Positions 1 to 47,216 of a stretch of 47,216 nt of DNA are shown one piece after another; the first letter of the stretch is position 1, and each line of letters begins with the position of its first letter. Location: assembly GCA_030593565.1 (NCBI GenBank), contig JAUVGW010000002.1:1-47216 (forward strand). The letters are read 5' to 3'. A model generated the notes under the pieces. The model was not told where the DNA came from. It worked only from the letters and a program-made list of their open reading frames with translations, and made no database searches. This stretch comes from Phycisphaerae bacterium. Its GTDB lineage: Bacteria; Planctomycetota; Phycisphaerae; UBA1845; UTPLA1. The position numbers and the translations under genes are program-made.

Positions 1-51
1 GCTGTAGTCGAGACGACGAAGGACGATCGCGCTGTCCTTGATCAACGTCAC
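1..51 (-). CDS. recO: RecO, N-terminal fragment
   Basis: The minus strand opens with a GTG codon at 51 and reads VTLIKDSAIVLRRLDYS to the window edge. This matches the start of RecO, the recombination mediator that loads RecA at gaps with RecF and RecR. The GTG lies 5 nt past the TAG stop (57-59) of the CBS-domain gene, so the two are probably co-transcribed. Only 17 codons are visible, too short for the ORF track. The call rests on the typical N-terminal DSAIVLRRLDYS signature and on the frequent placement of recO next to ybeY/CorC/era genes. Confidence 0.72.
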   Translation of the reverse strand, partial: MTLIKDSAIVLRRLDYS

Positions 52-56
52 GGGGA

Positions 57-1316
57 CTAGTCGCCTTCCGCGGATGTCAGGACGTGAATCCGCAACCGGC
101 TGATGCTGCGCTCCTCGGCTTCCAGGATTTCAACCTTGACGTTGTCCGCCACGAAGTCCTCGCCGGCCGTGGGGATGTGACCGAGCACGCTGAATACGTA
201 GCCGCCGATCGTGTCGTAGTCATCGTCCTCCGGCAAGCTGGTCTCCAACTCCTCGTTTACTTCCTCGACGCGCACGCGTGCGTCGAACTCGACCGTCGCA
301 TCGTCAAGCCGCTTGATCGGAGGCGCCGGCGGTTGCTCATGCTCGTCGGTGATCTCGCCGACCAACTCCTCGAGGACGTCCTCGATCGTCACGAGCCCTT
401 CGGTTCCGCCATATTCATCCAGCACGATGGCCATGTGAACGCGATCCGCCTGAAACTCGCGAAGCAGCGACGCCAGGTCCTTCGTCTCGGGAACGAACGG
501 AACACTCCGCATCATCTCCTTCACCGAAAACGCGCCCGGATCATCGATTCGAAGCAGATCCTTCGCATACAACACGCCCACGATGTGATCCATCGTTTCC
601 TCGTAGACCGGAATCCGCGAATGCCCCGCCTCCACGATCAAGGCCCGGACCTGATCGTAGCTCGCATCAGACGCGATCCCGATCATATCCGTCCGCGGCG
701 TCATCACCTCGCCCGCGGACATCTCGTCCAGGTCCATCGCCGACTCGATCATCTCCTTCTCGGATTCGTCCACCGCCCCGGTGGTCTCGGCTTGACTCAC
801 CGCGTCGAGGATCTCACGTTCCATCGCCTCCGCACGGTTTTCTGTCTCGCGCGGAGCGCCGGCCAGGCGGCGGACGATCTCGTCGATGACATTCACCACA
901 ACCAACAACGGCAGCATCACCCGTCGCGACAACTCCAGCACCGGAAGCACACGGGCAATATACGCCTCACCGGCATGTCTGCCCCAGGCCGTCGGGATCG
1001 CCACTCCCACGACCACGAACCACACCGCGGATATCAACAGCGTCATAACGAACCGCGACCCGCCAAACCACGATTCGCCCCACGAAACCAGGAAACCCAC
1101 GGTCAAGACGAACAGCAGGAAAGCCAACTGCTGGTGAATCAACGCCGTCAAAACGTATTCGCGCTCGTGGCGGTCGAACTGCTCGACACCCTCGGGGCGT
1201 CCGGCACGCTTCATTGCAGCAATCAGCCGCGTCCGAGACGCCTCCCGCACTGAAACCAGGGCGGTCCCGAAGAACATCGCCGCCGCCGACCATAGAATGA
1301 CAAGGCATGCGTTCAT
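57..1316 (-). CDS. CorC/HlyC-family membrane protein with CNNM and CBS domains
   Basis: This 419-residue protein starts at ATG 1316 (MNACLVILW); the 36 residues the ORF track places before it overlap the upstream gene and are not membrane-like. An N-terminal CNNM/DUF21-type region with several hydrophobic segments (about residues 1-150) is followed by a cytoplasmic CBS pair, including the conserved [14 protein letters not shown] motif and [22 protein letters not shown]-terminal CorC/HlyC domain (about 335-415) contains [18 protein letters not shown]. Family members are linked to Mg/Co efflux or resistance; the hemolysin label is historical. It lies 19 nt after the nitrilase-like gene in an operon with ybeY and the HD phosphohydrolase, the usual context. 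The transported ion cannot be read from sequence. Confidence 0.9.
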
Positions 1317-1335
1317 AGGAATCGATCCGCGCAGC

Positions 1336-2106
1336 TCACCCCGCGTGCTTCTCCGTGGGCTTGATGTCGGGAATCTGAAGGTCCGACCAGATGATGCCCG
1401 GCTCCCCTGGCTTCGCCGCAGCAACGATCTCCCCGCTGGAATCCACGATCATGCTCGCGCCGGGACACCTGATCTTGCGCGAACCATCCACAGTCGTAAC
1501 ATCCGCCAAGGCACCTGCCAAACCGCATCGTGCCGCGTGGTCCGCGACGCGCTGGCGAATCGACTCCGTGTCGATGTCCGGCTCGCCCGCGCCGTGGCCC
1601 CAGCACGTACATCCCAACACTAATCCCGCACCGGCATCGACCGCCGCGTCCCAGGACTCGCCGTCCAACAAGTCGTCACCGACCAACATCGCAAATCGCC
1701 CAAGCAGGATATCCGTTGCCGAGATCGTTTCACCTCGCGAGAACTGTCCCGCGGGGATCACCTCGAATCGCCGCTGCCGCTGATGCAATCGCAAGTCGCC
1801 GTCCCGATCAATCAAGACGCCCGCCACATACGGCCTGTCGGGACCGCGCTCCGCGAATCCCATCGCCACAAAAACGCCCCACTGGCGCGCGCGGAGACCG
1901 CACGCGGCCACGACGGGCCCCGCCGGCCGATCAGCGATCATCTCGTTCCCGCTCATCACCGCGAGCACGTCCCCAAACGCCGGCAGCAGGATCAGATCGG
2001 GTGCCGGATCCTGCTCAGCCGCCTCGTCGATCGCGAGCAGGGCGTGCTGAAACGTTACCGTCCGCCGGGCGGGATCGACAGCCAGCTGCACCACGGCGAT
2101 TCTCAT
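1336..2106 (-). CDS. nitrilase-superfamily fold protein, catalytic triad apparently lost
   Basis: A 256-residue protein starts at ATG 2106 (MRIAVVQLAVD), overlapping the ybeY stop by ATGA. It follows the carbon-nitrogen hydrolase pattern: MRIAVVQL at the N terminus, LILLPAFGD where the Glu segment (LPE) should be, GVLIDRDGDLRLHQRQRRFE where the Lys segment belongs, and RFAMLVGDDLLDGE where the Cys segment (ICYD) belongs. By eye the Glu is Ala, the Lys is replaced by Arg or Gln, and the Cys is Gly. The C-terminal PGASMIVDSSGEIVAAAKPGEPGII strand is intact. It therefore looks like a fold-preserving, catalytically inactive paralogue. Its ATGA coupling to ybeY suggests a role tied to translation or RNA quality control, which is inference only. 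Confidence 0.75.
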   Translation of the reverse strand: MRIAVVQLAVDPARRTVTFQHALLAIDEAAEQDPAPDLILLPAFGDVLAVMSGNEMIADRPAGPVVAACGLRARQWGVFVAMGFAERGPDRPYVAGVLIDRDGDLRLHQRQRRFEVIPAGQFSRGETISATDILLGRFAMLVGDDLLDGESWDAAVDAGAGLVLGCTCWGHGAGEPDIDTESIRQRVADHAARCGLAGALADVTTVDGSRKIRCPGASMIVDSSGEIVAAAKPGEPGIIWSDLQIPDIKPTEKHAG

Positions 2107-2648
2107 GTTCGACCTCCGCGCCTCGCTCGTCCGCCGTCCGCCCGGCGCGACGGTCCACGCGAGAACACCGGACCCCATCCCAGCAACGTCAGGATTTCAT
2201 CTTCACGTCGATGCATCAACGCGGCAGCCTCCACATCGTCGTCATCATACCCGCACAAGTGTAGACAGCCATGGACCACGTACAACAGCAGTTCGCCGCG
2301 CCAATCGGTCCCACGAGAACGAGCGCGACGCCGCGCCACCGATTTGCACGCCACCAACTGGCCGTCCACGCGGCCGGTTTCGGGTTTATCACGCAAGTCA
2401 AACGACAAAACGTCGGTTGCGGCGGTCTCCCCGGTCCATCGCTCGTGCTGGCGGCGCATCTCGGCCTCGCCAACCACGGCGATGTCCAGCCGGCCGCAGC
2501 CGAATCCCGCGGCTCGCAATGTCCGACGAGCCACGCGGCGAAGCTCGGCCGGCAATTCCTCCGAACAGCCCGAAACCGTGATCGTCAGCCGACGGTCGTC
2601 GGTGGTGGACGGATGTTCCCTGCCAGATTGCTCCTCGGATGTGCTCAT
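2103..2648 (-). CDS. ybeY: endoribonuclease YbeY (rRNA maturation factor)
   Basis: This 181-residue protein carries the YbeY (UPF0054) signature. YbeY is a zinc-dependent single-strand RNase in 16S rRNA 3'-end maturation and ribosome quality control. Visible features are TDVLSFDLRD (residues about 79-88) and the metal motif HGCLHLCGYDD. In the canonical H-x3-H-x5-H motif the third ligand is His; here it is Asp, within a DDDD run, so the metal site is altered. The ATG at 2648 overlaps the stop of the HD phosphohydrolase gene (ATGA), and the gene's own stop overlaps the next start in the same way. This indicates tight translational coupling and supports the chosen start. The C-terminal tail is Arg/Gly-rich and probably disordered. 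Confidence 0.9.
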   Translation of the reverse strand: MSTSEEQSGREHPSTTDDRRLTITVSGCSEELPAELRRVARRTLRAAGFGCGRLDIAVVGEAEMRRQHERWTGETAATDVLSFDLRDKPETGRVDGQLVACKSVARRRARSRGTDWRGELLLYVVHGCLHLCGYDDDDVEAAALMHRREDEILTLLGWGPVFSRGPSRRADGGRARRGGRT

Positions 2649-4936
2649 GCGGTACGAATATGGCGAACCGGGCTCTCTGGTTTCTTTTCTGGATAGGCAA
2701 TTCGACCATGATGAATGGCCCGCAGGCTTTTCACAAGGCTCTGTTCGACGCGCGACAGCTCCTTCAGCGTGATGTCACAGTCGTCGAATTGCCCGTCCAT
2801 CAACCGCGACATCACGATGTCATGAACCACGCTCTCGATGCGCCCCGGCGTCGGGTCCTGTAGCGCCCGCACCGCGCCCTCCACGCTGTCGCAAAGCATC
2901 AGGATGGCCGACTCGCGCGAGCGAGGCTTCGGCCCTGGATAACGAAACTCCGTGTCGCTGATTTCACGTCCGTTGCGACCGCTCGCCTTCGCCTCCTCCG
3001 TCGCGCGGGCGTGGAAATAGCGGACGACTGTCGTGCCGTGATGCTCCGGAATGAACTGGTGCAATTCCGGCGGCAGGCGATGCTCCCGCGCCAGCGCGAG
3101 CCCGTCCTTCACGTGCGCCAATATCACAAGCAGGCTCATCGTCGGCGCCAACCCGCGATGCGCATTGATGTTCGCCTGTTGATTCTCAATGAAGTAGTTC
3201 GGCTTGCATATCTTGCCGACGTCGTGGTAGTACGCCCCGACCCGCACCAACAGCCCATTCGCGCCAATCTCCTCCGCCGCCGTCTCCGCCATGCTTCCGA
3301 GCAGGTGACTGTGCTGCCACGTTCCGGGCGCCTTCTCGATCAGTTGCCGTAACAGCGACTTGCTGGTATCCGCCCATTCCAACAACGTCAGGCTCGTCGT
3401 GATGCGAAACGCCCTCTCGATCACAGGTAGCAACACGAGCACGATCCCGGCCCCCGCCAACGTCGCAAACGCGGCGATTCCCGATTGCACGATAATGAAA
3501 CCAAACTCCTGCTGCTGCGTCAGGCCGACAAACATCGTGCTGATCGCCGCGACTACGCCCGTGATGGCGCCCACCACCAACATCTTCAAACGAGTGCGAA
3601 CCTCCCGCAGGAGCAGCACGATCACCGATCCAACCGCTAGGAAAACCACCAGCACGCTCAGCGGCGCCTCCAATGCGACAACCGTTAAGAGCGCCAACGC
3701 CGCCGCGCCTCCGATCGCGAACCGCTGCGTGTAGGCAATCGTCAGGATCGCCGCCGTCATCGTGATCGTCACCACGCTCCACATCGGGGACGATCCAACA
3801 CCACTCAGCATGAACCGCGCTGCCAGCAACATCAATAGCAGCAGCCCCGCCAACGCCAGCGAGCGAGCAGGTTTCCGCACGACGCGCGGTTGCGTGAGCG
3901 CCGTATGGACCGCAAGCCCGATCGTCACCAGAAGCAACACGCCCATCAGGCCCAGCCGCTTATATAGCCACTGACTTCGTAGCGACGGATCCTTGTTCCG
4001 TTTCTTCAGATATGCCTCGTGCTCCGCCTCCAACAATGCGAATTCCGCGGGATCGAGTATCCCGGCCTTGACCAGACGATCCCCCGGCTTGTAGGAATCC
4101 TTCGCTGGTTCCAGCACAGCAAGTTCGGCCTCGATTCGAGCCCGCGTCGCTTCGCGGTCAAACACGAATACAGACCGGTAAACCCCCGGCTCCGGGACAA
4201 TCGCACGCTCAACGATTGGTACTAGCGCTCCCGTGATCTGCGGCGCGAACAAGTACTGCACAAGGTCTTCCGCCAACCGCTTCACATGGTCCGGATTGAT
4301 CGCGTACGTCACCCGCTCCTTGGGAACCGCCGAGAACTTCCCACTCCCGGGGTCTACCATGACCTCGCTCGCCGTGCTGCGCACGTCCCGATCAAGATCG
4401 AGCTCTGCCTTCTCGATCATGATCTCACGCGCCACCCGCTGCGCGATGCTGTCGACCTTGCGCCGAAACTGCTCACTCCCTGCGTCGTCCGTCAGCGCCC
4501 GAAAAACCTCGAACGCCTCCGGTTCCAGCGGGCACCGCTCGCCATACGCCTCGACATACTTCTCGTAGTTCTCCGCTGCCTTCACCGCGGCGTGCAAGTC
4601 ACGAAACTCCGCCTGAATCTGATCCACCAAGGCCTGATTCAATCGGAAGTAGTTGGGAACGACCTGTTGGGCTTCTTTCAGCTCCTCCTGCGTACGGCTC
4701 TCATTCACGCGCTCGAATCCCACACGGGACAGCACCGTCTGCGTCAACCGCATCTGGACCGTATAGGGGAGCCGCTCGTCCCCGGACAGCACGATCAGCG
4801 TCGCGCACGCCCAGAACACGGTCGCGATGATCGCCGGCCACGTGGCCAGACGCCGGAGCCGTTCCCACAGCTTCACCTGCCCGTCAGCTTGACGCCGACG
4901 CGCGTCGCCTTGCCTTGTCGAGCGGAATTGGGCCAA
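2645..4936 (-). CDS. PgpH-type 7TM HD-domain phosphohydrolase (probable c-di-AMP phosphodiesterase)
   Basis: A 763-residue membrane protein with the layout of the 7TMR-HDED/HDIG family (PgpH). An N-terminal transmembrane helix (about 30-50) precedes an extracytoplasmic domain (about 55-320) with charged helices. Some seven membrane segments (about 330-510) lead into a cytoplasmic HD domain. The HD domain shows APGTWQHSHLLGSMAETAAE, the metal-binding YYHDVGK, IPEHHGT and LMLCDSVEGAVRAL. Characterised PgpH proteins hydrolyse the second messenger c-di-AMP; whether this organism makes it is not shown here. It is the first gene of the operon with ybeY, and phoH, which often precedes it, is absent from the flank. 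The start at ATG 4936 fits the membrane topology. Confidence 0.88.
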   Translation of the reverse strand: MAQFRSTRQGDARRRQADGQVKLWERLRRLATWPAIIATVFWACATLIVLSGDERLPYTVQMRLTQTVLSRVGFERVNESRTQEELKEAQQVVPNYFRLNQALVDQIQAEFRDLHAAVKAAENYEKYVEAYGERCPLEPEAFEVFRALTDDAGSEQFRRKVDSIAQRVAREIMIEKAELDLDRDVRSTASEVMVDPGSGKFSAVPKERVTYAINPDHVKRLAEDLVQYLFAPQITGALVPIVERAIVPEPGVYRSVFVFDREATRARIEAELAVLEPAKDSYKPGDRLVKAGILDPAEFALLEAEHEAYLKKRNKDPSLRSQWLYKRLGLMGVLLLVTIGLAVHTALTQPRVVRKPARSLALAGLLLLMLLAARFMLSGVGSSPMWSVVTITMTAAILTIAYTQRFAIGGAAALALLTVVALEAPLSVLVVFLAVGSVIVLLLREVRTRLKMLVVGAITGVVAAISTMFVGLTQQQEFGFIIVQSGIAAFATLAGAGIVLVLLPVIERAFRITTSLTLLEWADTSKSLLRQLIEKAPGTWQHSHLLGSMAETAAEEIGANGLLVRVGAYYHDVGKICKPNYFIENQQANINAHRGLAPTMSLLVILAHVKDGLALAREHRLPPELHQFIPEHHGTTVVRYFHARATEEAKASGRNGREISDTEFRYPGPKPRSRESAILMLCDSVEGAVRALQDPTPGRIESVVHDIVMSRLMDGQFDDCDITLKELSRVEQSLVKSLRAIHHGRIAYPEKKPESPVRHIRTA

Positions 4937-5617
4937 AACTCACACCACCTGCCTTGCCGCCATTCACGGCACCGGATCACCCCTCAGCCACCTCGGCGGC
5001 AGGATGAACCGCCATCCTTCCAGCGGACGAACGTCATTATACCCTGCATTGCACACGACCGATTCCTTCACCAATCGCGCCAGTCAACCGTTGCCGCCCT
5101 CAATCCCCAGCGAGCCGGGCCGTCCCCGGCCCGGTCCCCGCCCCCCGATCCCCTTTAACTGCGACCGAAGTCCGCGCTCTCGAATCCTATCGCCAGCCAG
5201 ACAATACCGCCTGACGTATTTCGCGAGAACACCCGATAACGGATGGCCTGTGCCCAGTAGCGTGTGGCCACCGTTCACCCAATGTTCACCGCACGATGTC
5301 GACCCAAAACTGGCTCAACGCGCATAACCATCACATTGACAGCGATTTAGACGCGTCGGCTTCCACTCGCCACTGCCTCACTTCAACCACCTACTCCATA
5401 CAACACAATCCCTACAACCCCATCCTGGAAACCACCGTCCAGGAATCAGGCCCCCCGCCATCGCCCAAAGCCCGCCGACATTGAGCGGTGGTTCCTCGGA
5501 CACCACCGGCACGAAGCGTGCCCCTGAACAGGCTGACCGCGGCACCGAGCCACGCAGGACCGAAACCTCGGCTGCCGCATCCCGACTGCAACCGACAGGA
5601 TCCACGGAGTGTGCCAC
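4937..5617. other. gene-poor region upstream of the pgpH operon
   Basis: No convincing gene is seen in these 680 bases; the ORFs here are low-complexity Pro/Arg/Ser reads. The region holds the possible -10 box at 5036-5041 and one perfect hairpin at 5115-5134 (CCGGGCCG / CGGCCCGG, 4-nt loop) without a T-run. Confidence 0.6.
5036..5041 (-). promoter_or_regulatory. possible -10 element for the pgpH-ybeY operon
   Basis: The minus strand reads GGGTATAATGAC, a perfect TATAAT about 100 nt upstream of the pgpH-like start. No good -35 hexamer is seen at 16-18 nt, so this is a weak promoter call based on the -10 box and position. Confidence 0.35.
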
Positions 5618-5788
5618 GTGAAGCCCATCACTCAACAGTCCAACTGGACCGGCCGCCTGATCTGCTGGGCCATCGCCTTGATCGGCTTGATCCTCGTGGC
5701 ATCAGTCACAACCGACGCCGGCTTTCCTACGCCGAATCCCAGCTCTACGTTCGCCGAACCGACCTTCGCCGCAGTGATGCCGGACTAG
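5618..5788 (+). CDS. small 56-residue protein with one hydrophobic segment
   Basis: A GTG start at 5618 is preceded by GGAG with 7 nt spacing and opens 56 codons ending in TAG. The product begins VKPITQQSNWTGRL, has a single hydrophobic stretch ICWAIALIGLILVASV (about residues 15-30), then a Thr/Pro/Ser/Ala-rich tail (FPTPNPSSTFAEP). It looks like a small secreted or single-pass membrane peptide. I do not recognise a family. Support is the ribosome-binding site, the hydrophobic pattern and the charge just before the membrane segment; no homologue is known to me and the ORF could be chance. Confidence 0.4.
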   Translation: MKPITQQSNWTGRLICWAIALIGLILVASVTTDAGFPTPNPSSTFAEPTFAAVMPD

Positions 5789-5866
5789 TGCATCGCCGAT
5801 CTTACCCTCCAAGCCATCCCAAACCCCCTCGTGGCGCCACCATCTCGCTTATGGGGAGCAACTGTC

Positions 5867-5966
5867 GCACCGACATCTGTGGCACCGGCGTCTGTGGCAC
5901 TGGCGTCTCGCCGGTGGGACCACAGGCAGGCCCGTGCCACAGTTTGGTTGCCGCGAAGGCCGACCT
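5867..5966. repeat. dispersed GTGGCACCGGCGTC repeat
   Basis: Sequence beginning TGTGGCACCGGCGTCTGTGG and ending near GTGCCACAGTTTGGTTGCCG recurs in variant form at 20211-20246 and 20455-20500 (GTGCCACTGTTTGATCGTCG). It contains internal GGCGTCTCGCC-type palindromes. It is intergenic in all three places and is probably a non-coding dispersed element; the in-frame reading of the ORF track through it is a shadow. Confidence 0.6.
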
Positions 5967-6038
5967 GCGCCACAATCCCACGAAGAAACTGGTTGCCCCG
6001 ACTCGGCACACGCCGCAGGAAACTCGGAACGAACGAGC

Positions 6039-6827
6039 ATGAAGATCATCACCCTCACGACCGACTTCGGTCAAGCGGACCACTACATCGCCTGCATGAA
6101 GGGCATCATCTTCCAACTTGCGCCCGCAGCCAAGATCATCGACGTCACGCACATGCTCCAACCTCACGATGTCGTCCATGCCGCCTTCGTCCTTCGCCAG
6201 ATCTTCGACCACTTCCCGGAGGGCTCCATCCATATTGCCGTCGTCGACCCCGGCGTCGGCACGGCCCGACGGTTGCTCGCCATTTCCTATGAAGGCCAAC
6301 TCATTCTCGCACCGGACAACGGACTCGTCACACTCGTCCACCGGGACTTCGAGATGGAGGAACTCCGGGCCATCGAGAACACGCGCCTCTTCCGACCCGA
6401 AATCAGCACCACCTTCCATGGACGAGACATCCTTGCCCCGGTGGCCGGTCACCTCGCACAGGGCATGGCCATTGAAAACGTCGGCCCGACCGTCGATCAA
6501 CTCGAAATCCTCAACCTCGACGAACCGACGGCAACACCGGCCGGCGGTATCGAAGGCCAGGTCCTCTACGTCGACCGCTTTGGCAACCTCATCTCGAACA
6601 TCAGCTTAGCGGACATCGATGCCGTCGCGGGCGATGCCATCGACAACCTCAGCGTGCATGTCGGGCCGCTCCGGGTCGGCCAGCTTCACAACACCTACGC
6701 CGACATGCCCCCCGGCGAAATCGTCGCCATCATCGGCTCCACAGGCATGTTGGAAATCGCCATCAACCAGGGCAACGCCGCCGAACAACTCCGAGCCGCA
6801 CCAGGCACCGTCATCGTCGTTCGCTGA
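6039..6827 (+). CDS. SAM hydrolase (adenosine-forming), DUF62 family
   Basis: This 262-residue protein belongs to the DUF62/SAM hydroxide adenosyltransferase family, which hydrolyses S-adenosyl-L-methionine to adenosine and methionine and is related to fluorinases and chlorinases. The start at ATG 6039 (MKIITLTTDFG) is chosen because homologues begin with this TTDFG strand; the preceding 35 residues of the ORF come from a dispersed repeat. Motifs include TTDFGQADHYIACMKG, VDPGVGTARR, APDNGL, FHGRDILAPVAGHLA and the C-terminal VDRFGNLISNI / IGSTGMLEIAINQGNA. Length is normal. No halogenase-type loop is apparent. The TGA stop lies inside the first unit of repeat array 1 (TGAGCC). It is the only metabolic gene in this part of the window. 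Confidence 0.9.
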   Translation: MKIITLTTDFGQADHYIACMKGIIFQLAPAAKIIDVTHMLQPHDVVHAAFVLRQIFDHFPEGSIHIAVVDPGVGTARRLLAISYEGQLILAPDNGLVTLVHRDFEMEELRAIENTRLFRPEISTTFHGRDILAPVAGHLAQGMAIENVGPTVDQLEILNLDEPTATPAGGIEGQVLYVDRFGNLISNISLADIDAVAGDAIDNLSVHVGPLRVGQLHNTYADMPPGEIVAIIGSTGMLEIAINQGNAAEQLRAAPGTVIVVR

Positions 6828-7037
6828 GCCGTGTTCTGTGAGCACGACGCACCAAACCGAGCCGTGTTCTGTGAACACGGTGCACCAAACCGAGCCGTGT
6901 TCTGTGAACACGGTGCACCAAACCGAGCCGTGTTCTGTGAACACGACGCACCAAACCGAGCCGTGTTCTGTGAACACGGTGCACCAAACCGAGCCGTGTT
7001 CTGTGAACGCGGTGCACCGCCTTCACAGAAGGCGGCT
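6826..7037. repeat. REP-like array 1: six tandem palindromic units
   Basis: Six head-to-tail units begin at 6826, 6859, 6892, 6925, 6958 and 6991, with a 33-bp period. Each unit carries the hairpin CCGTGTTCTGTGAACACGG (8-bp arms, TGT loop) or a near copy, then a CACCAAACC-type linker. The last unit runs through the palindromic junction CGGTGCACCG into an opposite-facing hairpin CCGCCTTCACAGAAGGCGG (8-bp arms, ACA loop). The cores TTCTGTGAA and TTCACAGAA are reverse complements, so the terminal pair is a nested palindrome of BIME/REPIN type. The array fills the gap between the SAM hydrolase and the sigma factor gene. The 33-bp period equals 11 codons and produces artefactual ORFs on both strands. 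Confidence 0.9.
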
Positions 7038-7106
7038 GTAAAACAAAACCCGGCTCAAACTCGCACTTTTTTTCAACAAACTTGAAAGAACCGCCCGGAA
7101 TGCGGA
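7038..7106 (+). promoter_or_regulatory. conserved leader of the sigma factor / kinase operon (copy 1)
   Basis: The sequence from the array end to the sigma gene resembles 10820-10890 upstream of the LuxR-type gene. Shared blocks, in order, are AACCCGGCTC, a T-rich TTTTTCAA, and TGAAAGAACCGCCC followed by a GCGG. Conservation of the TGAAAGAACC block at a similar distance from two regulatory genes suggests a shared promoter or operator, possibly for an ECF factor. The similarity is visible by eye; the function is inference. Confidence 0.55.
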
Positions 7107-7123
7107 AACATTACAATAGAGCC

Positions 7124-7744
7124 ATGCCGACCAGAACGAGCACAACCCTGCTGAACGGACTCCTCGATCCCCGTGACGACCGAGCGTGGCAGCGATTCTA
7201 CTCCCGTTACACACCAATGCTGCTGTCCTACGCCAAACGCGTCGGCCTCTCCGACGCCGATGCACAGGAGGTCGTCTCGAAAACACTGGCCACGTTCGTC
7301 CGGAAATATGCCGCCGGCCGATACGACCGCCAAAAAGGACGACTCAAGTCCTGGCTCGGCGGCATCATTCATAAGAAGATTCTCAGGCAGCGAGCCCGCC
7401 GCCCCATGGCGTCACTCGACGCAGCGCAGGGCGACGGCCGCCCCCATCTGCCCGAGCCCGCCGCGCCGGACGGCACAGACGAGGCCTTCGAACGTGAGTG
7501 GCAACTCGATATCCTCAACCAAGCCCTCATCATCCTGCGCCGAGACATCGATCCCAACACCTATCAGGCCTTCGACCTCTATGCCCTCAAGGACTGGCCC
7601 GTCAAGAAGGTCGCTGCGTTCCTCGGCATGACGCCCAACGCCGTCTACATCAGCAAGAGCCGAACGCTCGAAAAGCTTCGCGAACTCACCCAACGCCTCA
7701 TCGACGAGGAGGACGAACCGCGCCGTGCGATGCCTGAACAATGA
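7124..7744 (+). CDS. ECF-type RNA polymerase sigma factor, kinase-operon type
   Basis: A 206-residue sigma-70-family protein from ATG 7124 (MPTRTSTTLL); the upstream TTG proposed by the ORF track falls in the conserved leader. Region 2 is recognisable as WQRFYSRYTPMLLSYAKRVGLSDADAQEVV followed by KSWLGGIIHKKI. Region 4 is YQAFDLYALKDWPVKKVAAFLGMTPNAVYISKSRTLEKLREL, a helix-turn-helix that would contact the -35 element. No region 3 and no long N-terminal region are present, as expected for ECF factors. It overlaps the downstream zinc-finger gene by 20 nt and precedes a membrane Ser/Thr kinase. Planctomycetes commonly pair ECF factors with such kinases, so regulation by phosphorylation or by the zinc-finger protein is plausible. 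Control by the shared leader sequence is possible. Confidence 0.88.
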   Translation: MPTRTSTTLLNGLLDPRDDRAWQRFYSRYTPMLLSYAKRVGLSDADAQEVVSKTLATFVRKYAAGRYDRQKGRLKSWLGGIIHKKILRQRARRPMASLDAAQGDGRPHLPEPAAPDGTDEAFEREWQLDILNQALIILRRDIDPNTYQAFDLYALKDWPVKKVAAFLGMTPNAVYISKSRTLEKLRELTQRLIDEEDEPRRAMPEQ

Positions 7745-7976
7745 ACAACTCGAACGCCTGGCCGCCGCGCCGGACGACACCGCCAACACGAGCCCGCTCG
7801 CCCACACCCGCGGCTGCGAAGCTTGTCGACGGAAGCTCGAGCGCGTCCGAACCGACGCGACCCTCGTCGCAGACATCCGCGAACTCCGCGAGCGCCGTGC
7901 GAAGGTCAAGCCCATCCAGGACGAAATGACCGACACCGACGGCAGAATTGTCGCGCCGCCCCAACATCCGGTATGA
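7725..7976 (+). CDS. small zinc-finger protein, putative anti-sigma or adaptor
   Basis: An 83-residue ORF starts at GTG 7725 inside the end of the sigma gene, with GAGGAGG about 12 nt upstream. It reads LNNEQLERLAAAP..., a pattern common at the start of anti-sigma zinc-finger proteins, then LAHTRGCEACRRKLERV, an H-x3-C-x2-C zinc motif. The C-terminal half is charged and probably helical, and there is no transmembrane segment. Translational coupling to the sigma factor and the motif point to a ZAS-like partner that may also link to the kinase encoded next. The low complexity of the tail leaves the exact function open. Confidence 0.65.
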   Translation: MRCLNNEQLERLAAAPDDTANTSPLAHTRGCEACRRKLERVRTDATLVADIRELRERRAKVKPIQDEMTDTDGRIVAPPQHPV

Positions 7977-8097
7977 TTGCGCAGCAAATCGGATGCGTGG
8001 GTGCCCCGCCCTTTGCGCAGCAAAGGGTGGGAATCCCTAGTGCGAAAATGAAAATCCCTTCTCGCACCTTCCTTGGAGCCTGGAAAGAATCGGGAAC
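7977..8097. repeat. short intergenic region with a CCCTTTGC hairpin
   Basis: The 121-nt gap between the zinc-finger gene and the kinase contains a perfect hairpin at 8009-8027 (CCCTTTGC, GCA loop, GCAAAGGG) within a GGGTGCCCCGCCC context typical of a dispersed element. Just before the kinase ATG the sequence GGAAAGAATCGGGAAC is present, which supplies a weak ribosome-binding site and loosely recalls the GAAAGAACCG block of the upstream leader. Confidence 0.45.
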
Positions 8098-9801
8098 ATG
8101 GCAAAAGCCGACAAACCGCCCCCCGCAGACGCCACCCAGACCATCGGCCTCCCCACGCGCCCCCAACGACCGACCGACCCGGTCCCGCACCTGTCAGATT
8201 ATCGCTTCATCAAGGTCATCGGCCGCGGCGCATTCGGCACTGTCTGGCTAGCGGAGGAGCCGGTAGCCGGCGTCTTCCGAGCCATCAAAGTCCTGCACAC
8301 GCACGGCGCCGCGCGAATTGAACGAGAACTCGCCGGCATCCACGCCTACCAGGCCCAGGCGAAGGACCACCCGTACCTCGTCCGCATCCTGACGACCGGC
8401 CTATGCACACTGGACCTAGCGGCCGACGCCCCTGTCGGCCGAGATGGTGCGACCAGCCCCGCTCCACATTCCACACAAGCTGTCTACTACGTCATGGAGA
8501 TCGCCGACCACGCCGCCGGCGCGCAGCCACACCATCCCACCACCTACGAACCCATGACGCTCGCCACGCTCATCCGGCAAAAGGACCGCCTGCCTACCGG
8601 CGGCGTCATCGACCACGCATCGACCCTACTCGACGCCATCGACCACCTGCACAGAGCAGGCCTCCAACACCGCGACATCAAGCCGACCAACTGCCTGTTC
8701 ATCGGCGGCCTATTAAAACTCGCCGACATGGGCCTCGCCGCCTCCGACACGACGACCGAATCCATTGGCACCCCGGCCTACATGCCGCCGACGACCGACA
8801 AACCCACCGAGGCCGACCCTGCCCGCACGATCGGCCCGCAACCCGACGACCTCTACGCACTCGGCAAGGTCATGTACGTCATGACCACCGGCCAGGGGGC
8901 CGCCGACTTCCCCGACTGGCCCGCCGACCTGGACCCCACCGCCGACCCCCACCTCCCCGCCCTCCGCGAACTCATCAACGACCTCTGTCACCCGCAGGCC
9001 GAGAAACGCCTGACCAGCATCCGCGAGTTACGGCACAGACTGGCAACGTTCACTCCATTCGGCCCAAGCCCCAAAACATCTCGCCGCCGCGTGGCGTTAT
9101 TGGTCGGCCTCGTCGCCGCTGTCAGTTTCTACGCAGGGGCCTGGACGGCTACGCGGTGGCTCGAGCCGGAGGACCCGATGAGCCGGACATACGGCGTGCC
9201 ACCTTACAACGGTACGGATTATTCCGAGCACCTGGAGTGGGAACGACTCACCTACAGCTTGGGGCGCAGCCACCGACCAGGGATCACTTACACACTTCCC
9301 TGCGGCGGTACCTTCGTCACCTTCTGGGACATCCAGACCCGGCTGGAGGAGGGCCGCTTAGAAGTGAGCGGCGCTTTTCAAATCTACCAGGAGCACAGCC
9401 CCGCTCAGCGCGACATCACGAACCCGCGCGGGATCATCTGCCAGGTCTGCTTGTGTGTCGGGGATGAATTGCGATTCCTGTATCACGCGCAGCCAGGACC
9501 AAAGCCGGGCACATACCACGATTTCGGTCGTCGGGGGATGACCGGTATCTCGCTCAGTGAGCTCGCGTTCACGGAGGACGAACCGCTTACTGTCTATCTG
9601 GCTGTGTCGTCGTGCTATACACCGAGTAGCGCAGCAGAGGAATACAAGATACCCGCCAAACGAGTTGCACTACTCAAGAATGCACAGGTGATCGCCAGCG
9701 TGAGCCGGTTGCGTGCCGAGGAAGCTGCTCAGTCAGTGGCCGAGCCATCCCACGCAGCAATACCAGACAAAAACGAGTCGAAACCGCCCGGCAATGACTG
9801 A
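8098..9801 (+). CDS. membrane-anchored Ser/Thr protein kinase with extracytoplasmic domain
   Basis: This 567-residue protein has a Hanks-type kinase domain at about residues 35-315. Visible motifs are VIGRGAFGTVWLAEE (P-loop), FRAIKVLH (catalytic Lys), ERELAGI (Glu), HRDIKPTN (catalytic loop) and KLADMG (DMG in place of DFG). The APE region is divergent (GTPAYMPPT). A single membrane helix (ALLVGLVAAVSFYAGAW, about 339-355) leads to a roughly 210-residue C-terminal extracytoplasmic region I do not recognise. Inside the N-lobe, LDLAADAPVGRDGA is encoded by a dispersed palindromic repeat also found near 23.1 kb, so the loop has been lengthened by repeat insertion. The gene ends the sigma / zinc-finger / kinase operon and its TGA lies within REP-like array 2. 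It probably signals envelope state to the sigma factor, by context. Confidence 0.88.
   Translation: MAKADKPPPADATQTIGLPTRPQRPTDPVPHLSDYRFIKVIGRGAFGTVWLAEEPVAGVFRAIKVLHTHGAARIERELAGIHAYQAQAKDHPYLVRILTTGLCTLDLAADAPVGRDGATSPAPHSTQAVYYVMEIADHAAGAQPHHPTTYEPMTLATLIRQKDRLPTGGVIDHASTLLDAIDHLHRAGLQHRDIKPTNCLFIGGLLKLADMGLAASDTTTESIGTPAYMPPTTDKPTEADPARTIGPQPDDLYALGKVMYVMTTGQGAADFPDWPADLDPTADPHLPALRELINDLCHPQAEKRLTSIRELRHRLATFTPFGPSPKTSRRRVALLVGLVAAVSFYAGAWTATRWLEPEDPMSRTYGVPPYNGTDYSEHLEWERLTYSLGRSHRPGITYTLPCGGTFVTFWDIQTRLEEGRLEVSGAFQIYQEHSPAQRDITNPRGIICQVCLCVGDELRFLYHAQPGPKPGTYHDFGRRGMTGISLSELAFTEDEPLTVYLAVSSCYTPSSAAEEYKIPAKRVALLKNAQVIASVSRLRAEEAAQSVAEPSHAAIPDKNESKPPGND
8417..8444. repeat. dispersed palindromic repeat inside the kinase coding sequence
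   Basis: These 28 nt, containing GGCCGACGCCCCTGTCGGCC, are identical to 23129-23156 in the intergenic repeat cluster upstream of the glycosyltransferase genes. They translate in frame in the kinase, adding a loop before the YYVMEI strand. Confidence 0.75.
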
Positions 9802-10100
9802 GCCGTGTTCTGTGAACACGAAACATCGCTTTCATAGAAAGCGGCTCGGATTACTTCGCCGCACGCCGCCGAGACGTGTTCTGTGAACACGATGCACCAA
9901 ACCGAGCCGTGTTCTGTGAACACGATGCACCAAACCGAGCCGTGTTCTGTGAACACGGTGCACCGCCTTCACAGAAGGCGGCTCGGATGGCGGCTCGGAT
10001 GGCGGCTCGGATACGTGGTATCGTCGCGTTTCACAAGACCGAGCCGTGTTCTGTGAACACGATGCACCGCCTTCACAGAAGGCGGCTCGGATGGCGGCTC
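9800..10100. repeat. REP-like array 2, left flank of the RAYT gene
   Basis: The array starts inside the kinase stop codon (TGAGCC). It holds a divergent hairpin pair (9800-9846), three A-type hairpin units, a complete A/B nested palindrome ending near 9982, three short GGATGGCGGCTC tandem units and a GGATACGTGGTATCGTCGCG spacer. A second A/B palindrome follows, then another GGATGGCGGCTC that abuts the RAYT stop codon at 10104. The spacer recurs in array 3. The B hairpin occurs as CCGCCTTCACAGAAGGCGG and, at the left end, as CGCTTTCATAGAAAGCG. The compensating stem changes keep pairing intact. Confidence 0.88.
9851..9870 (-). pseudogene. possible 3' scar of a second RAYT copy
   Basis: Directly after the first hairpin pair of array 2, GCGGCTCGGATTACTTCG repeats the exact junction found at the RAYT 3' end (REP tail plus the last codons and TAA). 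In the minus frame it reads RRAAK-stop versus RQRATK-stop of the intact gene, after which similarity ends. This is compatible with a deleted earlier copy, but the match is only 18 nt, 11 of them belonging to the REP. Confidence 0.3.
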
Positions 10101-10103
10101 GGA

Positions 10104-10586
10104 TTACTTCGTCGCGCGCTGGCGCTCGATGTATTCGTAGACCCGCTGGAAATACGCTTCATCCCAAACCCATTTCACACTGCCGCCGTTCGACCACCAG
10201 CGCCGCCCTTCCTCCAGAGCCCATCGCTGCCCCAGAGCTTGGCCGAGCCACACCTTAAGCCAGCGACGAACCGCATTTCCGCCGGCGTCGGCGCTGAGGA
10301 GCACATGCACGTGATCCGGCCCGCAGGCGGCGACATGATAGGTCCAACCGCCGCGCCGGCACACCTGCGGGATAACCACTTCGGCCCACAACCGTTGCTC
10401 CCGTGTGAGTTGAATCGGGGGAAACCGCATTCGGGATTGCTCGACCCGCTCCCACGATTCGATGCGCCCGAGGACCGGCTCGCCGGGCGTGTTGTGGCGC
10501 CGATCCACGGTTCCGCGCTCGTCGCCGTGCAGCCGCGTGCCGTAGGTGCCGAAGGTGATGTGATAGGCAAGAGGACGATCATTCAT
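10104..10586 (-). CDS. REP-associated tyrosine transposase (RAYT), IS200/Y1 family
   Basis: A 160-residue Y1-type HUH nuclease. The start is taken at ATG 10586 (MNDRPLAYHITFGTYG; ATG 10595 is an alternative). The longer ORF of the track merely reads through palindromic repeats. Diagnostic features are PLAYHITFGTYGTRLHGDE, CRRGGWTYHVAACGPDHVHVLL with the HVH metal motif, then WWSNGGSVKWVWDEAYFQRVYEYIERQ carrying candidate nucleophile tyrosines. This matches the RAYT subgroup of IS200-like transposases, which excise and copy single-stranded REP hairpins. It is alone on the minus strand and bracketed within a few bases by arrays of the same palindrome, the genomic signature of a RAYT with its REPs. 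No terminal IS ends or second ORF (TnpB) are seen, so it is probably a domesticated single-copy gene. Confidence 0.88.
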   Translation of the reverse strand: MNDRPLAYHITFGTYGTRLHGDERGTVDRRHNTPGEPVLGRIESWERVEQSRMRFPPIQLTREQRLWAEVVIPQVCRRGGWTYHVAACGPDHVHVLLSADAGGNAVRRWLKVWLGQALGQRWALEEGRRWWSNGGSVKWVWDEAYFQRVYEYIERQRATK

Positions 10587-10625
10587 GTCTGACATCGTAT
10601 CGTCAACGCTCAATTCCACAAGACT

Positions 10626-10819
10626 GAGCCGTGTTCTATGAAAACGGTGCACCAAACCGAGCCGTGTTCTGTGAACACGGTGCACCGCTTTCACAGAAAG
10701 CGGCTCGGATACGTGGTATCGTCGCGTTTCACAAGACTGAGCCGTGTTCTGTGAACACGGTGCAACAAACCGAGCCGTGTTCTGTGAACACGGTGCACCG
10801 CCTTCACAGAAGGCGGCTC
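10626..10819. repeat. REP-like array 3, right flank of the RAYT gene
   Basis: The array begins with CTGAGCC upstream of the RAYT 5' end and holds four A-type hairpin units and two B-type hairpins (CCGCTTTCACAGAAAGCGG and CCGCCTTCACAGAAGGCGG). A/B pairs again form nested palindromes joined by CGGTGCACCG. The first unit is degenerate (TTCTATGAAAAC). The spacer GGATACGTGGTATCGTCGCG plus TTTCACAAGACTGAGCC is shared with array 2 and resembles the RAYT 5' flank (ATCGTC ... CCACAAGACTGAGCC). Confidence 0.88.
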
Positions 10820-10890
10820 TGGAAAAAGAAACCCGGCTCGGATTCGTGCCTATTTTTCAAAACACCTGAAAGAACCGCCCCACTCGCGGG
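10820..10890 (+). promoter_or_regulatory. conserved leader of the LuxR-type gene (copy 2)
   Basis: The sequence shares ordered blocks with 7038-7106: AACCCGGCTC, TTTTTCAA, CTGAAAGAACCGCCC and a downstream GCGGGAA. In both loci it directly follows the terminal B-type hairpin of a REP-like array and precedes a regulatory gene. It may be a promoter region duplicated together with the array. Confidence 0.55.
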
Positions 10891-10934
10891 AATCAGTAAC
10901 AGATTCACCGACTGCTGCCGCGAGGAGCGCCACT

Positions 10935-11234
10935 GTGCCGAGCCGCCCGACACCCAGAGGAAGCAACGACCTGCCGGACCTTTTCACGGCAGCGCAGTGG
11001 CAAACCCTGGCGGATCACCTGGGCCTGAGCCCTCGGCAGCGGCAGGTTGCCCGGCATATTTGCCGGGCGCGGAGCAATGACGAGATCGCCGCGAAGCTCG
11101 GGATTTCGTCGCACACGGTCCACATGCACATGAAGTGCTTGTTCGAGAAGTTGGATGTTCGCGACCGAGTCGGCGTCGTGGTACGCCTCGTGTCGGCCGA
11201 CAGGTCAATCCCATGTCGCGACGGGAAGACCTGA
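10935..11234 (+). CDS. LuxR/GerE-type helix-turn-helix regulator, stand-alone
   Basis: A 99-residue protein from GTG 10935 with a GAGG upstream. Residues about 26-90 form a GerE domain: LGLSPRQRQVARHICRARSNDEIAAKLGISSHTVHMHMKCLFEKLDVRDRVGVVVRLV. The second helix (SSHTVHMHMKCLFEKL) is the DNA-recognition helix. No receiver, PAS or autoinducer domain is attached, so it is either a minimal regulator or depends on a partner. Its leader resembles that of the sigma factor / kinase operon across the RAYT locus, suggesting common control or origin from a duplicated segment. Target genes are unknown. Confidence 0.8.
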   Translation: MPSRPTPRGSNDLPDLFTAAQWQTLADHLGLSPRQRQVARHICRARSNDEIAAKLGISSHTVHMHMKCLFEKLDVRDRVGVVVRLVSADRSIPCRDGKT

Positions 11235-11465
11235 CGATCCGGGGTGATACCTACCCGAATAGGCGTATTGCGTATGCTCGCCGGAAATGGATATAGTGAT
11301 TAGGGAATTTCCGGTCCACACATAGCGCCGGAGGAAGGAAGAGGCATTCAAGTAACGAGATTGATCTCCAGGTGCCGCGTGGGACGAGGAAGGACGTTCC
11401 TGCCAGTCCGCCGCGGCAAGGATGTTGAGGCCTTTCAGAGCCTCGTTTAACAGGAGGAAGATACA
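11235..11465. promoter_or_regulatory. leader region of the PEP-CTERM gene
   Basis: The 231-nt gap holds an inverted repeat at 11281-11314 (CCGGAAAT ... ATTTCCGG, 18-nt loop) and a strong ribosome-binding site AACAGGAGGAAG just before the ATG at 11466. No clear -10/-35 pair is seen. Confidence 0.4.
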
Positions 11466-12074
11466 ATGAAACAGTTGTTCTTACTTGCTGCGCTCATCAC
11501 TGTTCTCTCGGGACTGATGAGTGGAATGGCGCTGGCTGATGACTACCCCATTGGCCCAGCACTTGAAACCTTGGCTGTGCCTTTCACAATCAGCGGTGCG
11601 CACTCAACACTTGAATTGCAGGACGGTGTTCGCTATTGGCTGCTGGCTGAGGGAGTCGTTTCAGCAGGGCACGCGGGGCAGCAGAGCGATGCCGAATGGT
11701 GGAGCTACCCTCCCGGCTCCCCTTGGGAAGAAGAAGCCGATTGGTCTGGCTATCCGCCTCACTCAATGGATCTCATAGTGGACGAGATCGGCTATGACTG
11801 GTGGGGCTCAGGACTCACAGACCCAGTTCCCCTAGACGATTTCGACACCTTTGCCCCCCACGTGTTCAGTCCCAGCCACAAGTACTGGGTTCCTATTTGG
11901 GGCGACGGAACGACCATCCATCTTCGCATTGTGGATCACCCCTCGCACTATCATGACAACAGTGGATCGCTTGCGGTCGGTATCTACACCCCCGAACCTG
12001 CTACGCTTTCGCTGCTGGCCCTCGGCGGTCTGGCGATGTTCCGGCGACGGCGGCGTGTTCGTGTTGGGTGCTGA
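11466..12074 (+). CDS. PEP-CTERM sorting-domain protein
   Basis: A 202-residue exported protein. The Sec signal peptide is MKQLFLLAALITVLSGLMSGMALA, with probable cleavage after ALA at residue 24. The mature part is Trp/Tyr/Asp/Pro-rich (DAEWWSYPPG, YDWWGSGL, HPSHYHDNSG) and I do not recognise its fold. The C terminus is a full PEP-CTERM tag: TPEPATLSLLALGGLAMFRRRRR, that is a PEP motif, a hydrophobic helix and an Arg cluster, the substrate of exosortase. The tag implies processing at the membrane and probable attachment to or secretion into the exopolysaccharide layer. No exosortase is in the window. The start is set by AGGAGG with good spacing. Confidence 0.9.
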   Translation: MKQLFLLAALITVLSGLMSGMALADDYPIGPALETLAVPFTISGAHSTLELQDGVRYWLLAEGVVSAGHAGQQSDAEWWSYPPGSPWEEEADWSGYPPHSMDLIVDEIGYDWWGSGLTDPVPLDDFDTFAPHVFSPSHKYWVPIWGDGTTIHLRIVDHPSHYHDNSGSLAVGIYTPEPATLSLLALGGLAMFRRRRRVRVGC

Positions 12075-12200
12075 GGATGGGGTCGTGCGGCGGCGATAGG
12101 TCAGTCCCCAAGCCCACGGATCAGGGTCGAAATCATTATTGGGCGACAGCTTCTGATCGCGCGAAGGACGCAGGCGCCACATTGAAGATGCTTCAACCGT

Positions 12201-12410
12201 TCAGCGCCGCGTGTGCTTGGTGTCCGGTGTGACCTCGCTTTCTTGCCCGCAGGTTCCATGCGAGGAATCGGCGCAGGAATCGGTCATGCCGCATTCGATG
12301 TTTCCGCAACCACAGCCGCCTGACTTGCCGGAGACTGTTCGGTAAACAGATCGCCCCGCCAGAAGCACCACGGCTCCCACGATGATCACGACGACGACGT
12401 TTTCAATCAT
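12201..12410 (-). CDS. FeoB-associated Cys-rich membrane peptide
   Basis: A 69-residue peptide whose start is placed at ATG 12410 because AAGGA lies 7 nt upstream; ATG 12416 is too close to that site. It has one N-terminal membrane helix (MIENVVVVIIVGAVVLLAGRSVYR) followed by a Cys-rich tail (SGGCGCGNIECGMTDSCADSSHGTCG). This is the pattern of the FeoB-associated Cys-rich family found downstream of feoB. It lies 35 nt after the feoB stop on the same strand. The Cys cluster could handle ferrous iron or sense redox state, but the role is not established. Confidence 0.8.
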   Translation of the reverse strand: MIENVVVVIIVGAVVLLAGRSVYRTVSGKSGGCGCGNIECGMTDSCADSSHGTCGQESEVTPDTKHTRR

Positions 12411-12445
12411 GCTCATTCCTTCTTGGTACCCGTGTGAGAAGTCGT

Positions 12446-14662
12446 TTACCCAATCAGAGTCGCGGCCGTGAACAGACTGCCCACCTGGTACACCATGACC
12501 GTCAACACGTACGCCAACAGGGTCAAGCCGCCCAACTGAAACAGAGCCCACATCCATGAGTTGCTTTCCCGTTTGGTGATCGCGACCGTCGCCATGCAGG
12601 GAGCGCTGACCAGACAGAACAGCATGATGCAGAACGCCTGCAGGGGCGTGTAACTTTCACGTAGCCGCCGGCGCAGCGAATCCGATTCCTCGTCGGCTTC
12701 CCCCACGGAGAAGACGATGCCCATTTGCGCAACAAACACCTCCTTGGCGGCGAACGCGCCGATGAGGGCCGTCCCGATCTTCCAGTCGAATCCCATGGGC
12801 TTCAGGACAGGCTCGATGCCGTGCCCGATCCGGCCCGCCACCGTGTAGGCCAACGCCTCCGCCTGCCGCGCCTGTCGTGCCTCCTTGATCCGCTCACCGA
12901 ACGCTTCACTGTCCGCCGCGTGCATCGCCTCTGCCGGTAGACCGGGCGGAGGACCGCCCGGCTCGCTGGCTATCTCCGCATCGTAGTCACGATCGAACAC
13001 CGTCTTCTTCGGGTAACTAGTCAGAGCCCACAGAATGATCGAGAGGGCGAGGATGATCGTGCCCGCCTTTCTGAGATAGAGCCAAGCCCGGCCGCCGGTG
13101 TGAAGGAACAGGCTTTTCAGTGTCGGCGCGCGATACGGGGGAAGCTCCATCACGAAAGGCGGCGAGTCTCCCTTTAGGATCGTCGTCTTTAGCACCTTCG
13201 CGCTGACGACCGCCAACGCGAGGCCCGTCAGGTAGATGGTCAGGAGCATGGGCGCCTGCCATGCCTCCGCGAAGAAGGCCGGAATAATCAGCGCGTAAAT
13301 CGGAAGACGGGCGCCGCAGCTCATCAGCGGCACGACCAGCATCGTCGTCAGCCTGTCTCGCCTGTTTTCAATGGTGCGTGTGGCCATGATGGCCGGAACG
13401 GAGCAGCCGAATCCAATCAACATCGGGATGAAGCTTTTTCCGTGCAGCCCAATCTTGTGCATGAGCCGGTCCATGATGAACGCCGCCCTGGCCATGTAGC
13501 CGGAGTCTTCCAGCACGGTGATAGCCAGAAACAGAAGCACGATATTGGGCAGAAACACGACGACGCCCCCGACGCCGCCGATGACGCCGTCCACCAGGAG
13601 CGATCGCAGGGCGCTGTCCGCTCCCTCGGCCCACAATGAGGAGACCGCCCGGCCGAGCCAGTTGAAGAAGCTCTCGATCCAGCCCATGGGGGGATCACCC
13701 AGCGTGAAGGTGAGGTAAAAAACGAGGTACATCAGGCCGAAGAAGATCGGCAGGCCCAGGACTCGGTTCGTGATGACCGCGTCGATCTGGTCGGACATCG
13801 TGTGGCGCGCTTCGGCGGTCAAGCGAACCGTTTCGGTGCAGGCGCCGCTGATGAAGCCGTATCGTTGATCCGCGATCACCACCTCGGACGGGTGGCCATA
13901 TAGCTTCTCCAGGTAATCCTCACTCTTTTTTACCGCGTCGAGGATCTTCCGGGAGCTGACCTTCTGCTGCACGTCTTCGTCATTCTCCAGCAGCTTGATC
14001 GCAGCCCATCGACGTTGGTAGGTTTCCGGCGCGTGGCCGTCGGCCACGATCAACTCCGAGATTCTCGTGATCTCGTCCTCGAGCTCCTCTCCATAGTTGA
14101 CGTGTACCGCCTCGGGCGGTCCCTCGGCCGCCTTTGCGACGATCGCGTCCAGGAGATCCGTGGTTCCCATGTTCTTGTGGCCGACCATCGGAACGATGGG
14201 CGTCCTGAGCAATCCGGACAGCGCCTCGATGTCGAACTCGATTCCGCGCGCTTCCGCCACGTCACACATGTTGAGCGCCAATACCAGCGGCGCGTCCATC
14301 TCCATGAATTGTGTCGCGAGATACAGGTTTCGCTCGACGTTCGAGGCATCGAGGATGGCGACAACAACGTCGGGCTTCCCGTTGATGATGAAGTCCCGCG
14401 CCACCATCTCCTCCACCGAGTGTGCTGTCAGGCTGTAGATGCCCGGCAGATCGATGAATTCCATCCGTGTGCCACGATGATCGCAGGTGCCGCTCTTTTT
14501 CTCGACGGTGACACCCGGGTAGTTGCCGACATGTTGCCGCGCGCCGGTGATGTTGTTGAAGACCGTGGTCTTGCCGGCGTTCGGGTTGCCCGCAATCGCC
14601 ACCGTGAGCATCCGTCGAGCGTGGGTTCGACCGCTCCCAACCGTTTGTTCGGCCTGACGCAT
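12446..14662 (-). CDS. feoB: ferrous iron transporter FeoB
   Basis: A 738-residue FeoB from ATG 14662 (MRQAEQ); a TTG four codons upstream is an alternative. The N-terminal G domain shows G1 GNPNAGKTTVFNN, the switch region VGNYPGVTVEKKSG, G3 DLPGIYSL and G4 NMCD, followed by the helical GDI-like spacer to about residue 300. The membrane part contains two Gate motifs, including FLPNIVLLFLAITVLEDSGYMARAAFIMD, GFGCSVPAIMATRTIENRRDR and PLMSCGARLPIYALIIP, with the conserved Cys residues. It takes up Fe(II) across the inner membrane. feoA lies upstream, separated by a hairpin-rich gap, and a Cys-rich peptide gene follows. Regulation by the DtxR-type protein encoded upstream is very likely. Confidence 0.96.
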   Translation of the reverse strand: MRQAEQTVGSGRTHARRMLTVAIAGNPNAGKTTVFNNITGARQHVGNYPGVTVEKKSGTCDHRGTRMEFIDLPGIYSLTAHSVEEMVARDFIINGKPDVVVAILDASNVERNLYLATQFMEMDAPLVLALNMCDVAEARGIEFDIEALSGLLRTPIVPMVGHKNMGTTDLLDAIVAKAAEGPPEAVHVNYGEELEDEITRISELIVADGHAPETYQRRWAAIKLLENDEDVQQKVSSRKILDAVKKSEDYLEKLYGHPSEVVIADQRYGFISGACTETVRLTAEARHTMSDQIDAVITNRVLGLPIFFGLMYLVFYLTFTLGDPPMGWIESFFNWLGRAVSSLWAEGADSALRSLLVDGVIGGVGGVVVFLPNIVLLFLAITVLEDSGYMARAAFIMDRLMHKIGLHGKSFIPMLIGFGCSVPAIMATRTIENRRDRLTTMLVVPLMSCGARLPIYALIIPAFFAEAWQAPMLLTIYLTGLALAVVSAKVLKTTILKGDSPPFVMELPPYRAPTLKSLFLHTGGRAWLYLRKAGTIILALSIILWALTSYPKKTVFDRDYDAEIASEPGGPPPGLPAEAMHAADSEAFGERIKEARQARQAEALAYTVAGRIGHGIEPVLKPMGFDWKIGTALIGAFAAKEVFVAQMGIVFSVGEADEESDSLRRRLRESYTPLQAFCIMLFCLVSAPCMATVAITKRESNSWMWALFQLGGLTLLAYVLTVMVYQVGSLFTAATLIG

Positions 14663-14775
14663 AATGTTCGGCAATCCAAACTTTCAGTCCAACAAGAATG
14701 GGCGCGTGTGGCGGCGCCCTCACAGACCGCCGATGCGGCCTTGCTCGTTACCCCGCAATATCTCGCTCCTCGCTC

Positions 14776-14913
14776 GTGCGAGATTCCCATCTCGCACGCA
14801 CTCTCCGCAGGATTCCTATCCTGCAAGGCTGCGGGAATGGATTCCCGCGAAAGCGGGTGCGAGAAAGGATTCTCGCACCAGCACCGTCGTTGGAAGCACC
14901 GATCAGGTGCTTC
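14776..14913. repeat. five consecutive hairpins between feoA and feoB
   Basis: Five perfect hairpins lie end to end: 14776-14797 (GTGCGAGA arms), 14807-14824 (GCAGGAT), 14831-14848 (GCGGGAAT), 14856-14879 (10-bp GGTGCGAGAA arms, AGGA loop) and 14893-14913 (GAAGCACC, which runs into the feoA stop). Arms 1 and 4 share GTGCGAGA. No T-runs follow, so attenuation, mRNA stabilisation or a repeat element are the options. Confidence 0.8.
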
Positions 14914-15142
14914 ACACCAATGCGACGGCAATCTGCGCCGCCTCCTCCTTCCGCAATGAAAGGCTGTATCCCCTGAGCCTGACTTCGATGGGATCGCCAA
15001 GCGGCGCCACCCGCCTCATCTCGATCAGCGAACCCGGCGTGATGCCCATATCGAGCAGCCGCTTGAAGATCGCGCCCCGCCCATTCACGCGATCGACCCT
15101 GCCCTGCTGACCCGGGCGTAAATCCCTTAGGCTGACGACCAT
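14912..15142 (-). CDS. feoA: FeoA
   Basis: A 76-residue SH3-like protein from ATG 15142, with AGGAGA 9 nt upstream; the long N-terminal extension in the ORF track overlaps the dtxR end and is rejected. The sequence VVSLRDLRPGQQGRVDRVNGRGAIFKRLLDMGITPGSLIEMRRVAPLGDPIEVRLRGYSLSLRKEEAAQI is a complete FeoA domain, with the LxDMGxxPG turn and the closing SLRKEEA motif. FeoA is a cytoplasmic accessory of FeoB and supports Fe(II) transport. It precedes feoB on the same strand. Confidence 0.93.
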   Translation of the reverse strand: MVVSLRDLRPGQQGRVDRVNGRGAIFKRLLDMGITPGSLIEMRRVAPLGDPIEVRLRGYSLSLRKEEAAQIAVALV

Positions 15143-15228
15143 AGCGTCTTTTCTCCTGATGTTCTGTGAGGCAGGTGTCTCCGGGCTCCGTGGCCCTGCG
15201 GGCGAAATGCCCATAGCACACACATCCG

Positions 15229-15246
15229 CCGGTATATCCGGTATAT
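15229..15246. promoter_or_regulatory. tandem CCGGTATAT direct repeat upstream of feoA
   Basis: CCGGTATATCCGGTATAT is a perfect 9-bp direct repeat about 90 nt upstream of the feoA start, in the dtxR-feoA gap. Each half overlaps the imperfect palindrome CCGGTATATCCGG. It could be the operator of the adjacent DtxR-type regulator or part of an AT-rich promoter; this is positional inference. Confidence 0.35.
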
Positions 15247-15278
15247 TGCTACCAGGCTTCGAGCACACGTTCGATTCG

Positions 15279-15836
15279 TCATCGATCATCGGCATCTCCG
15301 TGGCCGGAGCCGGCATTCTCGTCGGCGGCCATCGCCCTCCTCCTCGTCACTTCCTCCTGACAGGCGGCAATGCATTGCTCGCACTTGTCCGAGGCATGGA
15401 GGCCGCAGCGATAGCCGAATCCCTTGATCCACTCCGGGCCAAAACGGGGGCACTTCTCCAGGAAGTCCACGAAGTCAACCAGCCGCTCCAGGATGGCGGG
15501 CGAGGTCGCGTGTTCCATTCGACAGGCGGCCTCATCCGCGTCGTGCTCCTCGACCGACAGCACCTTCACCAGAAAATCCCGCAAGGCCTCGTGCCGCCGA
15601 ACCACCTGCCGGGCGGCCGCACGGCCGCCGCGCGTCAACGTGATCGCCTCGTAGGGCTCGTAGTTGACGAGCCCCTTCTCCGACAACGCCTGGAGCGCTC
15701 CGGTCACCGAAGATCGGCCAACCTTGAGCCGGCCGGCGATGTCGCGAGACCTGGCAACCTGCTTCTCTGCCACCAGGTGATAGATGGCTTCGAGGTAGTC
15801 TTCCAGGCTCTCGCTGAGTTCCACCGATCCGCCCAC
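15279..15836 (-). CDS. DtxR/MntR-family metal-dependent regulator with C-terminal Cys cluster
   Basis: A 185-residue regulator. The start is placed at GTG 15836 because AGAGGAG lies 8 nt upstream. The winged-helix domain (ESLEDYLEAIYHLVAEKQVARSRDIAGRLKVGRSSVTGALQALSEKGLVNYEPYEAITLT) is followed by the metal-binding and dimerisation domain (RRHEALRDFLVKVLSVEEHDADEAACRMEHATSP). In DtxR proteins the HE and EH residues and the Cys of this region bind Fe(II) or Mn(II). The C terminus lacks an SH3 domain and instead carries five Cys (KCP, RCG, KCEQC, AAC), a possible second metal site. The gene directly precedes feoA and is likely to repress feo when iron is sufficient. Confidence 0.9.
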   Translation of the reverse strand: MGGSVELSESLEDYLEAIYHLVAEKQVARSRDIAGRLKVGRSSVTGALQALSEKGLVNYEPYEAITLTRGGRAAARQVVRRHEALRDFLVKVLSVEEHDADEAACRMEHATSPAILERLVDFVDFLEKCPRFGPEWIKGFGYRCGLHASDKCEQCIAACQEEVTRRRAMAADENAGSGHGDADDR

Positions 15837-15881
15837 CGACAAGGCTCCTCTGAGAGGGAACAAAAGTTCGACACTCCGTAC

Positions 15882-15909
15882 ATTCTATGGTCAACCCAAC
15901 TCGCGTCAA
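15882..15909 (-). promoter_or_regulatory. sigma-70-like promoter of dtxR
   Basis: The minus strand shows TTGACG, a 16-nt spacer and TAGAAT, each hexamer matching consensus at 5 of 6 positions. The predicted start point lies roughly 35-40 nt upstream of the chosen GTG and leaves the ribosome-binding site in the leader. Confidence 0.6.
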
Positions 15910-16140
15910 GGGTCCTCTACAGAATTGTCTGTCCTTTTTTCGGAAGATCGCCCAAACGCGTCGATGGGGAAGGAACTGCCCGCTTTATCGGTCGCACCAC
16001 CGGCAATCCCGGCTCGCCGGGACTGGCACCCATGTTGTTGTCCTCGACCCGCGAAGCTATGCTATCCGCCGCCGTCAATGCGGCTCAGTCGTTCCGCACC
16101 GCGCGTTTTTCGCACCACCAAGGGGCCAGGGGTCACTTCT

Positions 16141-18426
16141 ATGAACCGATGGATGGATCTGATTGTCGTTGTCTCCTTGGCTGCGTGGCTCGCTACGGCG
16201 AGCTTGAGCCTGGCACAGAATTCGCAGCCGCCCACCGGCGTGCAGCAACCCGCCGATTCGACCGATGCGCCCACCGATGGCGGCGAACCGGATGCAACGA
16301 CAAGCCAGCCGGCCACACAGCCGGACCACGCGCCCGATCCGCTCAGCTCGCCCGCCACGATGATGGAAGATTTCCTGCGGGCCATGGCGGAGTCGGAGAC
16401 CAAGCCCGAGCGGATAAAAGACGCCGTTCGCTGTCTCGACCTGTCCGAACTGCGTGCCAAAGACCTGGAAGCCGCGGAGCAGCAGGGACCGCTGTTGGCG
16501 AAGGATCTGGAACAGATCATCGAAGCGCTTCTGAACACCTACAGCGCCTCGCGGGAGGAGATCCCGAAGCAGCCCAAGACGGACAGCGTCTTCTTCCCGG
16601 ATGAACCGAAGGAGAACGTCCCGCAACTCGAACTGGCCCGGTCCGGGGACGGGCTGTGGCGGTTCAGCGCGGACACGGTCGCGGCGATTCCGGAATACGT
16701 CGAGGCCGTCAAGGTGAAGAAAAAGGAGGAGAAGAAGGAGGCCCCCAAAGACACGGTCATGGACCAAGTCCCGCCAGCGTTCCGGACGCCCCGGGCGACG
16801 ATGCGCACCTTCATCGAGGCGATGGTTGAGGGCGACAAAAACACGGCCCGCGAATGCCTCGATCTGAGCAGTATCCCGGAGGCTTCTCGCGGCGAGGTCG
16901 GCACGGACAAGGCCGAGAAGCTCAAGTTCGTGGTGGATCGCATTGCGATGGTCGTCTTCGTGGACATTCCCGATCAGCCGGATGGTGATCCCTATTCCTG
17001 GTATGTAGACGAGCAAGGCCGCATCGAGCTTGCGCGGCAAGAAAGTGGCGACAAGAAAGGCTACTGGCTGTTCAACAAGGCGACGGTCAATTCCATCTCG
17101 TCGCTATTCAAGGCAAAGGAGAATGTGAAGCGTCTCGCCTCGCTGGAACAGGAATCCTTCTGGAAGAACCCGCGATTGTGGATACTGGATCAGATCCCGC
17201 CGGGTCTGAAGGGCGAGGTGTTCGGTGTGCAGACCTGGCAGTGGCTGGGCATCCTCGTTGCGCTGGTGCTCAGTTACATTCTGCACCGGATCACGCTGCT
17301 CATCTTCTATGCCATCGCCCGACCGTTTGGCCAGTCGAAGACGGTCGCGATTCTGCCCGCTCACATCAAAGACTCGGTCCGGCCGCTGTCCATGTTGGTG
17401 ATGATGGCCGTCTGGTGGGGGGGATTCCGGCTGCTGGGCATCCCGGGCATTCACACATTCGTATGGCCGGCGCTCAAGTTCGCAATGACGATCGTCGGAG
17501 TCTGGGCGGCATATCGGCTGATCGATTTGGTCTCCCAGATCTTCGAGGGCCGTGCGGCGAAAACCGACTCGCGCCTGGATGATGTGCTCGTGCCCCTGGT
17601 GCGAAAGACGGTGAAGATCATCGTCGTCGCCGTCGGCATCGTTTTCATCCTGAAGGCCGTCGGCATTTCGGAGAACATCGTCAACAAGCTGTTCGCCGGT
17701 CTGGGGCTGGGTGGTTTGGCGTTCGCATTGGCGGCCAAGGACACCATCGCCAATTTCTTCGGCTCCGTGACGGTCGTGCTCGACCGTCCGTTCCAGGTGG
17801 GCGACTGGGTCAAGGTCGGCAGCGCCGAAGGCACGGTCGAGTCGGTCGGCCTGCGAAGCTCGCGCATCCGTACGTTTTATAATTCGCAGGTCACGATCCC
17901 CAACGCCGATCTGATGTCGGCAACCGTCGACAACATGGGACGTCGGCGGTATCGGCGGATCAGTTGCAAAGTCGCGGTCACATATTCGACGACGCCGGAG
18001 CAACTCGACGCATTCTGCGAGGGCATCCGCGAGTTGATCCGTCAACACCCGTTCACGCGGAAGGATTACTACCTCGTCTGGGTCAGCGAATTCGCGGATT
18101 CGTCCATCAATATCATGTTGTACTGCTTCCATGAGACGGTGGACTGGACGACGGAGATGCGAGAACGGCACCGGCTGTTCCTGGACATCATGCGGCTCGC
18201 CCGGCAGCTTGGCGTCGAGTTCGCCTTTCCGACGCAGACGATTCACATCGTCAAGGAAGACGCGGATGCCGCCGCCCCGCCGAAGGTCGACGTCATCGCC
18301 CACAGCACGAAGACGGCGGCGGATTCGTTGGAATTGGGCCGCTCGGCGGCGCAGAAGATTGCAAAGGCAAGCATCGGCAACCCGGACGACATCCCGCCGA
18401 AGTTTGAGTTTCCGAAGGTGGAATGA
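16141..18426 (+). CDS. MscS-family mechanosensitive channel with duplicated periplasmic domain
   Basis: A 761-residue protein from ATG 16141. The signal peptide is MNRWMDLIVVVSLAAWLATASLSLAQ. A periplasmic region (about 27-345) contains two similar modules: ATMMEDFLRAMAES...AVRCLDLSEL near residue 72 and ATMRTFIEAMVEGD...ARECLDLSSI near residue 220. Membrane helices from about 365 lead to the MscS core: GIVFILKAVGISENIVNKLFAGLGLGGLAFALAAKDTIANFFGSVTVVLDRPFQVGDWVKV, then GTVESVGLRSSRIRTFYNSQVTIPNADLMSATVDN. The pore helix Gly/Ala packing and the beta domain are both present. It acts in the inner membrane as an osmotic safety valve, and the large periplasmic part may tune gating. It is divergent from dtxR. 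Confidence 0.92.
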   Translation: MNRWMDLIVVVSLAAWLATASLSLAQNSQPPTGVQQPADSTDAPTDGGEPDATTSQPATQPDHAPDPLSSPATMMEDFLRAMAESETKPERIKDAVRCLDLSELRAKDLEAAEQQGPLLAKDLEQIIEALLNTYSASREEIPKQPKTDSVFFPDEPKENVPQLELARSGDGLWRFSADTVAAIPEYVEAVKVKKKEEKKEAPKDTVMDQVPPAFRTPRATMRTFIEAMVEGDKNTARECLDLSSIPEASRGEVGTDKAEKLKFVVDRIAMVVFVDIPDQPDGDPYSWYVDEQGRIELARQESGDKKGYWLFNKATVNSISSLFKAKENVKRLASLEQESFWKNPRLWILDQIPPGLKGEVFGVQTWQWLGILVALVLSYILHRITLLIFYAIARPFGQSKTVAILPAHIKDSVRPLSMLVMMAVWWGGFRLLGIPGIHTFVWPALKFAMTIVGVWAAYRLIDLVSQIFEGRAAKTDSRLDDVLVPLVRKTVKIIVVAVGIVFILKAVGISENIVNKLFAGLGLGGLAFALAAKDTIANFFGSVTVVLDRPFQVGDWVKVGSAEGTVESVGLRSSRIRTFYNSQVTIPNADLMSATVDNMGRRRYRRISCKVAVTYSTTPEQLDAFCEGIRELIRQHPFTRKDYYLVWVSEFADSSINIMLYCFHETVDWTTEMRERHRLFLDIMRLARQLGVEFAFPTQTIHIVKEDADAAAPPKVDVIAHSTKTAADSLELGRSAAQKIAKASIGNPDDIPPKFEFPKVE

Positions 18427-18449
18427 TGCGGCGTCGGCTCCGCGAGCAG

Positions 18450-18859
18450 GTAGCGTCGGCCCCCCGTGGCCGACGTATCCGCAAGCGAACGCTGCCACAC
18501 AGTCAGCGCCGGCCATAGCAAAAGGGGGCAAGGGACCAGCGGACCGAGGGATTAACGCGCCAGCGCGAAGTCGTTTTGTTCCCCGGATTCCAGCCGCGGA
18601 GCGGCGACGGAATAAAGCCCAGGGCGAAGCGCAGCGAGCCCTGGGTCAACGTGCCAGACGATACGAGCCCCCGGATGGGGGCGACGGAACCTGGGGGACA
18701 CAGCGGCACGGGGCGAGTATTCCATTGTTGATAAACCGCGCGGCCTTCGGCCGCAACAAAAATGTGGCACAGACACGTAGCGTCGGCCCCCCGTGGCCGA
18801 CGTATCCGCAAGCGAACGCTGCCGCACAGCCAACGTCGGCCACGGGGGGCCGACGCTAC
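18450..18859. repeat. repeat hub: 47-bp direct repeat, inverted copy and GC-rich dispersed element
   Basis: An exact 47-bp sequence beginning GTAGCGTCGGCCCCCCGTGG occurs at 18450-18496 and 18777-18823. Its first 27 nt recur inverted at 18833-18859, so 18777-18859 can fold into a hairpin with 27-bp arms. Between the direct copies lies about 280 nt with CCCAGGGCGAAGCGCAGCGA and GGCGACGGAACCTGGGGG segments, resembling the dispersed repeats that planctomycete genomes often misannotate as proteins. A related variant is at 23170-23203. Confidence 0.8.
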
Positions 18860-18907
18860 ACCGCCACGCTACGGTGTGGCACGGACAATAACCGGGAGGT
18901 TACTGTT

Positions 18908-20167
18908 TTGAAGAAGATGATTTCGATTCGCATGGTCTGTGTGCTCACAACCCTCGTCGCGCTGATGCACGGCTGTGTCGGCGGGCCGCCCGCGTTGAAG
19001 GTCAGCCGCATACGCTACAACGAGGCCATTCAGCAAACGAGAAAGGAGCAGATGTTGCTCAACCTCGTGCGGCTCCAGTATCGCGAGGAACCGTTGTTCC
19101 TGGATGTCGGCAGCGTCGCGGCACAGTTCATCTTCCGCGCGTCCGCCGATGCCGGCGCGACGATCACGGAAGGCCCATCCAAGAACCCCCTGCGGTTCGA
19201 CCTGGGCGCGGCCTACGGTTTCGAGGAACGGCCCACCATCACGCTGACGCCGCTTCACGGCAAGGACTTCGCCGAGCGCCTCCTGACGCCGATGAAGCTA
19301 GACCTGATCATGCTGCTTGGACGATCAGGATGGAGCATCGATCGGGTTCTGCGCCTGACCGTCCAGGGCATGAATGGTCTGGACAACGCATCGACTGCTT
19401 CCGGGCCCACGCCGACGGCACCACCCGAGTACGAGGATTTCGCCCACGTCTGCGAACTGCTGCGCGAGTTGCAGAAACAAGGCTTGCTGCAAATCGGATA
19501 CGAAAGCCGCCGGCGTGATGTCGCGGGGCCGTTGCCGATCGAGCAGGTCAGCCTCATCGACGTCGTGGATGCCGACGACAAAGGCTACGGCATTCGACAC
19601 GAAGCGGCCGATACCGGCGACGGCGTCGTCGTGACACGTTCCCGTCAGGTGCTGGTCTGGCACATTCCGCCCGATGCAGCCGATTCGGTTGAAGTGCGGG
19701 CAATCATCGAGTTGCTCGGCCTTGAACCGGGGCTGTCGAGTTATGAACTCCAACTCGGCGTGGCCGTAGGTTCCGGACCGGTCGCGCACGCGCGGCCCGG
19801 TGGACAGGGGCGGGAGGCGATCACGCTAACCACGCGTTCGTTGATGGGCACGCTGTTTTATCTGTCGCAATCGGTCGAGGCGCCGTACGAACATCACGAG
19901 AAAGGCCTCGTGACCACGACGGTCGACGTGAACGGAAACCCGTTCGACTGGACCAAGGTCACAGGAACCTTGATGCACATCCACAGCCGGCGCACGCCGC
20001 CGTGCGGCGCGGCCATCGACGTCAGGTTCAAGGGGCGCTACTACTACATCGACGACACTGATCTGACGTCGAAGTCAACGCTCGCCCTGCTTGGTCAGTT
20101 GTTCGCCCTGCAAGCCGGCGGCGCGGACAGCGTGTCACCCGTGTTGACCTTGCCGGTGGGGGGTTGA
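18908..20167 (+). CDS. lipoprotein of unknown function
   Basis: A 419-residue protein. The start is TTG 18908, with GGGAGG 8 nt upstream; the longer ORF reads through repeats. MKKMISIRMVCVLTTLVALMHGC is a basic N terminus, hydrophobic stretch and Cys resembling a lipobox, so the mature protein is probably lipid-anchored. The body is soluble, with conserved-looking segments KVSRIRYNEAIQQTRKEQMLLNLVRLQYREEPLFLDVGSVAAQF and a C-terminal RGRYYYIDDTDLTSKSTLALLGQLFALQ-type end (here RFKGRYYYIDDTDL). I recognise the general shape of planctomycete and proteobacterial hypothetical lipoproteins but no characterised family. It follows mscS on the same strand with a repeat hub between, so co-transcription is uncertain. 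Confidence 0.75.
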   Translation: MKKMISIRMVCVLTTLVALMHGCVGGPPALKVSRIRYNEAIQQTRKEQMLLNLVRLQYREEPLFLDVGSVAAQFIFRASADAGATITEGPSKNPLRFDLGAAYGFEERPTITLTPLHGKDFAERLLTPMKLDLIMLLGRSGWSIDRVLRLTVQGMNGLDNASTASGPTPTAPPEYEDFAHVCELLRELQKQGLLQIGYESRRRDVAGPLPIEQVSLIDVVDADDKGYGIRHEAADTGDGVVVTRSRQVLVWHIPPDAADSVEVRAIIELLGLEPGLSSYELQLGVAVGSGPVAHARPGGQGREAITLTTRSLMGTLFYLSQSVEAPYEHHEKGLVTTTVDVNGNPFDWTKVTGTLMHIHSRRTPPCGAAIDVRFKGRYYYIDDTDLTSKSTLALLGQLFALQAGGADSVSPVLTLPVGG

Positions 20168-20536
20168 GGCCGGCCCATTCGCGACGTGATGCCGATGGCA
20201 ATATCAAGAACTGTGGCACCGGCGCCTCGGCGGGGGTGACACGGACAAGCGGGTGAGACAGGACAACGTTGATTCGGAGGGCGGTGTCTCATACAGGCAC
20301 CCGTCCGGCGAACCGGGAAACGGAGCTTGTCCGTGGGCGTTCAGCGCAAACCAATGGCAGCCGAACACGGACAAGGATCGCCGTTGAAGCCTGTTCGGTC
20401 GAATCGCAGCCTCCTCACGGGCGATCCTTGTCCGTGCCACACCTGCCGGTGGCGTCACAGGCGAGACGCCTGTGCCACTGTTTGATCGTCGCGACCCTGC
20501 GAACGGCCACCCCGCATGGTCCCGGCGACGCGGTCT
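20168..20536. repeat. intergenic repeat cluster with nested element
   Basis: This gap between convergent genes holds no gene. At both ends are pieces of the GTGGCACCGGCG dispersed repeat (20211-20232 and 20445-20500), including the hairpin CACAGGCGAGACGCCTGTG. They flank the MITE-like element at 20233-20444, as if that element had inserted into the repeat. Confidence 0.6.
20233..20444. mobile_element. MITE-like element, copy 1
   Basis: About 212 bp with ends GGTGACACGGACAAG and CTTGTCCGTGCCACACCT as imperfect inverted repeats. Internal inverted pairs ACGGACAAG/CTTGTCCGT and CGGACAAGGATCGCC/GGCGATCCTTGTCCG give a two-armed structure. Copy 2 at 26927-27136 shares order, spacing and end sequences. 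No ORF is present. Confidence 0.7.
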
Positions 20537-23026
20537 TCACTCACCGCCAAGAACGTCCGTCATCCATGACAAGACCTTCCGCATCAGAACCTCGTAGCTG
20601 AAATGTTCGAGGGCCTGTTCGCGCATCGACGACGCGATGGTTCGGCGTTCCTCCGAATGCGACAGGAACCATTCCAGCCGCTCGACGAATTCCGCCTCCG
20701 TGCCAAACGTCACGCCCTCGAAATCCGGCCACAACTGCGACGCCAGCAGCACGGTGCCGTCCTCGTGAATCGCCCGCAGATTCGCGAAATGTGCCTCGCC
20801 CAATTCCACCGCCGCATCGGGATCGAGCCCGTTCATCCGGCGTAACGCCCGAAACGCCTTGTCCAACGGCGATGGCAGGTCCTTCCAGCCGACAAGCGCC
20901 GGCGGGTGCAGGTCGTTGGCCCGCACGAATTCATGGATCGCCCGCGAGACGCGATAACTGACATCTCCCGCGTGACGCCGGATCAGGAAGAAACCGCCCG
21001 CCGCCAAGCCATCCAGAACGCGCTGATGCAGGGCCGTATTACACCCCGCGTGCAGATTGACCGCAGCCCCGCGAAACGCCGTTCCCAACTCCGGCCCGTG
21101 CGACAGCGTTCCGCGCGCATATACCGCGAACCGCGGATGGTCGTTCCACCCGTTGCCGTACAGGTGAAAACGGTGCCCGCCGGCCTCCGCCCAGTTCGAC
21201 GCCCACTCGATCGTCTGATGACGCAGCAGACGGTCCACCATGATCCGAACGTAATTCCCGATCAGGTCGTGGCGAGCCTGCGCCTCAACCTGAATGCCCG
21301 TGGCCTGCTCCATCCGCTCGAGAAACGCGTCGAAACGCAAGCCCCCGTTGAGTTCGCCCCGCGTCGAGATCGCAGTCAGTTCATCGCGCATCGCGTCGAG
21401 CAGGCGGCGATCCTGATCGCCTCCACATCGCCGCCGCGCGGCTTCGTGGAACCGGTCCGGAGATTCCGATGAATGCGTCGCGTAGGCAACGTCACAGGCG
21501 AATCGTGCTGCGTCGCAGGCAAGCCGAGATGCCCCGCCAGCGGCGTCATCCGCTCGGACAGCCAGATGTGTCGTACCATCGGAACGACCGTCATCGATTT
21601 CCCCGCCGTCATCTGCAACAAAGGCCCCCGGATCGGTCGCCATCTCGCATGACAAGAACCGGGCCGCCGGGTATTCGCATCGCTCGACCAACTCACCGCG
21701 GGCAAAGCCCATGCAGAAATCCAACGGCCCCATCGACCGCCCGGACGCCGCGTCAAACAACCACGGCAGCCGATCTTGGATCCAGGTAAGAAACGGCACC
21801 TCCGCAATCAGGCCGACGGCCTGACTGGCGCGCGTGTGGTCGATCGCAACGACCAAGTCCGGCTCGAACGCCGCCACCGTCGCCAGCATCTTCTCGGGCG
21901 TCACACAACTGTGGTTGTTCGGCTCGATCAGCAAACGCGTCTCGCAGCCCAACGACGCGAAGGCCCGCAGCGCGTCACGCGTTGAATACTGAAGCACGGT
22001 CGTGAATAAACTGGTCAGGCCGAGCACGCGCAGCGGTTGATCTCCGCCCGCCAATGCCGAGGTAAACCGGCGACGCCAATACGCCGCATCCCTGTGCCGG
22101 TACTTTCCAGTCGCCTCGGCACGCACATCGTCCACGCGCTGACGAACCTGCTCCGTGATTTTTGCGAGGCACTGTTCCACCCGCCCCGCCAGGTTCGGGT
22201 CCCACGGTAACGGCCGAACTACCGTCTGCGGCAAGGCCGCCCAGTCGTCACCAGCCAGAAGGCACGCGAAGTTATCGTGGGCCGCCTCACCCACACAGAA
22301 TCTGACGCGATCGTCCGCGATCATCTCCCGCCAGTCATTCAGATGCAGCGCCACCGCAATCGCCGCCGGACTGGTCTCAATCAGGTAGATGATCGGACAT
22401 GCGCCATGTAACGTGCTACGCGTCGCCGCATACATGTGCGGCAAATCGTGACCAAGCCCGACGCCGTCGATCACGATCGGAGCCACGACCTTGTTCGCTA
22501 CCAGGGACGCGATCTCCTCGACTGCCTGCTGCGGCCGATGCTCGCCGAAACCGGGCCGCCATCCGCCGGCACCCTCCCAGCCGCGATCGAAGACCTGCCA
22601 CTGTTCCGTCGTCGTGCGGTGCAGTTCCAGGCGATCCCGTGCCCCCTGCCAGGCCAACAACATGTCGTCGGCCCAGTCATACCGCCCGCGCAAGGCCGCC
22701 AAGTTATCCTCAAACTGCGTCGAGTAACGGTCCCAGGACGCCAGTCCGTTGTTCCTGGGCGCATCCAATTCACGTAGCATGGCCGCGAATCCGTCGTCAG
22801 ACCGCATGACATCCGGAAAGCCCTCCGCGACACGTGCTGCACGATACAGCAGCCCCTGCTCCGCCAGCCGCCGGACGGCCAGCATCCGCAACTCGGCGTC
22901 GCCGGGCCATTCGGCCAACGCCCGATCCGCGATCGTCAGGAACGCCCCCACGTCGCCGTCACACCCCGTGGCGAACACAGTGTCACGGTCGAGCCCCGCC
23001 TCAACAACAGTCGCCTGCTCGGTCAT
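20537..23026 (-). CDS. large glycosyltransferase-like protein, CgeB/YkvP-type C-terminal domain
   Basis: An 829-residue protein from ATG 23026 (MTEQATVVEAG); the 47 residues before it in the ORF are repeat translations. The N-terminal third contains a helical, tetratricopeptide-like stretch (DAELRMLAVRRLAEQGLLYRAARVAEGFPDVM). A central Rossmann-like part is LRVLGLTSLFTTVLQYSTRDALRAFASLGCETRLLIEPN...FEPDLVVAIDH. The C-terminal part (GTAFRGAAVNLHAGCNTALHQRVLDGLAAGGFFLIRRHAGD and FGTEAEFVERLEWFLSHSEERRTIASSMREQALEHFSYEVLM) matches the CgeB/YkvP glycosyltransferase type that resembles GT-B folds. It probably transfers a sugar to a surface glycan or protein. It is divergent from the plus-strand glycan genes. 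An Ala/Asp/Arg-rich insert near residue 500 looks unstructured. Confidence 0.72.
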   Translation of the reverse strand: MTEQATVVEAGLDRDTVFATGCDGDVGAFLTIADRALAEWPGDAELRMLAVRRLAEQGLLYRAARVAEGFPDVMRSDDGFAAMLRELDAPRNNGLASWDRYSTQFEDNLAALRGRYDWADDMLLAWQGARDRLELHRTTTEQWQVFDRGWEGAGGWRPGFGEHRPQQAVEEIASLVANKVVAPIVIDGVGLGHDLPHMYAATRSTLHGACPIIYLIETSPAAIAVALHLNDWREMIADDRVRFCVGEAAHDNFACLLAGDDWAALPQTVVRPLPWDPNLAGRVEQCLAKITEQVRQRVDDVRAEATGKYRHRDAAYWRRRFTSALAGGDQPLRVLGLTSLFTTVLQYSTRDALRAFASLGCETRLLIEPNNHSCVTPEKMLATVAAFEPDLVVAIDHTRASQAVGLIAEVPFLTWIQDRLPWLFDAASGRSMGPLDFCMGFARGELVERCEYPAARFLSCEMATDPGAFVADDGGEIDDGRSDGTTHLAVRADDAAGGASRLACDAARFACDVAYATHSSESPDRFHEAARRRCGGDQDRRLLDAMRDELTAISTRGELNGGLRFDAFLERMEQATGIQVEAQARHDLIGNYVRIMVDRLLRHQTIEWASNWAEAGGHRFHLYGNGWNDHPRFAVYARGTLSHGPELGTAFRGAAVNLHAGCNTALHQRVLDGLAAGGFFLIRRHAGDVSYRVSRAIHEFVRANDLHPPALVGWKDLPSPLDKAFRALRRMNGLDPDAAVELGEAHFANLRAIHEDGTVLLASQLWPDFEGVTFGTEAEFVERLEWFLSHSEERRTIASSMREQALEHFSYEVLMRKVLSWMTDVLGGE

Positions 23027-23102
23027 TCGCCGTATCTCCGCAATCCTGTGCGACGGGCCTCCCCAAAGCGCGGAACCCGCGTCCAAGGCTGGATCAATTC
23101 CA

Positions 23103-23203
23103 GACGTAGCGGCCGACGCCCCTGTACGTAGCGGCCGACGCCCCTGTCGGCCGAGAACGCCAATCACCTCCTATGTCCGACACGGGGGGCGGACGCTACA
23201 GTT
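23103..23203. repeat. dispersed palindromic repeats in the divergent glycan-gene promoter region
   Basis: Two tandem copies of GTAGCGGCCGACGCCCCTGT (23106-23125 and 23128-23147) occur, the second extending through CGGCCGAGA to match the kinase-internal repeat exactly for 28 nt (23129-23156). At 23170-23203 a variant of the 18.4-18.9 kb repeat (CACGGGGGGCGGACGCTAC) follows in the opposite sense. The remaining bases to 23368 hold no clear gene or promoter. Confidence 0.7.
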
Positions 23204-23368
23204 GCAATAAATCCGCCATAATGCGTTATCGGAACCCCCAGACCGCCCCCTGAAGCCTGACACGCCATCCTGCCGATGCAATATCGGACGTAACTACAGA
23301 AACTGTGCGCGCCCTGCGACCGCGCCGATTCGTCAGCGGCCGGTGCGCCGCTGATCGGAACAGTGCCG

Positions 23369-24952
23369 ATGCATGACCTGCCCATAACCATCTCGATGCC
23401 GCAAGGTGCTACCATCGGCGGTATCACGACCTGGGCCGTGCGACTGGCCGCCGGCGTCACGGACGCCGGCCGAACAGCCCGCCTGGTCGTGCATCGACCG
23501 TCAAATGATCTGCACGAGATGGACATCCAACACTGGCCCGGGATGTCCAAAATCGAGGTTGTGCGTGCCCCGACACTCGCCGATCCCGCCGACGTGCAAG
23601 CCTGCATCCGCGTGTATCGCGATCTGCTTCCCACGATTCTGCTGCCCAACGTCCTCGCGGAAAGCTACGCCATTGCCGCCGCGCTGGCGACCGCACACAG
23701 CGACGTCCTGCGCGTCCTCGGCTGGAACCATTCCGACAACCCGTACGACTATGCCACCCTCGCCTACTACGAGCCGATCATCCACAGCTTCATCGCAAAT
23801 ACGAGCCGGTGTGTGGAACAGCTCGGCCAACACGTCCCGACGCGGCAAGGCGACATCGCCCACATCCTTCACGGCGTCGCGATCCCGGCTGACACGCCGA
23901 GACCCCCGCTGGCCGGCCGACCAATCCGGCTAATGTACGCCGGGCGAATGGAACAGCTCGTCAAGCGTACAATGGACTTTATCACGCTCGCCGAGCTGCT
24001 GATCGACCTTAACGTCCAATTCGCCATGACCTTGATTGGCGACGGCCCACAGGCCGGGGACCTCGATCAGGCGATCATCGCCATGGCGGACCGCCTGCGA
24101 GCATCCGGCAGCAGCCTCGTGCGCGAGCCGCCGATCGCGCCGCATCACATGCCCAAACGTTGGCGCAGCGCGGACGTCGCGATCCTCGCGTCCGTGCATG
24201 AAGGTCTCAGTATGCAGATGCTCGAGACGATGGCCGCCGGCTGCGTGCCCGTCGTCAGCCGCGTCGCGAGCGGGACCGCCGAAATCGTGTCAGACGGCAA
24301 CAACGGATTCACGTTCCCCCCGGGCGACACCGAGGCCATGGCGGCACACATTGCCCGTCTGGCGAGCAATGAATCCACTCTGCGCGCGTGCGCGCGTGCC
24401 GCGCGGAAGACCATCGCCGACCGCTGCGACGAAGACCGATTTCTGTCGCGCGTCTTACAGGTGTTCGACGCAGCCGAGAACGAGCCAGGTCGGCCTTGGC
24501 CGACGCGACTGCCCATCGACATGAACGGTCAGGACCGATCATGCCGCGCGACCGTGCCGAGCGACGCCGCTGCGAAGCTGACCCGCCTACTTGATACCAT
24601 CGCCCGTCAGGCCGTAGGCCCGATCGCCATCTATGGCGGCGGCGGCCACACCATCGCACTCGGCGACATCTGGGCCGCCTCGCCAGTTGAGATCGTCGCC
24701 GTTGTGGACGACGATCCCGGTCGACATGGGCAACGCCTATGGGGCTGGCCGATCATGGACGCGGACAGCCTGCTCGCGACAAGTGCGAAGTCCGTGGTCA
24801 TCAGCTCGTGGATGCACGAGGAGGCGATCTGGAATCGCACGCGCGCCCTTGCAACCGGTGGGCTCCGTGTATTCCGGCTATACGGCAGGCAAACAGCGCG
24901 CGATACGCCCGTACCCGTGGCGAGTGCGACATGGAAAATGAGCGCAACGTGA
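23369..24952 (+). CDS. GT4-type glycosyltransferase with extra C-terminal Rossmann-like domain
   Basis: A 527-residue protein from ATG 23369, with GGA 9 nt upstream; GTG 23363 is an alternative. The first 375 residues form a GT-B glycosyltransferase: TIGGITTWAVRLAAGVTDAGR at the N-terminal glycine-rich loop, RPIRLMYAGRMEQLVKRTMDFITLAELL, ADVAILASVHEGLSMQMLETMAAGCVPVVSRVASGTAEIV with the EGLSMQMLE E-x7-E-type motif, and DGNNGFTFPPGD. From about 410, GPIAIYGGGGHTIALGDIW...IVAVVDDDPGRHGQRLWGWPIMDADSLL resembles the nucleotide-binding fold of PglD N-terminal or NAD-dependent domains. Fusion of transferase and sugar-modifying-like domain suggests a glycan assembly role. It overlaps the GT2 gene by 22 nt. 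Confidence 0.8.
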   Translation: MHDLPITISMPQGATIGGITTWAVRLAAGVTDAGRTARLVVHRPSNDLHEMDIQHWPGMSKIEVVRAPTLADPADVQACIRVYRDLLPTILLPNVLAESYAIAAALATAHSDVLRVLGWNHSDNPYDYATLAYYEPIIHSFIANTSRCVEQLGQHVPTRQGDIAHILHGVAIPADTPRPPLAGRPIRLMYAGRMEQLVKRTMDFITLAELLIDLNVQFAMTLIGDGPQAGDLDQAIIAMADRLRASGSSLVREPPIAPHHMPKRWRSADVAILASVHEGLSMQMLETMAAGCVPVVSRVASGTAEIVSDGNNGFTFPPGDTEAMAAHIARLASNESTLRACARAARKTIADRCDEDRFLSRVLQVFDAAENEPGRPWPTRLPIDMNGQDRSCRATVPSDAAAKLTRLLDTIARQAVGPIAIYGGGGHTIALGDIWAASPVEIVAVVDDDPGRHGQRLWGWPIMDADSLLATSAKSVVISSWMHEEAIWNRTRALATGGLRVFRLYGRQTARDTPVPVASATWKMSAT

Positions 24953-25974
24953 ACGACGAGACCGCAATCAAGGATGTATCACGACCGCTGATCGACGCGC
25001 TCATCACAGTGCTCGTCTGGGACGCCCACGAAGCCACCGCGTGCTTGTGCGAATGTTTGAAACAACATATGTCGTCCCGAGCCCCCTGGCGACTGCTGAT
25101 CTTGGATCAAGGTTCCGCCGAACCCACGGCGAGCCTGCTGTCACGATTCGCGCAAAACATGGCCCCCAACATCATCCTTGACCGCCTGGGCCACAACATC
25201 GGCTACCCGGCGGGGCATAATCGGCTACACCGAATCGGACATGCACGCTTCGACAGCCGCTACCTGATCACGATCAACAGCGACGTCGTCTTCGATGATC
25301 CCCGTTGGCCGGACACGCTCGTGGATTTCATGGATGCCCACCCCGACGTCGGCATCGCCGGACCGACGGGCGTCATTTATGAACGAACCCCACCCCGCCG
25401 ACTCGGCTGGTGCCGTCTGTCAACGCCCGACGAGATCCGCCATGGCCAATTTGATTCCGTCTCCGGTTCCGTCTGCATCATGCGCCAGGCGATGATCGAC
25501 GCAATCGGCCTGTTCGACGAGGCGTTCACGCCGGGCTACTACGAAGACACCGACCTGACGTTTCGCGCCCGCGCGACAGGCTGGCGAATCGCCCTATGCG
25601 ACATCGCCCACCGGCACCAGGACCTCGGCCCAGAACAGTCAACGTCCCAACTCAAACGCGACCAACTGGCAGCGCACTACGGCAACTTCCAAAAACGCAA
25701 CCGCAATCTGTTCGTCGAACGATGGTTGACGGGACGCGCGCCTACGATCGATCGCAACACGATCCGACGGCAATTTCCAGCCGTCTATCTCCCGCAGGAA
25801 GGCACGGGAAAACGGCGGGGTGGCATGGACAACCGACGGGGCGACATGGATAACCAACGGGGTGGCATGGGTAAACGGAGCCGCCAACGGCGGCGGAGTT
25901 TACCCGTGGGCATCGATCCGAGTCTGTGCCCGCAGGCAATAAACGACTCGCCTCCGGAGGGTGCCACATGCTAG
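24931..25974 (+). CDS. GT2-family glycosyltransferase with repeat-derived C-terminal tail
   Basis: A 347-residue protein from ATG 24931 inside the previous gene's end. The GT-A domain (about 20-270) has DALITVLVWDAHEATACL, RLGHNIGYPAGHNRL, YLITINSDVVFDDPRWP (DxD-like metal motif), the acceptor-side SGSVCIMRQAMIDAIGLFDEAF and GYYEDTDLTFRARATGWRI. These are typical of rhamnosyl- or related inverting transferases. After VYLPQE, the last 55 or so residues are basic and repetitive (RGGMDNRRGDMDNQRGGMGK). They are encoded by three 21-bp tandem units and a hairpin resembling the MITE-like ends, so they probably represent an inserted repeat. It is part of the glycan gene run; its stop overlaps the next ATG. 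Confidence 0.85.
   Translation: MENERNVNDETAIKDVSRPLIDALITVLVWDAHEATACLCECLKQHMSSRAPWRLLILDQGSAEPTASLLSRFAQNMAPNIILDRLGHNIGYPAGHNRLHRIGHARFDSRYLITINSDVVFDDPRWPDTLVDFMDAHPDVGIAGPTGVIYERTPPRRLGWCRLSTPDEIRHGQFDSVSGSVCIMRQAMIDAIGLFDEAFTPGYYEDTDLTFRARATGWRIALCDIAHRHQDLGPEQSTSQLKRDQLAAHYGNFQKRNRNLFVERWLTGRAPTIDRNTIRRQFPAVYLPQEGTGKRRGGMDNRRGDMDNQRGGMGKRSRQRRRSLPVGIDPSLCPQAINDSPPEGATC
25816..25878. repeat. three 21-bp tandem repeats within the GT2 gene
   Basis: Units at 25816, 25837 and 25858 begin CGGGG(T/C)G(G/A)CATGG and encode RRGGMDN-like heptads. They are followed by a hairpin (GGGTAAAC at 25869-25876, GTTTACCC at 25898-25905) enclosing GCCGCCAACGGCGGC. The GGTGGCATGGACAA core resembles the GTGGCACGGACAAG end of the MITE-like element. 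Confidence 0.75.
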
Positions 25975-26873
25975 GCAACCGCCGATTGATCTCGATTCTC
26001 GGCCTATCCAAAGGCGGCACCAACCACCTGGCACAATGCGTCCACGCCTGTCAGGACGTTGTCGGCCTGACAGAAAGCGCAAGCCGCCTGATGCACCCAA
26101 CCCGCGACGACCACCGACAGATCCTGACGCCCGAAGCCGTCCAGGCGGGCGTCCTGAAACCGACCAAGCCGTTCGGCCAAGTCGGCATCGTTTCCGTCAA
26201 CAAGATCAACTACACGCTGGTGGCGTACCCCGAAGCATGGGCACAATTCCTTGCGAACGACGACAACAGCAGCACGGTCGTGCTGCTGCGAAATCCGATG
26301 ATGGTCCATCGCAGCCGAACGCGGTACGTGAATACCACCAAACCGCAGCGAACCGCATGGCTCAACGCGCACAAACTCGCACGCGAGATCCTCGAATTGC
26401 TGGCGATGACGTGGCGGCTCCCGAATGCCGTGATCGCCTTCCACGAGCATGGCCTGACCGATCATTACCGCGACCTGCTGGTCAACCGGCTGGGCCTCGA
26501 CCCCTCCGCTGCCGTCCAACCCGACCGGTGCCAGACCTGTGGCACCGCGCTCGATCAACGGCGTCGATCGCGCGACGACCCGAGTGCGTGGCTGTTCTGT
26601 CCGACATGCGAGCGATTCATCGAAGGCGAAGGCAGCTACAACTACTTGCGAAAGGAAGACGACCTGAACGCGTACAGGGCACAGGAGGCCGATGCTCGTA
26701 GCGACGATCTGATCAAGATCCTGCGCGACGCGGTCGGCGACACGCCGACCGACCTGTTCCTCGATGGCGCGCATTGGTCAAACGATGGCCCCGACGCACT
26801 GCGGACAGCCCTGGACGGCGACGCGGACCGTTGGCGGTCCGTCCCATTGAACGAAATACTGTATCCTTATTGA
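25968..26873 (+). CDS. sulfotransferase-like P-loop protein with internal zinc ribbon
   Basis: A 301-residue protein from ATG 25968, with GGAGGG 7-8 nt upstream, overlapping the GT2 stop by 7 nt. The N terminus RLISILGLSKGGTNHLAQCVHAC is a P-loop of the sulfotransferase PAPS-binding type (compare GxxKSGTT), and VVLLRNPMMVHRSRTRY matches the 3'-phosphate-binding RNP...SR segment. At about residues 188-225 an inserted pair of CxxC motifs (CQTCGTAL ... WLFCPTCERF) forms a probable zinc ribbon, which I do not know from ordinary sulfotransferases. It may sulfate a surface glycan made by the neighbouring genes. An alternative is another P-loop kinase-like function. Confidence 0.65.
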   Translation: MLGNRRLISILGLSKGGTNHLAQCVHACQDVVGLTESASRLMHPTRDDHRQILTPEAVQAGVLKPTKPFGQVGIVSVNKINYTLVAYPEAWAQFLANDDNSSTVVLLRNPMMVHRSRTRYVNTTKPQRTAWLNAHKLAREILELLAMTWRLPNAVIAFHEHGLTDHYRDLLVNRLGLDPSAAVQPDRCQTCGTALDQRRRSRDDPSAWLFCPTCERFIEGEGSYNYLRKEDDLNAYRAQEADARSDDLIKILRDAVGDTPTDLFLDGAHWSNDGPDALRTALDGDADRWRSVPLNEILYPY

Positions 26874-26926
26874 CGCGAAATGCCCGGATCCGCCGATCCC
26901 GATAACGTACGTATGTAGTGTTCCCC

Positions 26927-27136
26927 AGGTGTGGCACGGACAAGCGTGAAAGACAAGGTGGTGTTGGCTCGGAAGGCAGCGCCATGGCGATAGCAAGTGC
27001 CACCATTCGAACAACGAAGCTTGTCCGTGGGTGTTCCATACAACCAACGGCAGCGAAACACGGACAAGGATCGCCCCTGATGCGTTTCGGTTCAATAAAG
27101 GTCTCCTCGCGGGCGATCCTTGTCCGTGCCACACCT
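26927..27136. mobile_element. MITE-like element, copy 2
   Basis: A 210-bp element bounded by perfect 18-bp inverted repeats (AGGTGTGGCACGGACAAG at 26927-26944 and its complement at 27119-27136). Internal pairs GCTTGTCCGTGGGTGTT and ACGGACAAGGATCGCC/GGGCGATCCTTGTCCGT give two long hairpin arms. It is homologous to 20233-20444. It carries no ORF and lies 37 nt before the acyltransferase fusion gene, so it could supply or disturb that gene's promoter. The rest of the 300-nt gap shows nothing recognisable. Confidence 0.75.
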
Positions 27137-27173
27137 ATCGCTGAACACGTACGCAATCGGCGAACCACGATCA

Positions 27174-28733
27174 ATGGACGACATTGACATGACAGGAATC
27201 CTCGACCAACACGCCAGCGCGAAGGTCGCCCCGACGGTACGGTTCGACATCGGAGAAAGCGGCACGGTCCGATTGGCGGCCCACTGCGAAATCCGAGACG
27301 GTGCGCACGTCGAGGTGTACGACGACGGGGTCGTGTCGGTCGGCCCGCGCGCTGTGATTGGTGTCAACAACTGGATACAGGGCAACGGTGACGTCTCGAT
27401 CGGCGATGACGCCATCCTCGGGCCGGGCGTCGTGCTGACCAGCACGCACCATCAGATGGACCTCGCGATGCCCGTCCAGCAGCAGCCGTTGTCAAAACGA
27501 CCGATCCACATCGGGCGAGACGTCTGGATCGGCGCGAATGCCACGATCGCTGCGGGCGTGCGGGTCGCGGACCACGCCGTCATCGGCGCCAACAGCTTCG
27601 TCAACCGCGACGTGGACGAGGCGGTGATCGTCGCGGGCAACCCCGCCCGACCCGTCGGACGGCGCACGGTGATGCCCACTCGCAAGACGCTGCTGTTCGC
27701 CGTCGCCGTCGGCATCACCGACCGTCCCGAGCGATGGCATGCCGTCGCGCGGTTTTTCGCCATCATGGGCAATACGCTCCGTGAAGCCGGCATCGACAGT
27801 TGGCACGTCTGCCACCCGGCCGCCGCGAAGTCGCTGCGCCGCGTGCATCGCGACCGGCGCATTCTCCGCGAGGATCACGCCGATTTCGGCGAGTTGCTCG
27901 ACCGCATCCACCCCGACGCTGTCTTCATCTGGAACGGAGCATCCGACGGTGATCATATCACCCGACAACTGGTGGACGAACGCGACATCCCGTGCCGGTT
28001 CGGCGAACTTGGGTGGTTTCCCCAATCCACCACGTTGCATTTCGACACCGAAGGCACCAACGCCCGAAGCTCGATCCGACACCTCGATCTTGGATCAATC
28101 CATATTGATCCACGTCTGGAAGACTGGATCACCGCCTGGCAGGCGAAGCAGGAGACGCCACCGCCGGATCGCACCGGCTACGTATTCGTGCCGCTGCAAG
28201 ATGAACGCGATCTGAACATCACATTGGCATCGCCGTACGCCACGATGGACGCCTTCGTCAGCACCCTGGCGGCGCGACACCCGTCCGAGACGTTCATCGT
28301 CAGGCCGCATCCGCATCTGCCGGCCCCCGCGTTGACGCCGCGCCCGAATGTCGAGGTCCGGAGTGATGGCACAATCCATTCCTGGATCGCCCACGCCGAC
28401 GCCGTCGTCGGCATCAACTCGACGGTCCTGCTCGAATCCCTCGCCTGGGGCAAACCCACACACGCCGTCGGCACCGGCCTCGCCACCGACCTGGACGTTT
28501 TGTACGAAGCCGAAAACGCAGACCAGCTCACCATCCATCGATCCGTAGACGCCGCCAGGACGGATCGGACGAACAGACTTCTCAGCGAGCTGATCTTCGT
28601 CCGGCAGACCTACCGAAAAGACTTGCACTACCTCGATCGCCTTCGACGCACATACGGCATCGCCGATCTTTTGGAACGAATAACCGGCGACAACAGCCGG
28701 AACACGAAGGTCCTCGCAACTGGGGCCTCCTGA
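27174..28733 (+). CDS. hexapeptide acyltransferase fused to a capsule-synthesis (KpsC/S)-like domain
   Basis: A 519-residue protein from ATG 27174 (MDDIDMTGIL; ATG 27189 is possible). Residues about 15-170 form a left-handed beta-helix acyltransferase: ILGPGVVLTSTHHQMD, IHIGRDVWIGANATIAAGVRVADHAVIGANSFVNRDV and VAGNPARPVGRR are the O-acetyltransferase signature with the catalytic His region. Residues about 180-510 resemble KpsC/KpsS capsule polysaccharide transferases: YVFVPLQDERDLNITLASPYATM, ETFIVRPHPHLPA and HADAVVGINSTVLLESLAWGKPTHAVG. Together they suggest transfer of an unusual sugar (Kdo-like in Kps proteins) plus acetylation of the glycan. It is the last gene of the plus-strand glycan cluster. 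Both parts are recognisable, so the fusion is convincing. Confidence 0.82.
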   Translation: MDDIDMTGILDQHASAKVAPTVRFDIGESGTVRLAAHCEIRDGAHVEVYDDGVVSVGPRAVIGVNNWIQGNGDVSIGDDAILGPGVVLTSTHHQMDLAMPVQQQPLSKRPIHIGRDVWIGANATIAAGVRVADHAVIGANSFVNRDVDEAVIVAGNPARPVGRRTVMPTRKTLLFAVAVGITDRPERWHAVARFFAIMGNTLREAGIDSWHVCHPAAAKSLRRVHRDRRILREDHADFGELLDRIHPDAVFIWNGASDGDHITRQLVDERDIPCRFGELGWFPQSTTLHFDTEGTNARSSIRHLDLGSIHIDPRLEDWITAWQAKQETPPPDRTGYVFVPLQDERDLNITLASPYATMDAFVSTLAARHPSETFIVRPHPHLPAPALTPRPNVEVRSDGTIHSWIAHADAVVGINSTVLLESLAWGKPTHAVGTGLATDLDVLYEAENADQLTIHRSVDAARTDRTNRLLSELIFVRQTYRKDLHYLDRLRRTYGIADLLERITGDNSRNTKVLATGAS

Positions 28734-28865
28734 CAGGCCATCCGGAATGTCCGTTCTGGCGGATGACCTACAATAGCAGTTCACGTTTGGATCTGACCGG
28801 GCCGAGGCGGCGGCTTCACGTTTCTGTAGCACTGATCCACGATACTCGCGGACGCGACCATGGAA

Positions 28866-28900
28866 ACGGGGCCGCGGAGTGAAATGCTCCGCGGCCCCGT
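28866..28900. terminator. strong hairpin between convergent genes
   Basis: ACGGGGCCGCGGAG and its exact complement enclose a 7-nt TGAAATG loop, giving a 14-bp perfect stem in the 219-nt gap between the capsule-like gene (plus) and the giant gene (minus). In the minus direction GTTTCC follows, only a short T-run. It is a plausible bidirectional terminator. Confidence 0.65.
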
Positions 28901-28952
28901 GAATCATCATACCATGACGGCTTCATTGTGTGCCGCCGACCCAGTCCCCGTG

Positions 28953-31900
28953 TCAGGACCGCCGAGTCCGGCGCGCTCGCCGCCGTCCAAGCCCGAGGCC
29001 GCACAGCGACAACGCGCACAGCATCGAGGACATCCCCGCACCCATTCCGCAGATGCCGCCGCCCGCCATCAGATCCGTAACGTCGACTGCTGCCGAGCCT
29101 TCCGAATAGTCATCTTCTGCGATATCCGAAGATGAACGCCCGCTGTCAGGTGGCGGGGGCGGTCCATCAGGAGATGGCCAAGGCGGCGCGTCACCGCCAA
29201 CCGGTAGACTCGCCTCAGCGGGCTGCGGGAACACGGAATCGGTATAGGCAACGTACTGATACGCGTTGTACTCCCATGCGCCATTGATGTAGGAATTCAG
29301 ACGTACGTACACGGCGCTGCCATCGGTCGGCAGACCGGTCACCGTCGCCTGTTGCGTCGCACCCGTGGACTCGTTGTAGATGTCATTGGCGCCAAGCGAC
29401 GTACCGACCCACAATCGGTATTGCGCAACGCCGGTGCCGCTGTTCCACTGGAACGTAAACGACGCACCGGTCAACGTCGCACCGCCGCTCGCCGGCGTCG
29501 TCATGGCCGCCTTCACGGGGTCAACGACGGTGAAGGCGCTCGAGTCCGCGGCGGTCATGCTGTCGCCGCCGCTGGCCGTTGCCGTCAACACCACGCCGGC
29601 CTCCGCCGTGTCATAGGTCACACCGGAGATGGTCACGCTGCTCGTGCCTGCCGTGATCGTCCCCGTGGTCGTACCGCCGAGCGCCCCCGTGCCAGTTTTC
29701 ACGGTCAACGTGACCGTCGTATCGGACACCACCAACGCCGTGTTGTTCGACGAATCTTCCACGCTCACGGCCACGTTGAACGTAGCGCCCGTGACCTGCT
29801 GGCTGATCGCCCCGAACTTCAAATGATCCGGCGAACGGTCCTCGACGGTAAACGCGCCGGAGTCGGCCGCCGTCAGCGTATCGCCGCCGCTGGCCGTCGC
29901 GGTCAAGACCACGCCGGCCTCCGCGACGCTGTACGTCACATTGGAGATCGTCACGCTACTCGTGCCCGCGGTGATCGTGCCGGTCGTCGTGCCGCCAACG
30001 GCGCCGGATCCGGTCTTCACAGTCAGCGTCACCGTCGTATCGGCCGACAGGTTCGACGCATTGCCGATCGCATCCGTGGACGTCACGGTCACGTTGAACG
30101 GGACGAGCTTGCCCTGCGTGCCGATCGCCGTCACGGCCAACCGGTCTGCCGTGCCGGCCGCCACCGTGAACAGATTCGAGTTCGCCGCAGTCAGGACGTC
30201 ACCGCTGGTCCGCGTTGCCGTCAGGCTGACACCAGCCTCCCCCGTATCATAGGTCACGCCGGAGATCGTCACGCTGCTCGTGCCGGACGTAATGGTGCCC
30301 GTCGTGGTCCCGCCCAGCGCACCGCTGCCGGTGTTCACGCTCAGCGCCACACCCGTATCCTGTGTCGTGACTACCGGATTGCCGTAGGCGTCAGTCGACT
30401 CCACGGTCACATTAAACGTGGCGCCCGCCACTTGGTCGGCTACGGTGCTGACCGTCAACGCGGATAACGAGTTGGCGCTGACGGTGAACGTATTCGACGT
30501 ATGCGCCGTCAACGGGAAACCGTCTTCTTCCGTGGCCGTCAGACTGACGCCAGCCTCGGCCGTGTCATAGGTCACGCCGCTGATCGTCACACTGTTGGTG
30601 CCGGCCGTCATCGAGCCGACCAACGTGCCGCCGAGCGTGCCGGTCCCGGTTGCACGGGTTAGCGTGATCGTCGAGGGGACCAGCAGGTTCGAATCGTTCC
30701 CGTACTGGTCAGTCGCCTTGACGACCACATCGAACGCGGTCCCGGCCGTCTTGCCGGTAATCGTCGCGATCGCCAAACGATCGGCCGGCCCAGCCGTCAC
30801 GTTGAACGCGTTGGAGTCGGCCGCGGTGAGCGTATCACCGCCGCTGGCGGTTGCCGTCATCACGACACTGTTCTCCATCGTGCTCCAAATTACGCCGGTG
30901 ATGGTGACGGCGCTCGTGCCCGCCGTCATGGTGGCGACCTTCGTCCCGGTATCCAGCGAACCGGCGGTACCGGTCTTCACCGACAGCGTGATCGTCGTAT
31001 CCTGCGTGATCGCCGAGGCGTTGTCCGCCGCGTCGGTGGCGTTGACCGTCACGCTGAAGGTCTCGCCGGCCTGCTGGGCGACGACCGTCGCCACGGCCAG
31101 CTTGGTCGCCGGTCCCTCAATGACGGTGAAGGTATTGGAATCCGCGGCGTTCAGCACTTCGCCGGCGGTTCTGCTGGCCGTCAGCGATACGCCGGTCTCC
31201 TTCGTGCTCCAGGTCACGCCGGAGATCGTCACGGTGCTCGTGCCGTTGCTGATCGTCCCGATCGTCGTGCCGCCGATGACGCCCGCGCCGGTCTTCTTGG
31301 CCAACGCGACGTCCGTGTCCTGCGACACATTGGCACTGTTGCCGTACTGATCGATGACATTCAGCGTCACGTCAAACGCCACGCCCGCGCTCTGCTGACT
31401 GATCGTCGCCACGCTCAGATCGGTCGGGCTGCCCGCGCCGACGGTGAACGTATTGGAGTTGGCCGCCGTCAGAACGTCACCGCTGGTCCTCGTCGCCGTT
31501 AGGCTGACACTGCCTTCCATCGTATCGTACGTGATGCCCGAAATCGTGACGCTATTGGTCCCGCCCAAGATGGTGCCCGTGGTGGTCCCACCGATGGCGC
31601 CGGTGCCGGTGTTCACCGACAAGGCCACGCCGGTGTCCTGCGTCGTGACAATGGGATTGCCCATCGAGTCGGTGGACTTGACGGTCACATTGAACGTCTC
31701 GCCCGCAGCCTGCCCCGCGATCGTCGTGATCGACAGGTTCGACAACGATCCCGCCGTAACAGTGAATGCCGCCGAATCCGCGGCAGTCAGCGAATCACCG
31801 CCGCTCGCGGTCGCCGTCAGCACGACGCCGCTTTCAGCCACGTCGTAGATGACACCCGAGATCACCACGCTGCTGGTGCCGGCCGACATTGTGCCGCTGA

Positions 31901-34900
31901 CCGTCCCGCTGACGCTGCCCGTGCCCGTCTTGACCGTCAACGTCACCGTCGTGTCGGCCGACACAGTGGATGCCGTGCCGTATTGGTCCGTCGAGTTCAC
32001 GGTCACATTGAAAGTGGCGCCGGCCACCTGACCGCCGATCGCAGCAACCGCCAGACGATCGGCCGTGCCCACCGTAACATTGAACGCGTTGGAGTCGGCG
32101 GGATTAAGCACATCCCCGCTCGTCCGCGTGACCGTCAACTCCACGCCACCCTCCGTCGTGTCATACGTGACACCGGAGATGGTCGCACTGCCGGTCCCGG
32201 AGGTGATCGTGCCCGTCGTCGTCCCGCCGAGCGTGCCAGTGCCGGTCTTCTTGCTCAGCGACACGCCGGTATCCTGCGACACCACCGCACTGTTGCCGTT
32301 CGCGTCCTTGACATAGACCGTCACACTGAACGCATCGCCCGCACCCTGTGTGGCGATGGTCTGGAACGCCAAGTCAGCGGCCGCCCCTGCACCAACGGTG
32401 AACGCGTTGGAATCCACAGCCGTCAAGGTGTCGCCGCTCGTGGCGGTGGCGGTCAGCACGACGCCCGATTCGGCCTTGGTGTACGTCACGCCCGAAATCG
32501 TCACGCTGCTGCTGCCCGAACTGATGGTCCCGATCACGGTCCCGCCGAGCGTGCCCGTGCCGGTCTTCTTGCTCAGCGTGACCTGCGTATCCTGCGTCAC
32601 GTTCGCCGCGGAGCCGAACGCATCCTTCGCATTCACGACCACGTCGAAGGTCGCGCCGGCAGCCTGTGCGCCGATCGTGCCGACCGACAAGGTCGTTGCC
32701 AAACCGGTCTGGGCGGCAAGATACGTGTATTCGTTGTAGCTCCAACTGCCGTTGACATAGGAATTCAACCGCACGTAGACATTGCTACCGTCGGTCGCCA
32801 AGCCGGTCACCGTCGCCGATTGCGTCATGCCGGTCGACTGATTGTAGACATCGGAGCCGCCGGACGTCGTACCAACCCACAGGCGATACTGCGTCACACC
32901 GGAACCCGAATTCCACTGGAAGGTGTGCGAAGCAGCCGCCAGACGATCACCGTCGCTCGCCGGCGATGTCATCTGTGCCGCCGCGTATGACACGTCGAAG
33001 GTATTCGAATCCGCCGCGGTCAACGTGTCCCCGCCGCTCGCCGTGGCCGTCAGCACCACACCTGTTTCGTACTTGTCGTACGTCGCGCCCGAGATCGTGA
33101 CCGTGCTTGTGCCGCTCGAAACGACGCCGGACACAGTCCCGCCGAGACTGCCCGTCCCGGTCTTCAGGGTCAGCGTCACAGTCGTATCCTGCGTCGTGTT
33201 CGCCGCGGTATCCGTCCCGTCGAGGACGTTCACCACCACGTCGAACGCCATGTCCCTGCCCTGATCCACAATCGTCGCGATGGACAGCTTGACAGGCGTT
33301 CGATCGATCACATCAAACGCGTTTGTGTCGGCTGCCGTCAGGGCGTCACCGCCGCTGGCGGTCGCCGTCAACACAACGCCCGTCTCGGCGGTGTCGTACG
33401 TCAGACCCGAGATCGTCACGGTGCTCGTCCCGCTGCTCAGCGTTCCGGACACCGTGCCGCCGACGGCCCCGGTCCCCGTCTTCACCGTCATTGTGATCGT
33501 CGTATCCTGCGTGGCGTTCGCCACGTTGTCCGAGTTGTCCAGCGAATTGACAACGATATCGAACGCCGTGTCCTTCGCCTGCGACGCGACAGTCACAACT
33601 TCCAGTTTGGTCGGTGTCCGATCCGCAACCGTAAAAGTATTGGAATTCGCCGCGGTCAGCGTGTCACCGCCCGTCCGCGAAGCTGTCAGCGACACACCCG
33701 CCGACGCCGTATCCCACGTGACACCGGTGATGGTCACGGTACTCGTACCCGCCGTAATCGTGCCGGTCGTGGTTCCGCCGATCGCACCAGTACCCGTGTT
33801 CTTCGTCAGCGAGATCCCCGTGTCCGACGTGACGACCGCGGTATTGTCGTTGGCATCCTGCACGTTCAGCGTCACGCTGAACGCGACGTCCGTGCCCTGG
33901 TCTGCGATCGATGCGACGACCAGTTTGCTCGCCGCCCCCGCCGACACGTTAAACGCGTTCGAATCGACCGCCGTCAGGCTGTCACCGCTCGTCCGCGTCG
34001 CCGTCAGCACGACGCCCGTCTCGGCCTTGTCATAGGTTGCGCCCGAAATCGTCACCGTGCTCGTGCCGCTCGTAATGGTCCCGGAAACCGTGCCGCCAAG
34101 ACTACCCGTGCCGGTCTTCAAACTGAGCGTCACGCCCGTATCCTGCGTTACGTTCGTCGCCGTGCCCACGGTATCTACCGCATTGACGACAACATCGAAC
34201 GCGCTGCCCGCCGTCTGACCCGAAACCGTGCCCACGGCCAGTTTCATCGCCGTGCCGACCGTCGCGGCCGTGTACGTGTATTCGTTGTAGGACCAGGTGC
34301 CGCTCATGTACGAGTTCAACTGCACATAGACCGAGCTACCGTCCGTCGGAAGCCCCGTCACAGTTGCCGACTGCGTCGTACCCGTTCCCTGGTTGTAGAT
34401 ATCCTTGCCGCCGGACGTCGTGCCGACCCACAGGCGATACTGCGAGACACCGGACCCACTGCTCCATGCAAACGTATACGACGCACCGTTCAATGTCGCG
34501 CCATCCGCCGATGGCGTCGTCATCTGGGCCGGACCGTTTGCCACGTCGAAGCTGTTCGAGTCGGCCGCGGTCAACGAGTCACCGCCGCTGGCGGTCGCGG
34601 TCAAGACGACGCCGGTTTCCAAGGTGTCATACGTCGCGCCCGAGATCGTCACGCTGCTCGTACCGCTGCTGAGCGTCCCGGTCACCGTACCGCCCACCGC
34701 ACCGGTCCCAGTCTTCACCGTCAACGTCACCGTGGTGTCTTGCGTGACATTCGCCACGTTGTCCGAATTGTCCACGGCATTGACTACAACGTTGAACGTC
34801 TGATCCTTGACCTGATCGGTGATCGTCCCGACCTGAAGTTTGGTCGCCGTCCGCGATGCAACCGCGAACGCGTTCGAATCGGCAGCGGTCAACACATCGC

Positions 34901-37900
34901 CGCTCGTGCGGGTCGCGGTCAATTCCACGCCGCCCTCCGCCGTATCATACGTCACACCCGTGATCGTCACGCTGCTCGAGCCGGCACTGATCGTTCCCGT
35001 CGTCGTGCCGCCGAGCGTCCCGGTCCCGGTCTTCTTGGTCAATGAAATCGCCGTGTCTACCGACACGGTCGCCGTATTGTCGTTCGCATCCTGGGCCGTC
35101 ACCGTCACGCTGAAGGCAACATTCTGCCCCTGATCCGCAATCGTCGAGACCGCCAACTTCGTGGCCGTCCCGGCGCTGACCACAAACGCATTCGAGTCGA
35201 CCGCCGCGAGCGTATCACCGCTCGTCCGCGTCGCCGTTAGCACAACGCCCGACTCCGCGGTGTCATACGTCACACCCGAAATCGTCACCGTGTTCGTGCC
35301 GCTCGTAATCGTGCCCGAGACCGTCCCGCCCACGCTGCCGGTTCCAGTCTTGAGGCTCAGCGTCACGCCCGTGTCCTGTGTCACGTTCACGGACGTCCCG
35401 AGCGCGTCAACCGAGTTCACCACGACATCAAAGCCCGTTGCCGCCGTCTGCGAGGCAATCGTATCAACGGACAGATGTGTGGCGACACCGGCGGAAACAG
35501 CCACGTATGTATAGGCGTTATATGACCAACTGCCGCTGATCAATGAATTCAGTCGCACATACACGCTGCTGCCGTCGCTCGGCAGCCCCGTCACCGTCGC
35601 CGACTGTGTCGTCCCCGTCGACTGGTTGTAGATGTCCGCACCGCCCGACGTCGTGCCGACCCACAGACGATACTGAGACACGCCGGAGCCCGCATCCCAC
35701 TGGAACGTATACGAGGTCCCCGTCAACGTCGCGCCGTTGACCGACGGTGCCGTCATCCGAGCCGCGGACGTCGACACGTCAAACGTATTCGAATCCGCCG
35801 CCGTCAAGCTGTCGCCGCCGCTCGCCGTCGCCGTCAGGACAACGCCGGTCTCGTACGTGTCGTATGTCACACCCGATATCGTTAAACTGCTCGTCCCGCT
35901 GGACACCGTCCCGGAAACGGTCCCGCCGAGACTGCCCGTCCCGGTCTTCACCGTCAATGTGACCGTCGTGTCCTGCGTGGTGTTCGCAGCCGTATCCGTG
36001 GCATCCAAAACGGTCACGACCACGTCAAACGGCATATCCTTGCCCTGATCAGTAATCGTCGTGATTGACAACTTACTGGGCGTCCGGTCATACACCGCGA
36101 AGGCGTTCGAATCCGCTGCCGTCAACGCATCGCCGCCGCTGGCGGTCGCTGTCAAGACGACGCCCGTCTCGGCAGTGTCATACGTCGCACCAGAAATAGT
36201 CATGGTGTTGGTGCCGCTACTGAGCGTGCCGGAAACCGTGCCACCGATCGCGCCGGTACCGGTCTTCACCGTCAACGTGATCGTCGTATCCTGCGTGGCA
36301 TCCGCTGCGTTGTCCGAGTTGTCCAGCGCATTGACGACCACATCAAACGTAGCGTCCTTGTCCTGGCTGGCGATGGTCACGACCTGAAGCTTCGTCGGCG
36401 TACGATCGGCCACGGTGAATGTGTTCGAATCCGCCGCCGTCAACACGTCGCCGCTCGTCCGCGATGCCGTCAACGACACACCCGCCGATGCCGTGTCCCA
36501 GATTACGCCCGAGATCGTCACGGTGCTGGTGCCGCTCGAAATGGTGCCGGTCGTCGTGCCGCCGATTGCACCCGTGCCGGTATTCTTGGCCAGCGACACA
36601 CCTGTGTCCTGGGTCACGTTCGCGGTGTTCCCGTTCGCGTCCTGCACGTTCAGCGTCACGCTGAATCCAACGTCCGTGCCCTGGTCGGCAATCGTGGCGA
36701 CCGCCAGCTTGCTGGCCGCGCCGGCCGCCACGGCAAATGCATTTGAATCCGCCGACGTCAAACTGTCGCCGCTCGTCCGAGCCGCCGTCAGCACGACGCC
36801 CGACTCCGCCGTGTCGTACGTCACGCCCGAAATCGTCACGCTACTGGTACCGCTCGTAATCGTCCCGGTCGTCGTCCCGCCGACACTGCCCGTTCCGGTC
36901 TTCAGGCTGATCGAGACGCCCGTATCCTGCGTCACGTTCGTCGCCGTGCCGACCGAGTCGGCAGAACTCACGACAACATCGAATCCCGTCCCGGCCGTCT
37001 GGCTCGCGATCGTGGTAACAGCGAGCTTCATCGCCGTCCCGACCGTCGCAGCCGTGTACGACGTGTCGTTGTACTGCCAACTGCCGCTCATGTAGGAATT
37101 CAGCCGCACATAAACCGTGCTGCCGTCCGTCGGCAAACCCGTCACCGTCGCCGACTGCGTCGTGCCGGTCGCCTGGTTGTACAGATCCTTGTCCCCCGAC
37201 GTCGTACCGACCCACAACCGATACTGGCTGACACCCGTGCCGGCGCTCCACTGGAACGTGTAGCTCGCGCTGGTCAACGTCGCGCCGTCCGCTGACGGCG
37301 TCGTGATGACCGCTGCCGCGGATGTCACATCGAAACTGTTGGAATCCGCCGCCGTCAGCGTATCGCCGCCGCTCGCAGTCGCCGTCAGGACCACGCCCGT
37401 CTCGGCCGTGTCATAGGTCGCGCCCGAAATCGTCACGGTGCTCGTACCGGCCGTCACCGTACCGGAGACCGTCCCGCCGATGGTCCCGGTCCCGGTCTTT
37501 ACCGACAGCGTAACCGTCGTGTTCTGCGAGACATTCGCGGAATAGCCCGATCCGTCCTGCACATCCACGGTCACGCTAAACGGCACACCGCCGCCCTGAT
37601 CCGAGACCGTCGCAAACACGAGCTTGCCCGCCGTACGCGCAACCACGTTAAACGCGTTCGAATCGGCCGCCGTCAGCGAGTCACCGCCGCTCGCCGTCGC
37701 CGTCAAAACCACCCCGGTCTCGGCGGTGTCGTAGTTCACACCGGATATCGTCACGGTGCTCGAACCAGCGCTGATCACACTCAAGACAGTACCGCTGACC
37801 GCGCCCGTGCCCGTCTTCACCGTCAGCGTCACCGTCGTGTCCGCCGTCACATTCGAGGCGCTCCCGTACTGATCCGTTGACGTGATCGCCACACCGAATC

Positions 37901-40900
37901 CGACGTTCTGGCCCTGCTCGGCAATCGTTCCGACAGACAGACGATCTGCAACGCCGGCTGACACGTCGAAACTGTTCGTGTCACCCGCCGTCAAGACGTC
38001 GCCGCTGGTCCTGGATACCGTCAGCACGACACCGGTTTCCAGTGTGTCATACGTCACGCCCGAAACCGTCACACTGCTGGTGCCGCTCGTAATCGTTCCG
38101 GTGGTCGTACCGCCGACCGCGCCGGTGCCGGTCTTCACCGACAGTGCAACATCCGTATCCTGCGTCGTGACTACCGCATTGCCGTACGCATCCGTCGAAT
38201 TCACCACGACATCAAACGTCTCGCCGGCCCGCTGATCCGCAACCGTGGCAACAGATAGGCGATCAAGCGAATCTGCCGTCACGTTGAAACTATTGGAATC
38301 CCCAGCGGTCAGGCTGTCGCCGCTGGTGGCCGTCGACGTCAACACGATGCTGGTCTCGACCTTGTCATAGGTCACGCCGGATATCGTGACGTTCGTGCCG
38401 CCGCTGGATATCGTGCCGGTGACGGTACCACCCAGATTTCCCGTACCGGTCTTGAGGCTCAGCGTCACCAACGTGTCGGCGGACACCGCAGCCGCATTGT
38501 CGAGCGTATCCTGGGCTGTCACGGTCACGTCGAACGTCTTGTTCGCGATCTGTGCGGCGATCGTCGTGACGGACAGTTTGACTGCCGTAGCCGCCGCCAC
38601 CGTAAATCCGTTCGAATCCGCCGCCGTCAAGGTATCGCCGCCCAACGCCGAAGCCGTCAGAACCACGCCACCCTCCGCCGTGTCATACGTCACACCGGAA
38701 ATCGTCACTGTCGATTCGCCGGGACTCAACACACCCGTCACGGTTCCGCCGAGCGTTCCCGTGCCAGTCTTCACCGTCAGCTTCGCCAACGTCATCGCCG
38801 AGACGCCCGAGGCATGATCGAGTGCATCGAGCACATTGACCGTCACATCGAAAGCCGTGCCCGCCTCCTGGCTGCTGATCGTGGCCACCGCGAGCTTGCT
38901 CGCGGGCCCCGCCGCCACATCGAAACTGTTGGTATCGACCGCGGTCAAGTTGTCACCGCTGGTTCGCGTCACAGTCAACACAACGCCGGTTTCCATCGTG
39001 TCATACTTCACGCCCGAGATCGTGACACTGCTGGCGCCGCCGGTAATCGTGCCGGTCGTCGTCCCGCCCGCCAAGCTGCCGGTGCCCGTCTGGACACTCA
39101 GCTCCACACCCGTGTCCCCGGTTACGACCGCCGGATTGCCGTTGGCGTCCGTGGAGCGCACGACCACGCTAAACGCCTGGCCCGCCTGCTGACTGCTGAT
39201 CGTGTCCGCGGCCAGCTTGGTGGCCGTGCCGGCCGACACCGTGAAGCCGTTGGAATCCGCTGCGGTCAGCGAGTCGCCGCCGCTTGCCGTCGCCGTCAGA
39301 ACGACGCCCGACTCGGCAGTATCGTACGTCACCCCCGAAATCGTGATGCTGCTGGCTCCTCCCGAAATGGTGCCCGTGACAGTCCCGCCGATGGTGCCGG
39401 TGCCCGTCTTCACCGTCAGCGTCACCAGCGTGTCCGTGGTGACGTTCGATGCGTTGTCATGCTGATCCGTCGACGTGACAGTGACATCGAAGGCACTCCC
39501 GGCAGCCTGACCGCCGATCGTGGTGATGGACAGGCGATCCGCCGTGCCCTCCGTCACCTCAAACGCATTGGAATCCACCGACGTCAGGCTGTCGCCGCTG
39601 GTCCTGGCGATCGTCAGGACAACGCCGGTTTCCTTCGTGTCATACGTCACGCCGGAAATGGTCACGCTGCTGCTGTCGGCCGTAATCGTCCCCGTCGTGG
39701 TCCCGCCGACGCTGCCGGTACCGGTCTTCAAGCTGATCGAGATCGCCGTGTCCCCTGACACGTTCGCCGCATTGCCGTACTGGTCGGTCGAGCTGACGAC
39801 GACATCGAAACTGTCGCCGGCTCCCTGCGTGCTGATGGCGGCGACCGCCAGACGATCCGCTACGCCTACCGCCACGTCAAACGCATTCGACGTAGCTGAC
39901 CCCAGGATATCCCCGCTCGTCCGGGCCGCCGCGACGACCACACCCGTCTCCGCCGTGTCGTAGGTCACGCCCGAAATCGTAACCGTGCTCGTCCCGCTGC
40001 TGATCGTCCCGGTCGTCGTGCCACCCAAGGCGCCAGTACCCGTGTTCAATGACAGGCTGACGGCCGTATCCTGCGTCACATTGGCCGCGGAATCCGACGC
40101 GTCGACCGCGTCCACGACCACGTCAAAACCGACGCCCGCGCTCTGGCTGGCGATCATCGTGATCTTCAGTTTCGTTGCCGTACCGGATGATGCCGCCACA
40201 TACGTGTACGCGTTGTATTGCCAACTGCCACTGATCATCGAATTCAGTCGCACGTAGACACTGCCGCCATCCGTCGGAATCCCGGTTACATATGCCTGCT
40301 GCGTCGTTCCCGTTGACTGGTTGTAGATGTCTGATCCGCCCGACGTCGTGCCGACCCACAGACGGTACTGCGTCACATTCGCGCCGGCATCCCAGGTGAA
40401 CGTACACGTCGCGCCGGGCAACGGATCGCCGTCGCTCGCCGGATAGGTCATCTCCGCCGGATCATCCGCCACGGTGGCGGCCACATACGTGTAGTTGTTG
40501 TAGTACCAGGTGCTGTCGATGTATGAATAAAGTCGCACATAAACGCTGCTGCCGTCCGCCGGAAGCCCGGTCACCGCTGCCGACTGCGTCGTGCCCGTCG
40601 ACTGGTTGTAAATGTCGCTCCCACCTGATGTCGTACCGACCCACAGCCGATACTGCGTCACGCTCGTGCCGGCGTCCCATGCAAACGTGAAGCTCGCGCC
40701 GGACAACGTCGCCCCGTCGCTGGCGGGGGTCGTCATCTCCGCCTTGTCAACCGCGCTGCCGGACGCCACATAGGTGTATTCGTTGTAGTACCACGCACCG
40801 TCGAAGTATGAACTCAGCCTCACATATACACTGCTGGCGTCCGTAGGAATCCCCGTCACCGTCGCCGACTGCGTCGTACCCGTCGACTGATTGTAGATAT

Positions 40901-42575
40901 CGGTTCCGCCCGATGTTGTGCCGACCCACAGCCGATACTGCGTCACGCTCGTGCCGGCGTCCCAGGCAAACGTGAATGACGATCCCGTCAGCGTCGCGCC
41001 GTCGCTTGCCGGCGTCGTCATTGCCGCCGCCGCGCCGGAACCGCCCGTGAAATCGACTTCCCACTGGTTACCCGTCGTCGTGGTGTTGTCCGTCGATGTG
41101 CCGGTAGATATTGTCTGGCTCGCGAAGCTGTACCCCGATTTTGTTACGTCGATGGTGTAGGATGTGCCGGCGGGAATCTTCGCCAGCGCATAAATGCCGT
41201 TGCTGTCCGTCGTGTCCGTATAGCTGCCGCTATTCGCGGAAATCGCCGCCCCGGAGATCGCCGTGCCGCCAGAATCCGTGACCCGACCGCTGATAATCTC
41301 CCCGGTTCCGGTCGTGTACACGTTATACACGCACTTATAGACAGACGTAAACGTATAGGCGCCCGCCGGGATGCTCGGAAGCGCATACCATGCATCCTGA
41401 CTGCCCGCCCATCCCAGATTCAGGTGGTGGTACAAGGTCGAGCTGGTATACCCATAGCCGTCGCACAGGATGGCGTGACCGCCGTCCCCGGTGATTCCCA
41501 GCATGACGGGGTAGCCCGCGTCGAGGTTGGGGTTCATCATCGTATTCAAGGGCGTGCCGATGTTGCTCCCGCTGTTGTAACCCCGCTTCGCATTGCTATA
41601 CCCGAAGGTACCCGTGAACGCGTCGGCCCCATCCAGCGTATTGGCCCCAGACGCACTCGCGGTGTAGGCCATATCTACCGAAAGGCCTGCGTCGTAGCAC
41701 AACGCCCCGATCGCCTGACGTTGGGTCGTGTTCACGCCGCTGGCCGGCACCAACACCATATCCGACCACGAATACGCCCCACCCGATCCGTCGCCGCCGC
41801 GCAGGTCCAGGTCCGTTGGCGTACCGTCCACAGTGACCGTGAAAGTTGTCGTGCCCACGCCGCTCGACGGATGCTGGTGAAAACGCATCAACTGCGCCAT
41901 CGCCGTCGCCACACAACCACAGACATAGTTGCTCGGCGTGTAATAGTTGTAGCAATCCGACCCGCTGACCTGACCCTGGCTCCACTCGCTCAGCACAAAC
42001 GGCGTGACGCGCTCGTCCGTGACGCTCGATTGACCCGCCGTCTCCGGCGGACTCAGTGCGTAGTCCTGTAACAGATTCCACTTGGCTTGAGCCGCGTCGG
42101 GATCATGTTCCGTCCCGTACAATAGCTCCACACCATATCCGCGAACAGTCTCGACCCGGCCGCGCAGGTCGGCACTGACCAACGCGCCCAGCGGATTATC
42201 AGGTGAAGGATCATATGTTCCCGAGGCGGAAAACGCGATGATCGGCTCCACCATGTCGTCCGCCGCGACCACAACAAATCCGGACGGTTGCAAATAGACA
42301 ATATAGTAAATCGGCTCCCCGTACTCGTTTGCGTAGCCGTCCACGCTGTCTACGGCCCAACCGAGCGCCGCGCCCAGGGGCGCACCGTCCGCGCTCAACC
42401 AACCCTGAACGACGCCCTGTGCATCGGAGGCAGACACCATGTCCGCCCGCGCACCGGACGCGCCTACAAACAAGGCGGCCAAAAAAGCCGCCGCGACGAG
42501 CGCCCTGCCCGTTGTCAAAATAGACACCGACAGAAATGTATACGAGGACCGATTCTTTGTGCCACCACCGAACAT
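28953..42575 (-). CDS. giant secreted C10-type cysteine protease with 38 extracellular repeat modules
   Basis: A 4540-residue protein. ATG 42575 is chosen because AGGAGG lies about 8 nt upstream and a signal peptide follows (LVAAAFLAALFVGASGARA, cut near 44). Residues 45-400 form a streptopain-like C10 peptidase with propeptide: catalytic Cys about 221 in YVCGCVATAMAQLM, His about 367 in DGGHAILCDGYG, and Trp about 389 in NLGWAG. A carboxypeptidase-regulatory-like beta domain (ISGRVTDSGGTAISGAAISANSG) follows at about 415-500. The rest comprises 8 A modules (about 90 aa, QYRLWVGTTSGG core, fibronectin-like) and 30 B modules (about 105 aa, KTGTGxxGGT and ISGVTYDTAE cores, Ig-like), ordered A3 B9 A B4 A B3 A B4 A B10 A. 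A Pro-rich linker and a CG/hydrophobic/Arg tail end it. It is probably surface-attached, acting on extracellular protein or as an adhesin-protease. Confidence 0.85.
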   Translation of the reverse strand: MFGGGTKNRSSYTFLSVSILTTGRALVAAAFLAALFVGASGARADMVSASDAQGVVQGWLSADGAPLGAALGWAVDSVDGYANEYGEPIYYIVYLQPSGFVVVAADDMVEPIIAFSASGTYDPSPDNPLGALVSADLRGRVETVRGYGVELLYGTEHDPDAAQAKWNLLQDYALSPPETAGQSSVTDERVTPFVLSEWSQGQVSGSDCYNYYTPSNYVCGCVATAMAQLMRFHQHPSSGVGTTTFTVTVDGTPTDLDLRGGDGSGGAYSWSDMVLVPASGVNTTQRQAIGALCYDAGLSVDMAYTASASGANTLDGADAFTGTFGYSNAKRGYNSGSNIGTPLNTMMNPNLDAGYPVMLGITGDGGHAILCDGYGYTSSTLYHHLNLGWAGSQDAWYALPSIPAGAYTFTSVYKCVYNVYTTGTGEIISGRVTDSGGTAISGAAISANSGSYTDTTDSNGIYALAKIPAGTSYTIDVTKSGYSFASQTISTGTSTDNTTTTGNQWEVDFTGGSGAAAAMTTPASDGATLTGSSFTFAWDAGTSVTQYRLWVGTTSGGTDIYNQSTGTTQSATVTGIPTDASSVYVRLSSYFDGAWYYNEYTYVASGSAVDKAEMTTPASDGATLSGASFTFAWDAGTSVTQYRLWVGTTSGGSDIYNQSTGTTQSAAVTGLPADGSSVYVRLYSYIDSTWYYNNYTYVAATVADDPAEMTYPASDGDPLPGATCTFTWDAGANVTQYRLWVGTTSGGSDIYNQSTGTTQQAYVTGIPTDGGSVYVRLNSMISGSWQYNAYTYVAASSGTATKLKITMIASQSAGVGFDVVVDAVDASDSAANVTQDTAVSLSLNTGTGALGGTTTGTISSGTSTVTISGVTYDTAETGVVVAAARTSGDILGSATSNAFDVAVGVADRLAVAAISTQGAGDSFDVVVSSTDQYGNAANVSGDTAISISLKTGTGSVGGTTTGTITADSSSVTISGVTYDTKETGVVLTIARTSGDSLTSVDSNAFEVTEGTADRLSITTIGGQAAGSAFDVTVTSTDQHDNASNVTTDTLVTLTVKTGTGTIGGTVTGTISGGASSITISGVTYDTAESGVVLTATASGGDSLTAADSNGFTVSAGTATKLAADTISSQQAGQAFSVVVRSTDANGNPAVVTGDTGVELSVQTGTGSLAGGTTTGTITGGASSVTISGVKYDTMETGVVLTVTRTSGDNLTAVDTNSFDVAAGPASKLAVATISSQEAGTAFDVTVNVLDALDHASGVSAMTLAKLTVKTGTGTLGGTVTGVLSPGESTVTISGVTYDTAEGGVVLTASALGGDTLTAADSNGFTVAAATAVKLSVTTIAAQIANKTFDVTVTAQDTLDNAAAVSADTLVTLSLKTGTGNLGGTVTGTISSGGTNVTISGVTYDKVETSIVLTSTATSGDSLTAGDSNSFNVTADSLDRLSVATVADQRAGETFDVVVNSTDAYGNAVVTTQDTDVALSVKTGTGAVGGTTTGTITSGTSSVTVSGVTYDTLETGVVLTVSRTSGDVLTAGDTNSFDVSAGVADRLSVGTIAEQGQNVGFGVAITSTDQYGSASNVTADTTVTLTVKTGTGAVSGTVLSVISAGSSTVTISGVNYDTAETGVVLTATASGGDSLTAADSNAFNVVARTAGKLVFATVSDQGGGVPFSVTVDVQDGSGYSANVSQNTTVTLSVKTGTGTIGGTVSGTVTAGTSTVTISGATYDTAETGVVLTATASGGDTLTAADSNSFDVTSAAAVITTPSADGATLTSASYTFQWSAGTGVSQYRLWVGTTSGDKDLYNQATGTTQSATVTGLPTDGSTVYVRLNSYMSGSWQYNDTSYTAATVGTAMKLAVTTIASQTAGTGFDVVVSSADSVGTATNVTQDTGVSISLKTGTGSVGGTTTGTITSGTSSVTISGVTYDTAESGVVLTAARTSGDSLTSADSNAFAVAAGAASKLAVATIADQGTDVGFSVTLNVQDANGNTANVTQDTGVSLAKNTGTGAIGGTTTGTISSGTSTVTISGVIWDTASAGVSLTASRTSGDVLTAADSNTFTVADRTPTKLQVVTIASQDKDATFDVVVNALDNSDNAADATQDTTITLTVKTGTGAIGGTVSGTLSSGTNTMTISGATYDTAETGVVLTATASGGDALTAADSNAFAVYDRTPSKLSITTITDQGKDMPFDVVVTVLDATDTAANTTQDTTVTLTVKTGTGSLGGTVSGTVSSGTSSLTISGVTYDTYETGVVLTATASGGDSLTAADSNTFDVSTSAARMTAPSVNGATLTGTSYTFQWDAGSGVSQYRLWVGTTSGGADIYNQSTGTTQSATVTGLPSDGSSVYVRLNSLISGSWSYNAYTYVAVSAGVATHLSVDTIASQTAATGFDVVVNSVDALGTSVNVTQDTGVTLSLKTGTGSVGGTVSGTITSGTNTVTISGVTYDTAESGVVLTATRTSGDTLAAVDSNAFVVSAGTATKLAVSTIADQGQNVAFSVTVTAQDANDNTATVSVDTAISLTKKTGTGTLGGTTTGTISAGSSSVTITGVTYDTAEGGVELTATRTSGDVLTAADSNAFAVASRTATKLQVGTITDQVKDQTFNVVVNAVDNSDNVANVTQDTTVTLTVKTGTGAVGGTVTGTLSSGTSSVTISGATYDTLETGVVLTATASGGDSLTAADSNSFDVANGPAQMTTPSADGATLNGASYTFAWSSGSGVSQYRLWVGTTSGGKDIYNQGTGTTQSATVTGLPTDGSSVYVQLNSYMSGTWSYNEYTYTAATVGTAMKLAVGTVSGQTAGSAFDVVVNAVDTVGTATNVTQDTGVTLSLKTGTGSLGGTVSGTITSGTSTVTISGATYDKAETGVVLTATRTSGDSLTAVDSNAFNVSAGAASKLVVASIADQGTDVAFSVTLNVQDANDNTAVVTSDTGISLTKNTGTGAIGGTTTGTITAGTSTVTITGVTWDTASAGVSLTASRTGGDTLTAANSNTFTVADRTPTKLEVVTVASQAKDTAFDIVVNSLDNSDNVANATQDTTITMTVKTGTGAVGGTVSGTLSSGTSTVTISGLTYDTAETGVVLTATASGGDALTAADTNAFDVIDRTPVKLSIATIVDQGRDMAFDVVVNVLDGTDTAANTTQDTTVTLTLKTGTGSLGGTVSGVVSSGTSTVTISGATYDKYETGVVLTATASGGDTLTAADSNTFDVSYAAAQMTSPASDGDRLAAASHTFQWNSGSGVTQYRLWVGTTSGGSDVYNQSTGMTQSATVTGLATDGSNVYVRLNSYVNGSWSYNEYTYLAAQTGLATTLSVGTIGAQAAGATFDVVVNAKDAFGSAANVTQDTQVTLSKKTGTGTLGGTVIGTISSGSSSVTISGVTYTKAESGVVLTATATSGDTLTAVDSNAFTVGAGAAADLAFQTIATQGAGDAFSVTVYVKDANGNSAVVSQDTGVSLSKKTGTGTLGGTTTGTITSGTGSATISGVTYDTTEGGVELTVTRTSGDVLNPADSNAFNVTVGTADRLAVAAIGGQVAGATFNVTVNSTDQYGTASTVSADTTVTLTVKTGTGSVSGTVSGTMSAGTSSVVISGVIYDVAESGVVLTATASGGDSLTAADSAAFTVTAGSLSNLSITTIAGQAAGETFNVTVKSTDSMGNPIVTTQDTGVALSVNTGTGAIGGTTTGTILGGTNSVTISGITYDTMEGSVSLTATRTSGDVLTAANSNTFTVGAGSPTDLSVATISQQSAGVAFDVTLNVIDQYGNSANVSQDTDVALAKKTGAGVIGGTTIGTISNGTSTVTISGVTWSTKETGVSLTASRTAGEVLNAADSNTFTVIEGPATKLAVATVVAQQAGETFSVTVNATDAADNASAITQDTTITLSVKTGTAGSLDTGTKVATMTAGTSAVTITGVIWSTMENSVVMTATASGGDTLTAADSNAFNVTAGPADRLAIATITGKTAGTAFDVVVKATDQYGNDSNLLVPSTITLTRATGTGTLGGTLVGSMTAGTNSVTISGVTYDTAEAGVSLTATEEDGFPLTAHTSNTFTVSANSLSALTVSTVADQVAGATFNVTVESTDAYGNPVVTTQDTGVALSVNTGSGALGGTTTGTITSGTSSVTISGVTYDTGEAGVSLTATRTSGDVLTAANSNLFTVAAGTADRLAVTAIGTQGKLVPFNVTVTSTDAIGNASNLSADTTVTLTVKTGSGAVGGTTTGTITAGTSSVTISNVTYSVAEAGVVLTATASGGDTLTAADSGAFTVEDRSPDHLKFGAISQQVTGATFNVAVSVEDSSNNTALVVSDTTVTLTVKTGTGALGGTTTGTITAGTSSVTISGVTYDTAEAGVVLTATASGGDSMTAADSSAFTVVDPVKAAMTTPASGGATLTGASFTFQWNSGTGVAQYRLWVGTSLGANDIYNESTGATQQATVTGLPTDGSAVYVRLNSYINGAWEYNAYQYVAYTDSVFPQPAEASLPVGGDAPPWPSPDGPPPPPDSGRSSSDIAEDDYSEGSAAVDVTDLMAGGGICGMGAGMSSMLCALSLCGLGLGRRRARRTRRS
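29245..41021 (-). repeat. tandem A and B modules of the giant protein
   Basis: About 11.8 kb of near-periodic coding sequence with a period near 315 bp for B modules and 270 bp for A modules. Copies agree strongly in amino acids (TISGVTYDTAETGVVLTAT) but differ at synonymous positions, so they are not recent exact duplications. The block A-B-B-B-B recurs: modules B10-B13 resemble B17-B20 one to one (starting MKLAV, ASKL, PTKL, and PSKL or PVKL), and B14-B16 match the first three. The antisense reading has few stops, explaining the many spurious plus-strand ORFs. Confidence 0.85.
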
Positions 42576-43278
42576 GTCAGAAGCCTCCTGGTTCGACCTG
42601 CCTCCACAATGGGCCGGTCGTACTACACCACACCGGCGTTCACATGCCACTGTGCGAACGTCACGCGGCATCTTCCGGGTTTTGCTGCCGTGCTTCGTCG
42701 GTTGGATCAGCCTACTTCACCACACTCGATTTTCGCCGCTCCCAGTGTGATAAGAGCCGCTTGGGACGTCGCCGAGCTCATCCCGACAGCCGCCATCTTG
42801 AACCGCACGCAGATCCGTTTTTCCTATTCAGGAAGTGTCATGGCGATGACATGCCACGCCCATGACGCGCGGGAACCGCGCGACGATCCCGACCACAGAC
42901 ACGAGGGTGGTAACATGCCCACTGTTGACATGTCTGAACGAGAGTTACGTCCGACAATACTCGCTGCTTCAATACTGGGAGAATGCCCCCGGTCTCCGGA
43001 CGCATGGACCTGTCAGGAGATGACGTGCCGACCGACGCCCGATCAGCCGCGGGAAAGGATTGGCATCCAACGTCCGGCACGAAGATCGGGCGTTACCTTT
43101 TTTTTGTCCGAACGACCGATATCATAGGGGGTGTATCCGAGAAGTCGCAAATCGGCGCCGTGCCCGATGGGAAGCGGTCAGCGCACACCGAGGATTTCCT
43201 TTGATATGGGCGAAAACTGCGCCTCGACGGTCGCGGCTCCGATCCGGTCAGCAGGCTTTCAAACATGTTCTCAGTGTT
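42576..43278. other. 703-bp region without a supported protein gene
   Basis: The ORFs crossing this gap have no recognisable domain and unlikely composition. It contains the leader of the giant gene (minus strand), including the segment CCCGGAAGATGCCGCGTGAC whose structure I cannot assign to a known riboswitch. On the plus strand a terminator-like hairpin with T8 lies at 43069-43105, hinting at a small plus-strand transcript. Confidence 0.5.
43069..43105 (+). terminator. terminator-like hairpin with T8 in an apparently empty region
   Basis: AACGTCCG pairs with CGGGCGTT (one G-T wobble, 10-nt loop) and is followed after ACC by eight T residues. It has the form of an intrinsic terminator for plus-strand transcription, yet no plus-strand gene is recognised just upstream. 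Confidence 0.45.
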
Positions 43279-45291
43279 TCACCTATCGGTGCCCCGCCCA
43301 TGGTTCCACCGAATCTCGATCCGCGCATCATAGCGATTCGGCCCTTGCGCGAATCGCCACACCGCCACCGTCTCCGTTCGCCGCGACAGCGTGGTCATGT
43401 CCCGCAATGCCTGAACAGGATCGAAGTCACCCAGGTTGAACTGGACCCGCGGCTGCACAGGGATCTTTAGCTTCAGCGACTTCCCGTCACGCAGGACCTC
43501 CATCTCGAACACCCGTGATGACCCACGCGAGCGATATCGGCGAGCAACTTCTCGCGCCGCATCCGTCTCCGGCAGCCGCCGCCCCGCTGCTCCTACGACC
43601 ACGTCGCCGATCCACACATTACCGGCCGCCGGAGACAAAGGCTCCACCTCGCGCACCACAGGCCCACGCTCACCCTGCGGCGCCGAGCCGAGCCCCAATC
43701 CCAGCCGCCCGCGCTGCGCCAATCGCTCCGCGGCCCACGACTGCCACCAGGTGCGCTGCATGGTCTCAGGATGGCGATGTCGCATGTGACGCAGCCAGCT
43801 CCCAAACATGGCGGAGACTCGGCCTCCACGCAGGGCTCCCCACTCCGCCACGACCTCATCACCGAACGTGCTCGGCAACAGGCGCGCCGTCTCCTCCGAT
43901 CCCGCCAACTGAGGGACTTTCCCCCGGGCGGCACGCACGATTTCCTCAACGTGCGACCGAGACGTCGACAGCGCCACGCAACCGTCGAAGAACGCCCAAC
44001 AAGGCCGAACACCGGCGAGGAAGCTCAGGCCCGTGCGTTGAGCAAGCACCGACCCCAGCTCGATGGAGTGCAGATCGACATCTTCGATGTCAGTCCGAGC
44101 CACGGCGATGTTCACCGGCCGTCGCTCATTGCTGGGAATCGCCACCATCGCGATGATCGTACTGAGTGTTCCTATCACCTGGTCAAGGCGATCGACGATG
44201 CCTTGCCCGTCTTTCGCTTCAACCAATGCCGTCACGGCGGGCACCACCGGGGCAGCGGAGGACGACGCCGACTGATCCGTCCCCACAATGACAGCCCACC
44301 TTGGCCCCATTTGGGATAACATGTTCTTCGCTCCGCCGCGCCAATTTGTGAACGCCGACAAGAACACCGGAATCAGCGAGTCTTTGCGCGAGCCGATCAC
44401 CAACTTGCCGCTCGGCACCAGCGCCGAGAAGTCATACGAACCGGCCCATACCGCCACAGTGTCCACAGGCAGCGCACCGAGCAACGAATCGCCGAAACAC
44501 GACGACTCCTCCGCACCAGTCCGTCGACTGCCCCGAAGCTCGCACAGAATCCCCTCCGGCTCGACCGAAATCCCGACGACCAACCGATCGCATCCTTCAA
44601 ACGCCGTCGGCTCGCCCTCGGGCCACACTGCATACAGCAGGCCTGTGTCGCTCCGCGACAGCCTCGACCGCAATCCCGCGAACTCCGCCCGGCCGTGCAA
44701 CGACGGGCCGCGCCGCCCGGACATCAGGAGTACCATCCGACTCCAAAGACCCTCCGGATCGCCCACCGGCCCCAATACCAACGTCCGGTCCAACACGGCC
44801 AACGTAATCCCGCCACGCAACACGTACCGCTGGACAAGCCCTTCATTGGGTTGCGGTCTCGCCTGCCACAGCCGCAGCAGCGGAGCCAGCCGCGACGCCT
44901 TCGGCAACTCCACCATGACGACCCCGTCCTGCCATCGCGCCGAATTCGAGGCGATCAGCGCCGCCCGTCGGCCGAGTAAAAGACTCACCGCCGCGTCCGC
45001 GTTCAAGCCCAACAACTCGCGCGTTCGCCGCTGCCAAGGCTGAGTCGTTGTCCGACGCGCGTCCTTTTCGCTCAACTCACGCACCGTCCGCCAAATGCCC
45101 AGCCGCCGGAACTGCTGACGAATTCCATGGAGATCACGCAACTCCACGTAGAATCCCGCGTCACCGGGCACGTAGCGAAGCCAGTCGGCTTCCGCAGCCG
45201 ATTGCGAGTCAACCGACTGCCCCGCCACACTCGTTGCGCAACACAGCACCACTGCCAGACAACCGGCAAGCCGCCGATAACGAACCTTCAT
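43279..45291 (-). CDS. secreted protein of unknown function with C-terminal PDZ-like domain
   Basis: A 670-residue protein from ATG 45291 (MKVRYRRLAGCLAVVLCCATSVAGQS, a signal peptide). The opening WLRYVPGDAGFYVELRDLHGIRQQFRRLGIW is typical of planctomycete proteins that begin with a PADAxxYVExxDL motif. The central 450 residues are mixed alpha/beta with no family I can name. Near the C terminus EVEPLSPAAGNVWIGDVVVGAAGRRLPETDAAREVARRYRSRGSSRVFEMEVLRDGKSLKLKIPV has the shape of a PDZ domain (GD(V/I)VVGAAGR loop). It may be a periplasmic or envelope factor. It lies downstream of the sigma / anti-sigma pair but is separated by a terminator, so it probably has its own promoter. Confidence 0.7.
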   Translation of the reverse strand: MKVRYRRLAGCLAVVLCCATSVAGQSVDSQSAAEADWLRYVPGDAGFYVELRDLHGIRQQFRRLGIWRTVRELSEKDARRTTTQPWQRRTRELLGLNADAAVSLLLGRRAALIASNSARWQDGVVMVELPKASRLAPLLRLWQARPQPNEGLVQRYVLRGGITLAVLDRTLVLGPVGDPEGLWSRMVLLMSGRRGPSLHGRAEFAGLRSRLSRSDTGLLYAVWPEGEPTAFEGCDRLVVGISVEPEGILCELRGSRRTGAEESSCFGDSLLGALPVDTVAVWAGSYDFSALVPSGKLVIGSRKDSLIPVFLSAFTNWRGGAKNMLSQMGPRWAVIVGTDQSASSSAAPVVPAVTALVEAKDGQGIVDRLDQVIGTLSTIIAMVAIPSNERRPVNIAVARTDIEDVDLHSIELGSVLAQRTGLSFLAGVRPCWAFFDGCVALSTSRSHVEEIVRAARGKVPQLAGSEETARLLPSTFGDEVVAEWGALRGGRVSAMFGSWLRHMRHRHPETMQRTWWQSWAAERLAQRGRLGLGLGSAPQGERGPVVREVEPLSPAAGNVWIGDVVVGAAGRRLPETDAAREVARRYRSRGSSRVFEMEVLRDGKSLKLKIPVQPRVQFNLGDFDPVQALRDMTTLSRRTETVAVWRFAQGPNRYDARIEIRWNHGRGTDR

Positions 45292-45328
45292 AGGTCTGAT
45301 CTCACTTACGAATCCATCGGCCAGACAC

Positions 45329-45378
45329 AAAAAAAACAGGCCGCGCGCACCCCCGAAAGGCGATGCAGCCGCGGTCTG
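45329..45378 (-). terminator. intrinsic terminator after the sigma / anti-sigma operon
   Basis: On the minus strand CAGACCGCG pairs with CGCGGCCTG (9 bp with one mismatch, 24-nt loop) and is followed at once by eight T residues. It lies 109 nt past the anti-sigma stop and upstream of the PDZ-like gene. Confidence 0.55.
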
Positions 45379-45487
45379 GTAACGCACAACCTAAACCGAC
45401 CGTCGGGCGGGTATCCCCGCCCACGATGGCAGCCACAGGGGCCGCCCTACTTCAATCGCTCAGCGTCCAAGCGCTGTCCAAAAGCGA

Positions 45488-46159
45488 TCAGAATCGAACG
45501 ATATCCGAGTCCTCACCGGCCTCCACCGGCACCGACTCGACAGGCTCGATCCATCCCCTGAACGGCTCCTTCCAAAGCACATCAAAAAGCGTAGGCGCCG
45601 ATTCGCCGCGCACTTCCTGGAGCTTCTCGCCGACACCGCGGGTGGCTTCGTCACCCGCGATCTGTACGAGTTGATTCAAGCTCTCGGCGGCCTTGCGCGT
45701 GTCCCCCACCGCGTCTAACGTCGGGCTCACAACACCCGCCACGCCGGACGCTCGCACCGCGCTGCTGCCGGCCACCATCTTCCTACTGACTTCAGAATCG
45801 CCCGTCGGCCAGATCAAAACGCTGAACAGGAGAACCGCGGCCGCAGCCGGAAGACTCGCATTCAACACGACACGCCACAGCCTTTGCCGACGCGCTCGCC
45901 GCGTCTCCAGTACGCTCCGTTGAATCGGCCCACGCGCTTGCATCTCGGCCACTACCCGGCTCGCGAAACCGGAGTCCAACACCGGCGACGATCGATCCTC
46001 CGCGACCACGCTCCCGCACACACGCGTCATCTCGACCTGACGCTGGCACTCCGGGCATTGCAGAAGATGCGCATGCACCTCCGCCATCATGCTCGACGAT
46101 AGCTCGCCGTCGACGTAGGCATGGTGAAGCTGCCGAACATGGCGACATGTCATCAACAT
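45488..46159 (-). CDS. membrane anti-sigma factor with zinc-finger domain
   Basis: A 223-residue protein from ATG 46159 (MLMTCRHVRQLHHAYVDGEL), with GGGAG 8 nt upstream. The N-terminal ZAS domain shows CRHV..HHAYVDGELSS...VHAHLLQCPECQRQVE, with the H-x3-C-x2-C zinc motif and a preceding Cys/His. One membrane helix (NASLPAAAAVLLFSVLIW, about 120-137) places an approximately 85-residue tail outside the cytoplasm. The arrangement is that of anti-sigma factors that hold an ECF sigma factor at the membrane until an envelope signal causes release or proteolysis. It follows the sigma gene by 83 nt. The tail has no recognised sensor domain. Confidence 0.85.
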   Translation of the reverse strand: MLMTCRHVRQLHHAYVDGELSSSMMAEVHAHLLQCPECQRQVEMTRVCGSVVAEDRSSPVLDSGFASRVVAEMQARGPIQRSVLETRRARRQRLWRVVLNASLPAAAAVLLFSVLIWPTGDSEVSRKMVAGSSAVRASGVAGVVSPTLDAVGDTRKAAESLNQLVQIAGDEATRGVGEKLQEVRGESAPTLFDVLWKEPFRGWIEPVESVPVEAGEDSDIVRF

Positions 46160-46242
46160 CTCAATCACTCCCGATTCGCCGGTCGGCCGCGGCTGACATC
46201 CTGCTAGCAGGACACCCGCCGACAAATCCAACGCCGAATCCG

Positions 46243-46887
46243 CTACGCAACGCCGCTCCGCTCTCCGAATCGAACGGCCGGCCAATCCTGCACCAACTGG
46301 GAATCCAGCATCTCACGCAACCGATTGCGCGCCCGATGAAGATGGCTCTTCACCGTCGCCGCCGGCATTCCCAATATCTCCCCAATCTCCTGACAACTCA
46401 GCGACTCTCGATAAAACAGTAATACTGTCGCACGTTGCTGCGGTGTCAGGCGATCCACAGAATCCCAGATGACTTCCTTAAGGCGGCGTGCCTCGTCACT
46501 GTTGGCGACCTCGCCGCCCACATCCCGGTCGCGTTCGCCGGTTCTTCCGACCGGCATCCCGCTGAAATCCACATCTCCCGAATAGTCCTTACGCCGCCTG
46601 ATGGCATTCAGGCACAACCGATACCCGATCGTGAACAGCCATGTACTGAACCGATACGAGAAGTTGAAGCTATCCAACGATCGGAAAGCCCGCAGGAACG
46701 CATCCTGGCAAATCTCCTCGGCATCGTGGCGGTCACGGATCACCCGCAACACAAACGCGTGAAGCCGATCCTGGTAAGCCGTCACGAGCGCGTGCATACT
46801 CTCCGCGCACCCTCGCTGAGCCCGCGCAATTAGTTGGCGCTCGCCGAGGGGCGTCAAAGGCCGATCGTTGCTGTCCTGACTGCTCAT
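46243..46887 (-). CDS. ECF RNA polymerase sigma factor (SigE/RpoE-like)
   Basis: A 214-residue protein from ATG 46887 (MSSQDSNDRPLTP). Region 2 is ALVTAYQDRLHAFVLRVIRDRHDAEEICQDAFLRAFRSLDSFNFSYRFSTWLFTIGYRLCLNAIRRRK, a textbook ECF core-binding and -10 region. Region 4 is LTPQQRATVLLFYRESLSCQEIGEILGMPAATVKSHLHRARNRLREML. The linker holds Asp/Arg/Gly-rich sequence. It is co-directional with the anti-sigma gene and divergent from smpB. A sigma-70-type promoter sits immediately upstream. Stress or envelope control by the membrane partner is the expected regulation. Confidence 0.93.
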   Translation of the reverse strand: MSSQDSNDRPLTPLGERQLIARAQRGCAESMHALVTAYQDRLHAFVLRVIRDRHDAEEICQDAFLRAFRSLDSFNFSYRFSTWLFTIGYRLCLNAIRRRKDYSGDVDFSGMPVGRTGERDRDVGGEVANSDEARRLKEVIWDSVDRLTPQQRATVLLFYRESLSCQEIGEILGMPAATVKSHLHRARNRLREMLDSQLVQDWPAVRFGERSGVA

Positions 46888-46899
46888 GCTTATCTCTCT

Positions 46900-46928
46900 A
46901 TTATACTTTGTTTCGGCGAAGCTGTCGC
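46900..46928 (-). promoter_or_regulatory. sigma-70-like promoter of the ECF sigma gene
   Basis: The minus strand has GCGACA, a 17-nt spacer and a perfect TATAAT. The -10 box ends 12 nt before the ATG, so the predicted transcript start leaves only about six leader bases; GAGAG would be mostly upstream of it. Either the mRNA is nearly leaderless or another promoter is used. Confidence 0.45.
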
Positions 46929-46942
46929 ACCCTTCCACCCCG

Positions 46943-46971
46943 TTGCGGCGAATTTCTACTCGATGTAACAT
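46943..46971 (+). promoter_or_regulatory. possible promoter of smpB
   Basis: TTGCGG, 17 nt, TAACAT. The start point would fall at or beside the smpB ATG, and no ribosome-binding site precedes that ATG, consistent with a leaderless message. The hexamers match consensus only weakly. Confidence 0.3.
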
Positions 46972-46977
46972 CTTGAC

Positions 46978-47216: not shown

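Follow-up and report, generated by a model that had tools for sequence, protein, structure and literature searches.

The window analysed here, the whole stretch of 47,216 nucleotides, contains a single gene for an HUH/Y1 transposase (RAYT1), located on the minus strand and closely flanked by two arrays of palindromic repeats, with a third array lying apart. The features of the locus are as follows:

6826..7038, plus strand: REP array 1, a head-to-tail run of six A hairpins (33-bp spacing) followed by a single B
6991..7038, no strand: REPIN unit (A + inverted B)
9800..10090, plus strand: REP array 2, five A and three B hairpins
9800..9847, no strand: REPIN unit (A + inverted B, degenerate centre)
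9937..9984, no strand: REPIN unit (A + inverted B; fold with z -7.0)
10041..10088, no strand: REPIN unit (A + inverted B)
10104..10595, minus strand: RAYT1, HUH/Y1 transposase, 163 aa, H95-V-H97 and Y155
10626..10820, plus strand: REP array 3, four A and two B hairpins
10659..10706, no strand: REPIN unit (A + inverted B, CCGCT/AGCGG arms)
10772..10819, no strand: REPIN unit (A + inverted B)

The RAYT1 gene, whose stop codon is at 10104-10106, is separated by 14 bp from array 2 and by 30 bp from array 3, the latter being situated upstream of both RAYT1 and a LuxR-type gene. The start of array 1 overlaps the TGA stop (6825-6827) of a SAM-hydroxide adenosyltransferase gene, and that of array 2 the TGA stop (9799-9801) of a kinase gene; both stop codons form part of a CTGAGCC foot.

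Organization and structure of the REP1 hairpins

The three arrays comprise 15 A and 6 B hairpins, each of 23 nt. The A hairpin reads GAG-CCGTGTTC-TGT-GAACACGG-TG, and the B hairpin is the reverse complement of GAG-CCGCCTTC-TGT-GAAGGCGG-TG, with CCGCT/AGCGG as variant arms; the two meet at the junction CGGTGCACCG. The basic element, named REP1, is composed of a 5'-CNGAG foot, present in all 78 distinct contexts, and then an 8-bp hairpin whose arms covary and whose core is TTCTGTGAA; the GTAG or GTGG tetranucleotide that precedes the hairpin in class 2 is replaced by this foot. Two REPs in inverted order with their feet outward constitute a 48-bp unit which, as an inverted pair that is also dispersed, corresponds to a REPIN or BIME. 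When folded as single-stranded DNA, the 48-bp A/B unit reached -22.6 kcal/mol, vs -8.5 +/- 2.0 for shuffled sequences (z -7.0). Among 13 distinct hairpins, the arms paired in 95.2% of cells, compared to 82.7% in shuffles, and the covariation score was 0.34 vs 0.10, a value reached by 0 of 500 shuffles, which supports that the hairpin structure is maintained through compensatory changes. Slippage, or unequal exchange between direct repeats, probably accounts for the head-to-tail arrays with their 33-bp period, which would have expanded in place. The original prediction had described the transposase gene between palindrome arrays, a nested unit of about 48 bp, arms that differ between copies and yet remain paired, and the 33-bp head-to-tail amplification; all of these were recovered in our analysis, the last one in array 1.

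RAYT1 and related transposases

Residues H95, H97 and Y155 were invariant across 38 aligned sequences, as corresponds to an HUH enzyme with a single catalytic Tyr (Y1). The Pfam Y1_Tnp profile matched RAYT1 under its cut-off (E 0.0033, 18 bits vs 23), and single-sequence structure prediction gave a pLDDT of 45; an alignment-based AlphaFold model (pLDDT 91.3) was used instead, and its 30 best PDB matches were without exception Y1 transposases, among them the E. coli RAYT 4er8. RAYT1 is single copy and its gene is bordered by palindromes that recur in high copy across this genome, and it can be placed among the RAYT/TnpA_REP proteins in the broad sense.

Planctomycetes were already known to have class 3 Y1 proteins with CnGA-foot hairpins (Quentin et al. 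2018, PMC6006769), and GTAG REPs have also been reported in this phylum (PMC3733652); RAYT-REP pairing, which the original prediction regarded as established mainly in proteobacteria, is therefore not new to planctomycetes. RAYT1 shares with class 3 TnpA_Y1 the HUH/Y1 enzyme, the extended N-terminal conservation, the mainly planctomycete distribution and the flanking, high-copy CnGA-foot hairpins (PMC6006769). However, it is a member of a separate, probably sister clade with other HUH and Tyr motifs: class 3 displays NHVH, W[TA] and YV[VI]xEQ (x = A/E/N/Y), whereas RAYT1 displays DHVH, WWS and YIERQRATK. Furthermore, the foot of its REPs is lengthened to CNGAGCC, and its REPINs ride inside MITEs. 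In the RAYT tree, which the very long branches of the class 2 outgroup left without a usable root, the RAYT1 clade was placed separately, beside canonical class 3, with support of 100/100. As in the GTAG RAYT/TnpA_REP systems of E. coli, Pseudomonas and Stenotrophomonas (PMC3116915, PMC3686654, PMC8266576), there is a single-copy RAYT with species-specific cognate REPs, inverted REP pairs, and several RAYT-REP pairs per genome; the window locus differs from these systems in its GAG-based foot and in the prominence of head-to-tail arrays, which are uncommon among published REP families (PMC3733652).

Two further RAYTs of the same genome are accompanied by hairpin sets of their own. RAYT2 (C17) lies between hairpins with a GTCCCC core (84 genome copies, control 0), and RAYT3 (C146) beside GACCTTGGTC hairpins (104 copies, control 0), so that each of the three genes is flanked by a different sequence. 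A 57%-identical RAYT from another Phycisphaeraceae (L224) adjoins CCGAGCCGGATTCTGTGAATCCGG, which has the same core as REP1 and other arms, and hairpins that keep the 5' GAG foot also border related RAYTs elsewhere in the Phycisphaerae. Near 22 RAYT1-like genes, CNGAG-foot hairpins occurred at 1.83/kb vs 0.13/kb further off (14 times); they were present at 16 of these loci, and the remaining 6 had none by the rule used. These observations agree with the RAYT-REP/BIME reading originally proposed. Conversely, the suggested pairing with a regulatory operon was abandoned as a conserved partnership, given that 0 of 28 related RAYT loci had an ECF sigma, kinase, LuxR or SAM-HAT homologue nearby.

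Distribution of REP1 and its MITE carriers

Allowing up to 2 mismatches, REP1 matched 123 times genome-wide, compared to 1 match for the reversed-pattern control; the palindromes are hence not confined to this locus. These are pattern searches in an assembly 87% complete and divided into 461 contigs, and the counts are approximate since several copies sit at contig ends. Exact REP1 was found 100 times in its own genome, once in each of 2 of the 396 other genomes of the class and not at all in the other 394; the hairpins are thus not frequent in relatives lacking RAYT1, and REP1 is essentially restricted to the genome of its RAYT.

About 79 of the 93 REP1 hairpins located outside the window (about 85%) are cargo of two MITE families, the carriers having terminal inverted repeats and lacking any gene. 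MITE1 carries the 18-bp terminal inverted repeat (TIR) CAGGGCAATCGCAAGAAT, with 230 ends in the genome (control 0) and 10-bp target duplications; inverted ends were also observed in MITE2, the 10-bp duplications being established for MITE1 only. Consequently, copy number alone is no proof of RAYT-driven spread, and the view implied at the outset, that all dispersed copies are REPs moved by the RAYT, was rejected after the MITE census, about 14 hairpins remaining as possibly RAYT-moved. With most dispersed copies inside MITEs, REPINs probably entered these elements and were then amplified by a different, TIR-type transposase. A 154-bp REP-less form of MITE1 was considered as an empty site and discarded, as its interior differs, consisting of a pair of GTAG-type palindromes. 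The analysis found no empty REP site, and for this reason we infer the mobility of REP1 from its distribution.

Nature of the locus and persistence of RAYTs

Taken together, our results indicate, with a probability of roughly 0.78, that the locus is a REPtron, constituted by a single-copy HUH/Y1 RAYT, from a probable sister clade of class 3 TnpA_Y1 centred on Phycisphaerae, and its flanking cognate REPs. The hairpins are probably those on which RAYT1 acts. The enzyme would recognise foot and hairpin on single-stranded DNA, as in replication, and Tyr155 would attack the adjoining DNA; as the foot, like GTAG, ends in AG, cleavage between C and T is predicted by the guide rule that has been measured in other RAYTs. 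The resulting 5'-phosphotyrosine and 3'-OH ends may let REP or REPIN copies join elsewhere at low frequency.

The prevalence of MITEs among the carriers of dispersed REP1 copies, along with arrays that adjoin the ends of genes at 6827 and 9801 and might serve as terminators, raises the possibility that the hairpins are MITE parts or transcription terminators functionally unlinked to a RAYT that neighbours them by chance. We consider this unlikely, since the arrays of the window have none of the MITE ends that surround dispersed copies, REP1 is all but absent from relatives, RAYT1, RAYT2 and RAYT3 each have a different flanking hairpin, and GAG-foot hairpins are concentrated class-wide around related RAYTs. 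An autonomous insertion sequence of the IS200/IS605 type with multiplied subterminal hairpins appears less likely still: the ISDra2 and IS608 transposases are the closest folds in structure comparison, and Gln159, four residues past Tyr155, recalls class 1, but several near-identical copies would be expected and the own-genome search returned only paralogues at 48 and 35% identity; moreover, the hairpins form tandem arrays and inverted pairs in multiple copies, not a single pair of ends, and no tnpB-like gene was recognised beside RAYT1 within the window. A role of the hairpins in the host (in DNA topology, mRNA stability or protein binding), with the RAYT as a domesticated enzyme maintaining them, would suit a single-copy gene and arrays located at the ends of genes and ahead of regulatory ones; nevertheless, no conservation of REP location or sequence between genera was found, and REPs within coding sequence and MITEs look parasitic, making this very improbable.

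In dozens of relatives, a long coding sequence contains a class-3 RAYT in frame; where the host was identified, it was mostly alanyl- or valyl-tRNA synthetase or PurH. The genome studied here has one such RAYT inside a class I tRNA synthetase gene. A literature search on RAYTs in tRNA synthetase genes, with thin coverage of subscription papers, retrieved nothing relevant. Rickettsia palindromic elements are palindromic repeats tolerated in frame in coding genes. The two cases are alike in this respect; in the relatives, however, entire RAYT genes plus their REPs sit in frame, while RAYT1 itself is free-standing. We tentatively propose, as a possibility we hold at less than even odds, that Phycisphaerae class-3 RAYTs are mobile REPtrons which persist because they occupy permissive loops of essential genes (several sites in AlaRS, ValRS, PurH), joined to them in frame through REPs as linkers, so that an imprecise deletion removing them would be lethal; the window locus would be a free-standing sister form whose REPs spread further via MITEs.

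The three independent RAYT-REP pairs in one genome, with differing feet and cores, constitute a natural test of hairpin choice outside proteobacteria. Furthermore, REP copy number can be MITE-driven, which bears on models that read RAYT activity from REP abundance, and the RAYTs in frame within tRNA synthetase genes suggest a route of persistence for a transposase that does not multiply.

RAYT1 and its hairpin arrays

The original prediction of hairpin arrays surrounding a single HUH/Y1 transposase, with an HVH motif and a C-terminal Tyr, was confirmed: three arrays (15 A and 6 B hairpins) were found around the gene on contig C143 of a 5.15 Mb genome (461 contigs, 87% complete), and His95 and His97 of the HVH motif, Trp134 and Tyr155 of the encoded protein, RAYT1, are invariant among 38 aligned sequences. 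The Pfam Y1_Tnp match to RAYT1 fell under the cut-off (E 0.0033), and the top structural matches of its model (pLDDT 91.3) were all HUH/Y1 transposases (ISDra2, IS608, IS200 and the E. coli RAYT 4er8).

Features of the RAYT1 locus
6826-7038, REP array of A/B hairpins
9800-10090, REP array of A/B hairpins
10104-10595, minus strand, RAYT1 (163 aa)
10626-10820, REP array of A/B hairpins

The A hairpin reads GAG-CCGTGTTC-TGT-GAACACGG-TG, and the B hairpin, on the opposite strand, GAG-CCGCCTTC-TGT-GAAGGCGG-TG, with CCGCT/AGCGG as alternative arms. An A followed by an inverted B constitutes a 48-bp unit (REPIN), with a ssDNA folding energy of -22.6 kcal/mol versus -8.5 +/- 2.0 in shuffles. Among 13 distinct hairpins, 95.2% of cells were paired (82.7% in shuffles) and 13 cells had both sides changed (3.7 in shuffles); since both values exceed the shuffles, the arms covary, differing between copies while the hairpin structure is maintained, as had been proposed. 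Head-to-tail REP1 copies (the RAYT1 hairpin family) follow a 33-bp period in the window and a 34-35 bp period in one copy of the TIR-element family MITE2 (L066), and those of REP2, the RAYT2 family, a 36-bp period (C12, C128, C290).

Other repeats were observed in the window. Array 1 is followed by a 31-bp stretch just before the ECF sigma gene (7066-7096), and array 3 by a similar one (87%) just before the LuxR gene (10850-10880); the two possibly represent a common promoter or a segment that was duplicated. A 31-bp direct repeat spanning the RAYT1 3' end (9841-9871 and 10094-10124, 87% identical) is a possible duplication remnant. The kinase gene contains an in-frame TAG-CGGCCGACG...TGTCGGCCG palindrome (8417-8441), and a related 22-bp unit occurs in tandem at 23104-23147.

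The data establish the anatomy, the covariation, the RAYT-REP pairing and the distribution; as for mechanism, RAYT1 would recognise the foot (the bases 5' of the hairpin, CNGAG in REP1) together with the hairpin on single-stranded DNA, Tyr155 presumably making the cleavage nearby. In other RAYTs, the cleavage dinucleotide is thought to be chosen by the last two foot bases, with A3G4 of GTAG directing C|T (PMC8266576); because the REP1 foot likewise ends in AG, C|T cleavage is predicted by analogy. This dinucleotide is present at outer array edges (GC|TGAGCC at 6824, AC|TGAGCC at 9798, and GGC|TCGG after B), a suggestive fit with the predicted site, and two host genes terminate exactly at the TGA of such a C|TGAGCC edge.

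Three RAYT-REP pairs, and MITEs that carry REPs

The REP1 pattern GAGCCNNNTTCTGTGAANNNGGT produced 123 matches in its own genome at up to 2 mismatches, versus 1 for the reversed-pattern control. At up to 1 mismatch, 113 matches were obtained, versus 0 or 1 in 16 other genomes of the same family, and exact copies numbered 100, versus 1 in each of two and 0 in 394 other genomes of the class (2/396). Thus, the palindromes are neither restricted to this locus nor equally common in relatives. The nearest named relatives of the organism are Phycisphaerales and Phycisphaeraceae MAGs, which is the ground for its placement in Phycisphaerae. By eye, REP1 hairpins seemingly lie in frame in coding sequence at L072 (G000:C102:27287-27417), L096 (C301) and L116 (C421), whose hosts appear to be an NADH dehydrogenase subunit L-like gene and two kinase-like genes.

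Two more RAYTs are encoded in this genome, each paired with its own hairpins. RAYT2 (contig C17, 48% identical to RAYT1) has GAGCCGGGTCGTCCCCGACCCGGTACCGGGCGGGGGACCGCCCGGCTC or close variants on both sides, with 84 genome copies of its pattern (control 0), whereas RAYT3 (contig C146, 35% identical to RAYT1) occurs with CCCCCGACCTTGGTCGGGGG hairpins, REP3, of which 104 matches were found (control 0), many being inverted pairs 50 bp apart. The feet of the three families are CNGAG, GYGAG and mostly AAGAG, respectively, GAG being common to all. One REP2 hairpin lies within the window (5112-5134).

The 111 classified REP1 hairpins were distributed among the window (18), MITE2 (18), a second TIR-element family, MITE1 (about 61, including five contig-edge or deleted copies assigned by eye: L073, L084, L095, L113, L114), and elsewhere (about 14). 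MITE1 elements measure 222-226 bp, with 18-bp TIRs and 10-bp target duplications, and 230 MITE1 ends were detected (control 0); a shorter, 154-bp form has a GTAG-type palindrome pair as core, with 10-bp target duplications (L189-L216, e.g., G000:C1:4696-4849), and REP3 pairs are found inside further TIR elements with ends CAGTACAGCGCAA...TTGCGCTGTACTG (L147, L153, L157, L159). REPINs repeatedly sit mid-MITE and, therefore, REP copy number is not a direct gauge of RAYT activity. One MITE1 copy (L091) has its central REPIN spacer in the opposite orientation to the flanks, as if flipped between the two hairpins.

Related systems in Planctomycetes

Class 3 Y1 proteins with high-copy CnGA-foot hairpins have already been described, chiefly in Planctomycetes (Quentin et al., 2018; PMC6006769). 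The window system matches them in its foot, in copy number and in the N-terminal region of its RAYT, whose HUH, Trp and Tyr motifs are different. A 38-sequence tree places RAYT1- and RAYT2-like proteins together in one clade (support 100/100) beside canonical class 3. At 22 RAYT1-like loci of other planctomycetes, the density of CNGAG-foot hairpins is 1.83/kb up to 450 bp from the gene and 0.13/kb beyond, with at least one at 16 loci; at L224, whose RAYT is 57% identical to RAYT1, the hairpin core TTCTGTGAA is the same and the arms differ. No homologues of the window sigma factor, kinase, LuxR and SAM-HAT genes were found at 28 RAYT1-like loci (0/28), and thus the proposed pairing with a regulatory operon is local, not conserved.

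A class-3 RAYT was found in 133 of 397 class genomes. Canonical class-3 REP reached at least 10 copies in 43/133 RAYT-positive versus 26/264 RAYT-negative genomes (odds ratio 4.4, p 6e-8, uncorrected for relatedness), an association that is real but leaky. Four genomes (G109, G058, G250, G377) carry 117-353 copies of this REP, but a search at E 1e-10 yielded no class-3 RAYT in them; the gene has been lost, has diverged or is absent from the assembly.

RAYTs in frame within host genes

Among the matches listed, 34 class-3 RAYTs lie within open frames of at least 844 aa. In the best-match loci read, with 8 ORFs Pfam-scanned, the host genes split in frame by Y1_Tnp encode AlaRS (several sites), ValRS, PurH and a DUF1156 protein, and the HUH motif and C-terminal Tyr are retained in the AlaRS, ValRS and PurH cases read.

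Loci with an in-frame class-3 RAYT
AlaRS: L168, L169, L177
AlaRS, second site: L258, L259
AlaRS, near the C-terminus, ORF with two RAYTs: L256
PurH: L172, L173, L187
ValRS: L265, L271, L272, L275, L276, L277

The window's own genome also harbours Y1_Tnp in frame within a class I (I/L/M/V) tRNA synthetase gene (L283, G000:C438, about 9130-9330, frame of 1385 aa). The linkers PSRDRKGA and PLPYGRGS were recognised by eye as REP translations. Judging from their sequences, many Phycisphaerae harbour class-3 RAYTs in frame within essential host genes, with putative REP-derived peptides as linkers.
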